This document shows positions 1 through 64,000 of a stretch of 64,000 bases of DNA, piece after piece. The notes under the pieces are model-generated. The model did no database searches, was not told the DNA's origin, and was given only the letters and a program-made list of their open reading frames with translations. Source of the DNA: Sediminitomix flava (GTDB taxonomy: Bacteria > Bacteroidota > Bacteroidia > Cytophagales > Flammeovirgaceae); NCBI RefSeq assembly GCF_003149185.1, contig NZ_QGDO01000002.1, positions 372,001 through 436,000 on the forward strand, in the 5' to 3' direction. A program made the position numbers and the translations under genes. Each line of letters opens with the position of its first letter. Positions within the stretch are counted from its first letter, which is position 1.

Positions 1-2109
1 ATCTTGTCCGTTTTCTGAAAGTTGTGCTTCTCTAATCACACTCACTTGTTTGATGAAATCAGCAGATTTTACGATATAATCTTTTGCCAATTCCTCTGAA
101 GGCTCTTGAGTTTTCAAATTCAATACTAAATCCGAGAATGTTCCTTCTAATTTAATTTTTCCACTATCTACAAAGTGCTCTTGGAAATCTTTGATGATAC
201 CAGCATGTGTATTACACTTGAAATCCTCACTCAAAAGTAATCCTTTAGCTCCAATGATTAAAGCTGCATAACTATGGTAGATACTATCTGCAAACATTCC
301 TTCAGCAACTGTTTCTTGAGCCAATGATAGTTTCTCTTGAGCGTCTTGAAGAATTCCTCCAACAACGTCCATGATTACACCAGCACATTCTCCAACACCA
401 ATTGCTTGCTCATATTTATGATCTTCACCCCAGTCAAATTGATCTGTACCTTCAAGTGTGGTTACCTCAGCTAAATGCTTCAAGATACCATAGAAGTACA
501 TTTTCCCTTGTCTTCTGAAGTAGTTATTGTAGTATTCTCCTTCCTCTCTGTTTTCCTCATAATCATCCAAAAGGATTCTTACTGTTTGAGGAATTCTTTT
601 CGTAGGAATTTTAATTACCTTTTCAGCAATAAAACCTTCTCCATCAGGATTAACACCTCCACCAATTACAACTTGCATAGCTGGAATTACCAAAGGCTTT
701 TTCTTAATTGAACTACCGTGGAAACCAATGTTTGCGACCATGTGCTGACCACATGAGTTCATACATCCACTGATCTTGATTTTCACAGCATCATCCGACA
801 ATAAATGAGGATATTCTTCTTGAATTAGTTTTTCTAACTCAACTGCTAATCCCATACTATTTGTCACACCAAGGTTACAAGTATCTGTACCTGGGCAAGA
901 CGTTACATCTCCTGTAGAATCAAATCCTGGTTCAGCCAAACCAAGCGCATTCAATTTTTCGAATAAATGCACAAAGCTTTCTGGACGAACATATTTAATT
1001 AAGATACCTTGATTAATTGTCAAGCGAATATCATCTGCCGCAAATTCTTTTACAACAGCTGCAAATTGCCTTGCTCTTTCAGCATCAATATCTCCTTTTA
1101 AAACTTTGATTTGAACACCATAAAAACCTTTTTGCTTTTGCTCAAAAGTGTTCGTTGCTTTCCAAAGTTCAAATTTTGCAGCATCAGAAGGAGCTACATC
1201 AGCCCATTCTTTAGCTTCTGGAGGAGTTGGTTGTTTTACAAGCTCTCTATCAATCTTGAAAGTTTTGCTCTTAATTGCTTTTCTTTCTTCCTCTACTAAT
1301 TGTAGGAATGTTTCAAGTCCTAGATTCTTAATCAAGAACTTCATTCTTGCTTTATGTCTTTTCTCTCTTTCTCCGTATCTGTCAAAAACACGAATAGCAG
1401 CTTCCATAAAAGGAATTACTTGATCTTCCTCAAGAAACTCAAAAGCAACAGGTGCCATGAAAGACTGAGCTCCCAATCCACCACCAACAAGAACTTTAAA
1501 ACCTCTTACTTCCTCGCCATCTACTGTTTTCACTTTCGGGATAAATCCGAAATCATGAATATAAGTAAAAGCAGAATCTTGCTCACTTGAAGAGAATGCA
1601 GGCTTAATTTTACGTCCCATTTCCTGACAAATAGGATTTCTTAAGAAGTACTCATAAGCTGCATGTACATACGGAGAAACATCAAATGGTTCATTTGGAT
1701 CAACACCTGCTTTTGCAGACGCAGTCATGTTACGGACTGTATTACCACAAGCTTCACGCGCTGTTACTCCTAGCTCACCAAGTTCTTTCCAAATCAATGG
1801 AGAGTCATTCAATTTCACGTAGTGATACTGAATATTCTGACGAGTAGTCAAGTGAAGATTACCATTTGTATATTTTTCAGAGGTATCTGCCAAACGAATC
1901 AACTGATCAGCAGTCAATTTCCCATAAGGAATCTTTGTTCTGAACATATGTACGCCTAGTTGACGCTGTCCATAAACACCTCTTGTCAAACGGTAAAGCT
2001 TAAACTTTTCTTCATCCATTTGACCTAGTTGGAATCTTTCAATCTTAGTTTCTAATTCCTTTATATCTTTTTGAACGGCTGGCGCTAAATGCTCAAGTTG
2101 TTTACTCAT
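1..2109 (-). CDS. HEPN-fused nitrite/sulfite reductase (3' end cut by window)
   Basis: The frame is open for 703 codons from the ATG at 2109 down to base 1, so the C-terminus lies outside the window. The protein is a sirohaem/4Fe-4S reductase of the assimilatory nitrite/sulfite reductase family: ferredoxin-like half-domains, LTTRQNIQ and MGLAVE-type segments, and the cluster ligands in SCPGTDTCNLG and SGCMNSCGQH. After the reductase core, a C-terminal helical region (starting near GEDHKYEQAIGVGEC) resembles the HEPN extension found on Bacteroidetes versions of this enzyme. Known members reduce sulfite or nitrite for assimilation, and which substrate is used here cannot be read from sequence. 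The near-perfect palindrome just upstream suggests sulfur- or cysteine-type transcriptional control (inference). No frameshift is seen. Confidence 0.88.
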   Translation of the reverse strand, partial: MSKQLEHLAPAVQKDIKELETKIERFQLGQMDEEKFKLYRLTRGVYGQRQLGVHMFRTKIPYGKLTADQLIRLADTSEKYTNGNLHLTTRQNIQYHYVKLNDSPLIWKELGELGVTAREACGNTVRNMTASAKAGVDPNEPFDVSPYVHAAYEYFLRNPICQEMGRKIKPAFSSSEQDSAFTYIHDFGFIPKVKTVDGEEVRGFKVLVGGGLGAQSFMAPVAFEFLEEDQVIPFMEAAIRVFDRYGEREKRHKARMKFLIKNLGLETFLQLVEEERKAIKSKTFKIDRELVKQPTPPEAKEWADVAPSDAAKFELWKATNTFEQKQKGFYGVQIKVLKGDIDAERARQFAAVVKEFAADDIRLTINQGILIKYVRPESFVHLFEKLNALGLAEPGFDSTGDVTSCPGTDTCNLGVTNSMGLAVELEKLIQEEYPHLLSDDAVKIKISGCMNSCGQHMVANIGFHGSSIKKKPLVIPAMQVVIGGGVNPDGEGFIAEKVIKIPTKRIPQTVRILLDDYEENREEGEYYNNYFRRQGKMYFYGILKHLAEVTTLEGTDQFDWGEDHKYEQAIGVGECAGVIMDVVGGILQDAQEKLSLAQETVAEGMFADSIYHSYAALIIGAKGLLLSEDFKCNTHAGIIKDFQEHFVDSGKIKLEGTFSDLVLNLKTQEPSEELAKDYIVKSADFIKQVSVIREAQLSENGQD

Positions 2110-2159
2110 TGGTTTATGAATTATTTCTTTTTTGTCAGGAAACTTTACTAAACCTATAT

Positions 2160-2180
2160 ACTCTACCTATTTAGTGGAGT
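2160..2180. promoter_or_regulatory. Operator-like palindrome upstream of the reductase
   Basis: A 21-bp dyad has half-sites ACTCTAC and GTGGAGT around a 7-base centre, with one mismatched pair. It lies 51 bp upstream of the reductase ATG and on the gene side of the terminator hairpin at 2194-2220. Its length and form resemble Rrf2-type (IscR/CymR-like) operators. The regulator is not in this window, so its identity is inference. Confidence 0.5.
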
Positions 2181-2190
2181 AATAAGCTTT

Positions 2191-2220
2191 AAAAAAAGAC
2201 TCTTTATTCAAGAGTCTTTT
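2191..2220 (-). terminator. Rho-independent terminator
   Basis: A perfect 11-bp stem (AAAAGACTCTT / AAGAGTCTTTT) with a 5-nt loop is followed on the minus strand by a run of seven T. It ends transcripts from the gene at 2456-3262 (about 235 nt of 3' UTR) and insulates the reductase. The stretch 2221-2455 shows no other feature. Confidence 0.75.
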
Positions 2221-2455
2221 GTATAAATCACATTTATGAACTTGTTACGTACAACAAATAAAGATGTAAATAACAATATTCGCAAATTAATTATCTCTTT
2301 TTTACTTAATTTTTAAAATACAGATACATTTTTTAAGAATAAGAAGAGCTCAAACGCTCTAATAATCCCTAAGGTTGTATTCATCAAATTAGATATGTAA
2401 AGAGAAATAACGGCAAGTGTATTTTTTTGTTTATAAAATCTCTATTTATTTTCAA

Positions 2456-3262
2456 TTAATCATTTTCAGTCTGATTCTCTTGCTCCTGTTCTGGTAACAT
2501 TTTTTTGAACTCATCATACATTTCTTTGTCCAAACCCAAAACTCTGTAATCAGTAGAGCTTATTTCTTTTTCAGATTTTTCGATATCCTTTATGATAATC
2601 TGACCTTTCTCTCCAGAAGTTTTATCCTCAAAAGACATTTCCATAAATAAGACAGGCTTGTCTTTCCCAAAAGCTTTCTTGATTTCTTCTTTCTTTTGCA
2701 TACTTCCTGGTAAAATTCCAATCTCAAACTCTACCTCTGTAAGCCAAACACTCACCTTACCTTCATCATCTTCAGCGATATACTCCTCGCACTTATAATT
2801 ATTAATCTTCCTAGTTTTCCCTGTTGCCTTAAACCTTCTATTGAAAGCTTCTTCATCGAACAAATCTTTCTTCTTTTTCTGTGAAGGATCTAAAGGTAGA
2901 ACCATTGCTCTTTTATTCCCTCTATCTTCTGAAAAGCTAACCATTTGTTCTTTATCATGATCGAAAACTGTGACCACTTCCGTATTTGTATCCTCTGTTC
3001 TTTCAGGGATTTCAGCAGCAAAATAAGGGTGCTTTTTGTTCACCCAATACTTTAACTCAGTGGACTCTTTTCGACCTTGAGTTTGAGATACAAATTCATA
3101 GAGCAACATCAAATCAAAATTGTAGTTATCCCTCACTTCAGATGACGCATCTCTCAACCCCGCACGATAACCGTATGCATCGCCTTGAGGGTCTTGAGCA
3201 TAGGACGTAAAGCCAAAAGCCATACACCCTACAAGTAGGCTACAAATAATTAATTTTCTCAT
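2456..3262 (-). CDS. DUF4412-like exported protein
   Basis: A 268-residue protein with a Sec signal peptide (MRKLIICSLLVGCMAFGFTSYAQ, cleaved after about residue 23). The mature part has the layout of DUF4412 family proteins: a YNFDLMLLYEF strand, a segment describing a protein in a reduced or salt state (VVTVFDHDKEQMVSF), then K/E-rich strands and an acidic C-terminus. Function of the family is unknown; members are periplasmic or surface proteins of Bacteroidetes. The gene stands alone between the reductase and a divergent gene at 3456. The family assignment is from pattern similarity only and is moderate; export is well supported. Confidence 0.65.
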   Translation of the reverse strand: MRKLIICSLLVGCMAFGFTSYAQDPQGDAYGYRAGLRDASSEVRDNYNFDLMLLYEFVSQTQGRKESTELKYWVNKKHPYFAAEIPERTEDTNTEVVTVFDHDKEQMVSFSEDRGNKRAMVLPLDPSQKKKKDLFDEEAFNRRFKATGKTRKINNYKCEEYIAEDDEGKVSVWLTEVEFEIGILPGSMQKKEEIKKAFGKDKPVLFMEMSFEDKTSGEKGQIIIKDIEKSEKEISSTDYRVLGLDKEMYDEFKKMLPEQEQENQTEND

Positions 3263-3455
3263 ATAGTTTAAAGTTTGTTGTAGTTATAGTTTTTCGTTGC
3301 AACGTATTGATTCTCTTTCAGAACCATTTCTGCACTAACGAAAGTTTCTAAATCTCAAGACAAGCTCAACATTATCTCATTTATTATAATTTAGAGTATA
3401 CCTCAAAACTAAGTGTAACTTTATGTGTTAGAGAAGATGATTAAATGAAGAAATA

Positions 3456-4235
3456 ATGCGACTACAAACTCTTTTTAGTACAGAAGGAAATATCTGGAAA
3501 ATTTACTTTGACCAATACAGTAAAACTTTACTGGTTGAGACTCGATTTGATGGGGAAAAATCTTCCGCTTTTTCAGCTTTAAAACCTCTAGATGGAAATC
3601 TTTTATGGCAAGAACTACAGCTCGATGAAAACCTGTGGACTGGGGTAGCTGCATTTAATCATGGGAAATTAGGTATACATATTTACGATGAAGAGAAGTC
3701 ATATCCTTTACCTAGAGATTTAGTGGTTATGGATGTTGCTACAGGTGATTTTTCTTGGAATAAAGAACATGTCCAATTACTTGATTTCACTACTGACACA
3801 GCAATTGTACAAGACCTAAATGAAGATAATAAACATCTTTTCTTAGATGTTCAGTCTGGTACGGAGTTAACAAATAAAACTACAATACCTAGCCAAAAGT
3901 CTGATTCACCAATTCTTAACCCAATAGAGTATGTTCAAGAAAATGAACACTTTCAGACTTTTGAGAAATTTTTAGAAAAAAAGTTTAATCATGTCCCTTT
4001 TAAGTCCATTGAATACTTAGAGACTGAAAAGAACTTGATTTTGAGTTATTACATTAAAAGTGGAAAAATACTCCAACAGTTTTTATTAGTATTAACAAGA
4101 GAGGGCAATGTTCTTTACCATGAAATAATTGGTAAATCTGAGAAAGGCGTCGGCCTAGATACTTTTATGATTTACGAAAATGTTCTCCTTTTCACAAAGG
4201 ATCAAAATCAGCTAATCTCGATCGATTTAAATTAG
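3456..4235 (+). CDS. DUF4905-like protein, unknown function
   Basis: A 259-residue protein without signal peptide or membrane segment. Alternating strands such as IWKIYFDQYSKTLLVETR, DLVVMDVATGDFSW and ENVLLFTKDQNQLISIDLN look like repeated beta-propeller blades in which a quantity is compared or displayed, and the overall sequence fits the Bacteroidetes family DUF4905. No catalytic motif is evident. It is transcribed divergently from the DUF4412-like gene and ends just before a strong two-way terminator. The propeller fold is inference. Confidence 0.6.
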   Translation: MRLQTLFSTEGNIWKIYFDQYSKTLLVETRFDGEKSSAFSALKPLDGNLLWQELQLDENLWTGVAAFNHGKLGIHIYDEEKSYPLPRDLVVMDVATGDFSWNKEHVQLLDFTTDTAIVQDLNEDNKHLFLDVQSGTELTNKTTIPSQKSDSPILNPIEYVQENEHFQTFEKFLEKKFNHVPFKSIEYLETEKNLILSYYIKSGKILQQFLLVLTREGNVLYHEIIGKSEKGVGLDTFMIYENVLLFTKDQNQLISIDLN

Positions 4236-4245
4236 TTCTTATCAT

Positions 4246-4281
4246 AAAAAAAGCGGCAAAGAATGAATCTTTACCGCTTTT
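4246..4281. terminator. Bidirectional terminator
   Basis: Stem AAAAGCGG-AAAGA / TCTTT-CCGCTTTT with one C/A mismatch and A/T runs on both flanks. It lies between the convergent genes ending at 4235 (+) and 4304 (-) and can serve both. Confidence 0.8.
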
Positions 4282-4303
4282 ATATATTCACTAAATTATA
4301 TTC

Positions 4304-5806
4304 TTAGAAGTCGAAATTGAATCCGAAATAAGGCATGATTGCATTACTAGCTTCAAAAGATCCAGACTCAGTTTTCATCCAAGTCCACATGTAGTCCACA
4401 CCTACAGTCAAGAATCTGTTAACTTTGTAACCAGCTCTTACAGATGCTAAAGAACGCTCATCCAATTTGAAAGCATCTTCCATATCAGTAAGTCCACCTT
4501 TGTAATAAACCCCTGAAAGAGAGATTGCGTCTACAACATCAAGAAGACGTGCATCTAAACGTACCATTGCAGGAGCTGCTTCACTTACATTATCTGGCAA
4601 AGTAAGGCTACCTCCTACTTGAATCATGTTCAAGATACTTGCAGACAAACTACCATAAATACCTTGTGTTTCACCTACAGTAGCTAGTGCCATAATACGA
4701 GCATCCTTATTAATTTCATAAGTAGCATCGAAGAATTGAGGCATAAAGTTATTGTTGTACCAAACTCTTTCAATTCTTGCATTTACAGTCAAAAGCTTAA
4801 GAATTAAGTTCATTCTAGCATTCAAACCTACTGACATACCCGATCCAGCGTCGAATGCATAATTTACAGAACCTTCCTCTACTGTTGTAGGATATTGATT
4901 TGCTGCAATACGAGTATTCAGAGTAGTTTCATCAAGAGGCTCTTCTCTCAACTCATTATACGCTGTCATCTCATTTGCAACAGTTGTGTTATAAGTATCT
5001 AAATCAGCTGTAGTAACTGATCTATTCAAATTTGCATACTGTCCGTAAGCTGAAAGGTGGATAAAATTAGATCTAATCAAAGTCACACCGATATCTGCAC
5101 CGAAAGCTTGCATCCCTCCATTTGCTGTAAAGATATTAGAAGAATACTCCGTATCAGCTTGAGAAGTCTTATCTTGGTCAGTTATGAAAGAACCACCAAT
5201 TTCTAATGTTTTTACAATTGGAATTCCTGTACCTCCGAATGGTCTAACATAAGGGCGAAGAGCTAGAAGGTTTAAAGAAGATGCATTGAAATCTGAATAT
5301 AGACCTTCAATACCAACAACCTTCTTTACAAGAACATCGAAGTTCAAACCGAACTTTCTTCTTTCAAAAGAGATTGCATTTGAATAGTTGTTCAAAAGTA
5401 GACCATAACCTAAGTATGAACCAGTCATGTCACCCACTTTTATATAAACAGGATCTTTTTTCTTCTGACCATATCTTAAGTATCTGATCATACGAAGCGC
5501 TGAAACTCCATTTTTAAATTCTTCAGTTCTTAGCTTTCCTGATTCCAAGTTTACAGATACAGGTACATCTAATCCGATACCTATTTTTCCGAAATTCAAT
5601 TCAGGAGTAATTCTCAATGTTAGGTAGTGCTCACCTCCTAAATAAGTATATCCAAATTTACCACCTAATGAATTTAAACTATCAAGACCTCCTCCAGTCT
5701 CAAAAAATGATAGCGCATTATCTGGCAAAGATTCTTCTGATTCGTCTTGTGCAAAAGCTGAAAAAGATAATAATGCCAATAAAAAGAAATAAGTAATTTT
5801 TTTCAT
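4304..5806 (-). CDS. Outer-membrane beta-barrel protein
   Basis: A 500-residue protein with a clear signal peptide (MKKITYFFLLALLSFSAFAQ). The mature sequence is a long series of amphipathic strands (for example GGKFGYTYLGGEHYLTLRI, FGLNFDVLVKKVVGIEGLY, RASVRAGYKV-type) and ends in aromatic FGFNFDF, typical of outer-membrane barrels assembled by BamA. Its size would suit a 16-18 stranded barrel. No plug or TonB box is visible, so a passive porin or structural barrel is more likely than an active transporter. The specific role is unknown. A TACATTTG box sits about 75 bp upstream. Confidence 0.7.
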   Translation of the reverse strand: MKKITYFFLLALLSFSAFAQDESEESLPDNALSFFETGGGLDSLNSLGGKFGYTYLGGEHYLTLRITPELNFGKIGIGLDVPVSVNLESGKLRTEEFKNGVSALRMIRYLRYGQKKKDPVYIKVGDMTGSYLGYGLLLNNYSNAISFERRKFGLNFDVLVKKVVGIEGLYSDFNASSLNLLALRPYVRPFGGTGIPIVKTLEIGGSFITDQDKTSQADTEYSSNIFTANGGMQAFGADIGVTLIRSNFIHLSAYGQYANLNRSVTTADLDTYNTTVANEMTAYNELREEPLDETTLNTRIAANQYPTTVEEGSVNYAFDAGSGMSVGLNARMNLILKLLTVNARIERVWYNNNFMPQFFDATYEINKDARIMALATVGETQGIYGSLSASILNMIQVGGSLTLPDNVSEAAPAMVRLDARLLDVVDAISLSGVYYKGGLTDMEDAFKLDERSLASVRAGYKVNRFLTVGVDYMWTWMKTESGSFEASNAIMPYFGFNFDF

Positions 5807-5878
5807 GCTAATTTTTCTGGTCTTAGTATTTGCTATTTAGCTGTTCAATTCATTTGACAATTGAATTGAGATTGTTGA

Positions 5879-5886
5879 CAAATGTA
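5879..5886 (-). promoter_or_regulatory. -7 promoter box for the barrel gene
   Basis: On the minus strand the bases read TACATTTG, matching the Bacteroidetes -7 consensus TAnnTTTG, 72 bp upstream of the ATG at 5806. No good -33 TTTG is seen at 19-21 bp spacing, so support is partial. The leader also carries an inverted repeat TCAATTC/GAATTGA near 5845-5868. Confidence 0.45.
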
Positions 5887-5938
5887 AAAAAATAGAACTA
5901 ATGTGTTATATAATATTAATAAAATTAAAGTAAAGACA

Positions 5939-5972
5939 AAAAAAGAGGGTACCCATCCCTGAGTACCCTCTT
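5939..5972 (-). terminator. Terminator of the gene at 6005-6640
   Basis: A 9-bp stem AGAGGGTAC / GTACCCTCT with a 10-nt loop, followed on the minus strand by a run of T. It is placed directly after the minus-strand coiled-coil gene. Confidence 0.75.
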
Positions 5973-6004
5973 CTTATATGAGGATTAAAACTTTCTTCTC
6001 TTAT

Positions 6005-6640
6005 TTATTTATGAGATGCTAGTTTCTGCTTTAGTTCTTCCACTTTATTAACTTCTGTTACAAGCTCTCTTTTCAACTTCATCTCTTTTTCTAATGCCCT
6101 TTGCTTATAACTCGTAAACTCTTGCTCTACTTCTTGATATTCCTTCCTTGCATCACTAGCCACTTTATTACTGTTTTTGAACTTATAAATAGCTACTAAC
6201 AGCAGTACTATCAGCGAGATAATGATCACAAAATTTATAACTACATAAGTTTCTTTTAAGAAATCAATTCCTAATACATTAATATAAGCACTTTTCTCTA
6301 GCTTACTGTTAGTCTCATCTAACTCTCCTTGTACACTCGCTAACTCGCTTGTGATTTTATTTTTATCATCTTGGATTGCAATAATTTCGGTATCAGCTTT
6401 ACTAATTGTATCTTTTATTGCACTCCAGAACGTATTTAGATTTCCAATTTCTACGACTTTATAAACCTTATTATTTTGTTTGTAGTTAGAAGATTTCTTT
6501 TTCATTATTTCAAATTGCTCTGCCAAGCTCGGTGGGGTATTGTCTTGCTCTACAGTTTCTTGTTGAGCATATAATGAAAATGAACTAATGAAAATTAAGA
6601 CACTTGTTAATACTGTTTTGAAATATGATTTTGTCATCAT
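6005..6640 (-). CDS. Exported coiled-coil protein with one membrane segment
   Basis: A 211-residue protein of unknown function. A signal peptide (about residues 1-25, ending SLYAQ) is followed by a short linker, a coiled coil (about 80-115, ...DDKNKITSELASVQGELDETNSKLEKS), one strong membrane helix (about 135-155, VINFVIIISLIVLLLVAIY) and a second charged coiled coil (about 160-208). The layout predicts a periplasmic N-terminal part and a cytoplasmic C-terminal coil, joined across the inner membrane. Similar Bacteroidetes proteins are often mislabelled tRNA (guanine-N1)-methyltransferase; nothing in the sequence supports that enzyme. The gene is single, with its own terminator. The 342 bp upstream (6641-6982) hold only the two divergent promoter regions. 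Confidence 0.7.
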   Translation of the reverse strand: MMTKSYFKTVLTSVLIFISSFSLYAQQETVEQDNTPPSLAEQFEIMKKKSSNYKQNNKVYKVVEIGNLNTFWSAIKDTISKADTEIIAIQDDKNKITSELASVQGELDETNSKLEKSAYINVLGIDFLKETYVVINFVIIISLIVLLLVAIYKFKNSNKVASDARKEYQEVEQEFTSYKQRALEKEMKLKRELVTEVNKVEELKQKLASHK

Positions 6641-6982
6641 CAGGTAATGGTAAAATTGCTTTAAATTTTGTCTTTTCTTCTTACTTGAAACAAATAAGTA
6701 AATGCAAGTTTAGAAAATAATAGTGAACACTACTAAAACCAATAAAGATCTTTGTTTCTTCACTCTTCTTGCCAAACATACACTACATACTCTTAAACAA
6801 ATGATAAGGTTTCAAAGTGCAAATAAAAAATGTACTACTTTGTAAATACAATAAAAAACATACCATAATAATAAATTAGGGCATGATTGTTTCTTTTATG
6901 ATCTTTTTAATGAAATTGTTCCCTAGTTGAGTCTCATTTATTTTTTTAATATTATTATAAGATATTACCAACATTTTGAAAT

Positions 6983-7615
6983 ATGAACGGACCAAATCCA
7001 AGTTTAAATACAGGAGATAGCGAAGAAGTCATTATTAAAAAGATACAAGGTGGAGACAGACAGATGTGGGAAGAAGTTGTGAAACACTACTATCCTGCAC
7101 TTCTAAACTTCATTGTAGCAATGGTAAAAGACCGCGAAACTGCTGAAGAACTTGTTCAAGATATATTTGTAAACTTTTGGGTTAAAAGAGAGAAAATAAA
7201 TATCACGACATCTCTGAAGGCTTACCTTTATAGAGCTAGCCGCAACCATACACTCAATTATATTAAGAGAAGAAACTTTGAACAAGACTACCAAAGAAGT
7301 TTACTTTATACTCAAAAATGGCATCATAATGAGACAGAAGATCAATTTCATTTCAACGAACTTGAGAAGAAGTTAAACCAAGCTATTGATACTCTGCCCG
7401 AAAAATCTAAAGAAATATTTTTACTAAGTCGTTTTGAAGGACTAACGTATAAAGAAATCGCTGAGACTTTAGATATACCTGTTCGAACAGTTCATTACCA
7501 AATAGGTAATGCACTAAAACATATTCGTTCAGAGCTAAAAGGTATTGCAAACCCCAACTTAATGACCTTTATTCCTTGGCTACTTTTAGGCTTTTATTTT
7601 TTAAAACCTTTTTAA
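6983..7615 (+). CDS. ECF RNA polymerase sigma factor (Bacteroidetes FecI-like)
   Basis: A 210-residue sigma-70 family member. Region 2 spans about 20-90 (QMWEEVVKHYYPALLNFIVAM, AEELVQDIFVNFW, SLKAYLYRASRNHTLNYIK), and region 4 spans about 125-185 (LPEKSKEIFLLSRFEGLTYKEIAETLDIPVRTVHYQI), both typical of the sigma-70 family Bacteroidetes group. It lacks regions 1 and 3. The last 20 residues (MTFIPWLLLGFYFL) are hydrophobic, which is common in this group. It precedes a FecR-type anti-sigma gene by 106 bp, so the two probably form a cell-surface signalling pair. No SusC/TonB receptor follows directly, so the partner receptor may be elsewhere. Confidence 0.92.
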   Translation: MNGPNPSLNTGDSEEVIIKKIQGGDRQMWEEVVKHYYPALLNFIVAMVKDRETAEELVQDIFVNFWVKREKINITTSLKAYLYRASRNHTLNYIKRRNFEQDYQRSLLYTQKWHHNETEDQFHFNELEKKLNQAIDTLPEKSKEIFLLSRFEGLTYKEIAETLDIPVRTVHYQIGNALKHIRSELKGIANPNLMTFIPWLLLGFYFLKPF

Positions 7616-7721
7616 GTTGTCCACTTCCATAGAATAATTGTCTCTTATTAAAGCCCCCTTTCAATCATGCTTTAAGGTCAATAAAAAGACCCCTTATTAT
7701 TAAGTGATAAACTTAGACATT

Positions 7722-8912
7722 ATGAATATAGATTGGCAATTGATAGCAAAATATATCGGTAACGAGGTCTCGACAGAAGAGCGTACTTTAGTCGAAGCTA
7801 AAGCTCGTGAAAATGATTCTTTTGCCGAATTGTTAAAAGATACCCAAGATATTTGGAACAGATCTGAAAATCTTGGAAAAAAAGGATTTATAGAAACTGA
7901 CGCAGCAGCTCATCATCTACTTATGATTGAGCTTCAAGATAAAATCAACGAGTGGGAAAGTGAAGAAGCCGTTTTAGCTAGTTATTTAGAAAACGGGTTT
8001 ACTGACGAAAAAGTCATTAACTCTTTTTCAGATAAAGATCTTTTGGATGAATCTGCATTTATTTGGGAGAAATCAAAAGACATTGCCGGCAAAAATGATT
8101 TAGAAATAAATTTCCAAGATGTCTTCAATTCTTTAAATCAAAAAATCTCAGATCAAGAAAATAAAATTGAAACCAAACAAGTTGACTTTACTCCTAAGAA
8201 AAAAGTGACTGAATCAGTTTGGAAAGTCCAGAATATTGCAGCCGCAGTTACTCTATTGATTGCTTCTTTGGGAATTCTATTTGTACTTAATTCAAGTTCA
8301 CAACTGGAAGTTGTAGCCCTAAATCAGACACAAAAGGTAGATTTACCTGATGGAACTGAAGTTTGGCTACAAAAAGGAGCATCACTTAAATACCCTGAAT
8401 CATTCGGAAATACAAGAGAAGTTGACCTAGAAGGAAATGCATTCTTTGAAGTTGCTAAAAACGCATCCAAACCATTCATCATTCATACAGGAGAAACTTA
8501 TACCAAGGTACTTGGTACTTCATTTTTATTGGAAAATACTAACAATGAAACTTCAATAAATGTATTCTCTGGGAAGGTTCAATTTGGGAATGAAAACAAT
8601 CAAATCTTCTTGATAAAGAGTGAAGCCGCTGCGGTAAAAGATGGACACATCTCAAAAACAAAGTTTGAAGTTCAGAATAGAGTCAACTTTATACAAGATG
8701 CTTTAGTATTTAAAAATACACCTTTAAGTAAAGCCTCTCATATTCTTAATACTGCTTTCCAAGCGGAAATTGTTTTAGATCAAAAAATATCTAATAAAAA
8801 TATCTCGGGTGATTTCTCTGGAAAAAGTTTAAATGAAATCGTAAAAATTATCGAAGAGATTTACGGTACTACTTCCGAAGTTAAAAAGGATGGAAGTATC
8901 TATATGAAATAA
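7722..8912 (+). CDS. FecR-type anti-sigma factor with doubled N-terminal domain
   Basis: A 396-residue inner-membrane protein starting at ATG 7722; a GTG at 7704 in frame would add six residues with no homology. A cytoplasmic anti-sigma helix bundle (about 2-70, DWQLIAKYI...ELLKDTQDIW) is followed by what looks like a second divergent copy (about 85-150, AVLASYLENGFTDEKV...ESAFIWEKSKDI...FNSLNQKI). A membrane helix (about 175-195, AAAVTLLIASLGILFVLN) leads to a periplasmic FecR domain (VDLPDGTEVWLQKGASLKYP, VLGTSFLLEN) and a C-terminal DUF4974 module (FKNTPLSKASHILNTAF). It probably controls the sigma factor encoded just upstream in response to a TonB-linked receptor. Confidence 0.9.
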   Translation: MNIDWQLIAKYIGNEVSTEERTLVEAKARENDSFAELLKDTQDIWNRSENLGKKGFIETDAAAHHLLMIELQDKINEWESEEAVLASYLENGFTDEKVINSFSDKDLLDESAFIWEKSKDIAGKNDLEINFQDVFNSLNQKISDQENKIETKQVDFTPKKKVTESVWKVQNIAAAVTLLIASLGILFVLNSSSQLEVVALNQTQKVDLPDGTEVWLQKGASLKYPESFGNTREVDLEGNAFFEVAKNASKPFIIHTGETYTKVLGTSFLLENTNNETSINVFSGKVQFGNENNQIFLIKSEAAAVKDGHISKTKFEVQNRVNFIQDALVFKNTPLSKASHILNTAFQAEIVLDQKISNKNISGDFSGKSLNEIVKIIEEIYGTTSEVKKDGSIYMK

Positions 8913-8936
8913 AAAACACTGTCCTTTATTTAGATG

Positions 8937-8967
8937 AAACTCTTACAATTTTGTAAGAGTTTTTTTT
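8937..8967 (+). terminator. Terminator after the sigma/FecR pair
   Basis: A perfect 10-bp stem AAACTCTTAC / GTAAGAGTTT with a 6-nt loop followed by eight T. It closes the two-gene unit. Confidence 0.85.
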
Positions 8968-9006
8968 ATCTTGTTTCAAAATTATTTCAATCAAAAATAA
9001 AGAACA

Positions 9007-9687
9007 ATGAAGATAAAATATTTAGGCCACTCAACTATAGAAGTATCATTAGAGGGCTGTAACATAATTATTGATCCATTCATATCTCCCAATCCTAAAG
9101 CCAATCATATTAACGTTTCTGATTTAAAACCTGATTATATTTTCCTTACTCATGGGCATGAAGACCATGTTGCAGATGCAGAATTACTCTCAAAAAATAA
9201 TAATGCTCCTATCGTCAGTAATTTTGAAGTAAATAATTGGTTTACTGCAAAAGGTTGCGAAAATGGAGTAGGGATGAATATTGGTGGTACCTTTAAAACG
9301 GAATTCTTTTCACTTAAAATGGTAGAGGCAAAACATTCTAGTAGCATGCCTGATGGTAGCTATGGAGGAAATCCTGCCGGTTTTATTCTTCAAACTGAAA
9401 AATCCAATATTTATATAGCCGGTGATACTGCTCTCTTCTCAGATATGAAACTAATTGGAGAAGAGTGTGACTTAGATTTGGCAATTCTCCCGATTGGGGA
9501 TCTCTTTACTATGGGAATACGAGATGCATCTAAAAGTGCAGAAATGATTAATTGTTCTAAAGTTCTTGGAGTACACTATGATACTTTCCCTGTCATTGAG
9601 ATAGATCATAAGCAAGCTATTGAGACTTTTAAAGAAGAAAATCAAACACTTTTGCTATTACCACTTGGTGATACAATCGAGCTATAA
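9007..9687 (+). CDS. Metallo-beta-lactamase-fold hydrolase, UPF0173 type
   Basis: A 226-residue cytoplasmic protein of the UPF0173/YtkL group. It shows the MBL metal motif THGHEDHVADAELL (about residues 48-61), MVEAKHSS with its histidine, a GDTALF aspartate ligand (about 138) and a late histidine in GVHYDTFP. The fold binds two metal ions and usually hydrolyses phosphoester or thioester bonds; the natural substrate of UPF0173 proteins is not established. The size is normal for the family. It lies between the sigma/FecR terminator and nadK, without an obvious operon link. Confidence 0.88.
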   Translation: MKIKYLGHSTIEVSLEGCNIIIDPFISPNPKANHINVSDLKPDYIFLTHGHEDHVADAELLSKNNNAPIVSNFEVNNWFTAKGCENGVGMNIGGTFKTEFFSLKMVEAKHSSSMPDGSYGGNPAGFILQTEKSNIYIAGDTALFSDMKLIGEECDLDLAILPIGDLFTMGIRDASKSAEMINCSKVLGVHYDTFPVIEIDHKQAIETFKEENQTLLLLPLGDTIEL

Positions 9688-9798
9688 TTATTGTAACTAT
9701 TTTAATAAATACTTCAATATTTAAGACTTTCCCATTTATTACTAATAATTAATATTTCTTTAAGTTATCAAATTCATAGTTTAATAGAGTTTTTAACT

Positions 9799-9806
9799 TA
9801 TATTTG
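9799..9806 (+). promoter_or_regulatory. -7 promoter box for nadK
   Basis: TATATTTG matches the TAnnTTTG consensus 53 bp upstream of the nadK ATG. No exact -33 TTTG is found at 19 bp spacing. Confidence 0.4.
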
Positions 9807-9821
9807 TAATAATGGAACTAT

Positions 9822-9845
9822 AGGAGGTTTATGTCTCATAACTAA
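9822..9845 (+). promoter_or_regulatory. AGGAGG followed by a four-codon leader ORF
   Basis: AGGAGG at 9822-9827, three T, then ATG TCT CAT AAC TAA (9831-9845), ending 14 bp before the nadK ATG. Shine-Dalgarno motifs are rare in this phylum, so the placement is noticeable, but a chance match is quite possible. Confidence 0.2.
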
Positions 9846-9859
9846 ATATTAAATGATTG

Positions 9860-10750
9860 ATGCAAATTGCATTACACAGTAGAAAGTTAGAGAAGGGAAG
9901 ATTATTTTTTACAAAGACGGTTATAGACCATCTACTGTCAAAAAATTTTCAAGTATTTGTATCAGAAGAATTTTATTCATCATTTTGTGACCGTTTGGAA
10001 AATACTCCGGACTTACCAACGTTTAGTAGTTATGAGGATTTACCTAAAGTAGATTTTTTCCTTAGTGTAGGTGGTGATGGTACTCTTTTAGACTCTATCA
10101 CATACATTCGAGATTCTAATATTCCGATTATAGGTATAAATGCAGGAAGACTTGGTTTTTTAGCTTCGATACCTCAAGATTTAGCGGCAAATGCTCTTGA
10201 TGCAATTTTTGCAGGTAAATATAATTTGGAAGAAAGAATGTTGATTCAAGTTGAATCTGATCAAGAGATATTTTCAGGAGAAAATGTTGGACTAAACGAA
10301 TTCTCCCTATTTAAAAGAGATACATCTTCTATGATTGTTATCCATTCCTTTTTAGATGGAAAATATCTTAATACATATTGGTCTGATGGCTTGGTAATTG
10401 CGACACCTACAGGGTCAACTGGATATTCGTTGAGTATTGGCGGACCTGTGGTCATTCCTACTTTACAAAATTTCATAATTGCCCCTATTAGTCCACACAA
10501 TTTAAATGTTAGACCACTAATCATTCCGTGTACAAGTGAACTTTCATTTAAAGTGGAGAGTAGAAGCAAGAATTTTATGGTTTCTATGGATTCTCGTTCT
10601 CAAATTGTTGACTCGAGTATAAAACTAACTGTTAAGAAATGTCCATATTCAATTCAGCTAGTTCATACTAAAGATGATGACTTTTTGAACACTTTGCGCG
10701 TAAAACTTAACTGGGGGTTAGATATCAGGAACTATCCTAATAAGTTTTAA
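9860..10750 (+). CDS. nadK: NAD kinase
   Basis: A 296-residue enzyme that phosphorylates NAD to NADP using ATP or polyphosphate. The ATG at 9860 gives the family start MQIALHSRK; the TTG at 9857 would add one residue. Diagnostic motifs are GGDGT (in LSVGGDGTLLDSITYIR, about residue 72), the NAD-contact NEFSLFKRD (about 148) and DGLVIATPTGSTGYSLS (about 176). The length is normal. In many Bacteroidetes nadK is followed by a DUF6089 gene, uppS and bamA; here only the DUF6089 gene follows. A tiny leader reading frame preceded by AGGAGG lies upstream (see 9822-9845). Confidence 0.95.
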   Translation: MQIALHSRKLEKGRLFFTKTVIDHLLSKNFQVFVSEEFYSSFCDRLENTPDLPTFSSYEDLPKVDFFLSVGGDGTLLDSITYIRDSNIPIIGINAGRLGFLASIPQDLAANALDAIFAGKYNLEERMLIQVESDQEIFSGENVGLNEFSLFKRDTSSMIVIHSFLDGKYLNTYWSDGLVIATPTGSTGYSLSIGGPVVIPTLQNFIIAPISPHNLNVRPLIIPCTSELSFKVESRSKNFMVSMDSRSQIVDSSIKLTVKKCPYSIQLVHTKDDDFLNTLRVKLNWGLDIRNYPNKF

Positions 10751-10877
10751 GTTTGAGGTTTGGAAGGAAATTAAAGAATTCTTACAAAGGTTATTTAATG
10801 ATAAATAACATTCGATCTGTAATTAAAAACTTTACCAATTAAATAGTGATATAATCACTCTGTTAACCAATTAATTT

Positions 10878-11762
10878 ATGAGAACTCTTCTGAAAAGCTG
10901 TTTGGTACTTGCTTTGGCGCTTCTGACGGTAGAATCAGTAGATGCCCAAAAACGATATCTAGGCTTTACTAAGAAAAAGCAATATTGGAGTTTCGGGGCG
11001 GGTCTTAATACTATGCACTATTGGGGTGATGTTGCTCCAAATGACAGCAAGTTTTCTACTGACTTTAAGAAAACAAAACCAAACTTCTCTGTTTTTGCTA
11101 CTAAGCGTCTTACTCCTAGTGTATCGGTCAAGGCAATGTATTCTGTTGGAGCCATAGGTGGAGATGATGCAAATGCCAATGATATTGGACGTAGCCTAAG
11201 AAGGAACCTTCACTTTAGAAACATTATTAATGAAGTTTCTATGGTAGGTATTGTTGATTTATTCAAAAATCAAGGGGTTTACTTTAGACGTCCGAAAATT
11301 CCAATTCCATACATAGGTACAGGTATTGTATTCTATCACCACAACCCTCAAACAGAGTTAGTAAGAGGAAGTGGAGAATGGGTAAATCTTCAGCCAATGC
11401 AAACAGAAGGTGTCGAATACAGTAGATTTGGAATAGGTATTCCTCTAGTTGTAGGTGTAAGATACAAACTGACTAACTCTATTGATATCTCTGCTGAGTT
11501 TAATGCAAGAATTCTATTCACAGATTACTTAGATGATATTAGTACAGAGTATGCTGCAATTGAAGATATGAACCCTGCTCAAGCACCAGCGGGAACAAGC
11601 CCTCAAGATTTTGCCTATAAAGGTGATGCTTATGAAAACTATAACGATTCATTGGTAGGTCAAAAAAGAGGTGATCCAAACCAAAATGATTTCTACGCTA
11701 TCTTTGGGGTTCAATTAAGCTACATTCTTCCAGGCTCAATCAAAACACCAAAGTTCAGATAA
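10878..11762 (+). CDS. DUF6089 family outer-membrane protein
   Basis: A 294-residue protein with a signal peptide (about residues 1-23, ending VDAQ). The mature part has alternating strands (YWSFGAGLNTMHYWGDVAP, YIGTGIVFYHHNPQTE, FGIGIPLVVGVRYKL, DFYAIFGVQLSYIL) that fit an 8-stranded barrel like other DUF6089 proteins. Function is not known, though the family is consistently found next to nadK and envelope-biogenesis genes in Bacteroidetes, as it is here (127 bp after nadK). A terminator follows. Confidence 0.82.
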   Translation: MRTLLKSCLVLALALLTVESVDAQKRYLGFTKKKQYWSFGAGLNTMHYWGDVAPNDSKFSTDFKKTKPNFSVFATKRLTPSVSVKAMYSVGAIGGDDANANDIGRSLRRNLHFRNIINEVSMVGIVDLFKNQGVYFRRPKIPIPYIGTGIVFYHHNPQTELVRGSGEWVNLQPMQTEGVEYSRFGIGIPLVVGVRYKLTNSIDISAEFNARILFTDYLDDISTEYAAIEDMNPAQAPAGTSPQDFAYKGDAYENYNDSLVGQKRGDPNQNDFYAIFGVQLSYILPGSIKTPKFR

Positions 11763-11790
11763 GATATTTAAAATTTCAAAATATTCAATT

Positions 11791-11822
11791 AGAGCAATCT
11801 TCTTAAAGATTGCTCTTTTTTG
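11791..11822 (+). terminator. Terminator after the DUF6089 gene
   Basis: A perfect 11-bp stem AGAGCAATCTT / AAGATTGCTCT with a 4-nt loop, then a T run. Confidence 0.85.
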
Positions 11823-11897
11823 TTTTACATAGCTCAGCATTTCATATTGACAAAATCTCACTATTTTATATTGAAATAATATATATTATTTTTGAAT

Positions 11898-12560
11898 ATG
11901 AATACTTTGACTATTAGAGAATATAATTTTAAAGAGTTAATCTTAGATAACTTCAAACAAACTCATCCTCAGAAGATCTTTAAATGGGCTGACTTTGAAG
12001 AAAGTAAATTTAAGGAAGAAATATTCAACACCTATCATAAACTTACAGGTCAAAAAAATAATCCTAATATTAAATTATCTCCTTGGCTCATCGAGATAGA
12101 AGATGTTGTAATTGTATTAGATGAAATACTTCACTTTAACCGATATCGTGGAATAACATTACGATCAGAGATCTATAATAATCTCCCAAGTTTTCCTCTT
12201 TCTCAGTACACTAGATATTGTAATCAAAAAGAAAACGAATGCTTAAAACCTGGAGGAAGCTTAAATAATTGGAGCAATCAATTTGCTGAAATTCAATTTG
12301 GCCCATCTAGTCAACGAGTTGGAGATTTTAAAGGTCTAGGTTCTTCAGCTTGGAAATTAAGAGCATTTAAAGATTACCTTCAAGATATTTCTTCTCTAAT
12401 GACTAAAGATTATAAAGTATTGCGTATTAGTGTATGGGATCAAATCATGAACTCAGGACAACTGCACTCATACAATGATCTTTTATTAAATCCATCTGAA
12501 GCCGATAAGGAATTAATCATCAAAAACATTCAAAGAAGAATCAAGACTATAACTTCATAA
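11898..12560 (+). CDS. Uncharacterised protein (possibly DUF7255-like)
   Basis: A 220-residue cytoplasmic protein; ATG 11898 is chosen over the TTG at 11892. I do not recognise a function with confidence. The sequence contains DEILHFNRYRGITLRSEIY (about 76-94) and a later FGPSSQRVGDFKGLGSSAWKLRAFKDYL (in pieces, about 137-165), with several conserved-looking acidic, Arg and Lys residues that could form an active site, plus two cysteines in CNQKENEC. It has no signal peptide. A weak resemblance to DUF7255 is from memory only. Its own promoter is likely, since a terminator precedes it. Confidence 0.6.
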   Translation: MNTLTIREYNFKELILDNFKQTHPQKIFKWADFEESKFKEEIFNTYHKLTGQKNNPNIKLSPWLIEIEDVVIVLDEILHFNRYRGITLRSEIYNNLPSFPLSQYTRYCNQKENECLKPGGSLNNWSNQFAEIQFGPSSQRVGDFKGLGSSAWKLRAFKDYLQDISSLMTKDYKVLRISVWDQIMNSGQLHSYNDLLLNPSEADKELIIKNIQRRIKTITS

Positions 12561-12632
12561 TTAAAACTAGAGTCTATTTATTACACAATACGATTCAGTC
12601 TCACTGAATAGAACTCTTATAATTTCACTCAA

Positions 12633-14183
12633 ATGAAAAAATATACTTCTATACTTTTTGCACTAGCTATTTTAGCAGTAAGCTGTAAAACAAACACAAA
12701 AATTGTTTCACAAGATAAATCATCTTCTTTTACTCAAAAAAGTGAAAAACTTCTCCAAAAATATCAAGAGACGATAACTGCAAATGACCTCAAAGAACAT
12801 TTGTATGTAATTGCATCAGATGAAATGGAAGGGCGTGACACGGGATCTGAAGGACAAAAGAAAGCCGCTAGCTATATTGTTGATAAGTTAAAAAAAATGA
12901 ATTTGGAAGGTCCTGTGAAAACTGGTGATCCTTATCAACAAGAAATCCCATTCATTCAAAGAAGTACTAAAAGTGTCACATTCTCTAGAGGAAATAAAAA
13001 TGCAACTTTATATAATGATTTTTATGCATGGGGTCACTTCAATTATAAAGCTGATTCAGTTGAACTAGTTTATGTGGGGAATGGTCTTCCAGAAACATTG
13101 TCACAATTTGACCTAAAAGGAAAGGCTATCATCTTTAACTCAAAACTACCTAAAAACTTTGAGGGTGATAAAAAATGGGAGAATCCAATCAATCGAGTAA
13201 AGAATGCTAGTGAAAATGGTGTTGTTTTCTCTATGGTTATAAGACCTACAGATAAAGAGTTTAAAAAAGAACTGAAACTGTATAGATCGTATTTGGAAAG
13301 GCCTCAACTCGTTTATGAACAAGAAGTAAAGTCGGCTAGTAATTCTGGTATTTATGTAACAGGTCCAACTTTAGCAACAATGCTTTTTGATGGTAAACTA
13401 CCTCAAGAAAATGGAAATAGTACTAAAGTGTTATTCGAAGCTATAGCTAATCAAGATAAACTAGAGTCTTCAAATATTCTAGGGTATTTAGAAGGTTCTG
13501 ATAAGAAAGATGAACTGGTAGTCATTACTTCTCATTACGACCATGTAGGTATTATTAACGGCAAAATTCACAATGGTGCCGATGATGATGGATCGGGTAC
13601 TGTTTCTTTATTAGAAATAGCTGAAGCATTTACGGAAGCTAGCAAAGATGGTTTTAAACCAAGAAGAAGCATCTTGTTTATGTCAGTTACTGGGGAAGAG
13701 AGAGGGTTACTAGGATCAAAATATTACACTGATTTCGATCCAATCTTCTCATTAGATCAAACTGTTACAAATATCAACATTGATATGGTTGGACGATTTG
13801 ATGAAAAACATAAAGATGCAAACGAGTACATCTATGTAATTGGATCAGATATGCTTTCATCAGAACTTCATACAGTTCAAGAGGATGCAAATGAAAGGTT
13901 TGGTAATGGACTTGTATTAGATTATACTTACAATAAAAAAGATAGCCCTGAACGCTATTATTATCGTTCTGATCATTACAATTTTGCTAAAAATAATATC
14001 CCCGTCATTTTTTATTTTTCGGGTGTACATGAAGATTATCATCAGCCAACAGACACTCCTGATAAAATTGAGTATGAGCTAATGGCTAAAAGAGCACAGA
14101 TGATCTTTGCAACAGCTTGGAAAATCGTTAATAGAGATACAAAAGTAAAAGTTGATAAGGTTGATACTGAAAAGAGTAAATAA
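12633..14183 (+). CDS. M28 family metallopeptidase lipoprotein
   Basis: A 516-residue zinc aminopeptidase. An N-terminal lipobox (ILAVSC, Cys about 18) marks it as a lipoprotein. The catalytic part carries the M28 ligands: HYDH (301-304), NGADDDGSG, the EERGLLGS glutamate pair, IDMVGRF and the late histidine in HEDYHQPTDTPDK. A PA-like insert (about 140-270) sits between the N-terminal segment and the zinc domain, as in related Bacteroidetes peptidases. It likely trims peptides at the cell envelope. It converges with the secreted subtilase at 14247, so both proteolytic functions are adjacent; whether they cooperate is inference. Confidence 0.92.
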   Translation: MKKYTSILFALAILAVSCKTNTKIVSQDKSSSFTQKSEKLLQKYQETITANDLKEHLYVIASDEMEGRDTGSEGQKKAASYIVDKLKKMNLEGPVKTGDPYQQEIPFIQRSTKSVTFSRGNKNATLYNDFYAWGHFNYKADSVELVYVGNGLPETLSQFDLKGKAIIFNSKLPKNFEGDKKWENPINRVKNASENGVVFSMVIRPTDKEFKKELKLYRSYLERPQLVYEQEVKSASNSGIYVTGPTLATMLFDGKLPQENGNSTKVLFEAIANQDKLESSNILGYLEGSDKKDELVVITSHYDHVGIINGKIHNGADDDGSGTVSLLEIAEAFTEASKDGFKPRRSILFMSVTGEERGLLGSKYYTDFDPIFSLDQTVTNINIDMVGRFDEKHKDANEYIYVIGSDMLSSELHTVQEDANERFGNGLVLDYTYNKKDSPERYYYRSDHYNFAKNNIPVIFYFSGVHEDYHQPTDTPDKIEYELMAKRAQMIFATAWKIVNRDTKVKVDKVDTEKSK

Positions 14184-14201
14184 CAGTTCAACTTGAACAA
14201 G

Positions 14202-14244
14202 AAAAAGCCCTTTATTTATAGACATTAAATAAAGGGCTTTTTTT
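14202..14244. terminator. Strong bidirectional terminator
   Basis: A perfect 17-bp stem (AAAAAGCCCTTTATTTA and its complement) with a 7-nt loop and T runs on both sides. It separates the convergent M28 peptidase and subtilase genes. Confidence 0.9.
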
Positions 14245-14246
14245 GC

Positions 14247-17200
14247 CTACTCTTTTACAAGCTTTTGTTTGAAAACTGTTTCGCCAGTATTCCAGACTAA
14301 TATATAAAAGCCTTTTTGCCACTTTATATTAGAGAATTCAACAATTTCATTTTTATCTAATTCTAATTTATCAACTACTTGACCGAGTAGATTATAAATT
14401 GAAACTTCACCTGAATCAGCTGTAAAATTCTCAATTACAAAAGAACTTTTAATTGGGTTTGGATAGGCTAAAATTGGAGTATTCATTTTACTATCAGAAG
14501 AAGTATAGGTTAAATTAAACTCTTCTGAAACTGAACGGCAGCTACCATTATTTACAATTACTTGATATACTCCCTCAAGTAAATTCTCATTCACAAAATA
14601 ATTCAAATTCGATTCTTGTACTACCATTCCATTATATACCCAAAGATAATCGGCATTGGGTTGTGCCTGAACTCTCAAAATATTTCCAGAAACCACTATA
14701 TTAGGCTTAGTTAGAGTATTTGGAGAAAGTTCTATGGTTTTGGTTTTACTTGTACTTTCACTTCCTCTAGTTATTGTTAAAACGACCTCAATATCGCCAT
14801 CTCCTTCAAATAATAACTGAGGTGATTGCTCATTTACCGTTGCTACAACTTGATTATTTTGTCTTACTTCCCAAGACCAAGTCTCTGGATTCCCTGTACT
14901 TTTATCCTCTAAAGATATCAGAGAATTTGTACAAGCAAAAAAAGCATCAAAGTTTGCATAAAGCATATTATCACAATCATCAACAGTCCATCCAGAAGAA
15001 TTACTATCAATTGTTGAACTATCTCCAGTTACAAACAAAGTACTTCCTTCAATTTGAATATTACTTATATCTAGATGATCATTACAATATCTACTGTCTG
15101 CATTAGAACTTAAAGTAGAAACTCCTCCATTAGAACTCAATGAAACTTTTGAATTTTCACGACCTCTCAACTCCATATGCTCATTAATTGTCAATGTTAT
15201 AGGGTTTGTAAAACTTAAGCCTCCTTCACTAGATAATAAAGAATCTAAAGTTATTGCAGATGAAACCGTAATTAAGTTACTAAAGTCCAAAGTTCTAATG
15301 AATGAATTGGGAAGATCGAATGTTAAATCCCCCTTCGTTGATATAAGTCCATCAAATTCAAATCCATCAAAATCAGCTGAGAGAGACGTCCCTAATAATA
15401 AGCTACCTCTTTCATCAACTGAAATTTCTGCATCAGATAATAGACTTAACTCATCTGTTTCTAAGGTATATTCCCCTAGTTGTAATAATCCAGTGGAGAT
15501 AGTTAAGCTTCTACAAAAAATGTCTGATTTTACTTTCCACCCTTTTGAAGCATCTGAAGTTATTAAAGCAACATCTGCATTAGAAAAATCAGCATCAGAT
15601 TCTATAATTATATTATTCTGAGGGATAAGTTCTGATGTTAAATTTAAATTCCCATTATAAGTAATAGGACCATATGCAAGTAAAGCTCCATCTACGTTTA
15701 TACTAAACTCATTTGTATTTAGTGTAAATGGATCTGTATTATTAAAAGTTAGTGTACTTATCGAAATATCGTCTTCTAAGGAAACTGAATTCAAAATAAA
15801 ATTATCATCATCAAATACGACTCTATCTGTTTCTGTTGGGATTTCATTTGCGGGATCACCTCCTGACTCCAAAGACCAATTTCCTCCATCATTCCAACTT
15901 TCATTTTCACCCAATCCTACCCAATAAAAAGTACGAGCTGTACTTTCAACTGATGCAGTGGATACGATAAGACCAAATTCTTGTTCATTGTCTACCAAAT
16001 TACCTTTATGTGTAATTTCAATTGTATAAGTTCCAGCGCTTGGTACTTCAATTTCAATTTTTTCTACATTATCTGTGTCATTATCATCACTATTTGTTGC
16101 TGCGGCAGATGGAGTTGAAGGGTTTAATTTCCAAGGGTAATAAACAGTATCATCACTCCCTTTAACCCTTAGGTCTAGATCATTAACCAAAGCTTTCTGA
16201 CTAGGATCAACTGAGGCACTAGGTACAGCACCAGCAGGGTCTGTCCAAACTAAAGTGACAACAATAGGATTTTGTCCATCAGATGTAACATCCAAAGTAT
16301 ACGTACCTTGATTACTAAGCTCTGACTCAATCACTTGATGCCCTCTATCTGATGCTTCTAAAAGTAATACATTTGAAGCTCCTTCGGCATTTATCAAACC
16401 CCATCCATGTTTATAATCGGGGCCATCACTATCTCCTACCTCTCTACAAGAATGAATGGCTAAAGCTTTAAGCGTAGAACTACGCATCTGCTGACCATTA
16501 TTTAAATCTTTATATAATTCTTGTAATAATAATAAAGTCCCTGCCACACTTGGGCTAGCCATAGAAGTACCACTCAAAGTCAGATAATAACTTGAACTTT
16601 CATTAACCCCATCATCAGGATTACTTTTAGAAGCTCCTGACCCACTCGAAAAAACTTCAACTCCTGCTCCTACCAAATCAGGTTTTATACGCCCATCATC
16701 TGCAGGTCCCCAACTACTAAATTCACTCATAATCACACTAGATGGCCCTGTATACTCTGATACGCTTTCAACAGCCCCTACCGTAAGGATATTTTTTGCA
16801 ATACCCGATGGTCCAATACAATCATAAGGTCCATCTTGCCTTACTGTTACATCTGTTTCTGTACTAGAGCTAGAAGGAGCATCAGTTCTATCATTACCAG
16901 CAGCCCAAACAATTAAATAATTTGGAGCTGAGTAAGCTACAGCATCTAAATTTGAACTTGTAGAAGAATAAAAACCAAAAAGATAATCTTCTTGTGTACT
17001 TACATTTTTATTCCCGAACCATTGATCGCCATCCCAGCCTCTTACAGATCCATAAGAATGATTTGAAATTATAAGATTATTCTGAGCAGCATTAGCCATT
17101 TCAGCTAAATCATTCTGCGATGAATAATTATGAGCTTTTGCCTTATAAGCCATCCCTTTTGCATTGGACCGTACCCCACCCGCGATGATTGTACCTGTTA

Positions 17201-17693
17201 CATGGCTTGCATGATTTTGTTCATTTGCATTTCTTCTGCTACTCGGACTATCCATTTTAAATGCTCTACCCACCAATTCATCATGCGTTAAAAGTGGATC
17301 GCCAACCTCCCAAACGCCAACCGTCAATCCTTCTCCTGTTAATCCCAACCCCATGCTTCCCCCAGGATTTATACCTGCGGCACCAGATGTTGCAGCCGAT
17401 GCTCTGTTATAACTTTTAATGTATACTAACTCATTTTCATCAGTTATACTTTGTAAATACAAATTACCATCAGGCCTTTCTATCGTTAGAGGGTAACCAT
17501 TAGCTTCTGCATACTTTACAGCTTTGTCGTAATTGATTTGTTCAGCTGAGGCAAAATCTATGGAAAGCTTTTTGAGTATTCGCTGCTTCTTAGTTTGCTG
17601 ATTTTGGGCAAAAGATTGTAAAACTCCTACAAAACTTAAAATAGATAAGAGTAGTATTTTTCTTATGAGAAAGGTCGTTTGTCGGGTTATCAT
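14247..17693 (-). CDS. Secreted subtilisin-like (S8) protease with T9SS sorting domain
   Basis: A 1148-residue multidomain protein. A signal peptide (1-30, ending SFAQ) leads to the S8 domain (about 115-445): His161 (NHASHVTGTI), oxyanion Asn267 (WAAGND) and Ser377 (SGTSMASP). The expected catalytic Asp aligns with Glu129 (GVWEVGD). After this come a P/PPC-like beta domain (about 450-580), a FYWVGLG...W..GGNWS module, beta-rich repeats, a PKD-like domain (about 935-1000) and a C-terminal type A sorting domain (about 1070-1148: LAYPNPIKSSFVIEN, ISIYNLLGQVV-like, KGFYILVW, KQKLVKE). It should be exported by the type IX system and anchored or released. It lies 68 bp after the lipoprotein of the SusCD operon without a terminator between. 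Confidence 0.92.
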   Translation of the reverse strand: MITRQTTFLIRKILLLSILSFVGVLQSFAQNQQTKKQRILKKLSIDFASAEQINYDKAVKYAEANGYPLTIERPDGNLYLQSITDENELVYIKSYNRASAATSGAAGINPGGSMGLGLTGEGLTVGVWEVGDPLLTHDELVGRAFKMDSPSSRRNANEQNHASHVTGTIIAGGVRSNAKGMAYKAKAHNYSSQNDLAEMANAAQNNLIISNHSYGSVRGWDGDQWFGNKNVSTQEDYLFGFYSSTSSNLDAVAYSAPNYLIVWAAGNDRTDAPSSSSTETDVTVRQDGPYDCIGPSGIAKNILTVGAVESVSEYTGPSSVIMSEFSSWGPADDGRIKPDLVGAGVEVFSSGSGASKSNPDDGVNESSSYYLTLSGTSMASPSVAGTLLLLQELYKDLNNGQQMRSSTLKALAIHSCREVGDSDGPDYKHGWGLINAEGASNVLLLEASDRGHQVIESELSNQGTYTLDVTSDGQNPIVVTLVWTDPAGAVPSASVDPSQKALVNDLDLRVKGSDDTVYYPWKLNPSTPSAAATNSDDNDTDNVEKIEIEVPSAGTYTIEITHKGNLVDNEQEFGLIVSTASVESTARTFYWVGLGENESWNDGGNWSLESGGDPANEIPTETDRVVFDDDNFILNSVSLEDDISISTLTFNNTDPFTLNTNEFSINVDGALLAYGPITYNGNLNLTSELIPQNNIIIESDADFSNADVALITSDASKGWKVKSDIFCRSLTISTGLLQLGEYTLETDELSLLSDAEISVDERGSLLLGTSLSADFDGFEFDGLISTKGDLTFDLPNSFIRTLDFSNLITVSSAITLDSLLSSEGGLSFTNPITLTINEHMELRGRENSKVSLSSNGGVSTLSSNADSRYCNDHLDISNIQIEGSTLFVTGDSSTIDSNSSGWTVDDCDNMLYANFDAFFACTNSLISLEDKSTGNPETWSWEVRQNNQVVATVNEQSPQLLFEGDGDIEVVLTITRGSESTSKTKTIELSPNTLTKPNIVVSGNILRVQAQPNADYLWVYNGMVVQESNLNYFVNENLLEGVYQVIVNNGSCRSVSEEFNLTYTSSDSKMNTPILAYPNPIKSSFVIENFTADSGEVSIYNLLGQVVDKLELDKNEIVEFSNIKWQKGFYILVWNTGETVFKQKLVKE

Positions 17694-17761
17694 GAAAGTT
17701 TTTTTATCAGAATGGACAGGTGAATATTTAAAGTGTTATATGTGAATTGCTATGAAAAAAG

Positions 17762-18616
17762 TTAAATCCCTTCTAAAGTAATTTCGAAGTCTATATCCCA
17801 AATAGACATATCAAAACTCAAACGGTTTTCACAAGGAATGAGAACTCCATCACCTGAAACATCTATACTTCCATACTGAGTAGCAGGAATTACATATAAC
17901 TCATTGTTACTATTCCGTTGAAAACTAGCTGAAATATCTAAAGCTCTATTATTCTCACTTCCAGTATAATATTCAATCAAATTTGCAAAGACATTAGATA
18001 TAGAGTATGTCCCATCATTATTATCAGTCAACGTTACAACATCTAAAATCTCATCCAATGGGTCCTCAAATGTATTCCCTGTTGCATCTGTATAATTTGA
18101 AAATTGCCCACCATCTGCTCTACTAATTTTTATTCGATAACTATCTTGTAAAATAAACTCACAATCATCATCAATTAAATTTACAGTAACAGACTGCTGT
18201 GAACCATCTACATGTCCAAGTGCTACATTCTGAGTTGAAGATGATAACTTCACGGATAATTGTCTCTTGAATCCTTGTTCGACTTGATCATTCAATGGTT
18301 CTAACTCAAAGAAAGTCTCATAAGCCCCTGCAGGAATAGTCACCACATATGAAGCTACGGAGTAATCAATTCCTTCGGTTGTCCCTGTATTTAAAGCATC
18401 TTCAACAACAACTGTAATGTCTGTATTGGTATTTTGAGCAAAGGCCATAGTAATTGGCAATTGAAGAGGCTCAGAATCATTCTCAAAGAGATCGATATTT
18501 TCATCTTCAAAGCCTACAAAATTATCACCTGTATATGGTTTGAGTTCTCGACTTGTGTCACAAGCGATAAAACTCGTTAAGAGTAGAACAGCAAAATATT
18601 TCTTGAGTATTTTCAT
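17762..18616 (-). CDS. Calx-beta-like surface lipoprotein of the SusCD operon
   Basis: Starting at ATG 18616 it is 284 residues with a lipobox (SFIAC) immediately after a short signal peptide; a longer frame to 18640 would overlap the SusD gene. The first domain (about 30-145) has a Calx-beta signature: FENDSEPLQLPITM, EGIDYSV, TIPAGAYETFFEL, LNDQVEQGFKRQLSVKL, VTVNLIDDD. The second half (about 150-284) is another beta-rich domain (YRIKISRADGG, DNNDGTYSISNVF, ENRLSFDMSIWDIDFEITL). Such proteins often occupy the SusE/SusF place as surface binders. Ligand unknown. Confidence 0.82.
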   Translation of the reverse strand: MKILKKYFAVLLLTSFIACDTSRELKPYTGDNFVGFEDENIDLFENDSEPLQLPITMAFAQNTNTDITVVVEDALNTGTTEGIDYSVASYVVTIPAGAYETFFELEPLNDQVEQGFKRQLSVKLSSSTQNVALGHVDGSQQSVTVNLIDDDCEFILQDSYRIKISRADGGQFSNYTDATGNTFEDPLDEILDVVTLTDNNDGTYSISNVFANLIEYYTGSENNRALDISASFQRNSNNELYVIPATQYGSIDVSGDGVLIPCENRLSFDMSIWDIDFEITLEGI

Positions 18617-18627
18617 AACTGAATGGG

Positions 18628-19980
18628 TTAATTGGTCCATTTTGGGTTTTGCTCCATATTCTCATTCGCAAAAAGTTCTGCTTGAGGAATTGGGAATCGC
18701 ATACGTTTATCAGTCGATGATAATTGGTCTGGGCTAAAAGGAGCTACATCCCCTCTGATGATCGTTGTATTTGTGCGAGAGAAATCTGAAAAACGCACTC
18801 CCTCAAAAGCCAATTCTTTACGTCTTTCCAATGCAATTGCAAACTCTAAAGCACCTCCTGATTCTGTACCTCCAAGAAATCCTATTATTCTTTCTGATCT
18901 CAAAGTATTCAAATCATCTAATGCATCACTTTCATCTCCCTGGTTGTAATATGCTTCAGCTCTCATCAGTAATAATTCACTACTTCTAAATACCTTCACA
19001 TCTGATGATAAAGGACTATTACTATCTGTTCTTCTGTATTTATTGACAAAGTATTCTCCTTGTTGCAATACCACAGTAGCATCTCTACGGACATCATTTA
19101 GATCATAAATATTTACAAGGTCAAGTGAAGCAGTAAACTTTGGAAATCCTGAAGAAAGCTCAAATACACCTCCAACTCCAATTTGTTTAAACTTGAAAAT
19201 TACTTCATCCTCATTTTCATCACTTGTCCACATAAAAGGATAGTTTGACGCAGATACGATAGGTTTTTGTTTCAGAACTTCTGTACTATAAAAGATTGCG
19301 TCTTCCCACCTTTCTGTATAAAAAGCTGCTTTTGCTTGAATTGCATTCGCGGCTAATGATGTCAACCTTGTAATATCAGTCTGATCATTTTGCAATAAGG
19401 CTTTTCCATTTTCTGCATCTGTGATAATCTGTGTATAAACTTCATCTACTGTATTTCTGCTAGGAGAACCTTCTTCTACTTTAGTCATAATCGGGACACC
19501 TAATGAAACACCTGTATGCAAGTCTTCTGCAAAATTCAACAACAAACGCATGTGTATATATGCCCTTAAAATCAAGAGTTCTCCTTCTGCCTTCCTTTTC
19601 AAAGCATCTTCATCATTATTCTCTGATTCGAGGGTAGGAATTGCTTCCAAAACTGCATTTGCAGTAAATAGAGCATTGTAATAGGTAAACCAAGCTCCTA
19701 AATCATCATCTGCTGTATATGCCCAATTATATTCCGTATTGCCATCTCCATTATTAGTTTCTGAAAGTTTCACATTATCTGAAGGCAAAGCATTTGAGCG
19801 TATTTCTGTTGCTTTAGGTAAGCGGCTATACACTCCAAGGACTGCAGATTCTAAATCTTTAACCTCGGTAATAGCCTTGTCGTTGTCAATTATATCTGTG
19901 GGTTCGATATCCAGTACACCCGAACACGCTACACTAAGAAAGATGAGTCCGAGTAAAATAGCATTGAGTAGTTTTTTCAT
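18628..19980 (-). CDS. SusD/RagB family nutrient-binding lipoprotein
   Basis: A 450-residue lipoprotein (SVACSG lipobox, Cys about 19). It shows the SusD N-terminal domain (LDIEPTDIIDNDKAIT, LESAVLGVYSRL), the TPR-like segments (AEGELLILRAYIHMRLLLNFAEDLH, AANAIQAKAAFYTERWEDAI) and the C-terminal RagB/SusD part (SSELLLMRAEAYYNQGD, LDDLNTLRSERI, ERRKELAFEGVRFSDFSR, PIPQAEL). At the outer surface it forms a lid on its SusC partner and captures ligand. It begins 8 bp after susC. With the subtilase in the same operon the ligand may be peptides rather than glycans (inference). Confidence 0.95.
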   Translation of the reverse strand: MKKLLNAILLGLIFLSVACSGVLDIEPTDIIDNDKAITEVKDLESAVLGVYSRLPKATEIRSNALPSDNVKLSETNNGDGNTEYNWAYTADDDLGAWFTYYNALFTANAVLEAIPTLESENNDEDALKRKAEGELLILRAYIHMRLLLNFAEDLHTGVSLGVPIMTKVEEGSPSRNTVDEVYTQIITDAENGKALLQNDQTDITRLTSLAANAIQAKAAFYTERWEDAIFYSTEVLKQKPIVSASNYPFMWTSDENEDEVIFKFKQIGVGGVFELSSGFPKFTASLDLVNIYDLNDVRRDATVVLQQGEYFVNKYRRTDSNSPLSSDVKVFRSSELLLMRAEAYYNQGDESDALDDLNTLRSERIIGFLGGTESGGALEFAIALERRKELAFEGVRFSDFSRTNTTIIRGDVAPFSPDQLSSTDKRMRFPIPQAELFANENMEQNPKWTN

Positions 19981-19988
19981 GGTTCGAT

Positions 19989-22900
19989 CTAAAATTGTGC
20001 TTCAAGTCCGACTGTAAAGGTGCGAGGAGTAGGATAAACAAATTGATCAATGTTATTCCCAGTTTCAGGATCCATACCTGTGTACTGTGTCCAAGTATAT
20101 ATGTTTTGTCCCATCATATAGACTCTCAGAGATGTGAAGGTTCGACTCTTTTGTAAAAGAAGAGGCTGTAACTGATACGATAGACTTATATTTCTGAGTC
20201 TTAAAAAGGATGCATTTTCTACATCTAGAGAAGAAAACTCTCTCTTATACTGAGGCGCTTGAACATCGGTAATATCTCCTGGTTGCCTCCAAACAGTTGC
20301 CATATGTGTTGACTGATTTTGCAAGGCAAAAAAGGCATTTTCGCTGAAGTATCTTGTGTTATTAAATAAGTGATGACCTGTTTGGAAAGAGAAAAATATT
20401 GATAATTCTAAGCCTTTATAAGCAAAACTATTTGAGAAACCACCACTCCAAGGAGGCAAATAAGTACCGAAATCAGGTCTTGCATTTGCAGGATCATAAA
20501 CAACGGTAGTATTGCCGTCCTTATCCGTATAAATAGGTCTACCATTTGCGGGATTCACCCCTGCCCAACCGACAGTATAATGCGTTCCGAAAGGTAAACC
20601 TACTTGGATTATAGAAGTCCCTTGCTCAAATTCTGTTTCTCCTCCTAAATCAAGAATTTCATTCTGATTGTAGCTAAAGTTCACACTCGTACTCCAACGA
20701 AATCCTGATGGTCTTTGAACATTTATAGTTTCAAAAGTCATCTCTATTCCTCGGTTACGCATTTCTCCTGCGTTTCTTTCTACCGAAGGGAAACCTGCTG
20801 TGGCTGATAACTTTGACTGAATGAAAAGGTCACTCGTTATATTATTGTATAAATCAACAGACATAAAGATTCGATCTGCAAAAAGACCCAGATCGAAACC
20901 TGTATTTAGTTGATTAGACACCTCCCATTTCAAGTATTGATTCTCTAACTGCCCTGGTGCTATTGAAGTAACTCCATTGTAGGACAAAGAGGTATAAACA
21001 CCTCGCGCTTGGAAATCGCCAATCCCATTCTGGTTTCCAGTTTTTCCATAAGACAGTCTGAACTTCAGTGTTGAAATAGCTTTAACATTCTTCATAAAGT
21101 TCTCTTCTGAAGCCATCCAACCTCCACCAAATGCCCAAAATGTAGCCCACTTATTTCCATCTCCAAACTTAGAAGAACCATCTCTACGAATAGATGCTTG
21201 AATTGTATATTTATCAGAGAAGGCATAGTTGGTCATGAAGAAATAAGAAAGTAATGCATTCTGAGTTTTCCCTCCTCCTACTCTTGGTATAAATCCATTT
21301 CCATCATCTCCACCAACAGCTGAACCAGGAGTGATAGAAGCAGGTGTACTAGGTAACTTAGAATTAAGTCCATAGCCCGTAAAAGAGGAAGAATGGTATT
21401 CATTCCTTATTAACTCAGCTCCTAATAAGAAATCAAAATCATGAATCTTATTAATGTTGTACTTGTAATTCGCTGTATTTACCCAGTTATAAGTAAAGTT
21501 TCTGGTATTTGCAGTATAATAAGAGCCCTGTCCACCTTGTGTAATTGTTGGGTCGGAACCATATTGACTTTCAGGATCTGTAAAATTCTCATACTCCCTC
21601 ACCCGATAATCAATACCTATTTTTGATTTCAACTTCAACTTTGAAACAGGTTCATATTCCAAGTGAAAGCTTCCTATTCCTTTAAATTCATCTACTTTTT
21701 GTTTATTCGTCTCTATGATCTCTACGGGGTTGGTATCATTTGCACCAAACTCATATTCTCCAGTTTCAGGATTTCTGATGCGCTCATATGGATTCTTAAG
21801 CATTGCATTTGCAAATGGGTTTGCATAAGTTAAAGCACCATCATTACCGCCTAAATTATCTTGAGTAGAAAAACCTAAACTTGATGAAAGTCCAAATCGT
21901 AAAACATCACTTGCATCGTGGTCTATATTAAATCGACCTGTACCTCTCTCTAAACCTGTACCGATCGCAATACCTTCTTGCTGAAAATAACTACCCGAAA
22001 TAAAGAATCGTGTATTGTCTCTTCCTCCAGACATACTCAATTCATGACTTTGAGTAATCCCCGTCTGAGTTACGGCTCCTACCCAATCGGTATCGATATT
22101 ACGAAGTTGTTCTAACTCAGCTGCATTTAACGCTCGTTTCAAATCAACACTCGTTATTCCATTTGCGAGGTCTTCATTCGTTAAAATACTATTCTCTGGG
22201 TTATCAGGCGATAATTCCCAACCTTGGCCAATTTTTGCATATTCTTCATAAGACAATTTCTGCTCAGACTTCATGGGTTCTAACTTTAATTTCCCCATTT
22301 GAGACCAACCATATTGCATACGATACTGAACTACAGAACGTCCTACTTTCCCTCGCTTTGTTGTGATGACTATAACTCCATTAGCTCCTCTAGAACCATA
22401 AATAGCTGTAGCAGTTGCATCTTTTAAAATAGTGACTGAAGAAAAATCATTGGGGTTGAGAGAGGCAAAAACTGAAGCCTCTATTGGAACTCCATCTAGA
22501 ATATACAAAGGAGTATTACTTCCATTGATAGAACCTGTTCCTCTAATTCTCACCGAAGCAGGTGCACCTGGTTGACCTGATGTTGAATTTACAATTACAC
22601 CAGGCGCTTGACCTTGAAGCATCTGCTCAAAAGAAGCGACAGGAACATTTTCAATCAGTTCAGCATCGACTCCCGACACTGCACCTGTAAGCTTTTTCTT
22701 ATCAAACTCATTGTAACCTGTCACAATGACTTCCTCAAGATGTTTCACATCCTCTTCGAGAATGATATCAAAATAAGTCTGACTACCTATTGTAGCTTCT
22801 TGAGTTTGGTAGCCAAGCATAGAAAAGACGAGAACCGTTTCTGGGTTTGTTGGTGCTTCTATAGCAAACTTCCCATCAACACCAGTAACTACACCTTTTG

Positions 22901-23036
22901 TAGTTCCCTTAAGCATAATTGTTACTCCAGGTAGAGGTAATTTTTGGGTATCTTTTACCACTCCACTGATCTGAGAAGACTGAGCCAATACAGCACTCCC
23001 CCACAGTAGAATGATACAGCTGAGGTATATTTTCAT
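19989..23036 (-). CDS. SusC/RagA family TonB-dependent transporter
   Basis: A 1015-residue outer-membrane transporter. Signal peptide 1-18; carboxypeptidase-D-like/DUF4480-type N-terminal domain (ISGVVKDTQKLPLPGVTIMLKG, about 23-100); TonB box region (LEEVIVTGYNEFDKKKLTGA); plug domain with QMLQGQAPGVIV, ASVRIRGTGSINGSNTPLYILDGVP and ATAIYGSRGANGVIVITTKRG motifs; then a 22-strand barrel ending VGLEAQF. It imports a substrate presented by the SusD partner, powered by TonB. First gene of the apparent four-gene operon. The 365 bp between it and the divergent phzF-like gene contain no further gene; no good TAnnTTTG box is evident on the susC side, so an alternative sigma factor may be used. Confidence 0.96.
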   Translation of the reverse strand: MKIYLSCIILLWGSAVLAQSSQISGVVKDTQKLPLPGVTIMLKGTTKGVVTGVDGKFAIEAPTNPETVLVFSMLGYQTQEATIGSQTYFDIILEEDVKHLEEVIVTGYNEFDKKKLTGAVSGVDAELIENVPVASFEQMLQGQAPGVIVNSTSGQPGAPASVRIRGTGSINGSNTPLYILDGVPIEASVFASLNPNDFSSVTILKDATATAIYGSRGANGVIVITTKRGKVGRSVVQYRMQYGWSQMGKLKLEPMKSEQKLSYEEYAKIGQGWELSPDNPENSILTNEDLANGITSVDLKRALNAAELEQLRNIDTDWVGAVTQTGITQSHELSMSGGRDNTRFFISGSYFQQEGIAIGTGLERGTGRFNIDHDASDVLRFGLSSSLGFSTQDNLGGNDGALTYANPFANAMLKNPYERIRNPETGEYEFGANDTNPVEIIETNKQKVDEFKGIGSFHLEYEPVSKLKLKSKIGIDYRVREYENFTDPESQYGSDPTITQGGQGSYYTANTRNFTYNWVNTANYKYNINKIHDFDFLLGAELIRNEYHSSSFTGYGLNSKLPSTPASITPGSAVGGDDGNGFIPRVGGGKTQNALLSYFFMTNYAFSDKYTIQASIRRDGSSKFGDGNKWATFWAFGGGWMASEENFMKNVKAISTLKFRLSYGKTGNQNGIGDFQARGVYTSLSYNGVTSIAPGQLENQYLKWEVSNQLNTGFDLGLFADRIFMSVDLYNNITSDLFIQSKLSATAGFPSVERNAGEMRNRGIEMTFETINVQRPSGFRWSTSVNFSYNQNEILDLGGETEFEQGTSIIQVGLPFGTHYTVGWAGVNPANGRPIYTDKDGNTTVVYDPANARPDFGTYLPPWSGGFSNSFAYKGLELSIFFSFQTGHHLFNNTRYFSENAFFALQNQSTHMATVWRQPGDITDVQAPQYKREFSSLDVENASFLRLRNISLSYQLQPLLLQKSRTFTSLRVYMMGQNIYTWTQYTGMDPETGNNIDQFVYPTPRTFTVGLEAQF

Positions 23037-23401
23037 GGAGTGATAGTTTTTAGCGGTTAAATTGGATTATAGTAAGTAGCATGAGTTAATACATCATTTC
23101 TTGCATATGTATGTTGTCTTGAAGTTAGAAAGTTTTTTTACAAATGCGAATACATCTTACATCATTTCAAATAAAAATGTACAATGTTGGATGAATCCCC
23201 ATTTGGCATTGAAATATATTGAGCACAAGCTAATTATACCTAAAAATATTACTACACTACTTAGCTAAAATCTCCTTTACTTATTCTAGACTCTATTTCT
23301 TTTCGAAACCATTCTCACATGATTTATCTTTATACTAGTATTTATGGGAGAAGTTGGATATTTTCACTCCAATCCTATACAATGAATTAAAACTTAGTCT
23401 C

Positions 23402-24202
23402 ATGCGAATTTTTACAGTTGATGCTTTTACCAATCAAGCATTTAAAGGAAACCCAGCAGGTGTTTGTGTTTTAGATGGTCCTTTAAATGAAAAAGAATAC
23501 TTGAACATTGCCCAAGAAATTAACCTTCCTGAAACCGCTTTCACCTACCCAATCCCTGACGGGTATTCTTTGAGATGGTTCACACCTACCGAAGAAGTAG
23601 ATTTATGTGGTCACGCTACACTTGCTACAGCTAAAATTTTATTCGAAAAATTTAATTATCCTGAAGAGGAAATATGCTTTGATACTTTAAGTGGTGACTT
23701 AACAGTAAAAAACTTAGGAGAGAAATTAGAAATGAATTTTCCATACCGTAAAATGGAATTAGTGATTATGGATGCAGTTCTTGAAAACTTCTTAGGTGAA
23801 ACACCAATTTATGTAGGAGCAGATAGAGATTGGTGCATGGTCGAAATGGAAACAGAGGAGCAAATCATCAATTTCCGTCCTAACTTAGAACTGCTAAAAA
23901 AACACCCTAGAAAGGTATTTGCTATTACGGCTAAGTCTAAACAAAAAGATTATGACTTTACTTCAAGAGTTTTTGGTCCCGCTATTGGTATTGATGAAGA
24001 TCCAGTAACAGGTTCTGCTCACTGTTATTTAGCAAAATACTGGTCTGAAAAGTTAGGAAAGAAAATTCTTAAAGGCTTTCAAGCATCTAAAAGATCGGGA
24101 GAAATAGAATGTGAGCTCATAGATAATCAGCGTATATTACTTAGAGGAGATTGCGTAGTAATGAGTGAGATGTTAGTTAAGTGGGATAAAGAGATGGTCT
24201 AA
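23402..24202 (+). CDS. PhzF-family isomerase/epimerase
   Basis: A 266-residue protein; ATG 23402 gives MRIFTVDAFTNQAFKGNPAG, the canonical start of PhzF-like enzymes, whereas a longer frame begins at TTG 23354. It has the two-lobed diaminopimelate-epimerase-like fold with the catalytic glutamate in LPETAFTY and the motifs WFTPTEEVDLCGHATLA and GIDEDPVTGSAHC. In phenazine producers PhzF isomerises trans-2,3-dihydro-3-hydroxyanthranilate; there are no phenazine genes here, so another small-molecule isomerisation is likely. Stand-alone, with its own terminator. Confidence 0.88.
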   Translation: MRIFTVDAFTNQAFKGNPAGVCVLDGPLNEKEYLNIAQEINLPETAFTYPIPDGYSLRWFTPTEEVDLCGHATLATAKILFEKFNYPEEEICFDTLSGDLTVKNLGEKLEMNFPYRKMELVIMDAVLENFLGETPIYVGADRDWCMVEMETEEQIINFRPNLELLKKHPRKVFAITAKSKQKDYDFTSRVFGPAIGIDEDPVTGSAHCYLAKYWSEKLGKKILKGFQASKRSGEIECELIDNQRILLRGDCVVMSEMLVKWDKEMV

Positions 24203-24214
24203 AAACCCAACTAC

Positions 24215-24251
24215 AAAAAAAGCCAAAGTACACTGAGGTACCTTGGCTTTT
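24215..24251. terminator. Bidirectional terminator
   Basis: Stem AAAAGCCAA-GTAC / GTAC-TTGGCTTTT with one mismatch, flanked by A and T runs, between the convergent phzF-like and rsmA genes. Confidence 0.8.
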
Positions 24252-24255
24252 CTTT

Positions 24256-25053
24256 TTACTGAATATTATTTTCTTTTTTATATTCTTCAATCATTCGTGT
24301 TAGCTCAATAAAACCATCCACATCTAGCTGTTCAGCTCTTTTTGTGAATACTTCATGTTCAGCCATCCACTCTGTTGGTAAAATAGATTTCAAACAGTTA
24401 CGAAGTGTCTTTCTTCGGTTATTAAAACCCATTTTCACAATTTGCTTAAAAAGTTTAGGATTCACCTCAAGCTCTTTTCTATCATTTCTTCTCAAAGCGA
24501 TTACAGCAGAATCAACCTTTGGTGGTGGGTTGAAGACTTCTGGTGGCACTGTAAACAAGTACTCAATATCGTAATATGCTCCGAGCAAAATAGTCAAGAT
24601 TCCATTTGTCTTTTTTCCTGCAGGTGAAGCAATACGTTCAGCCACTTCTTTTTGGATCATCCCCACAACTTCAGTAATCTGATCTTTGTAGTCCAATACC
24701 TTAAAGAAAATCTGAGAAGAAATATTGTAAGGGAAGTTTCCAATAATCCCTAAAGGATTTGGCGCAATTTCATCCAAACGTAACTTCAAGAAGTCACCCG
24801 AAATAATTTGTTCTTTATCTAACTTCAATACTTCATGAAGATAAACAACAGACTCTTTATCAATTTCTACTACTTTAGTATGAATATCCGACCTCTTGAT
24901 TAAGCGCTCAGTCAACACGCCCATACCTGGTCCAATTTCCAATACTTCTTTATATCCACCATGAAGGCTCATGCTTTCCACAATACGGTCAGCAATCTGC
25001 ATATCTTCCAAGAAATGTTGACCTAGGTGTTTTTTTGGCTTTACAGCTCCCAT
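24256..25053 (-). CDS. rsmA: 16S rRNA dimethyladenosine transferase
   Basis: A 265-residue SAM-dependent methyltransferase (KsgA) that dimethylates two adjacent adenosines near the 3' end of 16S rRNA during 30S assembly. The N-terminus KPKKHLGQHFL is diagnostic; SAM motif I is LEIGPGMGVLT (about 38-48), and the catalytic motif is IGNFPYNISSQIFF (about 108-121). The C-terminal domain carries PPEVFNPPPKVDSAVI and GFNNRRKTLRNCL. Length is normal. A TACCTTTG promoter box lies about 100 bp upstream. Confidence 0.96.
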   Translation of the reverse strand: MGAVKPKKHLGQHFLEDMQIADRIVESMSLHGGYKEVLEIGPGMGVLTERLIKRSDIHTKVVEIDKESVVYLHEVLKLDKEQIISGDFLKLRLDEIAPNPLGIIGNFPYNISSQIFFKVLDYKDQITEVVGMIQKEVAERIASPAGKKTNGILTILLGAYYDIEYLFTVPPEVFNPPPKVDSAVIALRRNDRKELEVNPKLFKQIVKMGFNNRRKTLRNCLKSILPTEWMAEHEVFTKRAEQLDVDGFIELTRMIEEYKKENNIQ

Positions 25054-25153
25054 ATTCTATTGCTTAATTCAAAAATGATCGGTGTACAGTACTTTAACTA
25101 CAAAAATCATATGCTGTACTCCTATGATAACAAGCTATTTGTTTTTTGAATTG

Positions 25154-25161
25154 CAAAGGTA
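25154..25161 (-). promoter_or_regulatory. -7 promoter box for rsmA
   Basis: TACCTTTG on the minus strand fits TAnnTTTG; a TTTC sits about 19 bp upstream where TTTG is expected. It lies 100 bp before the rsmA start. Confidence 0.5.
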
Positions 25162-25279
25162 CGTTTTTGAAACCGCTAAAGAAAAAAATTACATTATTGG
25201 AGGAAGAATGAAGGATAATAATTTTTTATACTACTTTTTACTATTCATTCTCAGAGTCTAGCTAACCTTCCTATCACTT

Positions 25280-26713
25280 ATGAATAATGTACAATTGTAT
25301 AAAGCTACTTCTACAGTAGATTCTAAACATAAAATTATCATTATCGATGATCTCAATGAAATTAAAGGCTTTTGTCCCAATGATGAAGTTGAGAATTTTG
25401 TGAAAGAAAAATTTAATACGGAAACCCTCGTAGAATATAGAAACCTATCAAATTCGATATTCTTTACAAAAATTCCTAGAGAGAAAAAGCACTTCGAGCA
25501 ACTAGAATTTATGCGAAGACAAGGAGGACTTGTTTTTGAGCAATTGAAAAAAGAAACAGAACTGATCATAGAAATCATAGATCAATCCGATCAAGATTGT
25601 TTTGTCCTAGCAGTTGCTGAAGGATTAGGTATTTCATCTTATTTTTTCGATAAATACAAAAAAGATCAGAAGCAACCAGTCATTCACCTTCATCTCCGAA
25701 ATGAACATTTAAAAGAAATGTTGGTCAAAGAATACAATGTTCTGATTGATGCTTTGTCTGATTGCCGAGATTTAGTTAATGAACCTCATAGCTTTTTAAC
25801 TGCCCAACAACTTTCCGAAGAACTTATTCAACTTAGTAAAAAATCGGGATTTGATATTGAAGTTTGGAACGAAGAACAAATAATAGAAGAGAACTTCCAT
25901 GCGCTACTTGCGGTCAATAAAGGAAGTCAAGAACCACCAACCTTCAATATTTTAGAATATTTACCCGACGACCCTATAAATGACCAACCTTATGTCCTTG
26001 TCGGGAAAGGTGTTGTTTATGATACAGGAGGTGTGAACTTAAAATCTACAGCAAGTGGCACTCTAAATAAGATGAAAAGTGATATGGCTGGTGCTGCTAC
26101 TATCGCATCAGTTATCAGTGCAATTTCCAGAAATAAACTACCACTCCATGTTGTCGGGCTAATCCCTGCCACAGACAATCGTCCTGGAGCAAATGCCATT
26201 GTTCCAGGAGATGTGATTGACACTCATGCAGGAAAAACTGTAGAGATTGGTAACACAGATGCCGAAGGTCGATTAATTCTGGCTGATGCACTGAGTTATG
26301 CCAAAAGGTATAATCCTAAATTAGTAATAGATATTGCTACACTCACTGGTTCAGCAGCAATGTCCCTTGGTCGAGAAGGTGTTGTTTATATGGGAAAAGC
26401 CCCAGTTAATGTAAAGAATGACTTTGAACAAACAGGCCGTGAAGTCTATGAAAGAGTCATTGAGTTTCCACTTTGGGATGAGTACAATGATTACATTGCG
26501 TCAAGTATAGCTGATATAAATAATGTTGGAGGGAGGTTAGCTGGAGCAATAACAGCAGGTAAGTTTTTACAACATTTCACCGATTACGATTGGATACATA
26601 TCGATATCGCTGGAGCCGCTTATTATGATCGGCCTCACTTCTACAGACCTAAAAATGCATCAGGAGTTGGAGTCCGATTGCTTTATCAATTTCTCAAATC
26701 TCAATTGAAGTAA
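25280..26713 (+). CDS. M17 leucyl aminopeptidase
   Basis: A 477-residue cytoplasmic aminopeptidase. The N-terminal macro-like domain (about 1-160) precedes the M17 catalytic domain (about 165-477). Metal and catalytic residues lie in VGKGVVYDTGGVNLK, KSDMAGAAT and the signature NTDAEGRLILADAL. It removes N-terminal residues from peptides using two metal ions, probably as a hexamer. The length is typical. It may finish digestion of imported peptides, but it lies 10 kb from the protease operon and has its own transcription unit. The start ATG at 25280 is the first in frame. Confidence 0.93.
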   Translation: MNNVQLYKATSTVDSKHKIIIIDDLNEIKGFCPNDEVENFVKEKFNTETLVEYRNLSNSIFFTKIPREKKHFEQLEFMRRQGGLVFEQLKKETELIIEIIDQSDQDCFVLAVAEGLGISSYFFDKYKKDQKQPVIHLHLRNEHLKEMLVKEYNVLIDALSDCRDLVNEPHSFLTAQQLSEELIQLSKKSGFDIEVWNEEQIIEENFHALLAVNKGSQEPPTFNILEYLPDDPINDQPYVLVGKGVVYDTGGVNLKSTASGTLNKMKSDMAGAATIASVISAISRNKLPLHVVGLIPATDNRPGANAIVPGDVIDTHAGKTVEIGNTDAEGRLILADALSYAKRYNPKLVIDIATLTGSAAMSLGREGVVYMGKAPVNVKNDFEQTGREVYERVIEFPLWDEYNDYIASSIADINNVGGRLAGAITAGKFLQHFTDYDWIHIDIAGAAYYDRPHFYRPKNASGVGVRLLYQFLKSQLK

Positions 26714-26840
26714 GCAGATTTTCTCTGAAAGGGAATCTTCCAACCCAAATTCAAACAGTTTCTAATTAAAATCTTGTATCTTGTAGTTTGTATAGTGGAA
26801 ATGGAATGTTTCCAAGAGATAATCGTGACTTTTACGGAAT

Positions 26841-28166
26841 ATGGCAGAAAAGGAAAATTATCAGGCTAGTCAAAAGCGTACAGATCGCCCTCGTATTGGT
26901 ATCACTATCGGTGATTACAACGGGGTTGGACCTGAAATCATTCTTAAGGTATTGCAAGATAAAAGGTTAACTAACTTTTGTACTCCCGTTATTTATGGTT
27001 CTGGGAAAATCTTGACCAAATATAAACGCCTTTTAAATATAGAAAACTTCAGTTATCATCAGTACAACAACAATAGCTACTTGAATGAAAAGAAGCCTAA
27101 TGTTGTGAATTGTTGGATTGAAGCACAAGAATTACAAGTAGGAAAAGTAACCAAAGAAGCTGGTGAGTGTGCATATTTGGCACTCAAAAAATCTACAGAA
27201 GACCTAAAAGCAGGATTCTTAGATGCAGTAGTTACTTGCCCAATCAATAAGGCTAATATTCAGCAAGAGGAATTCCAATATGCTGGACATACTGAATATT
27301 ACACCGAAAACTTTGGTGAAAAAGGAAAAGATAGCTTGATGCTATTATGCGCTGGAGATCTTCGTGTAGGAGTTATTACTGGACACATTCCTTTAAGCGA
27401 AGTTCCAAAAGCAATCACAAGAGAGTTGATTATTAAAAAATCAACAGCTCTTATTGATGCTCTGAAAAAGGATTTCGGTATTCAGAAACCTAAAATTGCA
27501 ATTCTTGGCCTTAACCCTCATGCAGGTGAAGAAGGATTACTAGGTAATGAAGAAAAAAATGTAATAGCTCCAACAATCCGTGAACTGAAAAAGAAAGGCA
27601 ACCTAGTTTATGGTCCTTATCCTTCAGACGGGTTTTTCGGTACGTTGATGTACAAAGAGTTTGATGGCGTATTGGCAATGTATCATGACCAAGGCTTAAT
27701 TCCATTCAAAACACTTGCTTTTGACAATGGCGTTAATTACACCGCGGGTCTGAATGTTATTCGTACTTCTCCAGATCATGGAACTGCTTATAATATTGCA
27801 GGAAAAGGTATTGCATCAGAAGAGTCTTTGAGAGAGGCTATTTATTTAGCCATTGATGTTGTTCGCAATCGAAATAAGGTAACAGGTTATCAAATCAGAC
27901 CTGAAGCTCAAGAGCTTTTACAACAAATAAAAGATCGAGAGAAGAAAGGTAGAGAAGAGAAAATGCCACTTGAAGATCAATTGGCTGAAGCTCAAAACTT
28001 ACCTCCCAAACCGTTCAAGAAGGAATTCAAGAAAAGACCTTCTGAGCAACAACATCACCCTAAGAAAGAGCAACAGCAAAAAGGTGGTTTTGCAAAAAGA
28101 GAGAGTGTAGAGCCTAAAAAAGAAGAAAATAATCAGGGAAATAGCGAACCTACTTCTGCTGAATAA
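26841..28166 (+). CDS. pdxA: 4-hydroxythreonine-4-phosphate dehydrogenase with basic C-terminal tail
   Basis: A 441-residue enzyme of the DXP-dependent pyridoxal phosphate pathway, oxidising 4-phosphohydroxy-threonine. The core (about 15-355) carries IGITIGDYNGVGPEI, the metal-binding histidines in YAGHTEYYTENF, YHDQGLIPFKTL and TSPDHGTAYNIAG. Unlike the usual family length of about 330-360, this protein continues with about 80 residues of charged, low-complexity sequence (KKPFKKEFKKRPSEQQHHPKK..., ending SEPTSAE), and has a short charged N-terminal leader before the core. The tail is likely disordered. A terminator follows. Confidence 0.93.
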   Translation: MAEKENYQASQKRTDRPRIGITIGDYNGVGPEIILKVLQDKRLTNFCTPVIYGSGKILTKYKRLLNIENFSYHQYNNNSYLNEKKPNVVNCWIEAQELQVGKVTKEAGECAYLALKKSTEDLKAGFLDAVVTCPINKANIQQEEFQYAGHTEYYTENFGEKGKDSLMLLCAGDLRVGVITGHIPLSEVPKAITRELIIKKSTALIDALKKDFGIQKPKIAILGLNPHAGEEGLLGNEEKNVIAPTIRELKKKGNLVYGPYPSDGFFGTLMYKEFDGVLAMYHDQGLIPFKTLAFDNGVNYTAGLNVIRTSPDHGTAYNIAGKGIASEESLREAIYLAIDVVRNRNKVTGYQIRPEAQELLQQIKDREKKGREEKMPLEDQLAEAQNLPPKPFKKEFKKRPSEQQHHPKKEQQQKGGFAKRESVEPKKEENNQGNSEPTSAE

Positions 28167-28190
28167 TATTGAATTATATTCAGAATATAT

Positions 28191-28227
28191 AAGACTTGTT
28201 TTCTATATGAAAACGAGTCTTTTTTTA
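28191..28227 (+). terminator. Terminator after pdxA
   Basis: Stem AAGACT-GTTTTC / GAAAAC-AGTCTT with one mismatch and a 5-nt loop, then seven T. Confidence 0.8.
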
Positions 28228-28331
28228 TAAAAAAGTACAGAAGTAAGAGTTTAGGAATTGCGTAAAAAAGTACTGTATCCTCATTCTTAGATTGAATAAT
28301 CTAACCAGCACTATTCAATTTACGCAGATAC

Positions 28332-29447
28332 TTGAAACCTCTCTCAACCTATATAATACTATTACTCACTCTGATACTTTGCTCACAAACTCATCATATT
28401 TTCTCGCAAGATAAACAGATGAGACTAGGGGTAAACTATAACAAGAGTCTATTCTTTGTCTCTGACAGAAACGAGCATTTGAGTCAGAGTATACCTACTT
28501 CAATTGAATTAGCTTTTTTTTCAAAGTTTTCTGGAAACAAAGATTGGCATCATGATTACCACTTACCTGAGTGGGGAATCACTACAGGCTATTATGACTA
28601 TTATTCGGAGATTCTTGGGAGGATGTATAGTCTGTCCTTTACATTTAATCAGACATTGATTAATAGTAAAAAAGGGAAACTCACTTTGCCAATCCAATTT
28701 GGAGGCGTTTATAGCCCATCTCATTTTGACATTGATTCTAACCCTCTCAATAATGCAATCGGGAATACATTCTCTTTTCTCCTAGGATTAGCCATATCTT
28801 ACCAGTATCAAATTCACCCAAACTGGAGTCTAACTAGTAGCCTAAAACTACAACATTTCTCTAATGGTGCATTGGGAGTTCCTAATGATGGGATTAACTT
28901 ATTTTCTCCAACATTCGGTATTAACTATCACTTTAAAGATTACAAAGTGCCTCAAAAGGCAAACATCCCTTCTAGAAATCAACAAAAAAGAAAAATCTAT
29001 TTTGGAATATTGGGAGGTACAGGTCTCAAAGAGATACGTCCTTTTTGGGATAAAAAATACATGTTCTTTAACCTTACAACCTATTTAGAATATCAAATCG
29101 GAAAACTCTCCTCCCTCCAACTAGGTCTAGATGCTTTTTATAACCTTGGTGAAAAAGCAGATATAGAGCGTTTATGGACGACAAGAGCCTTAGAAGAGGA
29201 TATACCTGACTTTAAACAGATTGCTTTACTCATTGGGCATGAGTTAGCTGTGGGGAAAGTAGGACTTGTCACACAGATAGGATATTACTTATATAAACCT
29301 TTTGAGAATGATGATAAATTTTACCAAAGAGTTGGACTAAAATACTATTGGACTAAAAAACGAAAGATATTCTCTAGTCTGATCTTAAAAACACATGGAT
29401 TTGGGGCATCAGATGCCTTAGAATGGGGAATTGGTTATCGCTTTTGA
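28332..29447 (+). CDS. PagL-like (lipid A deacylase family) outer-membrane protein, TTG start
   Basis: A 371-residue beta-barrel protein. TTG 28332 is the start: an in-frame stop occurs 30 bp upstream, no ATG precedes residue 29, and only this start gives the signal peptide KPLSTYIILLLTLILCSQ. The motif LQHFSNGALGVPNDGIN (His175, Ser177, Asn178) matches the active-site pattern of PagL/acyloxyacyl-hydrolase-like barrels, which remove the 3-O acyl chain of lipid A. The C-terminus ends in ALEWGIGYRF, as in barrels. At 371 residues it is about twice the size of PagL, with an extra strand-rich C-terminal half (from about 225). Followed after 3 bp by the DUF2807-like gene. Confidence 0.75.
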   Translation: MKPLSTYIILLLTLILCSQTHHIFSQDKQMRLGVNYNKSLFFVSDRNEHLSQSIPTSIELAFFSKFSGNKDWHHDYHLPEWGITTGYYDYYSEILGRMYSLSFTFNQTLINSKKGKLTLPIQFGGVYSPSHFDIDSNPLNNAIGNTFSFLLGLAISYQYQIHPNWSLTSSLKLQHFSNGALGVPNDGINLFSPTFGINYHFKDYKVPQKANIPSRNQQKRKIYFGILGGTGLKEIRPFWDKKYMFFNLTTYLEYQIGKLSSLQLGLDAFYNLGEKADIERLWTTRALEEDIPDFKQIALLIGHELAVGKVGLVTQIGYYLYKPFENDDKFYQRVGLKYYWTKKRKIFSSLILKTHGFGASDALEWGIGYRF

Positions 29448-29450
29448 TAT

Positions 29451-30188
29451 ATGAAAAGAATTGTACCTAGTTTACTTATTTTCGTTTTCTGTTTTTCTTG
29501 TACCGAACAAAATTGTTTTGTTGAAAAAGGACAAAAGGTAAAAATTGAAATATCTGTTTCAGACTTTGACAGCTTACTTATAAGTGATCAAGTAGAGGTC
29601 ATTTTATCCTACAATGAAAACGGAAACCATGAATTAACACTTGAAAGCTATGAAGGCTACCTCCCAAGTATTACTCACACTCAAGAAGGAAGAACCTTAT
29701 CACTAGGTGACAATGGAATCTGTAATTGGACAAAAGATTTTCACAGACCAAAATTTAGAGTGAGTGTCCCGAACCTTAACTTTATTCATCACACAGGCTT
29801 TGGAAAACTAGAAACTGAAGGGGAATTACCATTTGAAAACCTTCATCTTTTTTTAGAAGATTGCTTTGCAGAGGTGAACCTAAGTCTTAATTCGGAAAAT
29901 CTAAGACTGGTCTCCAATAGTTACACTACATTAAATCTTGAAGGTAGATCAAACAACTTCAATATTTTCCATGCTTACAATTCAGGAGGACTTGAAGCAC
30001 GAAATTTTAGATGTCAAAAAATAGTAGTAAATCAACGTGGAAATGGAAGGATTCATTTATTCCCTATAACTGAGTTAGCAGGTTCTATCCGAAATACGGG
30101 AAATGTATACTACTACAATATTCCCGACAGTATGAATATCTCTGAATTGGATATTGGTAAATTTATAGATGCAACAGAGAATAATTAA
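29451..30188 (+). CDS. DUF2807/head-GIN-like lipoprotein
   Basis: A 245-residue lipoprotein with signal peptide and lipobox (CFSC, Cys about 17). The mature part is a right-handed beta-helix type repeat region (FDSLLISDQVEVILSY, LHLFLEDCFAEVNLSLN, LRLVSNSYTTLNLEGR, FNIFHAYNSGGLEARNF, IVVNQRGNGRIHLFP, GSIRNTGNVYYYNIP) typical of the putative auto-transporter adhesin, head GIN domain family. It is 3 bp after the PagL-like gene and must be co-transcribed. Role unknown; a surface or envelope-sensing part is plausible. Confidence 0.78.
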   Translation: MKRIVPSLLIFVFCFSCTEQNCFVEKGQKVKIEISVSDFDSLLISDQVEVILSYNENGNHELTLESYEGYLPSITHTQEGRTLSLGDNGICNWTKDFHRPKFRVSVPNLNFIHHTGFGKLETEGELPFENLHLFLEDCFAEVNLSLNSENLRLVSNSYTTLNLEGRSNNFNIFHAYNSGGLEARNFRCQKIVVNQRGNGRIHLFPITELAGSIRNTGNVYYYNIPDSMNISELDIGKFIDATENN

Positions 30189-30191
30189 AAT

Positions 30192-30227
30192 AAAAAAGCG
30201 ACTCCATTAAGAGGGAATCGCTTTTTT
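30192..30227. terminator. Bidirectional terminator
   Basis: Stem AAAAAAGCGA / TCGCTTTTTT with an interrupted inner stem, between the convergent lipoprotein and accA genes. Confidence 0.8.
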
Positions 30228-30246
30228 ATTCTCGAGCAGAATCAAA

Positions 30247-31215
30247 TTATTTACTTACTGGCTCTTGAAAAACACCCATGTTAGAGAATTTCTCAATACG
30301 TAAGTTGATTCGCTCGTGAGGGTTCAAAGCATTAAGCTTTTCGAACTCATCAAGAATTACTTCTTTTACTGTTTTCGCTGTAGTACGAGGGTCAGTATGA
30401 GCACCACCAAGAGGTTCATCTACAATTCTGTCCACTAAGCCAAAAGAAGTCATATCTTCTGCTGTTAGACGAAGTGCTTCTGCAGCTTGCTCTTTATACT
30501 CCCAGCTTCTCCATAAGATTGAAGAACATGATTCTGGAGAAATTACAGAATACCAAGTATTTTCCAACATCAATACTGAGTCTCCAATACCGATACCCAA
30601 AGCTCCACCTGATGCTCCTTCACCAATAATCACACAGATTACAGGTACTTTTAGCATGAACATTTCCTTCAAGTTACGAGCAATCGCTTCACCTTGTCCT
30701 CTTTCTTCTGCCTCTAATCCTGGAAATGCACCTGGAGTATCGATAAAAGTAATAATTGGCTTATTAAATTTTTCAGCCAATTTCATAAGACGAAGTGCTT
30801 TACGATAACCTTCTGGGTTAGCCATACCAAAGTTACGCATTTGGCGTTGCTTAGTATTACGTCCTTTTTGCTGTCCGATCATCATGAATGTTTGGCCGTT
30901 GATGGTACCGAAACCACCTACCATTGCTTTGTCGTCAGCAAAATTACGATCACCGTGAAGTTCGATGAAATCGTCTGTAATTTCGTAAATATAGTCTAGG
31001 GTATATGGTCGATCAGCGTGTCTTGAAAGTTGTACTCGTTGCCATCTAGTCAAGTTCTCAAAAGTACTTACTTTGAGGTCTTGAATTCTCTTTTCTAGCT
31101 CGACTACGGCTTCTGAGACATCTACATTATTTCTACTCGCCAGTTCTTTCATATCTTGAAGTTTATCTTCAAGTTCATTGATCGGTTTTTCGAAATCCAA
31201 GAGTGAATTATCCAT
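30247..31215 (-). CDS. accA: Acetyl-CoA carboxylase carboxyltransferase subunit alpha
   Basis: A 322-residue subunit of the enzyme that transfers the carboxyl group from biotin carrier to acetyl-CoA, the first step of fatty-acid synthesis. Family signatures include the N-terminal coiled segment ([17 protein letters not shown]), [67 protein letters not shown] and [16 protein letters not shown]. The partner accD is not in the window. Length is normal. Confidence 0.97.
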
Positions 31216-31325
31216 AAGGTAAATGTTTTCCGAATTTTAAAATCTCAAGCCAAATACTTTAAAGCTAGAGATGCTAATTACATTTTCTAGTGTTGTCGAT
31301 TTCTACACTGTAGAAATTTTACAAA

Positions 31326-31333
31326 CAAACATA
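31326..31333 (-). promoter_or_regulatory. -7 promoter box for accA
   Basis: TATGTTTG on the minus strand fits TAnnTTTG, 111 bp upstream of the accA start. No matching -33 element. The remainder of 31216-31490 shows nothing else. Confidence 0.4.
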
Positions 31334-31488
31334 AAAAAAATTATAAGAATATAATCTTAAAACCTAAAAATAAACGCTAGGAATGTAAATCACAACAGAT
31401 ACAATCCAGAACTACCTTCGAATTCAAAAACAACAAATAACAGTAATAAAGTTTGATCTGAAGGTTATATTCTGAAGTTATAGGTTTG

Positions 31489-31525
31489 AAAAAAGCCATT
31501 CTTTGTGTTTTACAAAGAATGGCTT
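31489..31525 (-). terminator. Terminator after the Na/Pi transporter gene
   Basis: A perfect 14-bp stem AAGCCATTCTTTGT / ACAAAGAATGGCTT with a 5-nt loop and a run of six T on the minus strand. Confidence 0.88.
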
Positions 31526-31545
31526 CCATATTATTTCATCAGAAA

Positions 31546-33324
31546 TTAGTCATTTTCCTTGCTATGATCCAATGATTCAGAAACAGAGTGAATATGGTCT
31601 CCAACTCGTTCTATTACTGAAATCAAATCATTATAAGCTAAAGAAACTGGAATAGAATACTTATCTGCTTGATCTAAATACTCTGTTCTTAACTGTCTTC
31701 TGTATTTATTAATTGCTAGCTCAGCCTGATTTGCTGCTTCATAATCAACATTACTGTCTGATGCTTGCAAGTTTTTCTTCATAATTTGGAAAGCATTTTT
31801 CTCAAGTTCCAAATACTTGATCATGCTTTGTTTTTGCATATCAGAAAGATAGATTTTTTCTTCGTATTTACGCTCCATAATAATGGTAACACTCTTATAG
31901 ATATCACCAATACGTTCAAAATCATGAGCAATACTCAACAAACTTCTGATCATATTTGAAGAATGTTTAGTGATAGCCTCGTTTTGAGAAACTTTTGCCA
32001 AATAAGAAACCAACTCGACTTCCATTTGGTCTGTCACATCTTCAATCTTACGAATCTTGCTAATAAGCCTCTTTCTTGTTTTAGACTCCGTTTCGTCTGT
32101 TTCAAGCAACTGAAGTACTAAATCATTTACACCCGATACAATATCTCCAAAACGAATAATTTCTTTTTTCGCTTGAATCAGAGATGCTTCAGCTCCAAGA
32201 ATTTCATGAGGATTAATATACTCCAAGTGGAAATCCATTTCTTCCTCTTCTGCAGGAATCATTTGCTCTACAAGTTTCTGAATAAAAGGAATAAACCCGA
32301 TCATAATGATCACATTCAGGATATTGAAACTTGTATGGAAAATTGAAAGAGCCATAGGTACTGGAGAAATCTTTTCTCCATTATCATCTACCATCCAATC
32401 TGATACTGCTGCAAATGGAGTACCCATGTCTGTATAATTAATCATATACCAATCAATTCCTTTTAGGAAGAACTGGAATACAAGTAACATCCAAACTACA
32501 CCAAAGAGGTTGAAAATCATGTGTGCCCTAGCTGCACGTTTAGCGTGAAAGTTTGCTACAGTGGCAGCCAAGTTTGCAGTAATAGTTGTTCCAATATTTT
32601 CACCAAGAACCATTGCTGCTGCAATTTCGAATGGAATTAGTCCTTGGTTACAAAGTACAAGTGTCAATGCCATTGCGGCACTAGAAGATTGTACAACTAC
32701 AGTAACAATTGTACCGATTATAACGAAGATAATAGGAGAATACCAGTGACCAGTGAAGTCTGATAAGAACGATAATTGATCGGCTGAAAGTGTTGGGACT
32801 GCATTTTTAAGTGCATCAAGCCCTAAGAACAAGAAAGCAAAACCGATGAGAACATCTGCCCAGTCTTTCAGTTTCTTACTGTTTGAGAACATCATTGGGA
32901 ATGCAATTGCGATAATAGGCAATGCCATTTGAGACATTTTTACTTTAAAACCTAAAATCGAGATCACCCATGCAGTTACGGTTGTACCTACATTTGCCCC
33001 CATAATTACCCCTATCGATTGTTTAAGGGTTAAAAGACCTGCATTTACAAAACTTACTACCATCACGGTAGTAGCTGAAGATGATTGTACAATAGCGGTG
33101 ATGAGGAAACCTGTCATTACACCCATAAAGCGGTTACTGGTCATTGCACCCAAAATTTGACGCATACGATCTCCAGCAACTTTTTGTATACCATCACTCA
33201 TCATTTTCATACCGAAAATGAAGAATCCCAATGCCCCGATCAAGTTTAGAAAACCTCCGAGATACCCTGTAAAACTCGTAGATGACTCGCCCATTACAGC
33301 GAGCAAAATAGTATTCAGTTCCAT
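31546..33324 (-). CDS. Na/Pi cotransporter with PhoU-like C-terminal domain
   Basis: A 592-residue inner-membrane protein. The N-terminal two thirds (about 15-355) hold two inverted Na/Pi-cotransporter repeats with the QSSSATT motif (TAIVQSSSATTVMVVSFVNAGLL and VVVQSSSAAMALTLVLCNQGLIP) and several membrane helices (LGFFIFGMKMMSDG, ADVLIGFAFLFLGLDAL). The C-terminal part (about 385-580) is a PhoU-like helical domain with paired RSLLSIAHDFERIGDI and SVIERVGDHIHSVSESL. Family members export or import phosphate with sodium. Single gene with its own terminator. Confidence 0.94.
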   Translation of the reverse strand: MELNTILLAVMGESSTSFTGYLGGFLNLIGALGFFIFGMKMMSDGIQKVAGDRMRQILGAMTSNRFMGVMTGFLITAIVQSSSATTVMVVSFVNAGLLTLKQSIGVIMGANVGTTVTAWVISILGFKVKMSQMALPIIAIAFPMMFSNSKKLKDWADVLIGFAFLFLGLDALKNAVPTLSADQLSFLSDFTGHWYSPIIFVIIGTIVTVVVQSSSAAMALTLVLCNQGLIPFEIAAAMVLGENIGTTITANLAATVANFHAKRAARAHMIFNLFGVVWMLLVFQFFLKGIDWYMINYTDMGTPFAAVSDWMVDDNGEKISPVPMALSIFHTSFNILNVIIMIGFIPFIQKLVEQMIPAEEEEMDFHLEYINPHEILGAEASLIQAKKEIIRFGDIVSGVNDLVLQLLETDETESKTRKRLISKIRKIEDVTDQMEVELVSYLAKVSQNEAITKHSSNMIRSLLSIAHDFERIGDIYKSVTIIMERKYEEKIYLSDMQKQSMIKYLELEKNAFQIMKKNLQASDSNVDYEAANQAELAINKYRRQLRTEYLDQADKYSIPVSLAYNDLISVIERVGDHIHSVSESLDHSKEND

Positions 33325-33487
33325 TATCTTATAGAATCTATTGTGTTATGCCAAGCCTTAAAGAAATGTATTTTAGTATTAGTTTAAGTGTCCTAGACTT
33401 GAAACAGTCAGCAAAGTAAAAAAAAATATCCATTACGGAGAAAATACAATAGAATCTTAAATAACTTTAAAAAGTGTCCCGGATACG

Positions 33488-34390
33488 TTAAAAGAACAAT
33501 TGATCTGCTAATCTAAATGTATTAGAGTGAGCTTCAATAATATGCGCTAACTGTTGAGAATATCCGCCCCCCATACTGACACATACAGGAACTAAATTTA
33601 TTAAGCAATATTTGAATACTAGTCGATCTCTTTCTTTACAACCGTTAAGACTAAGACCTAATCTTCCTAGTTTATCCGAATAGATTACATCCACTCCAGA
33701 TTGATAAAAAACGAGTTGTGGTTTTACCTTATCAAACAACTTTGGAAGAGCATCTGAAAGAATTTGAAGATAGGCTTCATCTTCTATTCCATCTGGTAAA
33801 CCAATATCCCAATCCGAATTTTCTTTTTGCATTGGATAGTTCTTTGCCCCATGCATACTGAAGGTAAAAACTCTACTCTCATTTTGAAAAATTTCAGCGG
33901 TTCCATTTCCTTGATGAACATCAAGGTCAATGACTAAAATACGTTCTAATTTTTCATAATTGAGCATATAATTTGCCGCCATCCCAATATCATTGAGCAA
34001 GCAAAATCCCTCCCCCTTATTTGTAAAACTATGATGTGTACCTCCTGCAATATTCAATGAAACACCATATTCCATCGCATATTTAGCACAATCTATCGTT
34101 CCTTGGTTTATCACTTTTTCTCTATAAACCAAATCTTCTGTCAAAGGAAAACCTAGCCTTCTTACCTCTCCTTTTTCTAATAATATATTTGAAAGTCTAT
34201 ACCAATAGTCTTCATCGTGAGTATCAAGAATATACTTTTCATCTACAGGTTTAGGTTCAAAAAGATTATCTTTTGTAATCGTTCCCTCATACAAAAGCTG
34301 TTCAACTAACAGATTGTACTTGACCATCGGAAATCGATGTCCTTCAGGTAAATCATGAGCGTATACATCTGAGTATGCAATCTTCAACAT
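33488..34390 (-). CDS. Histone-deacetylase-family (AcuC/HdaH-like) hydrolase
   Basis: A 300-residue zinc-dependent deacetylase of the arginase/deacetylase fold. Key elements are the His pair and Gly-rich loop in GGTHHSFTNKGEGFCLLNDIG (about 117-137), the zinc ligands in VIDLDVHQGNGTAEIF (Asp, His) and the later aspartate in YQSGVDVIYSDKLG. Bacterial relatives deacetylate proteins, polyamines or acetoin-related substrates; the substrate here cannot be told. It starts 15 bp after the CoA-binding protein gene on the same strand, so the pair is likely one operon, a link between acyl-CoA/acetyl metabolism and deacetylation being attractive but unproven. Confidence 0.9.
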   Translation of the reverse strand: MLKIAYSDVYAHDLPEGHRFPMVKYNLLVEQLLYEGTITKDNLFEPKPVDEKYILDTHDEDYWYRLSNILLEKGEVRRLGFPLTEDLVYREKVINQGTIDCAKYAMEYGVSLNIAGGTHHSFTNKGEGFCLLNDIGMAANYMLNYEKLERILVIDLDVHQGNGTAEIFQNESRVFTFSMHGAKNYPMQKENSDWDIGLPDGIEDEAYLQILSDALPKLFDKVKPQLVFYQSGVDVIYSDKLGRLGLSLNGCKERDRLVFKYCLINLVPVCVSMGGGYSQQLAHIIEAHSNTFRLADQLFF

Positions 34391-34405
34391 ATCCTTCCAA
34401 CACTT

Positions 34406-34762
34406 TTAATATATACCAATAGACAACATTACGAGTGTACACCCTTCAACTACTTCAATCCCTTTTTCTTCAGCCATTTCCATTAACTCAGGGTTTTCTG
34501 TACCTGGGTTAAATACAATTCTTTTAGGTTTACTATCTAAAATATATTCATACCATTCCTCTTGATGCTTAGGGCCAATATACATCGTTATCGTATCAAT
34601 ATCTGATTGAGGTCGTTTATCATTAATAATATCCTGCCCCACTAATTCACCTTGTTTTACACCTACAGGTACAATTTCATGACCATGAGAAGTCAACTCA
34701 TGTGCAGCTAAATAGGCATACCTCTTTGGGTTTGGTGTTGCTCCTAGAATTAAAGTCTTCAT
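34406..34762 (-). CDS. Small CoA-binding (Rossmann) protein, YccU-like
   Basis: A 118-residue single-domain protein with the CoA-binding Rossmann fold: LILGATPNPKRYAYLAAHEL (about 4-23), GHEIVPVG, a middle TITMYIGPKHQEEWYEYIL and the C-terminal RIVFNPGTENPEL plus VVEGCTLVML. Matches the stand-alone CoA-binding family also found in succinyl-CoA synthetase alpha. Role unclear. First gene of a probable two-gene unit with the deacetylase. Confidence 0.88.
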   Translation of the reverse strand: MKTLILGATPNPKRYAYLAAHELTSHGHEIVPVGVKQGELVGQDIINDKRPQSDIDTITMYIGPKHQEEWYEYILDSKPKRIVFNPGTENPELMEMAEEKGIEVVEGCTLVMLSIGIY

Positions 34763-34901
34763 CTAATTTTCTAAATACTATTTATCTACTTTTATTTTAA
34801 CTATGAAAGTCTAATATAGTTTTTATACAAATAGATATAAATTTTAATATCAAACATTTAATTGTATATTAAACCTCAATTACAAAACTCATTACAGACT
34901 T

Positions 34902-35771
34902 ATGAATACAGTATTAATCACAGGAACATCTAGTGGGTTTGGTTATTTAACCACATTAGAACTTTTACAGTCAGGAGCTACAGTTTATGCTTCTATGCGA
35001 GAACTTGAAAAAAAAAACAAAGAGAAGGCTAAAAAGCTAGAACAAGTTGCTCAATCATTAAATGGTGTTCTATATCTGATAGATATGGATGTAACAGATG
35101 AAAAATCTATCAGGAATGTAAAATCTAAAATTGAAGAAAATGGACATACAATTGATGTGCTCATAAATAATGCAGGTCTAGGTTGTAAAGGAATCATGGA
35201 ATCTTTCACTACCCAACAACACAAAAATATCTTTGAGGTAAATTACTTCGGAGTCATCAATGTAACCAATGTATTCTTACCCCACCTAAGAAGCAACAAA
35301 GGACGAATAATCAATATCAGTAGCTTATCAGGTCGAATCTCAGGAGCATTCAACGGGCCATATGCCGCTAGTAAATTTGCCCTTGAAGCTTATACTACAT
35401 CATTAAGAGCTGAATTAATTCCACTTGGCTTGCAGGTCGGAGTAGTTGAACCTGGTATTTTTAATACAGAAATGCAACAGAAATTCCAAACAGGTTCGAA
35501 TGAAGCTGTTCTAGAAAGCTATGGCCCTGTAGTGGAATTCATGAAAGCACAAGATGCAGCTTTCGCTCAAATGATGATGGCAGGAATACCTGGACCAGAA
35601 ATGGTTTCACAAACAATTGGACAATTAGTTTCTGCTGAAGTTCTACCTCAAAGAACTGTAGTAGACTATTTGGTTAAAGACTTTGTTGAAAAATTGAATA
35701 AAGCTGAAGATGATGTAAATCTCGAAATTCAGCAATTCTTACAAAGCCTTGCAACTCAGCAAGAGGCTTAA
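34902..35771 (+). CDS. Short-chain dehydrogenase/reductase
   Basis: A 289-residue classical SDR. The NAD(P)-binding motif is TGTSSGFGYLT (about 7-17), followed by DMDVTDEKS, the NNAGLG motif (about 88), the catalytic Ser in INISSLSGRISG and the YxxxK pair in GPYAASKFALEA (about 155-166). The length and the extra C-terminal segment (about 200-289) are normal for extended members acting on short aldehydes or ketones. Substrate unknown. A terminator follows. Confidence 0.92.
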   Translation: MNTVLITGTSSGFGYLTTLELLQSGATVYASMRELEKKNKEKAKKLEQVAQSLNGVLYLIDMDVTDEKSIRNVKSKIEENGHTIDVLINNAGLGCKGIMESFTTQQHKNIFEVNYFGVINVTNVFLPHLRSNKGRIINISSLSGRISGAFNGPYAASKFALEAYTTSLRAELIPLGLQVGVVEPGIFNTEMQQKFQTGSNEAVLESYGPVVEFMKAQDAAFAQMMMAGIPGPEMVSQTIGQLVSAEVLPQRTVVDYLVKDFVEKLNKAEDDVNLEIQQFLQSLATQQEA

Positions 35772-35798
35772 TTCCATTTTTGCTCTGATTTAATAAAG

Positions 35799-35828
35799 AA
35801 AGCTATTGGTAATCCAATAGCTTTTTTA
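35799..35828 (+). terminator. Terminator after the SDR gene
   Basis: A perfect 11-bp stem AAAGCTATTGG / CCAATAGCTTT with a 4-nt loop and a T run. Confidence 0.85.
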
Positions 35829-35858
35829 TTTACTTTATTTCTGTAAATCTTCAATGTT

Positions 35859-36326
35859 ATGAATAAGGAAATCGAAAGAAAGTTTTTGGTAAAAGACGAC
35901 AGCTGGAAAAACCTAGGTGAAGCAGTACACTACAAACAGGGATATTTATCTAATGATCCTGAGAGAACCGTTCGTGTACGAATAGCTGGTGAAAAAGGCT
36001 TTTTAACTGTAAAAGGAAAATCTACAAATGATGGACTTACCCGACTAGAATGGGAAAAAGAATTATCTGTTGAAGAAATTTCGCCTCTTTTTTCATTATG
36101 CCTTCCTGGAATTATAGAAAAGAACCGAACAAAAATACAGATAGGTAGTCATACTTTTGAAGTCGATGAATTTTTCGGGCAAAATGATGGCTTGATTTTA
36201 GCTGAGGTAGAACTTCGATCTGAGTCAGAGAGTTTCGAAATTCCTGACTGGCTTGGTGAAGAAGTTACAGGAGACAAAAGGTATTACAATTCATACTTAG
36301 CTCAACATCCATTTTCGACTTGGTAA
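35859..36326 (+). CDS. CYTH-domain triphosphatase-like protein
   Basis: A 155-residue protein that is a complete CYTH domain. The starting motif EIERKFLV, the alternating basic and acidic strand motifs RTVRVRI, FLTVKGKS, RLEWEKEL, KNRTKI, FEVDEFFG and LAEVELRSESE line the tunnel typical of triphosphate tunnel enzymes. Bacterial members cleave inorganic triphosphate or thiamine triphosphate. It is followed after 34 bp by an MFS transporter gene and could be co-transcribed. Confidence 0.9.
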   Translation: MNKEIERKFLVKDDSWKNLGEAVHYKQGYLSNDPERTVRVRIAGEKGFLTVKGKSTNDGLTRLEWEKELSVEEISPLFSLCLPGIIEKNRTKIQIGSHTFEVDEFFGQNDGLILAEVELRSESESFEIPDWLGEEVTGDKRYYNSYLAQHPFSTW

Positions 36327-36360
36327 GCTAGGTATTCAATCAATTGAAGAAAAGTACTTT

Positions 36361-37575
36361 ATGATAGGAGAATTGAAAAAAGAGGATATATATACACTAC
36401 CATTTTGGTTGTTATGCTTAAGTACATTTCTTTTTTTTACGAGCTTTAATATGATTATTCCAGAACTTCCTGCTTATCTAGATACAATGAATGGCGGGGA
36501 GTATAAAGGTTTGATCATAGCACTTTTTACCCTTATGGCAGGTATTTCTAGGCCTTTCAGTGGAAAGCTTTCAGATACGATTGGAAGAGTTCCTGTTATG
36601 GTTTTTGGGGTATTTGTCAGTGCTTTTTGCGCTTTACTTTATCCCCTTGCCTCCAGTGTATTTTTTCTATTGCTACTAAGATTTATTCACGGATTCTCAA
36701 CAGGCTTTAAACCAACTGGTACCTCCGCTTTTTTAGCAGATATTATTCCTGCTGACAGACGAGGTGAAGCGATGGGACTTTTCGGGTTCTTCAGTAGTTT
36801 AGGAATGGGTGTCGGGCCTGCCATTAGTACTCCAATCAAAGAACTTTACAGCTTAGATATTCTTTTCTATTCTTCATCTGTTTTATCCTTACTTTCTGTA
36901 GTTATCCTTTTTGGATTAGAGGAAACCTTAAAAGAAAAAGAACCTTTCAGATGGGGTTTATTAAAAATAAAATCGGATGAAATTGTTGAAGTGAAAGCTT
37001 TACCTCCTGCTCTAGTAATGATACTTATCACGCTAGGTTCAGGGGTAGTCTTCACGCTCATACCAGACTTCAGCGTTCATCTTGGTGAAAGTAATAAAGG
37101 GATGTTTTATGCCTATTACACAGGAGCAACAGTTATTGTGAGATTACTTTTAGGAAAAGCATCCGATATTTATGGACGAGTTCCTATTATGCTAATTTCA
37201 GTTATTATTCTATCAATATCAATGTTCGTGATAGGTTCAGCAACCACTGCATTCTACTTCTATTTTGGTGCAATCCTATTTGGTTTGGGCTTTGGGCTTG
37301 GTTCACCTACAATCATTGCTTGGACAATAGATGTAAGTAATCCGAAATACAAAAGTAGGGCTTTAGCTACCATGTATTTAGCACTTGAAATTGGAATAGG
37401 TATGGGTGCATTTGGTTCTGGTTGGATTTATAAAAATGACATCAACTTCCTTTCTACATCTTTCTACATCGCAGGATTTGCCAACATTGCTGCAATATTC
37501 TACCTAATGTACGAAGGACGCAGAATTAAGAAGAACCAACCTAAAAATAGCTATGTATTTATAAAAGGAAATTAG
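36361..37575 (+). CDS. MFS transporter
   Basis: A 404-residue, 12-helix transporter. The loop 2-3 signature is FSGKLSDTIGRVPVM (about 72-86) and the equivalent in the second half is LGKASDIYGRVPIM (about 262-275). Membrane spans are evident from LPFWLLCLSTFLFFTSF onwards. The family is consistent with a drug or sugar efflux/uptake MFS; substrate unknown. It ends 5 bp before the convergent barrel gene, so the two 3' ends nearly touch with no visible terminator. Confidence 0.9.
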   Translation: MIGELKKEDIYTLPFWLLCLSTFLFFTSFNMIIPELPAYLDTMNGGEYKGLIIALFTLMAGISRPFSGKLSDTIGRVPVMVFGVFVSAFCALLYPLASSVFFLLLLRFIHGFSTGFKPTGTSAFLADIIPADRRGEAMGLFGFFSSLGMGVGPAISTPIKELYSLDILFYSSSVLSLLSVVILFGLEETLKEKEPFRWGLLKIKSDEIVEVKALPPALVMILITLGSGVVFTLIPDFSVHLGESNKGMFYAYYTGATVIVRLLLGKASDIYGRVPIMLISVIILSISMFVIGSATTAFYFYFGAILFGLGFGLGSPTIIAWTIDVSNPKYKSRALATMYLALEIGIGMGAFGSGWIYKNDINFLSTSFYIAGFANIAAIFYLMYEGRRIKKNQPKNSYVFIKGN

Positions 37576-37580
37576 CACAA

Positions 37581-38171
37581 TTATTTGATAAACAAGAAAC
37601 CAATTGTTCCTGTAAATCTGATAAGTTTTCCGTCAAGGTTCACAGACTGAAATTCAAAGAAGTCATCAAAAGCTTGCTCAAATTTAAAGTCGAGCGTGAA
37701 TCTCCAAATGTCAGCTCCTAAACCTATATTTAGCATTCCATAAGTAGATTGAAGATCATCTTCATCAAAAAAATCATTGTCTTCTAAATCCCGAATATTG
37801 TGGATACTACCTCCAGCAAATATCCTGAAATTGAAACTATCGCCATTCGCAAGTTTGAATCCTAGAAGGATAGGAACATTTATGGATGAAAACTTTAAAT
37901 CTGTTTTCAGCTGACGCATCGGGTCTTCGTAAGTCGTCTCATTTTTATAATAGTCAAAGCCAGACTCTAAATAGAACCTGTTTCCAACCCTAAAAAAGCC
38001 CCCAATCATACTGCCTACTTTATTTTGACTTTCAAAATCTTCGACATTCGCCAAACTCACACCAGTAACTCCTCCATGAATACCTAAAGAGAATCGAGCT
38101 TGAGCAAAAGAAAAATTAGAAAGTAAATAGAGTATTCCACCGAATATAATAGCCTTGAAATGAGAATTCAT
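37581..38171 (-). CDS. Porin-family (OMP_b-brl) beta-barrel protein
   Basis: ATG 38171 is preferred over a TTG at 38192: it starts 196 residues with a signal peptide (SHFKAIIFGGILYLLSNFSFAQ). Strand pattern (RFSLGIHGGVTGVSLANVE, IGGFFRVGNRFYLESGFDYYKNE, NVPILLGFKLANGD, LNIGLGADIWRFTLDFKFEQAFDDF) and a C-terminal FTGTIGFLFIK fit a small PorT/OmpA-like 8-stranded barrel. Function not known. Confidence 0.82.
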   Translation of the reverse strand: MNSHFKAIIFGGILYLLSNFSFAQARFSLGIHGGVTGVSLANVEDFESQNKVGSMIGGFFRVGNRFYLESGFDYYKNETTYEDPMRQLKTDLKFSSINVPILLGFKLANGDSFNFRIFAGGSIHNIRDLEDNDFFDEDDLQSTYGMLNIGLGADIWRFTLDFKFEQAFDDFFEFQSVNLDGKLIRFTGTIGFLFIK

Positions 38172-38286
38172 ATCTGAAGAAAGTAGGGTCAATTTTTAAT
38201 TTGTACGCTACTAAATATAAGCAGCTTTAGAAAGAATTGTAGCTATATGTAATTGTCATGTAAGCTACTTTGTCAAATTATAGCAT

Positions 38287-38319
38287 AAAAAAAACTCTTC
38301 CTTATTTTAGGAAGAGTTT
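38287..38319 (-). terminator. Terminator of the FtsZ-like gene
   Basis: A perfect 11-bp stem AAACTCTTCCT / AGGAAGAGTTT with a 6-nt loop and a run of T on the minus strand, 25 bp after the stop codon. Confidence 0.85.
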
Positions 38320-38344
38320 GAGATCAATTCAATTGAAGAATTAT

Positions 38345-39469
38345 TTATTGGTCATTCAGAAACTTTTTAACTTTATCAAGAATATCCTCATAAACCTCCT
38401 CTTGAGAGCTAAACTGTCTTCGGTCATAAGAAAGTAAATCACTACCTAGTCGATCTATTTTTAGTCCTTCAATTGGTGTTTTTATAATCTTTTCCTCAAT
38501 AATTTTAGGTTCTGTGCTTCTTGATAAGAAAACAGTAACCTCAAGCTCATCAGATTCAAAATTTCCATCGGTGCTGACCCCAAAAATAACATTGGTATCT
38601 TTCCCTGTACATTCTCTAAAACCATCTGTTAAGACATCCAATTCTTCCATATCAAAATGGTCTAAATCAGATACCGTCAAGTATAAGATCATGTATTCTA
38701 AAGTGTGAAGTGAGCTTGGAAGTTGATTGAAGTAGCTTGCACAATTTAGCAATGCTTCATTCGCTCTTTCCTTTCCCTTTGTTGCTGTACTAAATACATT
38801 CAGAAGATTATTAGGGTACGCTGTCACATCTAAGATATCTTCCAAATCAACATTTATTACCCCCTCAGTACAAACTACTTTCAGAATATTCTTAATACTC
38901 TGATGCATTAAGTTTGACAATGTAAAGCCTAAATGATTATTCAGCTTTCTGATATTCTGAGGAATATCGGCAATTGAAAAAGGAATAATTCCATGAAAAG
39001 TACCTCTACAATGTAATACACCTTCTTGCATAGCTTCAGCAGCTAATTTTTCATCCGTCTCAGTTGTAAATAGCATCACCAAACTCATGCAACTTCTCTG
39101 TTTTGCATATTCAGCAACTTGGACACTCAATTGACCTGCTAATTCTGCGGGCATTAAGAAGAATAATAATGATGTTTCACTATGAGAAATGGATCTCATT
39201 AAAGGATTTAGAAACTTTTGATTAGGATGTGAAAGGGCTTGACCATTCTCTTGGTTGAGGAGAATTTTGTCTTTGAACGGGGAATCATTCAATTCTTTTT
39301 CATCACCAGATGCTGCAAAAGACTCAACCTCTTGGTACAACCTAGAAGTAATTTGAGAGAGCATCTGAATCCCTTCTTGCTCAAGTCCAATAACCTTTGT
39401 AGAGATATCATCTCCGTTAAAGGAATTGAACCCTCGATCTGCATCGTGCAGATTATCAAAATGACTCAT
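38345..39469 (-). CDS. Divergent FtsZ-like protein without nucleotide-binding loops
   Basis: A 374-residue protein colinear with FtsZ along its whole length. STKVIGLEQEGIQ (23-35) aligns with the FtsZ T1 segment KVIGVGGGGGN, and LLFFLMPAELAGQLSVQVAEYAKQ (in two parts, 101-124) with the T4 GGGTGTG segment; both Gly-rich loops are gone. The central helix region (185-199) and the T7 loop EGVINVDLEDILDV (202-215) are kept, including Asp208 and Asp211, which match the two catalytic Asp of FtsZ. NVFSTATKGKERANEAL (224-240) and IFGVSTDGNFESDELEVTVFL (295-315) match the C-terminal FtsZ domain. The extra tail (316-374) differs from the FtsZ peptide that binds FtsA/ZipA. So it may associate with FtsZ filaments but should not bind GTP. 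It is monocistronic, with terminators on both sides. Family membership is my alignment by eye. Confidence 0.75.
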   Translation of the reverse strand: MSHFDNLHDADRGFNSFNGDDISTKVIGLEQEGIQMLSQITSRLYQEVESFAASGDEKELNDSPFKDKILLNQENGQALSHPNQKFLNPLMRSISHSETSLLFFLMPAELAGQLSVQVAEYAKQRSCMSLVMLFTTETDEKLAAEAMQEGVLHCRGTFHGIIPFSIADIPQNIRKLNNHLGFTLSNLMHQSIKNILKVVCTEGVINVDLEDILDVTAYPNNLLNVFSTATKGKERANEALLNCASYFNQLPSSLHTLEYMILYLTVSDLDHFDMEELDVLTDGFRECTGKDTNVIFGVSTDGNFESDELEVTVFLSRSTEPKIIEEKIIKTPIEGLKIDRLGSDLLSYDRRQFSSQEEVYEDILDKVKKFLNDQ

Positions 39470-39691
39470 AAAATTTAGTTGGTTTAATTGGCTCCAGCAG
39501 AGCTTCTTACAAAAAATAAATTATTAAAAAGGATATATAGGATAGTTATGAAGGCTTGTTACTGACCTTCTGAATATTCTATTTACTAAAAATTGCGTTA
39601 GAGATCAAGCGATCAAAAGGGAAAGTCTTCAGTTAGTTTGAGTTATTTCGAAGGAAATCTATTAACAAAGTGTACATCTTCATTTAAAAAT

Positions 39692-39724
39692 AAAAAGGCT
39701 CTCTAACACTGAGTTAGAGAGCCT
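39692..39724 (-). terminator. Terminator of tyrS
   Basis: A perfect 12-bp stem AGGCTCTCTAAC / GTTAGAGAGCCT with a 5-nt loop and T run on the minus strand. The rest of 39470-39691 shows nothing notable. Confidence 0.87.
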
Positions 39725-39748
39725 CATTTTCTTTCTCACAAAGAAAAA

Positions 39749-41038
39749 TTAAACCACTTTAATCAAGAAGTAGTTTTTCTTTCCTTTTTGAGCAAGCAAG
39801 TATTTTCCTTGAAGAAGCTCTGAAGAAACGGCTGCTGCAGGATCTGCCAACTTCTCTTTGTTGATACTTACTCCACCACCTTTAATCATACGGGTAGCTT
39901 CTCCTTTAGATTTGAAGATCACATTTTCAGTCACTGTAGATAAAAGATCTGCCACAGTAGCAGCTTCATCAAGTGCAGTTTTTGTAATCTCAACTTGAGG
40001 AACACCTTCAAATACTTGAAGCAATGTACGCTCATCAAGTGCTTTCAAATCTTCAGTCACACTTTTACCGAAAAGAATTGAAGAAGCTTTAATAGCCATA
40101 TCCAAGTCTTCTTGGCTGTGTACTCGTACGGTGATATCTTCAGCCAATGCTTTTTGAAGAACTCTTAAATGAGGAGCTTGATCGTGTTCAGCAATCAATG
40201 CCTCGATTTCTTCGAAAGACTTGAACGTAAAGATTTTGATATATTTTTTAGCATCCTCATCACCTACATTCAACCAGAACTGATAGAATTGGTAAGGAGA
40301 AGTTTTTTCAGGGTCTAGCCATACTGCACCACTTTCCGTTTTACCGAACTTTGTACCGTCAGCTTTAGTAATCAACGGACAAGTAGCAGCAAAAGCAGTA
40401 CCTCTTGCTTTACGGCGGATAAATTCTGTACCAGTAACAATGTTACCCCACTGGTCAGAACCACCTAGTTGCAAACGACAGTTTTTCGTTTCATACAAAT
40501 GATAGAAATCCCACCCTTGTAACAACTGATACGTAAATTCTGTGAATGAAAGCCCTGAATCACCTTCTAAACGGCGTTTTACAGAGTCTTTTGACATCAT
40601 ATAATTCACAGAAATATGCTTTCCAGCTTCACGGACAAAGTCAATGAAACTGAAATCTTTGAACCAGTCATAGTTGTTCAACAATTCGGCAGAGTTATCT
40701 CCACAGTCAAAGTCCAAGAATTTCTCCAACTGCTTCTTCATCCCTGCAATATTGTGCTGGATAGATTCCTCGTCAAGTAATACACGCTCGGCAGACTTAA
40801 AAGAAGGGTCACCGATCATACCTGTCGCACCACCAATTACCGCCAACGGCTTGTGACCTGCACGTTGCAAATGATTCAGCAACATTACAGATACAAGGTG
40901 TCCAATATGCAAAGAATCTGCTGTCGGGTCAAAACCCACATAAGCAGTCGTCATTTCTTTCTCTAACTGTTCCTCTGTACCAGGCATGACATCGTGAAGC
41001 ATGCCTCTCCACTTGAGTTCTTCAATCAGATTTTTCAT
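39749..41038 (-). CDS. tyrS: Tyrosyl-tRNA synthetase
   Basis: ATG 41038 gives [13 protein letters not shown], the usual start of the enzyme; a longer frame to 41119 would add 27 unrelated residues. The 429-residue class I synthetase charges tRNA-Tyr. The HIGH-type motif is in [15 protein letters not shown] (about 42), tyrosine-site residues in [14 protein letters not shown] and [12 protein letters not shown], the KMSKS-equivalent loop is KFGKT (about 233), and a C-terminal S4 RNA-binding domain begins near [19 protein letters not shown] box overlaps the leader only 6 bp before the ATG (41044-41051), so the transcript may be nearly leaderless. Confidence 0.96.
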
Positions 41039-41263
41039 GGTGGCAAATTTAATAGAATTTTCTTGCTGTGATATTAAAATTTTAATAAAAAGGAAGACGG
41101 AATTAACGAATAAGTTCAAAATGTGTTATTAGTATATGAGTTTAGTTTGAAATAAGGCTGAAAATCCGAATCAGAAAGGAGGATTGTCAAGAAAAGTGAG
41201 AAAGAGAAAGAATACTCATCCCAAACTCAGAACCTAATTTTTGCTACTAAAAACGAATTTCGT

Positions 41264-43708
41264 ATGGGAAAGATCCGAGGATTGAGTCTTGAAAACTTCA
41301 GAGTTTTCAAAGAACGAACGCACTTCCAATTTAGTCCTATCACTGTGCTTACAGGAACCAATAGCTCTGGTAAAAGCTCTCTTTTCAAAGCTTTACTCCT
41401 ACTTCAAGATAATGGGCAAAAAAACGGACTTCGAGAGTTAGATTTCAGAGGACATTATCATAATCTTGGGAATTTGAAATCTTCCATGCATTTCGACTCC
41501 GATGAAGAAAGTAACCTTGCTTTTGAAGTAGAGGTTTCTCCCGATGCGCACAGACCTTTCCCAAATTTTGAACTTGGCGGAAAAGTAATCGTCATCAAGC
41601 TCTCAGAATTGACGGATGTAAAAGACTTCCCGAGCCTTCTGAAAATATATAATTGGAAAAATTGGATGTTTTTTCTCGAACATCATTTTCGTCAGACGGC
41701 AAGAAAACTATATCGTTTTATTAAAAGTCTACCAGAAGATTTTCAGTACGAACATCGTTTCACGCTGAAAAGGTATCTTAAACTTCTTCCTCAGATCGCT
41801 TACCAAGTCAAAATCACGACTGAAAATATTGAAGAGCTTTTCACAGACTTATTTTCAATTACAGCTTGGCTCAAAAAAAACGATGTTACTTGGGAAATGC
41901 CCGAACAAACATTCACACATCCGAATCAAGGCTATTTTGCTGTTTTACTTAAAAATTATTGGTACAAAAAGTATCAGCTATCATCACTGCAAAAAGCAAT
42001 TACATTTGGTGAACTGCTTAAATGTGATCGAACAGATGATAAATGTCCATTGAATGAAACCGAGCGAAAACAACTACACACTTGGGAAGAAATCCTTAAA
42101 AATCATTCATACAAAGAAATTAATGATTTGAAAGGTGCATTCAATGAATGGATGAAGTCTGAAAGTTTAGAAGTACCTAAGCTACTCCAAGACATTTACG
42201 GACTTGAAGAAGCTGATTTGAGATATGCTTATCAACCTGAAGGAATAGACGTTACAGAAAATATTTATGTGCGTTTCGTTTACGATGGCAGAACAGCAAA
42301 GCTAAAAGATGTTATTGTATGGTTTAAAGAACGTTATACTGACAACCTCAAATTACTCTATACGCCATTAAGTAATTGTAGACTTCAACATATTTTAGGG
42401 CAAGATGGAAATAGTTATTACTTAGGAAGAAGACATCAAGAATACTTAAAAACCGAAGGTGATGCACCTATTTTCACTTCATTCTATGATTTTGAGCACC
42501 TTCATCAGTACGGTGTACGTAAAATCACAAACCGACCAGAACGAAGTGCTTTCATTGTAGACGAGAAAAAATTACTTGAAAAAGTCCCTTTTCTTAAAGA
42601 AAGACATCCTTGCATGAAGCAACTCAGTGAGCTGATTCATAAAAAATTCCTACTCTTACTCGGAAGTAGAGTCAACTCTTACCTCACCGAATTTGAGGAA
42701 AACTTGATGAGTGTCAATGAATATGTAAAAGGAAATATGTCACATTTCCTCCCAGAATTGGACGAAAACAATGAAATCAAATTTACATCGATAGGTTTTT
42801 TGTTGAAAGATCTTCCTCTATTCAATTCTGAAGACATAGATATTCTCAAGCGAAAGTTTCCAGAAACATCATACGAGCAACTTCTAATTACTCCTCAAGT
42901 CCTTTTTTCACAAGAAGAATGGGCAGAGTTATATCAAGTATCTGTGGAAGATGTCATTTTTGACGATCTAGATTCAGCACTTGAATTGGCCTTGAAAGGC
43001 TTGCAACAAATCTTAGATGGCATTGGTAGTTGTTTCAATTTCGGTTTGCTCGAAGCCCATAGAGGTAACACACAGCGAATCATTTTGCATACCGACGAAA
43101 GCGTTTTGAGTAAACTTCTTTTCGATTATGGGAAAAATGCAGATGATCATGCAAAGGACTTTGTTACCAAATGGATTCGTGAGTTTGGAATTGGTCATGA
43201 AATCGAAGTCAACACGATTAAAGGAATTGCACACGATGTCATCATCACTGATAAAAGAGGACATCAACTTGACCTAGCTTCTCTTGGTTACGGAATTTCT
43301 CAACTTCTTCCAATTCTGCTCAAAATAGGCTTACGAAAAGAACCGAGTCTACTGATTGAAGAACCCGAAACCAACTTGCACCCCAAACTTCAATCGATGT
43401 TGGCAGACCTTTTAATAGATGGCTACAATCGGTTTAACACAAGTTTTCTGATTGAAACACATTCAGAATACCTCATCAGAAAGCTTCAATATTGGGTTGC
43501 CAAAAAGCAAGTTCCTTTAGATACCATCACTATTTATTATTTGTACAACCCTGAGAAAATACCCGAAGAAGCACAGCAAGTAGAACGATTGCATATCAAA
43601 GAAAGTGGGGAACTCGATAAATCATTTGGAACAGGTTTTTATGATGAAGCGGATAATATTTCGATTGAACTCTTTCAAATGGGGCAAGACGAACACGATG
43701 ATTTCTAG
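41264..43708 (+). CDS. AAA family ATPase with DUF3696-type C-terminus (defence candidate)
   Basis: An 814-residue SMC/OLD-type ATPase. Walker A is GTNSSGKSS (31-39) at the N-terminus, then a long helical insert (about 100-640), ABC-like signature region LASLGYGISQLLPILL (about 672), Walker B LLIEEPETNLHPKL (about 696-709) and the H-loop IETHSEYLIRKL (about 730). The final segment (LHIKESGELDKSFGTGFYDEA) is like DUF3696. Such ATPases act as sensors in several two-gene anti-phage systems. The next gene, 99 bp on, is an unknown protein with a PLD-like layout. No phage-defence neighbour besides it is present. Function by analogy only. Confidence 0.85.
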   Translation: MGKIRGLSLENFRVFKERTHFQFSPITVLTGTNSSGKSSLFKALLLLQDNGQKNGLRELDFRGHYHNLGNLKSSMHFDSDEESNLAFEVEVSPDAHRPFPNFELGGKVIVIKLSELTDVKDFPSLLKIYNWKNWMFFLEHHFRQTARKLYRFIKSLPEDFQYEHRFTLKRYLKLLPQIAYQVKITTENIEELFTDLFSITAWLKKNDVTWEMPEQTFTHPNQGYFAVLLKNYWYKKYQLSSLQKAITFGELLKCDRTDDKCPLNETERKQLHTWEEILKNHSYKEINDLKGAFNEWMKSESLEVPKLLQDIYGLEEADLRYAYQPEGIDVTENIYVRFVYDGRTAKLKDVIVWFKERYTDNLKLLYTPLSNCRLQHILGQDGNSYYLGRRHQEYLKTEGDAPIFTSFYDFEHLHQYGVRKITNRPERSAFIVDEKKLLEKVPFLKERHPCMKQLSELIHKKFLLLLGSRVNSYLTEFEENLMSVNEYVKGNMSHFLPELDENNEIKFTSIGFLLKDLPLFNSEDIDILKRKFPETSYEQLLITPQVLFSQEEWAELYQVSVEDVIFDDLDSALELALKGLQQILDGIGSCFNFGLLEAHRGNTQRIILHTDESVLSKLLFDYGKNADDHAKDFVTKWIREFGIGHEIEVNTIKGIAHDVIITDKRGHQLDLASLGYGISQLLPILLKIGLRKEPSLLIEEPETNLHPKLQSMLADLLIDGYNRFNTSFLIETHSEYLIRKLQYWVAKKQVPLDTITIYYLYNPEKIPEEAQQVERLHIKESGELDKSFGTGFYDEADNISIELFQMGQDEHDDF

Positions 43709-43754
43709 CTAATCGAGCCTTAAACTCGAAGAATACACTAAACTGAAGAACTGG

Positions 43755-43785
43755 AGGATTAGACTCTCAATATTGTTCTAATCCT
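43755..43785 (+). promoter_or_regulatory. Hairpin between the ATPase and its partner gene
   Basis: A 9-bp inverted repeat AGGATTAGA / TCTAATCCT with a 13-nt loop, without a T run. It lies in the 99-bp gap of the two-gene unit and could be an operator or an RNA-stability hairpin. Confidence 0.4.
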
Positions 43786-43797
43786 ACACAAAGAATT

Positions 43798-43802
43798 AGG
43801 AG
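43798..43802 (+). promoter_or_regulatory. Shine-Dalgarno-like AGGAG before the partner gene
   Basis: AGGAG with a 5-nt spacer before the ATG at 43808. Shine-Dalgarno use is unusual in Bacteroidetes and is absent from almost all other genes in this window. Confidence 0.45.
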
Positions 43803-43807
43803 ATCAT

Positions 43808-44884
43808 ATGGAAAAGATAATCACCTTTTGTGAGTTGGATACATTGCTAAAATTCTTCAAAACAAGACCTAAACCCGATGACCTTATTTTTGACGATGAG
43901 GATGATGCTTTGGAGTGGAATAGAGCTTGGATGGAGTTTTATACTTTTATCGGTAAACAATCTGATATTTATGTAGATACTCAACCCGAAAATCTGATTA
44001 AACTCTCAAAAACGAATCCTTACCTTATGAAACTCATGAAAAATGCGAGTTCGGGCGGTGCTGCATTGCGTTGTAAGGAAGGGATTATGGGAAACATTGA
44101 ACAAGTCAGAAATAGAAAACCTTCTTACCTTTTATTCTTGACGCATGAAGATAAAAAAGCTTGTATAGAGCTAGAAGACAAGTATGGCCTGATGTTCTTA
44201 AACCCCGAGCGTATTCGTGAAAAAGCGGGATTTCTATTTAATTGGTCACTTTACAATATCACCAAAGATGAAAAGGCGGTCAAACGTTTGATGAGTTGGA
44301 GTCAGCTAGAGCGTTTTCGTCACCCTGCCAATGCCATGATTATCATGGATAATTACATCGTGAAAAGGAAAGAAGAAATTGAATACAACTTACTCCCGAT
44401 GTTAGATGCTTTACTCCCATTAAAACTTAAGGAAAAGGTATTTGACCTCATGATTATTTCAGTTGATTTTGCTGATCAACTAGATCGCTTCAAACCTTAT
44501 TTGGAAGCCGAAATCAAGAAAAACTTGAAAAGAGATTATGATGTTGATGTCACTTTGGTACGAACCGAAGGACGGAAAAGCCATGACCGAAATATTTTCA
44601 CAAATTACTTATGGTTGCACTCTGGTCACTCATTCACTTACTTCTATAAAGACAGGGTTAGTAAATCTACTAATCTTATGCTTTTTCCTGTTTTCTACCA
44701 ACAAAGAGATTTTCAATCCTATTATAAAGACAAAGACCCCGATACGCAGATGAGTAGTACGGTTTGGGAAGCGGTTTGTCAGAAATTATCAGATGTGCGT
44801 TTCATTTTAAGAAATGCCCGTAGAGAACAAAAAGAACAAGGAGATCAATATGCTGGTAAATTAGAAAATAACTTGTTGCAGTAA
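43808..44884 (+). CDS. Partner/effector candidate with PLD-like C-terminal domain
   Basis: A 358-residue protein that I do not recognise as a named family. N-terminal helical part (1-120) contains acidic FDDEDDALEW. The C-terminal half (about 175-330) has the layout of the PLD-like fold seen in the MITD1 C-terminal domain and relatives: first strand AMIIMDNYIV (176-184), helix, second strand FDLMIISVDF (212-221), then DVTLVRTEGRKSHDRNIFTN (247-266) with the HDR motif (259-261) and a HSGHSF loop. Only one histidine motif is seen, and there is no HKD pair, so catalytic activity is uncertain. It follows the ATPase by 99 bp and should be co-expressed, as in other ATPase-effector defence pairs. 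Confidence 0.6.
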   Translation: MEKIITFCELDTLLKFFKTRPKPDDLIFDDEDDALEWNRAWMEFYTFIGKQSDIYVDTQPENLIKLSKTNPYLMKLMKNASSGGAALRCKEGIMGNIEQVRNRKPSYLLFLTHEDKKACIELEDKYGLMFLNPERIREKAGFLFNWSLYNITKDEKAVKRLMSWSQLERFRHPANAMIIMDNYIVKRKEEIEYNLLPMLDALLPLKLKEKVFDLMIISVDFADQLDRFKPYLEAEIKKNLKRDYDVDVTLVRTEGRKSHDRNIFTNYLWLHSGHSFTYFYKDRVSKSTNLMLFPVFYQQRDFQSYYKDKDPDTQMSSTVWEAVCQKLSDVRFILRNARREQKEQGDQYAGKLENNLLQ

Positions 44885-44911
44885 GATTTCTAGAGAGAGG
44901 CAATGAAGGCT

Positions 44912-45910
44912 TTAAATCTTTCGGTGAGACTTTAGAAGATTACGGTAATTTTGGGGCGAAAGTCCCACTCTCTTTTTGAAAGTTGCACTCAGATGAGATA
45001 CCGAATGAAATCCACAGTTTATTGCTATTTCACTGATGTGTATTCGATGATCTTGTAGTTGTACTTTTACTTTTCGGATGCGTTCTTTCAAAATGTAGTC
45101 ATAGATAGACTCTCCTAAGTTACTTTTAAAAGCTCGCTGTAAAGAACTCTTACTCAATGCAAATTCTTTCGCAATTTCTTCAAGTGTTAACTTTTCATGG
45201 ATTTGATCATCGATATACTGCAGTACAGATTGAAGCTTTTGCTGTATTTCCATATCTGAAAATAAGTCAGCTCCTGCCCCTGCCTTTTTAGGAAATCGGA
45301 GTCCATGATCTACTGCGACAGACAGCAACATATAAGCTCCTCCTTTTAGAAATAATAGTTTTGTTTCCTCCAAAAGTTCTGTTGTCAAGTAGCGTAGTAA
45401 TTCTCTTTGCATTAGCGGGGGAAAGGGGCGTACAAAAAAGTTCTTAGTTTTCTTTGGGTCAAACTCAGCTTTCAAGTTTGGCATTTTTTGTACGACTGCA
45501 TCAAAGTTTTCCAAAAACCATGATTTTTCTAAACAGAGTTCGATATACGAGAATTGCTTTTTCTTTGGTAAAGTAATTGAATAACTCATATCGGCTGAAT
45601 GAGTAATATTGATTGGCTCTGTAATATCAAACCGCTTCCAATCTTCAAATTGAATTGAGATGTTAGATAGCCAAAATAAGACACGTAACTCATGTGACCG
45701 ATCTTGCGGAGGGTGAAAGAACGTATAATCTTCATTCAGAATCACTTGACCACATTCAATCCCTAATCCCTCTTCCAAATCATATTTAAAAACCATTCCT
45801 TTTGCTTCTTTAGAAGATAGAAATAAACGATTAGGAGTAATTCTACCTCCGAGTACACCATGAAGTGTTTCCAACCTACTTTTACCTTCTTCAAAAGAAA
45901 CTTTGGGCAT
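44912..45910 (-). CDS. AraC family transcriptional regulator (1)
   Basis: A 332-residue regulator. The N-terminal sensing part (about 1-220) has no membrane segment. The C-terminal AraC/XylS DNA-binding domain (about 230-330) contains both helix-turn-helix units: LTLEEIAKEFALSKSSLQRAFKSNLG and IHISEIAINCGFHSVSHLSATFKKRVGLSPQNYR. Target genes are not evident; it converges with the ATPase/partner pair and is 150 bp downstream of nspC. No terminator is seen in the 27-bp gap. Confidence 0.9.
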   Translation of the reverse strand: MPKVSFEEGKSRLETLHGVLGGRITPNRLFLSSKEAKGMVFKYDLEEGLGIECGQVILNEDYTFFHPPQDRSHELRVLFWLSNISIQFEDWKRFDITEPINITHSADMSYSITLPKKKQFSYIELCLEKSWFLENFDAVVQKMPNLKAEFDPKKTKNFFVRPFPPLMQRELLRYLTTELLEETKLLFLKGGAYMLLSVAVDHGLRFPKKAGAGADLFSDMEIQQKLQSVLQYIDDQIHEKLTLEEIAKEFALSKSSLQRAFKSNLGESIYDYILKERIRKVKVQLQDHRIHISEIAINCGFHSVSHLSATFKKRVGLSPQNYRNLLKSHRKI

Positions 45911-46002
45911 GAGAATTAAATCTAAATCACAGTTCAGTTTATGAGTGCTAATAAAACTTGAATTCTAAAAGAAGAAGTTCCAAATCAGATTTTTATAAAA
46001 AC

Positions 46003-46045
46003 AAAACAGCCTAGTTCACCTGACAATGATAAACTAGACTGTTTT
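46003..46045 (-). terminator. Terminator of nspC
   Basis: Stem AAAACAG-CTAGTT / AACTAG-CTGTTTT with one mismatch; T-rich flank on the minus strand. Confidence 0.7.
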
Positions 46046-46064
46046 AAAAAAGATAAGATTATAA

Positions 46065-47183
46065 TTAGATTCTGCTTATAAACTCTTCATAGCCATAAGA
46101 CTTGAATAGTTCAAATGAACCATCAGTCTTTAGCATTCCGATAGATGGAAGGTTTACACCATTGAAAGTGGTTGTTTTCACCATAGTGTAATGGATCATA
46201 TCTTCAAAAATGATGGTATCTCCAGCTTTAATTTCTTTATCAAATTTGAATCCGCCTATAAAATCACCTGCAAGGCAAGTCATTCCTCCTATATTATATT
46301 CAAATTCTCCATCAGGGTTTTCGCCTCTCACTCTAGGTTTGTAAGGCATTTCCAAACAGTCTGGCATGTGTGCCGCAAAAGAGGAATCTATCATCAAGGT
46401 TTTCACACCTTCAGAATCCACTACATCTAAAACTGTAGATTTCAAGAAACCTGTTTCCCAACCAACGGCACTACCTGGTTCTAGGATTACATCTACATTA
46501 TAGTTGGTTTTGATATTCTGAATCAACTGAATCAGCAATTCAATATTATATCCTTTACGAGTGATGGCATGTCCCCCACCAAAATTCACCCATTTGGCTT
46601 GGTGTAACAAATGCCCAAAACGTTCTTCAACTGCTTCTAGTGTACGCTCAAGTACCTCTGCATCATTCTCACAAAGGGTATGGAAATGCAAACCACTAAT
46701 TCCCTCTGGAAGGGTATCTCCGATTAGCTCACTTCTGACCCCCAATCGAGAACCTTTCACTGCAGGATTGTAAAGGTCCGTTGTTACTTCAGAGTATTCT
46801 GGGTTTATTCTCAATGCAGCCTCAATTCCAACTTCTTTCACTTTATCCTTGTACAGTTCCCATTGTGATAATGAGTTGAACGTAATGTGATTTCCCATCC
46901 GAATCAATTCATCCATTTCGTTAGGAATGTACGCAGGGCAGTAAACATGAACTTCTTTCCCAAACTCTTGAGATGCAAGTTTTGCTTCATTCAATGAACT
47001 TGCCGTTGCTCCTGCTAAAAACGGTTTTACCAAAGGAAAAGTCTTGTACATAGCAAAGCCTTTTAGTGCTAAGATGATTTTAGCACCACTCGCTTTTTGT
47101 ACCATATCTAAAACCTTCAAATTGTTGAGCAAACTTTGCTCTTCAACTACAAAACATGGAGAAGGAATCTGTTGATTTGTCAT
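46065..47183 (-). CDS. nspC: Carboxynorspermidine decarboxylase
   Basis: A 372-residue PLP enzyme of the alternative polyamine pathway, converting carboxynorspermidine or carboxyspermidine to norspermidine or spermidine. Fold type III features: PLP lysine Lys41 in LALKGFAMYKTFPLV; the GLHFHTLCEN strand (about 162-171); NFGGGHAITRKGYN (about 198-211); LEPGSAVGWETGFLKS (about 235); and the C-terminal GMTCLAGDFIGG cysteine loop. Matches NspC rather than DapDC/LysA by the N-terminal SPCFVVEEQSLLNNLKVL. The partner dehydrogenase is not in the window. Confidence 0.93.
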   Translation of the reverse strand: MTNQQIPSPCFVVEEQSLLNNLKVLDMVQKASGAKIILALKGFAMYKTFPLVKPFLAGATASSLNEAKLASQEFGKEVHVYCPAYIPNEMDELIRMGNHITFNSLSQWELYKDKVKEVGIEAALRINPEYSEVTTDLYNPAVKGSRLGVRSELIGDTLPEGISGLHFHTLCENDAEVLERTLEAVEERFGHLLHQAKWVNFGGGHAITRKGYNIELLIQLIQNIKTNYNVDVILEPGSAVGWETGFLKSTVLDVVDSEGVKTLMIDSSFAAHMPDCLEMPYKPRVRGENPDGEFEYNIGGMTCLAGDFIGGFKFDKEIKAGDTIIFEDMIHYTMVKTTTFNGVNLPSIGMLKTDGSFELFKSYGYEEFISRI

Positions 47184-47524
47184 TCTTTCTTAGTAGTTAT
47201 TTATCTAATAACAAATATCTAGACACTTTATCAGAAATAATAGAAAGTTATATCACAAACACAGAATTGAAGAAAAAAAATCATGAGAGAAACCTATTGA
47301 CAAAAAGTGATGGTGTAACAAAAAATCAATAGAAGTATCTCATGATCAGAATAAAGCACTGCAAAGCTTATACTCTGATGTGGGTTAATTACGACTTTAC
47401 AAAAGTAATAGATGATGCATGTTTGGCTGTTGTAAAAAAGGAGATGATAGTTGTAAAAAAAAGTCAAATGTGTGGACATACAAGGCTGTTAGCTAATATT
47501 TAATAAAGGCTAAAATAAAAGAAA

Positions 47525-47554
47525 CAAAAAAAGGTCGTCTCAAATGAGACGACC
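47525..47554 (-). terminator. Terminator without an associated gene
   Basis: Perfect 9-bp GC-rich stem with a 4-nt loop and seven T on the minus strand, see the candidate RNA above. Confidence 0.8.
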
Positions 47555-47735
47555 GTTTCCACACCTTTCGACTTACACATCTACAATACATGTATATGCG
47601 CTACTAACAAGCAAACATTGTTTTGTAAAAAGTTGAATTGAACAGACCTCACACACAAAAAATCAAACAATACTTATACACAAACAAAATTCATTATTCC
47701 AGATACTAATACATAAAATGTATTTGACCTAATTG
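47525..47735 (-). ncRNA. Candidate small RNA (promoter-terminator pair without CDS)
   Basis: A strong minus-strand terminator (47525-47554: 9-bp stem GGTCGTCTC / GAGACGACC, 4-nt loop, seven T) has no minus-strand gene upstream of it. A minus-strand -7 box TACCTTTG lies at 47742-47749, predicting a start near 47735 and an RNA of about 210 nt. The region has no convincing reading frame; a 61-codon frame at 47294-47479 is outside it and is not gene-like. Could alternatively be a long attenuated nspC leader. No known RNA family is recognised. Confidence 0.4.
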
Positions 47736-47741
47736 ACTTTA

Positions 47742-47749
47742 CAAAGGTA
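47742..47749 (-). promoter_or_regulatory. -7 promoter box of the candidate RNA
   Basis: TACCTTTG matches TAnnTTTG. No good -33 TTTG; instead the shared box at 47796-47817 lies about 50 bp upstream, where an activator could bind. Confidence 0.5.
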
Positions 47750-47795
47750 CTGTGATTTGAACAGGGTGAATTGTAAGATCGGAGAAAAGACTTTT

Positions 47796-47817
47796 AAAAA
47801 GTGGTCAATTCGCTCAA
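47796..47817. promoter_or_regulatory. Shared box copy 1 (GTGGTCAATT-GCTCAA)
   Basis: Reads AAAAAGTGGTCAATT followed by CGCTCAA. Nearly identical to the box at 50201-50222 upstream of the SRPBCC gene. A second half-site-like AGCTGAA follows 20 bp on at 47831. Could be an operator of the AraC regulator at 50214-51062. Confidence 0.4.
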
Positions 47818-47950
47818 TCATGTCATTATTAGCTGAAACTCTAGGCTGCAGAATGTTAGCAAGCTAGCTTAGTGCTTTATGTATTGTGTTCACATTGTTA
47901 TCTTAACAGAAATAAAATTATTTTAATATTTATTTTTAAATTAAGAATGA

Positions 47951-47990
47951 ATTGAAGACTATTGTCCCTCAATTGAGGATAGCCTTCAAT
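47951..47990. repeat. Interrupted 40-bp inverted repeat
   Basis: Outer arms ATTGAAG / CTTCAAT, middle CTAT / ATAG and a central palindrome CCTCAATTGAGG. No T run follows on either strand. It lies 65 bp before the DUF4265 gene and could be an operator or leader RNA hairpin. Otherwise 47184-48054 holds the candidate RNA and the shared box only. Confidence 0.5.
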
Positions 47991-48054
47991 GAACTGTATA
48001 ATTACTATCGATTAAGAGCTATACACCCCTAGCTATAAAACTGCTAAGACCGAG

Positions 48055-48531
48055 ATGATCACACAGGATAATACTTGCGAGAAAATACTTTTTAAATATC
48101 ACAGTGCGATACTAAACAAGGTAGTAGAAGAGACTTTGTTGGCTCAAAAAGTAGATGAAAATTCAGGTATTTTCAAGCTAGAAAGTATTCCTTTTTACGG
48201 GCCACTCATAGCTACAGACGACGAATTTTTTGCAGAATATGATAGCGAATTAGATTCTTATATTTATAAAAATACAACTAAGCACTCTGGTAATTCTATT
48301 GTATTGGTCGTTATTGTATTGGAAGGTTTAGATATCGAAATGATCTGTGACGAATTTGAAGCATTAGATTGCGAGTATGAGGTTCTGAATGATCAATATT
48401 TTGCAATGAAAGTCCCTTCTGAGGTTGATTATTCTATGGTAAAACACCAGATCTTAAAATATGAAAGCTCTGGAATCATAGAACATGCAGAAGCCTTTTT
48501 ATCTCAGAAACATCTAGGTGAAAACGTGTAA
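48055..48531 (+). CDS. DUF4265 domain protein
   Basis: A 158-residue cytoplasmic protein. The middle has the DUF4265 pattern: FKLESIPFYGPLIATDDEFFAEYDSELD (in parts, about 40-70) and HSGNSIVLVVIVLEG (about 77-91). The family is found in small bacterial proteins of unknown function, sometimes near toxin or polymorphic systems. A strong terminator follows, so it is monocistronic. Confidence 0.75.
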   Translation: MITQDNTCEKILFKYHSAILNKVVEETLLAQKVDENSGIFKLESIPFYGPLIATDDEFFAEYDSELDSYIYKNTTKHSGNSIVLVVIVLEGLDIEMICDEFEALDCEYEVLNDQYFAMKVPSEVDYSMVKHQILKYESSGIIEHAEAFLSQKHLGENV

Positions 48532-48563
48532 TCATCCCTAATTCCTATAAATATTTAAAGGTA

Positions 48564-48607
48564 AAAAAGACCTAAGTTGTATAACGATTATACTACTTAG
48601 GTCTTTT
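48564..48607 (+). terminator. Terminator after the DUF4265 gene
   Basis: Long imperfect stem: AAAAAGACCTAAGT paired with ACTTAGGTCTTTTT, and inner TATA pairing. T run follows. Confidence 0.85.
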
Positions 48608-48683
48608 TCTATATAAAACTCATAAATCAAGCCTTTTGTTAGAGAAGAAAGACTAGCTCTCATTTTTAACTAAAAAGGCATAT

Positions 48684-49466
48684 ATGGAATCAAAGCATAA
48701 GACAGCAGTAGACCCGCAAAAAGTAGAAGATAAAGTAAAGGCGATGTACAAAGACGTTGCTCAAAACCCTAAAGGAGAATATCACTTTGAAATGGGCTAT
48801 GACCTTGCGGTTAAACTGGGCTATGCTAAAGCAGAACTTGCTAAGATTCCTCAAGAAGCAATTGACTCATTTGCAGGAGTTGGTTATCATTTTGGTTTAG
48901 CTAAAATCAAAAAAGGAGAAAAGGTATTAGATTTAGGATGTGGCTCTGGTATGGACTTATTCTATACTGCTAAAAAAGTTGGGGATAAAGGTATGGTAGA
49001 AGGTGTGGACATGACCGATGAACAACTTGAAAAATCAATACACCTAGCTGAAAAAAACAAGATTCATAATGTTACTTTCATGAAGTCTTACATTGAAGAG
49101 CTACCTTTTGAAGCCTCAGAGTTTGATGTCGTTATCAGTAATGGTGTGATCAATTTATCCTCTCAAAAGTTAGCTGTATTTCACGAGGCTGCAAGAGTGC
49201 TGAAAAAAGGAGGACGTTTAGCCATTTCTGATATTGTGACAGAAGTTCAAATGCCAAACCAAATCACTTGTAACTCCACACTTTGGGCTGCTTGTATAGG
49301 TGGTGCTATGCAAGAAGACCAATACAAGCGTCTGATCCAAAATGCAGATTTGAAGCTCATCGAGTTCAAAAAGAACCCTAAATATAAATTCATCTCGGAA
49401 TCAGCTATCAATGCCTCAAAAACTTATGGTGTAAAAAGTATTTCTCTTTTAGCCATAAAAGAATAA
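48684..49466 (+). CDS. ArsM-like SAM methyltransferase lacking one key Cys
   Basis: A 260-residue class I methyltransferase. SAM motif I is VLDLGCGSGMDL (81-92), followed by EGVDMTDEQL and a SNGVINLSSQK segment (152-162). The overall sequence is close to arsenite methyltransferases (FAGVGYHFGL start, ACIGGAMQEDQY end). In ArsM the arsenic-binding cysteine sits in SNCVINL; here Gly154 replaces it, while Cys196 and Cys204 remain. Arsenite methylation is therefore doubtful, and another substrate is likely. No ars operon genes nearby. Confidence 0.85.
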   Translation: MESKHKTAVDPQKVEDKVKAMYKDVAQNPKGEYHFEMGYDLAVKLGYAKAELAKIPQEAIDSFAGVGYHFGLAKIKKGEKVLDLGCGSGMDLFYTAKKVGDKGMVEGVDMTDEQLEKSIHLAEKNKIHNVTFMKSYIEELPFEASEFDVVISNGVINLSSQKLAVFHEAARVLKKGGRLAISDIVTEVQMPNQITCNSTLWAACIGGAMQEDQYKRLIQNADLKLIEFKKNPKYKFISESAINASKTYGVKSISLLAIKE

Positions 49467-49495
49467 AAGTCCCTTTTCAGTCAGAAAAAGGACTT
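49467..49495. terminator. Weak terminator between convergent genes
   Basis: Stem AAGTCC-TTTT / AAAA-GGACTT with one mismatch and 7-nt loop. T-rich on the minus side (TTTTATT), probably serving the SRPBCC gene. Confidence 0.6.
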
Positions 49496-49504
49496 CATCT
49501 CTAC

Positions 49505-50128
49505 TTATTTCTTTGCAGATGTATTCTCAACGCTCTTATTTAAAATCCCACTCTCTACTTTTTTCTTTATAGACTTGAAATTCTCTTTTGTTACTTTTTC
49601 ACCTGTTTTTATGTGATACTCTAGAGCTATAAAATAATCTTCAATCAGCTTTTTAAATGAACCTTTCATCAAAGCGCCCATGATTGCAGGCTTTGTCCTA
49701 AACTGCATATCAAAATGCATTTTCGATTGCCCATTTCCCAAATCTTCAATTCTATATACTCCTTTGGTATATTCTGGATCAACTGGAAATTTCCCTGCCT
49801 GAAAAACTTGATTCGTAAAACTCATTTCTTCAGGATTATAATTCACAATTTTCTCTTTTAGAAACTGTGAATGACTATCGTTAAAATAGCATACTCTTTC
49901 AGCTCCTTCTTCGGCTTTCAAAGAACCATTTACATAGTCTGAGTCTATAATTCTTGGATGAGAATATGCTACTGAACCATAATCCTCTCCTACTATTTGC
50001 CAAAGCTTCTGCGCAGGAAAGTCAATTACTTTAGAAAGAGACAAGGTTTTCACTTTTTTCTGAGCCATAACATTAGTTGTAATCAAGCTTAGTAAAATGA
50101 TAATCGAACTTCTGAATAATGTTTTCAT
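49505..50128 (-). CDS. Exported SRPBCC (START/Bet v1-like) protein
   Basis: A 207-residue protein with a signal peptide (about 1-22, ending NVMAQ) and an SRPBCC/polyketide-cyclase type fold (LSKVIDFPAQKLWQIVGEDYGSVAYSHPRI, then GAERVCYFNDSH, VYRIEDLGNGQSKMHFDMQF, KLIEDYFIALEYHI). Such folds bind hydrophobic ligands. It is 85 bp downstream of an AraC regulator on the same strand, and the gap contains the shared box and a near-consensus -7 sequence (50156-50163, CAACTTTG), so it is likely the regulator's target. Confidence 0.8.
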   Translation of the reverse strand: MKTLFRSSIIILLSLITTNVMAQKKVKTLSLSKVIDFPAQKLWQIVGEDYGSVAYSHPRIIDSDYVNGSLKAEEGAERVCYFNDSHSQFLKEKIVNYNPEEMSFTNQVFQAGKFPVDPEYTKGVYRIEDLGNGQSKMHFDMQFRTKPAIMGALMKGSFKKLIEDYFIALEYHIKTGEKVTKENFKSIKKKVESGILNKSVENTSAKK

Positions 50129-50200
50129 AATGAGTATTAGTTATTGGTAACATTACAAAGTTGTTCGATCTTGATCTCAAAGCTTTGGGTAATCAGCTCA

Positions 50201-50222
50201 AAAAGTGGTCAATTTAGCTCAA
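50201..50222. promoter_or_regulatory. Shared box copy 2, upstream of the SRPBCC gene
   Basis: Reads AAAAGTGGTCAATT followed by TAGCTCAA; overlaps the stop codon of the AraC gene. A second AGCTCAA half-site occurs exactly 21 bp before (50195 and 50216), the spacing expected for AraC-type direct repeats. Located about 40 bp upstream of the -7-like box of the SRPBCC gene. Confidence 0.5.
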
Positions 50223-51062
50223 CTGTTTTTCTCGATACTCTGAAGGTGATTTCCCATATTTAGCAGCAAAGGATTTTGAGAAATGTCCGATATCACTAAA
50301 TCCACAATCATAACAGATATCTGTCACTCTCGATTGAGATATGAGAAGCAACTCCGCTGCCTTCTCCAACCTTCTACTTTTTATATAATGTGCAGGACTA
50401 TCATCAAATACCTCTTTAAACTTCCTTTTAAATGAAGAGACACTCATACTGGTTAATACGGCCAAATCATCAATAGATAGATCTTCAAACAGGTTGGTCT
50501 GAATAATGTCTTTAAACTGATATTCTTCTGGATTAAATAAATCTTGTAAAATAGAACGAATCCTATCCGAGTTATCTGTATTTACTAAAAGAAGTATCAA
50601 CTCTTTTACCTTAAGAATAATCAGTTCTTCATTGATCAAAGACGGATTCTCAAAATAGAAAAGAAGACTATCTACAAAAGTTTTAATCATTTGATCAATC
50701 TGTACTTTTTCAACATTTTTAGACGTTTGAGGCTTTTTTTGAACTAGAAAATCTGGAATTTTATCTTGATATACATGCTTTAAAACCTCTGGATAAAAAT
50801 GAATAGCCACCGCCTCTGATGGGCTATCATTTTCATTTTTAGACCAAGAATTTAAGTAGCTTCCACATTTCATCACTACTCCTTCATTTGTCTGAAGACT
50901 ATCTTTTTTTGTTGGTCCATACAAAGTAGAATTCCCATTCACTACATATAAAAAACAGGCTTCATCATGCATTGAGCCGTTCGCTTTCAAAGGAGGGTTG
51001 AAAACCATTCTTTCCAAGACCGTTTTCTGAAGTAGATCGAAATGTTGATGTTTTAAAATCAT
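50214..51062 (-). CDS. AraC family transcriptional regulator (2)
   Basis: A 282-residue regulator with an N-terminal AraC-type binding cupin (1-165, VFNPPLKANGSMHDEACFLYVVNG, NEGVVMKCGSYLNSW) and a C-terminal double helix-turn-helix domain (about 185-282: LSIDDLAVLTSMSVSSFKRKFKEVFDDSPAHYIKSRRLEKA and RVTDICYDCGFSDIGHFSKSFAAKYGKSPSEYR, in parts). It is read towards the SRPBCC gene and diverges from the carbamoyltransferase gene, so either may be its target. Confidence 0.92.
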   Translation of the reverse strand: MILKHQHFDLLQKTVLERMVFNPPLKANGSMHDEACFLYVVNGNSTLYGPTKKDSLQTNEGVVMKCGSYLNSWSKNENDSPSEAVAIHFYPEVLKHVYQDKIPDFLVQKKPQTSKNVEKVQIDQMIKTFVDSLLFYFENPSLINEELIILKVKELILLLVNTDNSDRIRSILQDLFNPEEYQFKDIIQTNLFEDLSIDDLAVLTSMSVSSFKRKFKEVFDDSPAHYIKSRRLEKAAELLLISQSRVTDICYDCGFSDIGHFSKSFAAKYGKSPSEYREKQLS

Positions 51063-51163
51063 GTATTCCCAAAAATAAAGTGCAAAACTGTGTATTGAAC
51101 CTGCTATTCTCTAACGAATGTTGATTCGGAGAATGTATTTCATTTCTCTCAAAAACTTTTAGC

Positions 51164-51171
51164 TATTTTTG
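51164..51171 (+). promoter_or_regulatory. -7 promoter box for the carbamoyltransferase
   Basis: TATTTTTG matches TAnnTTTG 38 bp before the ATG at 51210. No perfect -33 element is seen. Confidence 0.5.
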
Positions 51172-51209
51172 TGCCTTTATAGCATTTACAGACTTACAAA
51201 TATTTGACG

Positions 51210-52877
51210 ATGGCAAGACCAACCTTAGCGATTTATGGAATAAAGGACAGAAACGATTATGGTAGAGCAAGTTTTACACATGATCATAACCTCTGTCTTA
51301 TGGAGAATGGAAAGGTCTTGGAATATCTTCAGTTAGAAAGATATAGCAGGTTCAAATATGACAACCGATTAGACCTTTTCTTAGAAGAATTAATCGATCG
51401 AAAGGTATTGGACTTACCCTCTCAATTTGATTTTGTAAGTGTAAATTCATTTGCTGGAAATGCCTTTATCTCTAAAAGTGGACGTATCCGTTTTGAAGCC
51501 AACAGAACGAAAGAACTTGCCACTGATTTGGAAGAAGCTTTTGGCTGGTTCGAAACAAAGAAATGGAAAGGATGGGAAATCCCTTCATGGAATTGCTCGC
51601 AAGAGTTAGCTCATTTGGGTTCTTGTTTACCTTTTTATGGTGAATTTAAAGAAAATAGCCTCCTCATTCATTTTGATGGTGGAGCTAGTTTAAGCAACTT
51701 TTCTGCTTTTCAATTCAAAAATGGAAAGTTCAAACTATTGGAAGCGCATTGGAAACTTGGTTTTCTTTCTCGCTTTTTCAACGACAACCCATTGGTTTTT
51801 GCTCTGATGGAAACACAAAGAGGTGACCATTGTAGTATTCCGGGAAAGCTAATGGGCTACGCAGCTTTAGGACAGTATGATGAAAAAATAGCGCAATGGC
51901 TCCATCAGCATGATTACTTCAAAGACTATTGGAATAAACCCAAAGAATTACTCCGAAGTATAAATCAACATTTTGGTTTATCATTGGCTAATTTTGATAT
52001 GAAAGAAGCCTTTTTCCAAAATATTGCTGCTACTTTTCAAGGTATTTTTGAAGAGGTTTTACTAGAAAATATTTATAGACTACAAAAGGATACCAACACC
52101 GATTATTTATATTATTCGGGAGGTTCTGCTCTTAATATTGTAGCCAATTCAAGATTAGTATCAGAACAACAATTCCAAGATGTATTTATTCCACCGTGTT
52201 GCAATGACAGTGGATTAAGTTTGGGAGCTGCTTCGCTTTTAGAGTTCAAAAAGCATGGAAAAGTCGAGAATCATTCTCCATATCTTAATTCTTTAGGGCT
52301 GAAAAAAGAAAAAGAGCTTTCATACAACGAAAATACGATTCAAGAACTTGCTCAAATTATCATGCAAGAAGGTATTGTAGGGATTTGTAATGGTCATGGA
52401 GAAATTGGTCCAAGAGCCCTAGGCAATAGAAGTATCATAGCATTACCTAATAGTACTGAGATAGCTAAAAAAGTAAGTGAAGAATGTAAAGGTAGAGAAT
52501 GGTACAGACCTATCGCTCCTATTATGTTAGCATCCGTAGCTCAAAAAGTCACAGATCAAGATGTTCATGAATTGTCAAAATACATGCTTCTTGATTTTCC
52601 GATTAAGGAAGAATTTAGAGCAGATTTAGCAGGTGTTACACATACCAACAATACTGCTAGAATTCAAGCTATAAACCATAAAGATGAGAACCCTTTTATG
52701 TTTGATCTTTTAAGCTTCCTATATAAAAATCATGGTGTAAAAGCACTTATCAATACTTCTTTCAATGCTGGTGGTGAACCTATTGTACATACAGGTAAGG
52801 AAGCCATTAAGTCAGCTAAAAACATGAAGCTTGATGCTGTAATTGTGAATGGAGAATTAATAAGATTAAAAGACTAA
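51210..52877 (+). CDS. NodU/TobZ-type carbamoyltransferase
   Basis: ATG 51210 gives 556 codons; a TTG at 51204 would add two residues. The N-terminal Kae1-like domain (about 1-330) carries THDHNLCLMENGKVLEYLQLERYSRFK (in parts), the SQELAHLGSCLPFYG segment and HFDGGAS; the C-terminal YrdC-like carbamoyltransferase domain (about 345-556) has GEIGPRALGNRSIIA, WYRPIAPIMLA and LINTSFNAGGEPIVHT. Family members move a carbamoyl group from carbamoyl phosphate to a hydroxyl of a secondary metabolite or Nod factor. No biosynthetic partner genes are adjacent. The N-terminal entry motif is divergent from the usual GxxxHDxSA. Confidence 0.9.
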   Translation: MARPTLAIYGIKDRNDYGRASFTHDHNLCLMENGKVLEYLQLERYSRFKYDNRLDLFLEELIDRKVLDLPSQFDFVSVNSFAGNAFISKSGRIRFEANRTKELATDLEEAFGWFETKKWKGWEIPSWNCSQELAHLGSCLPFYGEFKENSLLIHFDGGASLSNFSAFQFKNGKFKLLEAHWKLGFLSRFFNDNPLVFALMETQRGDHCSIPGKLMGYAALGQYDEKIAQWLHQHDYFKDYWNKPKELLRSINQHFGLSLANFDMKEAFFQNIAATFQGIFEEVLLENIYRLQKDTNTDYLYYSGGSALNIVANSRLVSEQQFQDVFIPPCCNDSGLSLGAASLLEFKKHGKVENHSPYLNSLGLKKEKELSYNENTIQELAQIIMQEGIVGICNGHGEIGPRALGNRSIIALPNSTEIAKKVSEECKGREWYRPIAPIMLASVAQKVTDQDVHELSKYMLLDFPIKEEFRADLAGVTHTNNTARIQAINHKDENPFMFDLLSFLYKNHGVKALINTSFNAGGEPIVHTGKEAIKSAKNMKLDAVIVNGELIRLKD

Positions 52878-52885
52878 AAATATAA

Positions 52886-52915
52886 AAAACGCTACTTGGC
52901 ATCAAGTAGCGTTTT
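52886..52915. terminator. Terminator after the carbamoyltransferase
   Basis: A perfect 13-bp stem AAAACGCTACTTG / CAAGTAGCGTTTT with a 4-nt loop; A run before and T run after make it usable in both directions. Confidence 0.88.
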
Positions 52916-53515
52916 AGATCAGTTAAAAAAATTGGTCACTTATATCACATATAAAATACTACTTCAATTTGGTCATTAAGTAGCTCAATTAACACCTATG
53001 TTATACAATACAATTTTAGAGAAAATTGCTCTCTAACGATTACTGAAAAGTGCCTTTAACTTGGTCACAATAATTATTTAGATAGATTAGATTACAATAT
53101 TTTTGGTTTTAGCCTTAGCTTGAAATATTGAAGCTGTGCTTAAAAAGCGCACTAAAAAATCACGAACGAAAAAATGCTTTCCTTAGCCAATAGTCTATAA
53201 AATACAGCTTCTCTGATTTACTTCACTTCTTATCTTATGATTACACTGCAAAAGTATAAGCTATTTATTACAAAGAAGTAGCTCAAAATTTACAATAACA
53301 TGAATCTGAGGACACCAAATATGAACAAAAACAAACATCTGTAAACTCTAAGCAGAGTCATAGTTAATAGTTGACTGAAAATCAGTAAACCATATTTTAA
53401 CTTTACTTACATCTCTGAGCTGTTGATCAAAATTCTTGTTTTTCTTAATTGAAGGGGATAATATGTTACCTGTTTCAAAAATCAATTATTGAAAACCAGC
53501 TTACCCCTATATTTT
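52916..53515. other. 600-bp region without a gene; shared box relatives
   Basis: No reading frame looks coding. It holds a TTGGTCATTAAG-TAGCTCAATT site (about 52969-52990), related to the two shared boxes, further TTGGTCAC words at 52932 and 53061, a GTAGCTCAAAATT word near 53278 and a minus-strand -7-like TACTTTTG (about 53251-53258). A small hairpin with GTGC/GCAC arms lies near 53143-53157. A minus-strand transcript from 53245 to the terminator at 52886 is conceivable. Confidence 0.35.
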
Positions 53516-54118
53516 ATGGAAATCAAGAATATAATATTCGATTTTGGAGGTGTAGTAATGGATTGGGATCCGAGATACCTGTACAAAGACATCTTCAATG
53601 ACACCGATGAAATGGAATATTTTCTGACTGAAGTTTGTACACTAGAATGGAATGCGACACTTGATGAAGGCAAGTCTTTCAGTGATGGTGTAGCTGAGTT
53701 GCTCCCGAAATTCCCTCAGTATAAAAAAGAAATAAAACTGTATCATACAAATTGGATTAAGATGATTGCCGGAGAAATAAAAAAGAATACAAGCCTTATT
53801 CCTCTAGTTAAAGAGAATTACAGGCTCTTTGGGCTTACTAACTGGTCAGCAGAGACATTTCCATTGGTTTTTCACGATTACCCATTTTTTAAAGAATTAG
53901 AAGGTATTGTTGTTTCTGGCGAAGAGAAAGTTATAAAACCTAACCCTAAAATTTATCAGATTCTACTCTCCAGGTATAATATAAATGCTGAAGAATCACT
54001 TTTTATCGATGATAATAAAGATAACATTGAAGCTGCTCAAAAATTAGGTTTTCAAACAATTCACTTAGCTGAAAAGGTAGATTTAAAACATGAATTTGAA
54101 AAGCGTAATCTCATTTAA
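53516..54118 (+). CDS. HAD family phosphatase
   Basis: ATG 53516 gives MEIKNIIFDFGGVVMDWDPRY, the canonical start of the HAD IA group; an upstream TTG adds nine residues without homology. The 200-residue enzyme has motif I IIFDFGGVVMDWD (nucleophile Asp about 9), motif II GLTNWSAETF (about 107), motif III Lys in GEEKVIKPNPKIYQ and motif IV FIDDNKDNIEAA. It probably dephosphorylates a small phosphorylated metabolite such as a sugar phosphate. The 336 bp downstream (54119-54454) show no gene or clear terminator. Confidence 0.9.
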   Translation: MEIKNIIFDFGGVVMDWDPRYLYKDIFNDTDEMEYFLTEVCTLEWNATLDEGKSFSDGVAELLPKFPQYKKEIKLYHTNWIKMIAGEIKKNTSLIPLVKENYRLFGLTNWSAETFPLVFHDYPFFKELEGIVVSGEEKVIKPNPKIYQILLSRYNINAEESLFIDDNKDNIEAAQKLGFQTIHLAEKVDLKHEFEKRNLI

Positions 54119-54454
54119 AGAATAATAGAAAAGGTAAAACACCACACTATCATCCAGTTTTAAACATTAAAAATCATATACTTCTCTGCATATTTGATTG
54201 TATTTCTATATATGAGATAGACAAAGTACAAAAAATATAAGCCTTTTATTGTCCATCGTTCTTTTACACTTGTCAAAGTTATAAATGTCAATGCCAAAGG
54301 ATATTTCTTCCTTCTGTAAATCGGCCCATACATTTACTCTTTCATAACTCGTGATCTTGAATAACTCTATAAAGTATTATTTGCATTTAAAATCACTGAA
54401 AGAGAAACAAACGCAACATTTATAGATTTATACACTCATTACAACCGAAAAGCT

Positions 54455-55081
54455 ATGATTGGTATCGATAAAAAACAGTATTGGGATAACGTTTATCAAG
54501 AGAAACAAACTCATGAAGTGAGCTGGTATCAAAAAACACCTTCAACTTCATTAGATATCATCAATAAACTAGACTTGCCCAAAACAGCCAAAATAATTGA
54601 TATTGGAGGAGGTGAAAGCTATTTAGTTGACCATTTACTTGAACAAGGTTTTACAGATATAACTGTTTTAGACATTTCTGAAACAGCTATTCTGCGTACA
54701 CAAAAAAGATTAGGGGCTAAAGCTCAGAATGTAAAATGGATTATTGCCGACATTGCTGAATTTGAGCCTACAGAAAAGTATGATCTTTGGCACGATAGGG
54801 CTACTTTTCATTTCTTGTTAGAAGAAGATGAAATCAATCACTACTTAAATTCTATTCGAAAAGGACTAACTGAAGACGGAAATTTAGTGATAGGTACATT
54901 CACTGAAGAAGGGCCTAGAATGTGTAGTGGTGTCATCGTAAAACAGTACACAGAAGAATCTTTGACCAATCTCGTCCACGATTCCTTCCAAAAATTGGAA
55001 TGTAAAATAGTTAATCACAAAACACCATTCTATACAATTCAGAACTTTGTCTTTTGTAGTTTTCGAATGAAAGCAAGTTAA
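54455..55081 (+). CDS. Class I SAM methyltransferase
   Basis: A 208-residue methyltransferase. N-terminal WDNVYQEKQTHEVSWYQ (about 10-26) and the SAM motif AKIIDIGGGESYLVDHLL (about 46-63), then ITVLDISETAILRTQKRL and DLWHDRATFHFL (about 112). This VSWYQ-type protein group is usually annotated as methyltransferase domain protein or thiopurine S-methyltransferase-like. Substrate is unknown. Single gene before tRNA-Leu. Confidence 0.88.
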   Translation: MIGIDKKQYWDNVYQEKQTHEVSWYQKTPSTSLDIINKLDLPKTAKIIDIGGGESYLVDHLLEQGFTDITVLDISETAILRTQKRLGAKAQNVKWIIADIAEFEPTEKYDLWHDRATFHFLLEEDEINHYLNSIRKGLTEDGNLVIGTFTEEGPRMCSGVIVKQYTEESLTNLVHDSFQKLECKIVNHKTPFYTIQNFVFCSFRMKAS

Positions 55082-55128
55082 TTGAAAAAAATAGCCAAAT
55101 AAGTTTTTTTCTTTACATCTGAATTATT

Positions 55129-55136
55129 TATCTTTG
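55129..55136 (+). promoter_or_regulatory. -7 promoter box for tRNA-Leu
   Basis: TATCTTTG fits TAnnTTTG, 48 bp upstream of the tRNA. The -33 region is only T-rich. Confidence 0.5.
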
Positions 55137-55184
55137 CAACCTCATGTTACGAAAGTTTGAAAAAACAATCTGCATGAGCCATAT

Positions 55185-55268
55185 GCCTGGGTGGCGGAAC
55201 TGGTAGACGCGCTGGATTCAAAATCCAGTGGTAGCAATACCGTGCGGGTTCGATTCCCGCCCCAGGTA
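55185..55268 (+). tRNA. tRNA-Leu (CAA)
   Basis: An 84-nt class II tRNA. Acceptor GCCTGGG pairs with CCCAGGT (first pair G-U), D arm GGCGGAACTGGTAGACGC, anticodon stem CTGGA/TCCAG with loop TTCAAAA giving anticodon CAA, a long variable arm typical of tRNA-Leu, and T arm GCGGG-TTCGATT-CCCGC. Discriminator A; CCA is not encoded. A promoter and terminator flank it. No integrase or att repeats nearby. Confidence 0.95.
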
Positions 55269-55272
55269 CACT

Positions 55273-55312
55273 AAAAAGTCATTATTCATTTACTTGAATA
55301 ATGACTTTTTTT
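55273..55312 (+). terminator. Terminator after tRNA-Leu
   Basis: A perfect 16-bp stem AAAAAGTCATTATTCA / TGAATAATGACTTTTT with a 6-nt loop and T run. Confidence 0.88.
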
Positions 55313-55445
55313 ATTGGTCACGGTTTATTTCTTTCCTAATCACATTTCTTTACAATTTCTTTCACTTCTCATTCCAACTTTTGCAGACCTAGTAAGTGTC
55401 ATTACTACGACACATTCATTTTTATAAAACTAAACACTTTCACAG

Positions 55446-56171
55446 ATGCAAAAGACTTGGTTACTACCTTTCGCACTACTATTTATTTTTACCTCTTGTC
55501 TAGAAGATTTATCAAGTACGCTTCCTGATAAAATAGGAACTGTAGAAGCTAACCTATCAGATCCAGCTTGGCAAACAGGAGTTGTTGGAGTTTCTGATGA
55601 AGAAATGCAAGATTTAGGGATTTACATTGCTCAAAATAGAATGCTACAAAGCAGCAATATTGCAGGTAAAGTCCATATGGGTACGCTATTTAACTTTGAC
55701 TCTATTCCTGATTCAGAAGATTTGGAAAGAAAACCATACCTATTTGTTGCTCGTAAGATTTCTACTTTAGATGATGGAACTGCACTTAATCCTAACGCAG
55801 AATATAAAGCCTCTATCAGAGGTGAATTTTGTCATGGCTACATTGGTGAAACACCTTTATACGGACAAGTCTATTTTAAATGGGATGCCCTAACAATTGA
55901 ACCAGAAACTACAACTGATTCAGAAGGCGTTCATAAATTCAAAGATTTAGAGATTGACAGCAAAAATTTCTCTAACCTTCCAGTCAATACAAACTTCAAA
56001 GAAAACTACAACTTATCTTGGAGCTGGGTAGAAGGAACTTATACATTTAATAAATTCATTACAGATGAAGAGGGAAATGCATGGGTTATCATAGGAATTC
56101 AGTTGCTTGAAAGTAATGAATACTATCACCTATTTGAGAAAATTTATATTGATGTATACAAAAATGAATAA
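55446..56171 (+). CDS. Lipoprotein of unknown function
   Basis: A 241-residue protein with a signal peptide and lipobox (IFTSC, Cys about 18). The mature part is mixed alpha/beta without recognised domain (KIGTVEANLSDPAWQTGVVG, GKVHMGTLFNFD, EFCHGYIGETPLYGQVYFKW, AWVIIGIQLLESNEYYHLF). No obvious partner; it is separated from mutS by about 90 bp and could share its transcript. Confidence 0.75.
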   Translation: MQKTWLLPFALLFIFTSCLEDLSSTLPDKIGTVEANLSDPAWQTGVVGVSDEEMQDLGIYIAQNRMLQSSNIAGKVHMGTLFNFDSIPDSEDLERKPYLFVARKISTLDDGTALNPNAEYKASIRGEFCHGYIGETPLYGQVYFKWDALTIEPETTTDSEGVHKFKDLEIDSKNFSNLPVNTNFKENYNLSWSWVEGTYTFNKFITDEEGNAWVIIGIQLLESNEYYHLFEKIYIDVYKNE

Positions 56172-56261
56172 GTTCTAGTCGAGAATAACGCAGAGCTTTC
56201 ATATTCACTATCCTTCATGCCTTAAAAGTTGTATTTTTACTTAATTAAAAATCAATAAGGC

Positions 56262-58043
56262 ATGAAGGATCTTTTTTTAGAGAAAATCAGTTTACATCAA
56301 TCAAAATTACAGACACTAAAAAATAAGTCGAAAACAATCGCTTTAGTAAGAGGAATTGTAGCAGTCTTAGGTGTCTTAAGTATTGTTTATTTTGCCAACC
56401 AACGTGAAACGATTTTTTTACTAATTAGCATTGCCCTTAGTTTGGGCTTTTTCATCCCACTTGTCATTCTTCATAAAAGAATAAAGTTTCAAGAATCTAT
56501 CCATGAAATTTCAATAAATATCTTTCAGAAGGAATTTGATAAACTAGAGGGGAAGTTTAATCAACTGGATGGTGGAAATGAATTTTTAGAAAGAGATCAT
56601 CCGTACTCCTCAGATTTAGACCTTTTCGGAGAGCATTCTTCTCTATTCCAACTCATTAATCACACCGTCACTCAAAAAGGAAGAGCTTTACTCGGGCATT
56701 GGATGAAAAACAGATTAGATAAATCTGACATCATCATTAAGCAAGAAATAGTTGAAGAGCTAAGTTCTTTGGTTGATTGGAGAACACAATTTGAAGCACT
56801 TTCAGAGCATTTCCATCAAAAACACAAAGGAAATGAGTCCAATATCATAGACTATTTAAAAGTTAATCATACCGTACCAAGCTCAATTCGGGCTATTGCA
56901 TGGCTCTGTGGTGCACTTTCTTTGGCTGCTATTGCATTTTGGTTATTAGATTATACGCCTATTACCTTATTGTTTTTACCTATTCTAATCAATGGTGTAC
57001 TCATCTATAAATACCATGAGGTTATTACCCAAACGACTAATGCTCTGGCTAAAAACTCATCACTCTTGGCAACCTACAATGCGCAATTTGAACTGATCGT
57101 CAATCAAGAATTTAAACATTCAAAATTAATTGCTTCAAAAAATCTTCTAGTTGAAGGAAATGCCTTACCTGCTATTCAAAGTCTCAATAAAATTGCTTAC
57201 CGTTTTGAAAGCCGAACCAACAACTTTTACTGGATTCTGAATATTTTATTTCTGATTGATGTTCATAACCTTTATAGTGCTTCAACTTGGGTCAAAAATT
57301 ATCAATTCAAAATATCAGAATGGATTGATGTTATTGCCAACTTTGAGGCTAACAACAGTATCGCCGCTTTTTCATTTGCAAATCCTAAATTCCATTTTCC
57401 TAAAATTAGTGATCAAGCCTACATTTTTGAGTCTGAAGAATTAGGCCATCCTTTAATTATAGCAGAAAAGCGCGTTCACAATAATTTCAACTTCAACAAA
57501 GAAGGACAATTGGCACTCATTACAGGCTCAAATATGTCTGGAAAAAGTACCTTTTTGAGAACTTGTGGCATCAATATGGTTTTAGCATTTATGGGCGCAC
57601 CTGTTTGTGCTAAAAGTATGATTATTTCTCCTTCTCGCATTTTTACAAGTATGCGAACCGAAGATAATTTGGAAGAAAGTGTTTCAGCTTTTTATGCAGA
57701 ATTAAGAAGAATTCAGATGCTCTTAGAATCTGTTGAAAACAATAAAGAACCATTAATTTTTATGCTTGATGAATTGTTGAAGGGAACAAACTCTGAAGAT
57801 AGGCATGCTGGAGCTGAAGCCTTAATCAAGCAATTAAAAAATACGGGAGTAAGCGGATTTATCTCAACTCACGATCTTGGTTTAGGAAGATTAGAAGATG
57901 ATACATTTATCCAAAATTACTCCTTTACGAGTTCTTTAAAAGGAAATGAACTTGTCTTTGACTACAAGATAAAAGATGGCATGTGCGAAAACTTTAATGC
58001 CCTCACACTAATGAAACAGATTGGTATTCGCATATCTAACTGA
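56262..58043 (+). CDS. Membrane-embedded MutS-like ATPase
   Basis: A 593-residue protein. Two membrane helices near the N-terminus (about 27-45 and 50-70), a second hydrophobic pair in the middle (about 207-250, IAWLCGALSLAAIAFWLL and ITLLFLPILINGVLIY) and a C-terminal MutS ATPase domain: Walker A ITGSNMSGKSTFLRTCG (about 420-436), MRTEDNLEESVSAFYAEL, Walker B PLIFMLDELLKGTNSEDR and ISTHDLGLG. The mismatch-binding and connector domains of canonical MutS are missing, so a role in mismatch repair is unlikely. Function of membrane-bound MutS homologues is not established. Confidence 0.87.
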   Translation: MKDLFLEKISLHQSKLQTLKNKSKTIALVRGIVAVLGVLSIVYFANQRETIFLLISIALSLGFFIPLVILHKRIKFQESIHEISINIFQKEFDKLEGKFNQLDGGNEFLERDHPYSSDLDLFGEHSSLFQLINHTVTQKGRALLGHWMKNRLDKSDIIIKQEIVEELSSLVDWRTQFEALSEHFHQKHKGNESNIIDYLKVNHTVPSSIRAIAWLCGALSLAAIAFWLLDYTPITLLFLPILINGVLIYKYHEVITQTTNALAKNSSLLATYNAQFELIVNQEFKHSKLIASKNLLVEGNALPAIQSLNKIAYRFESRTNNFYWILNILFLIDVHNLYSASTWVKNYQFKISEWIDVIANFEANNSIAAFSFANPKFHFPKISDQAYIFESEELGHPLIIAEKRVHNNFNFNKEGQLALITGSNMSGKSTFLRTCGINMVLAFMGAPVCAKSMIISPSRIFTSMRTEDNLEESVSAFYAELRRIQMLLESVENNKEPLIFMLDELLKGTNSEDRHAGAEALIKQLKNTGVSGFISTHDLGLGRLEDDTFIQNYSFTSSLKGNELVFDYKIKDGMCENFNALTLMKQIGIRISN

Positions 58044-58139
58044 TTAGGCTAGGCAAAAAGAATTTTATACTTTAGGTTTATCTGAATTGAATTATTCTAT
58101 TTTTTGTGAATTAGTTATATTCTTCAAACTGATATTATT

Positions 58140-59258
58140 TTGGAAAACTATTACGATATACTAGGCATTGAACAATCGGCAAGTCAAAAGGATATTCGTA
58201 AAGCTTATCTCAAGCTTGCTAAACAATTTCATCCCGATACAAATGAGACTAGTACTTCGGATACAGAGGAAGAGTTTATCAAGATAAAGGATGCTTACGA
58301 AACACTATCAGACGAAGATAAACGGTATTGGTATGATCAGAACCTAAAAAATGGTTTTACATCGTCTTACTCCTCTTCTAATACAGAATATAAACAATAC
58401 AATTACAATCAATATCAGAATAATTCAAGCAATACGAGCCAGCAACAAAGCCAGAACTCACAAGAGAATTATACTTATTCCTCAAATCTGTACTATCCTA
58501 CATTCAAAGACGTAGGAATTGCACTTTCTATCATTGCAGTTATTGCCGTATTAGTAATATTCTTTCTGACTGTAATGAACCGATTTTCGGCTCAAACTTA
58601 TTTCAATGATGGAATAGAAGCTTACCAGCAACATAACTATCAAAAGGCTATGTACAACCTCCAAGAATCGTTGAATTTTGATGAAGAAAATGAGGAGACC
58701 TACTATTATATAGGAAAGATGCTAATCGAAGAGTTTGATCAATACGAAAGAGGGTTAGACTTCATGGAAAATGCAATTAGCTTTTCAAAACAACCCAAAT
58801 CTGAATACTTTCAACTCCGAGCCGATGCGTATTATGCTTTAGGAACTTATGTCAGTTGTGCTTACGAACTAAAATTTGTGCTAGAACTTGAGCCTGAAAA
58901 TATTGAAGTCCATGAAAAATTGGCGAATCTCTATCTCAATAAAACAAATGACTATCAAGGAGCTATTGAGGAATACAGCTTTTTGACATTTTTAGTTAAA
59001 GATAAATTTGAATACATCCTAAATTTGGGAATTGCTCAACTAAGGTTTAGGCAATACAGAGATGCTTGGAAATCTTTCGAAAAGGCAAGAGAACTAAGGT
59101 ATGATCACCCCGAACTGGATTTTTATATTGGGGATTATTATTGGCTAGCTAAAAACGATTTATCTAACGCTTGCCTGTTTTGGGAGTTAGCTTCTTTTGG
59201 AAATTATAAAAAAGCCGAATACCGTTTAAAGCAACACTGTAACACAGTAAAAAACTAA
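58140..59258 (+). CDS. DnaJ-TM-TPR membrane protein, TTG start
   Basis: TTG 58140 is the start: the J domain begins at residue 2 (ENYYDILGIEQSASQKDIRKAY) and no ATG in frame could include it. The J domain (about 2-70) has the HPD tripeptide (31-33). A Asn/Gln/Ser-rich linker (75-118), one membrane helix (about 125-148) and five to six TPR-like repeats (about 152-372: AYQQHNYQKAMYNLQESLNFD, AYYALGTYVSCAYELKFVLELEP, IEVHEKLANLYLNKTNDYQGAIEEY) follow. It could recruit DnaK to the inner membrane. The 96-bp gap after mutS leaves co-transcription possible. Confidence 0.87.
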   Translation: MENYYDILGIEQSASQKDIRKAYLKLAKQFHPDTNETSTSDTEEEFIKIKDAYETLSDEDKRYWYDQNLKNGFTSSYSSSNTEYKQYNYNQYQNNSSNTSQQQSQNSQENYTYSSNLYYPTFKDVGIALSIIAVIAVLVIFFLTVMNRFSAQTYFNDGIEAYQQHNYQKAMYNLQESLNFDEENEETYYYIGKMLIEEFDQYERGLDFMENAISFSKQPKSEYFQLRADAYYALGTYVSCAYELKFVLELEPENIEVHEKLANLYLNKTNDYQGAIEEYSFLTFLVKDKFEYILNLGIAQLRFRQYRDAWKSFEKARELRYDHPELDFYIGDYYWLAKNDLSNACLFWELASFGNYKKAEYRLKQHCNTVKN

Positions 59259-59338
59259 AATTAATTTTCAAAAAAGGATTTTCGTCATTCATTTTTATGA
59301 AAGAATGATAGAGAAAGTCATATTTTAGTTTTGAAAAC

Positions 59339-59369
59339 TTTGGGAATCGGCAAAAGTGTTTTAGTTTTG
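59339..59369 (+). promoter_or_regulatory. Complete Bacteroidetes promoter without a CDS
   Basis: TTTG (59339-59342), exactly 19 bp, then TAGTTTTG (59362-59369), a full match to the consensus. It lies in a gene-free stretch (59259-59657) and predicts a start near 59375. Confidence 0.65.
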
Positions 59370-59374
59370 CATAT

Positions 59375-59476
59375 AACACATGACAAATACAAAATTGTAT
59401 ATATAGATATTTTAAAGTTTTTTCATTTTCATATTTACTTTCGACTAAGGGCTTCATTATTAATGAAGCCTTTTTT
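59375..59476 (+). ncRNA. Candidate ~100-nt small RNA
   Basis: The perfect promoter at 59339-59369 is followed by a terminator at 59447-59476 (stem GGCTTCATT / AATGAAGCC with 3-nt loop, then six T). In between there is no coding frame longer than eight codons (ATGACAAATACAAAATTG..., 59390 region). The RNA would be about 100 nt. No known family recognised. Confidence 0.45.
59447..59476 (+). terminator. Terminator of the candidate RNA
   Basis: Stem GGCTTCATT / AATGAAGCC with a 3-nt loop and a run of six T. It could also end the DnaJ-TPR transcript 190 bp upstream. Confidence 0.8.
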
Positions 59477-59593
59477 ATTTATAGCTTAAAGTAAATATTG
59501 TCTCTTTTCATATTTATTCGTTTTGTAAACTTATCAAAAAATAATCCAATTTTTAAAAATTCATCTGAAAAAACGTACACTTGGCTGTTAAAT

Positions 59594-59640
59594 AAAAAAA
59601 GAAGGGATATGTAAGCTAAAACATACACACCCCTTCTTTT
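59594..59640 (-). terminator. Terminator of nadB
   Basis: Stem AAGAAGGG / CCCTTCTT with inner ATGT/ACAT pairing and a run of seven T on the minus strand. Confidence 0.8.
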
Positions 59641-59657
59641 CAATCATCAGAATTTAT

Positions 59658-61250
59658 TTAACTAAAAACTTTAGATGATTCACAATCCAACGAATAGTGC
59701 AATCCTATATTTTCTTTTCGCTCTTGTGCAGCACTCACAATAAGGTAAGCGACATTAATCAAATTACGTAATTCTAGAATTGGAGCAGACACTTCTGTTA
59801 TCTTGAAAAGGCTTTCCGTTTCTTGATAAATCAGCCCTAATCGAGTGTAAGCTCTTTTCAATCTTTCGTTAGAACGCACAATTCCGACATAGTTACTCAT
59901 GATTGATCGAACCTCGGTACGGCTTTGAGATATCAAAACCATCTCTTCAGCTTGTCTTGTACCCTCTTTATCCCAAATAGGAATATTTTCTTCAAAATCA
60001 GCTGTCTTTTCTAGTTCAACGGCTGTTTTGAATGCTTCATTTGCATAGACTACTGCTTCCAAAAGAGAATTAGATGCCAATCTATTTGCACCATGCAAGC
60101 CTGTGTGTGTACACTCTCCTGCCGCCAATAGATTATTAATTGTTGTTTGCGCTTTTTTATCGACTATAATTCCACCACAAAGATAATGTGCTGCAGGACA
60201 AACAGGGATGTAGTCTTTTCTGATATCAATACCCAAGGTCATGCATTTCGCATAGATTGAAGGGAAATGATTTAGAATTTCTTTTTCATCTATGTGTGTA
60301 GCGTCCAAGTAGACATGATCAAAACCTCCTTTTTTCATTTCGGCATCAATCGCTCTTGCTACAATATCTCTCGGAGCTAAAGAACCTCTTTCATCGTATT
60401 TTTCCATGAAAGAAACTCCTCGCTTATTTCTTAGAATAGCTCCAGCACCTCTCAATGCTTCAGTAATCAAAAATGCAGGTTCTTCGCCAGGATTGTAAAG
60501 TGCAGTTGGGTGGAATTGAACAAACTCCATTCCTTTCACTTCTCCTTTTGCACGATAAACCATCGCAATACCATCCCCAGTTGCTACAGATGGATTGGTT
60601 GTTGTCGAATAAACTTGTCCTAAACCTCCAGATGCAATCAAAGTAACTTTGGCTAGTACAGTTTCAACTTCTTGAGTTGATTTGTTTAGAATGTAAGCAC
60701 CGTAACAAGTTGTGTCTTCTCTTCTTCGAGTTACTTTTTCTCCTAAATGGTGCTGCGTAAGAATTTCAACAGCAAAATAATCGGGCTGAACTTCAATGTT
60801 AGGACGAGATTTCAATTCTTCTAGCAATGCTCTTTGAATCTCACGTCCTGTCATATCCTTATGATGAAGAATACGGTAATCAGAATGACCTCCTTCTTTA
60901 GCTAGGTCATAACGACCATTTCGATCTTTATCAAAGTCAGTTCCCCAGTCTATTAGTTCTTGGATTCTTTTCGGTCCTTTTTCCACGACCATACGAACCA
61001 CAGACTCATCACATAGATGAGCACCAGCTACCAAAGTATCTTGGATGTGCTTTTCGTACGAATCTGCTGGATCAATAACCGCTGCTATCCCGCCTTGTGC
61101 ATATTGAGTATTGCTTTCTGAAGGCTCATCTTTGGTTACTACCAATATCTGAATATCTTTTTGTTGTTCAGTGTAGTAATCAGATAGTTTTAGCGCATAA
61201 CTTAAACCAGCTACGCCAGAACCTATGACCAAAAAGTCAACTTTTTTCAT
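59658..61250 (-). CDS. nadB: L-aspartate oxidase
   Basis: ATG 61250 gives MKKVDFLVIGSGVAGLSYAL; a longer frame to 61322 would add 24 unrelated residues. The 530-residue flavoprotein oxidises L-aspartate to iminoaspartate. FAD motif IGSGVAGL (about 8-15), SNTQYAQGGIAAVIDP, substrate-site motifs EGGHSDYRILHHKDMTG and VQFHPTALYNPGEEP, catalytic RGAGAILRNKRG and ERGSLAPRDIVARAID, and GLHGANRLASNSLLEA. It follows nadA on the same strand; a terminator-like hairpin lies between them. Confidence 0.96.
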   Translation of the reverse strand: MKKVDFLVIGSGVAGLSYALKLSDYYTEQQKDIQILVVTKDEPSESNTQYAQGGIAAVIDPADSYEKHIQDTLVAGAHLCDESVVRMVVEKGPKRIQELIDWGTDFDKDRNGRYDLAKEGGHSDYRILHHKDMTGREIQRALLEELKSRPNIEVQPDYFAVEILTQHHLGEKVTRRREDTTCYGAYILNKSTQEVETVLAKVTLIASGGLGQVYSTTTNPSVATGDGIAMVYRAKGEVKGMEFVQFHPTALYNPGEEPAFLITEALRGAGAILRNKRGVSFMEKYDERGSLAPRDIVARAIDAEMKKGGFDHVYLDATHIDEKEILNHFPSIYAKCMTLGIDIRKDYIPVCPAAHYLCGGIIVDKKAQTTINNLLAAGECTHTGLHGANRLASNSLLEAVVYANEAFKTAVELEKTADFEENIPIWDKEGTRQAEEMVLISQSRTEVRSIMSNYVGIVRSNERLKRAYTRLGLIYQETESLFKITEVSAPILELRNLINVAYLIVSAAQERKENIGLHYSLDCESSKVFS

Positions 61251-61286
61251 AATTTGATGCCTTAAAAGGAATAATTGGGGGAAAGG

Positions 61287-61330
61287 AAAAAAATAAGGCT
61301 GAATAAACTGAAAGACGTTCATTCAGCCTT
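61287..61330 (-). terminator. Terminator-like hairpin between nadA and nadB
   Basis: Stem AAGGCTGAAT / ATTCAGCCTT with an additional inner AAC/GTT pair, followed by TTATTTTTTT on the minus strand, about 40 bp before the nadB ATG. It could reduce nadB expression or be partly read through. Confidence 0.65.
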
Positions 61331-61339
61331 GAAATATCT

Positions 61340-62329
61340 TTAAGATAACTCGAACATACGTTCAATAGAGCTCTTAGCTTTAATTCTGATATCTTCAGGT
61401 ACATCTACCGAAGGATATTCATATTTCAAACAAGAATATACTTTTTCCAAAGTGTTCATTTTCATGAAATGACACTCACTACAAGCACAAGTGTTATTTT
61501 CATCTGTTGGCGCAGGAATCAATTCTTTATGAGGAACTGATTGAGCCATTTTATGAAGAATACCAGCTTCAGTAGCCACAATGTAAGATTCACCTTCATC
61601 TTCCTGTACATACTTCAATAAAGCAGCTGTAGAACCGACAAAAGATGCAGCTCTAAGCAATGTCATATCAGATTCTGGGTGTGCAATGATTTGCGATTCT
61701 GGATGACGAGCTTTCAACTCCATGATACGGTCAAAAGCAAATGCTTCATGAACTACACAAGCACCATCCCAAAGCAACATTTCACGACCTGTCTCCTTCA
61801 TGATGTATGCTCCAAGATTTTTATCTGGTGCAAAGATGATTTTTTCATCTTTTGGAAGACTCTCAACAATTTTCAAAGCATTTGTTGACGTCACAGTGAT
61901 ATCTGTATATGCTTTTACTTCTGCTGAAGAGTTGATGTAAGTGATCACCGTATGATCTGGGTGAGCTTCTACAAACTCTTTAAACTTATCTGCAGGAGCA
62001 GACTCTGCCAATGAACATCCTGCATTAAGATCTGGTAGAATAACAGTTTTTTCAGGGTTGATGATTTTAGCTGTTTCAGCCATAAAGTGTACCCCCGCAA
62101 ACATAATAATGTCTGCATCTGTTTCAGCCGCTTTTTGAGCCAAAGCCAAGCTATCTCCTACAAAATCAGCCAAATCCTGAATTTCAGGTCTTTGATAGTA
62201 GTGCGCCAAAAGGACTGCATTTTTTTCCTCCTTTAGCTTTTTGATTTCTGCAACCAAATCCAAGCCTTCCACTGGAGCTTCTGCATAGCCTAATTCTTGC
62301 ACTTTATTTTTTACTTCTTGAGTCAGCAT
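61340..62329 (-). CDS. nadA: Quinolinate synthase
   Basis: A 329-residue 4Fe-4S enzyme that condenses iminoaspartate and dihydroxyacetone phosphate to quinolinate. Three pseudo-repeats with AHYYQRPEIQDLADFVGDSL (about 41-60), FAGVHFMAETAKI, PDLNAGCSLAES (Cys about 106) and the CACSECHFM cluster motif (Cys about 280-285). Together with NadB it makes the NAD precursor quinolinate. Upstream are a TAAATTTG box and a 21-bp palindrome. Confidence 0.96.
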   Translation of the reverse strand: MLTQEVKNKVQELGYAEAPVEGLDLVAEIKKLKEEKNAVLLAHYYQRPEIQDLADFVGDSLALAQKAAETDADIIMFAGVHFMAETAKIINPEKTVILPDLNAGCSLAESAPADKFKEFVEAHPDHTVITYINSSAEVKAYTDITVTSTNALKIVESLPKDEKIIFAPDKNLGAYIMKETGREMLLWDGACVVHEAFAFDRIMELKARHPESQIIAHPESDMTLLRAASFVGSTAALLKYVQEDEGESYIVATEAGILHKMAQSVPHKELIPAPTDENNTCACSECHFMKMNTLEKVYSCLKYEYPSVDVPEDIRIKAKSSIERMFELS

Positions 62330-62352
62330 GATAATTAATCCAAGATTACCAG

Positions 62353-62373
62353 GAATTATCTCCTAGATAATTC
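62353..62373. promoter_or_regulatory. Operator-like palindrome in the nadA leader
   Basis: Perfect 9-bp arms GAATTATCT / AGATAATTC with a 3-bp spacer, between the -7 box at 62397-62404 and the nadA ATG (62329). The position, just downstream of the predicted transcription start, suits a repressor. The regulator is not in the window. Confidence 0.5.
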
Positions 62374-62396
62374 ACTGTTCAGTATGATTAAGAATA

Positions 62397-62404
62397 CAAA
62401 TTTA
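62397..62404 (-). promoter_or_regulatory. -7 promoter box for nadA
   Basis: TAAATTTG on the minus strand fits TAnnTTTG, 68 bp upstream of the nadA ATG; T-rich -33 region without exact TTTG. Confidence 0.5.
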
Positions 62405-62537
62405 AGGGGTAATTGTTTAAAGGGAAAAAAAATACTGAATGGATTTAAAAATGAATGTCAATTATCGGTTACTTTTTCATGATGATTCTTAAAAATATGG
62501 TGTTTAGTTTAGCTTTTTTATTAATGAAGCATTCGGT

Positions 62538-62582
62538 TAAAAAAACAACAGCCTTCAAGATAAAATACTTGTAGGCTGTTGT
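62538..62582 (-). terminator. Terminator of the gene at 62607-63443
   Basis: Stem ACAACAGCCT / AGGCTGTTGT with further inner CAAG/CTTG pairing and T run on the minus strand. Confidence 0.8.
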
Positions 62583-62606
62583 CGTCTTTGATCAATTTCT
62601 AATCAA

Positions 62607-63443
62607 TTAATGGCTTGGTTCGTAAATCAACCTTAGAAAAGAACTAAATCGCTCATGTTCTTTACTCACAGGAATTCCTGTTACAATACCTATCATTAGT
62701 TGCTCTGAAATTTCTACACGCATTTGAGGACGAATTACCATATCAAAATTATCTCTTTCCAATACCTTATTCACCTCTACACCTATAAAATTACGTGTAT
62801 TTGGTATCATATAATGGAAGTTACTATTGATTTCATACTGGCTGTGCCATTCATTTCCGCCCCATGCTTTATGGAATACAGGACCAGTATAAAGTAGTGT
62901 ATGAAAATTATTATCCCAATTCTTAGCAGCAATCAAAAATGGATTGAATACTTGACCTTGTAGTATATCTCTGCCATTCATTCTATTTAAGTCAACAAAA
63001 GCAAACTCATGAATGTAACCAAATGCCATAGAAGTGAGGTGCTTTTCAGAAACTAGAAATGTCCATTGTGTTGCCAATTTCAAAGACTCAATTCGATTGG
63101 ATGGAGTTGTTTCAGCATTCCCGTTAGAAGAATAAAATGTAAACGGAACTTCAACTTCCAAACCTAAACGATCAATCGGTGCCCATTCATATTCTACTAA
63201 TGCTTCGTAAGCATCATAATCTCTATGATCTGTTAAACCAAAACCAACATTCCACTCTTTTTCGCCTTTTCTAGCTCCTAAATCTCGAATCAAATCGATA
63301 TAAAGTGGTTCTGCGTGAAGAATTTTAGCTGGTAAATCTCTTCTCTCCAAGTGTAGAGAATCCTCTGCTGTAATATTAGTTTGGGCAAAAGCATAGCCAG
63401 ACAACATCATTGCGAACAATGTTGTATAAAAAAACTTAGTCAT
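62607..63443 (-). CDS. HAEPL-type outer-membrane protein
   Basis: A 278-residue protein with signal peptide (about 1-20, ending GYAFAQ). The mature N-terminus has the conserved HAEPLYIDLIRDLGARKGEKEWN (in parts, about 43-65), then strand-rich barrel-like sequence (NVGFGLTDHRDYDAYEALVEYEWAPIDRLGLEVEVPF). This protein is common in Bacteroidetes, often beside metal efflux genes, but its function is unknown. It is followed upstream by a small protein gene on the same strand. Confidence 0.75.
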   Translation of the reverse strand: MTKFFYTTLFAMMLSGYAFAQTNITAEDSLHLERRDLPAKILHAEPLYIDLIRDLGARKGEKEWNVGFGLTDHRDYDAYEALVEYEWAPIDRLGLEVEVPFTFYSSNGNAETTPSNRIESLKLATQWTFLVSEKHLTSMAFGYIHEFAFVDLNRMNGRDILQGQVFNPFLIAAKNWDNNFHTLLYTGPVFHKAWGGNEWHSQYEINSNFHYMIPNTRNFIGVEVNKVLERDNFDMVIRPQMRVEISEQLMIGIVTGIPVSKEHERFSSFLRLIYEPSH

Positions 63444-63510
63444 GTGATTTGAAAAATTTATTAATCAGTAAAAAAACAGAAGCATTAAATAAATGCTTGA
63501 ATTCGGATGA

Positions 63511-63900
63511 TTAACAAATGACCTGAGGAGGCTTGTAAGGAGGTGTTTGCGCTAAAGATTTAAATATCTGATTCTTCTGAAAACCATATTTCTTATTTTC
63601 AATTACAGTTTCAAAAGTGAGAATCTCAATTAGTGTCAGTTTAGAAAAAACAGCTATTTTTTTGAGAAGCTGATTTGATTGTTGCTGGTCTTGTTCTGAC
63701 GATTCAGGAATAGCATTGTCTTTTTCCATCAAATATTCTAGTACCCACTCCACTACCGTATCATAAGTATTAATATGATTATTCACAGCAGAATGGTATG
63801 TTCCATCTATACTAATATTTAGATATAGCAGAACAAGACTCCAAAGAAGAGCTGATTTGAATGAAAATTTGGTTTTAATATGTGTTATTATTTCCTGCAA
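63511..63900 (-). CDS. Small membrane-anchored protein ending PPYKPPQVIC
   Basis: A 129-residue protein. TTG 63900 is the likely start, since the frame has a stop 10 bp upstream and no ATG before residue 60. A hydrophobic segment (about 17-30, SALLWSLVLLYLNIS) is followed by a soluble part with a Cys at the end. Similar small proteins precede cation-efflux genes in Bacteroidetes, but I cannot confirm this; any efflux genes would lie to the right of the window. It starts 68 bp before the HAEPL-type gene. The last 100 bp (63901-64000) contain nothing identifiable. Confidence 0.5.
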   Translation of the reverse strand: MQEIITHIKTKFSFKSALLWSLVLLYLNISIDGTYHSAVNNHINTYDTVVEWVLEYLMEKDNAIPESSEQDQQQSNQLLKKIAVFSKLTLIEILTFETVIENKKYGFQKNQIFKSLAQTPPYKPPQVIC

Positions 63901-64000
63901 TCGAAAACTTTAATAAATACGATGTTATTTAATGATTGCGAAAATAATCAAAAAGAGAAAGAGTGATTAAAATTTATTTTTAAGAAATGTGAATATAAAA

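Follow-up and report, generated by a model that had tools for sequence, protein, structure and literature searches.

Known bacterial regulators of FtsZ are mostly unrelated proteins. Two of these, MciZ and SulA, act at the longitudinal interface, and MciZ caps filaments via the bottom face (PMC8936486). Neither is derived from FtsZ and both bind the bottom face, whereas the protein studied here, P0001, resembles that face and would engage the top face. ARC3, a chloroplast chimera with FtsZ sequence, inhibits FtsZ assembly (PMC5471200 and papers cited in PMC5877594), and a paper cited in PMC8142252 reports that it enhances the GTPase activity of FtsZ2. Like ARC3, P0001 is an FtsZ-derived protein that coexists with a real FtsZ; going by description, it differs in its separate origin and in having no Pfam domain at all, whereas ARC3 carries a C-terminal MORN region. 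ARC3 is a precedent, and the statement in the earlier note that no such role had been described was too strong. The parts of that interpretation that were borne out are an FtsZ paralogue with a dead GTP pocket, an intact T7 loop and a canonical ftsZ elsewhere.

Like P0001, FtsZl1 and FtsZl2 (Makarova and Koonin 2010, PMC2875224) are divergent bacterial paralogues of the FtsZ superfamily, but they keep GGGTG(S/T)G, the motif with which that search was made. At this position P0001 reads PAELAGQ, so a signature-motif search misses it. FtsZl1 lacks recognisable T6-H7 elements and an FtsZ-type C-terminal domain (PMC2875224), and P0001 is the converse. With FtsZ itself (TIGR00065; PF00091 + PF12327), P0001 shares the colinear fold, the T7 triad, the docking-face segments and apparent descent from the lineage's own ftsZ; it differs in lacking the T1/T4 glycines, the PA[YF]xR tail peptide and a Pfam match, and in scoring 40 bits against TIGR00065, far under the equivalog cut-off of 295 bits.

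P0001 is encoded in a 64,000-nucleotide stretch of Sediminitomix flava DNA, hereafter the window (Table 1). The base composition of its gene is close to that of the neighbouring genes. It lies downstream of tyrS, and terminator-like hairpins after tyrS and after the P0001 gene suggest that it is a single-gene unit. We regard decay into a pseudogene as very improbable and disfavour it: the lack of orthologues in related genomes, the lost catalytic pocket and the fast divergence would fit decay, but the 374-codon frame has stayed intact at saturation-level divergence (the chance that 374 random codons contain no stop is 1.6e-8), the conservation is sharply focused, and the gene has its own terminator. 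In addition, dN/dS was 0.21-0.44 between related paralogues analogous to P0001 (the L104/L107 and L106/L107 pairs were left out because of frame misalignment), which indicates that these related pocket-less paralogues are functional genes. Elsewhere in the window, about 1.8 kb from the P0001 gene and beyond tyrS, an AAA_15/OLD-type ATPase gene (PADLOC NsnB E = 3.8e-48, AriA 5e-24) and the gene that follows it form a candidate two-gene defence system.

Table 1. Positions of the P0001 gene, its segments and other loci; coordinates are in the window unless another contig or locus is named.
Feature	Position	Strand	Remarks
P0001 CDS, pocket-less FtsZ paralogue, 374 aa	38345..39469	-	Intact ORF, native composition
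T1 equivalent GLEQEGI, residues 28-34	39368..39388	-	Canonical GVGGGGGN gone; alignment to own FtsZ
T4 equivalent PAELAGQ, residues 107-113	39131..39151	-	Tubulin/FtsZ signature GGGTGTG gone; alignment to own FtsZ
T7 synergy loop region TEGVINVDLED, residues 201-211	38837..38869	-	N206, D208, D211; 9/11 identical to own FtsZ
T7 NVDLED, residues 206-211	38837..38854	-	D208 and D211 confirmed
H10 loop and N-terminus TVSDLDHFDMEEL, residues 265-277	38639..38677	-	Second docking-face segment; 10/13 identical to own FtsZ
S9 DTNVIFGVSTD, residues 291-301	38567..38599	-	Third docking-face segment; 9/11 identical to own FtsZ
C-terminal tail, 58 residues, ends VKKFLNDQ	38348..38521	-	Without canonical PA[YF]xR peptide
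Terminator-like hairpin (intrinsic), 3' of upstream tyrS	39695..39725	-	13 pairs and T-run
Terminator-like hairpin (intrinsic), 3' of FtsZ-like gene	38292..38319	-	11 pairs and T-run
AAA_15/OLD-type ATPase gene	41264..43708	+
Gene after the ATPase gene, 358 aa	43808..44884	+	No Pfam match
P0002 gene	G000:C2:15059-16003 = L032:7060-8004	-	Adjoins DoxX-like gene
FtsZ-in-PtuA	L127:2779-5148	+	PADLOC PDLC00269, E about 1e-142 to 1e-144 (four loci)
FtsZ-in-PtuA	L128:2742-5078	+	As above
FtsZ-in-PtuA	L129:1840-4221	-	As above
FtsZ-in-PtuA	L135:2734-5103	+	As above

We searched P0001 against profile, sequence and structure collections. It matched the NCBIfam ftsZ profile (TIGR00065) at E = 2.4e-10 and PDB FtsZ chains at E = 2.1e-6 over residues 22-314 by sequence search, and a profile of P0001 with P0002, a second paralogue of the same genome, matched PDB FtsZ over the full length at E = 2e-12. 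The Pfam Tubulin and FtsZ_C domains fell below threshold, and no Pfam domain was recognised. Foldseek of the predicted core gave E of about 1e-20, with every listed match an FtsZ. Chance is ruled out as the source of the homology, and the PDB sequence matches together with Foldseek place the FtsZ fold (N-terminal Rossmann-like domain, H7 and C-terminal domain) in P0001; the structure search that the earlier note had proposed as a check on an FtsZ/tubulin fold thus returned FtsZ, and its description of a 374-residue protein colinear with FtsZ agrees with the alignment and the profile matches. The AF2 core model is of medium confidence (pLDDT 68.6) with unreliable domain orientation, and the full-length model (pLDDT 50) was left out of the geometry. 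The alignments behind the models were shallow, with P0002 and the own FtsZ left out. In the core model, H7-T7 lies in a low-confidence region below pLDDT 50, and the whole-chain rmsd against FtsZ is about 13 A. Both alignment and model indicate that the N-terminal domain keeps the FtsZ secondary structure while the pocket is gone.

To describe the active site, we counted the positions that are at least 90% conserved in canonical FtsZs. P0001 retains 1/5 of these in T1 and 0/7 in T4, whereas the N, D and D of T7 are all present (3/3). The GTP pocket is therefore dead, with T1 and T4 equivalents reading as the earlier note gave them, and the NxDxxD pattern of T7 is kept with both aspartates. Given the overall retention of the C-terminal domain, retention of T7 alone has p = 0.077 in P0001 and p = 0.021 in P0002. 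Since T7 retention by itself is only modestly unlikely, the claim stands on the whole docking face.

In the source genome (6.6 Mb), a single canonical ftsZ passes the Pfam cut-off; it lies elsewhere and adjoins ftsQ- and ftsA-like genes in the order ftsQ-ftsA-ftsZ. The genome also encodes P0002, a paralogue absent from the earlier note: 314 aa, likewise pocket-less, with T1/T4 lost and the N, D and D of T7 (NMDFED) kept. In a tree of the region from T7 to the end, P0001 and P0002 grouped together (99/95) and then with the own FtsZ (94/90). The sisterhood of the two may be an artefact because their branches are very long; both are nearest the own FtsZ. The tree points to shared ancestry of P0001 with the co-resident FtsZ, an assignment that the long branches weaken. 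No P0001 orthologue was found in 58 related genomes or in any other genome searched, and no close relative in a peptide-pattern scan of contigs from 84,980 species; a second contig scan with FtsZ-type patterns gave 8 loci, none of which lacks the canonical GTP or T7 motifs. No match to P0001 was found in IMG/VR, phages or plasmids, and hence nothing points to an origin in a virus or plasmid.

We then compared P0001 with the own FtsZ segment by segment. The T7-bearing subunit of a filament makes its longitudinal contacts through H10 (region A), S9 (B), H8 (C) and T7 (D), and the kept segments of P0001 fall in regions A, B and D (PMC8936486; PMC5414002). The results showed that P0001 equals the own FtsZ at 28/35 positions of the T7, N-terminal H10 loop and S9 segments, whereas the C-terminal domain outside them is identical at 17/89 (19%); the description of a well-preserved C-terminal domain held for the docking-face segments and failed for the remainder. 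The N-terminal domain was identical at 31/159 positions (19.5%), against 35% for the part from the end of H7 onward, a reversal absent from canonical FtsZs. The ratio of docking-face identity to that of the rest was 4.19; setting 57 canonical FtsZs against this own FtsZ gave 0.51-1.24. The nearest canonical orthologue, from another genus, matched the own FtsZ at 27/35 docking-face positions and 67/89 in the rest of the domain. Clustering as tight as that of P0001 was reached in 0/5000 shuffles with three-segment sets, a test that only partly corrects for segment edges drawn with the alignment in view. At 8 docking-face sites the own FtsZ departs from that orthologue, and P0001 follows the own FtsZ at 7 of them. 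Recent gene conversion between the two genes is unsupported, since 14 of the 28 identical docking-face residues are written with different codons. P0002 kept its docking face far less well (15/35 vs 21/88 for the rest, p = 0.03). The PA[YF]xR peptide missing from the P0001 tail is present in 57/61 canonical FtsZ tails; the end of P0001 bears a faint likeness to the NRFLHDNVD terminus frequent in canonical FtsZs of the group.

On the simplest reading, the docking face would be under selection to match whatever recognises the own FtsZ there, and a lineage-matched docking face extending beyond the two aspartates is the pattern expected of a protein that docks on FtsZ. It is doubtful that the FtsZ fold was instead repurposed for unrelated binding, as a scaffold or adaptor, with the kept residues reflecting folding and not docking. 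The extreme divergence outside the three segments, the N-terminal FtsZ secondary structure without a pocket and the long unusual tail would suit such a protein, but the kept segments coincide with the published longitudinal contact regions and carry lineage-specific states of the own FtsZ, and a ratio of 4.2 is more than structural glycines and core positions alone should yield, given a maximum of 1.46 among canonical pairs.

P0001 is a real, unusual protein, for which we put forward a cap as a hypothesis. The leading reading, to which we give a probability of roughly 45%, is that P0001 uses its bottom face to engage the nucleotide face of FtsZ, either as a plug that sequesters FtsZ or as a minus-end cap. 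It would be a neofunctionalised duplicate of the lineage's own ftsZ that gave up nucleotide binding, and thereby lost its top interface, while its bottom interface (T7, N-terminal H10 loop and S9) stayed matched to the co-resident FtsZ. Through that face, P0001 may dock on the nucleotide-binding face of free GTP-FtsZ monomers and so sequester them; alternatively, it may sit as a one-sided cap at the minus end of a filament, where the nucleotide is exposed. Its intact aspartates might complete the GTPase site and possibly stimulate hydrolysis. As nothing can add onto the dead top face, P0001 would reduce the pool of available FtsZ, set the turnover of filaments, or both, and might in this way affect division. 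The nucleotide-exposed end of FtsZ is the shrinking end, and top-interface-dead mutants are reported as non-toxic, bottom-dead ones as toxic (PMC8936486). For this reason, a monomer-sequestering or minus-end role would be expected, not a strong terminator of growth, and the effect of P0001 may be weak, a modulation and not a block. The absence of a MinC match in the source genome counts for a plug or cap. Against it, the docking face is much less well kept in P0002, and paralogues in defence-like operons elsewhere suggest another use of the same face. If the plug or cap is true, a self-derived, pocket-less FtsZ copy that retains the docking face alone would by nature be a dominant-negative or a one-sided cap, and would offer a ready tool for testing the polarity of FtsZ filaments.

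To see how often such proteins occur, we surveyed 390 genomes of the order, 204 of family f13 and 396 across the class, mostly from other orders. Pocket-less FtsZ-like genes recurred in the genomes of the order and of f13, many of them reduced to T7 and the C-terminal domain. Outside the order, the additional FtsZ matches (G394, G504, G539, G548, G584, G721 and G743) proved to be short fragments, split genes or a full-length canonical-type second copy, and were not counted. The paralogue of G075 is sister to the FtsZ of that genome (100/97), and the f13 paralogues are nested in f13 FtsZ. A single origin shared by all the pocket-less paralogues was rejected (AU p = 0.0024, with a long-branch caveat), and by these trees such proteins have been made from ftsZ several times in the order. 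Across 19 pocket-less rows, T7 retained D216 in 18/19, D219 in 18/19 and N214 in 16/19 (own-FtsZ numbering). The docking-face ratio was 1.5-2.7 in most of these paralogues, against a median of 0.85 and a maximum of 1.46 in canonical pairs; the G075 paralogue (1.17) lacked the bias. Annotation overlooks the class, as searches by profile or signature depend on the GTP pocket.

The surroundings of the f13 relatives bear on the strongest rival to a plug or cap. Short f13 paralogues adjoin WYL regulators at 17 loci. Seven loci (L102, L104, L106, L107, L108, L109 and L125) share a conserved, compact layout of an FtsZ fragment (T7 and C-terminal domain), a sigma-70 region-2 fragment of about 107 aa, a WYL regulator and a GmrSD-like gene, which can be read as two host-protein mimics within one defence-like unit. 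At L105, L110, L111, L112, L114 and L115, an FtsZ C-terminal-domain fragment is fused to, or lies in frame before, a winged helix of the FtsK-gamma type (L105, L111 and L112 were tested, and PF09397 exceeded its cut-off in all three). Four genomes carry the Septu ATPase PtuA with an entire FtsZ domain inserted in frame, its GTP motifs largely intact, and PtuB follows directly downstream; the insert is possibly an integrated FtsZ decoy or sensor. A fifth copy (L098) is broken at its start. In PMC13423816, modelling places phage T7 Gp0.4 on the synergy-loop face of FtsZ, and this complex sets off the defence protein CapRel-Ebc. Because of this binding mode and its sensing by CapRel, the f13 settings look like decoys or sensors; alternatively, they may be dominant-negative effectors.

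By the same logic, P0001 itself could be a decoy or guard that mimics the FtsZ bottom face and soaks up or senses phage or host FtsZ inhibitors, sparing FtsZ. We consider this unlikely, although it is the main rival. Some FtsZ inhibitors bind exactly this face, the f13 paralogues with the same kept face have the neighbours listed above, and a docking face matched to the own FtsZ is what a decoy requires. However, P0001 stands alone between terminators and outside any recognised defence operon; phmmer found no WYL, GmrSD or PtuB gene near P0001 or P0002, and neither protein matched a PADLOC model. Thus P0001, unlike some f13 relatives, belongs to no known defence system by location or match, and the 19% identity in the rest of its C-terminal domain would blunt a decoy for ligands that touch beyond the docking face. 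If P0001 is a decoy, bacteria would have a counterpart to the integrated decoys of plants, one that ties cell division to phage defence, a timely idea now that CapRel has just been shown to sense an FtsZ-phage protein complex.

For the group as a whole, we tentatively propose recurrent FtsZ bottom-face mimics, made repeatedly from ftsZ in the order by dropping GTP binding and freezing T7, H10 and S9. These would serve as FtsZ plugs and/or phage-inhibitor baits, some of them wired into GmrSD/WYL modules with the sigma-70 fragment and into Septu modules.

Two further kinds of FtsZ were noted. L132, L133 and L126 (also L050 and L051) encode short FtsZ paralogues (~310 aa) that have T7, and GTP motifs that are mostly intact, but lack the C-terminal tail. 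L042 is one of the two full-length FtsZs of genome G069; it lacks PA[YF]xR, and its terminal sequence KFASFWKKLKDSLW resembles an amphipathic membrane-binding helix.
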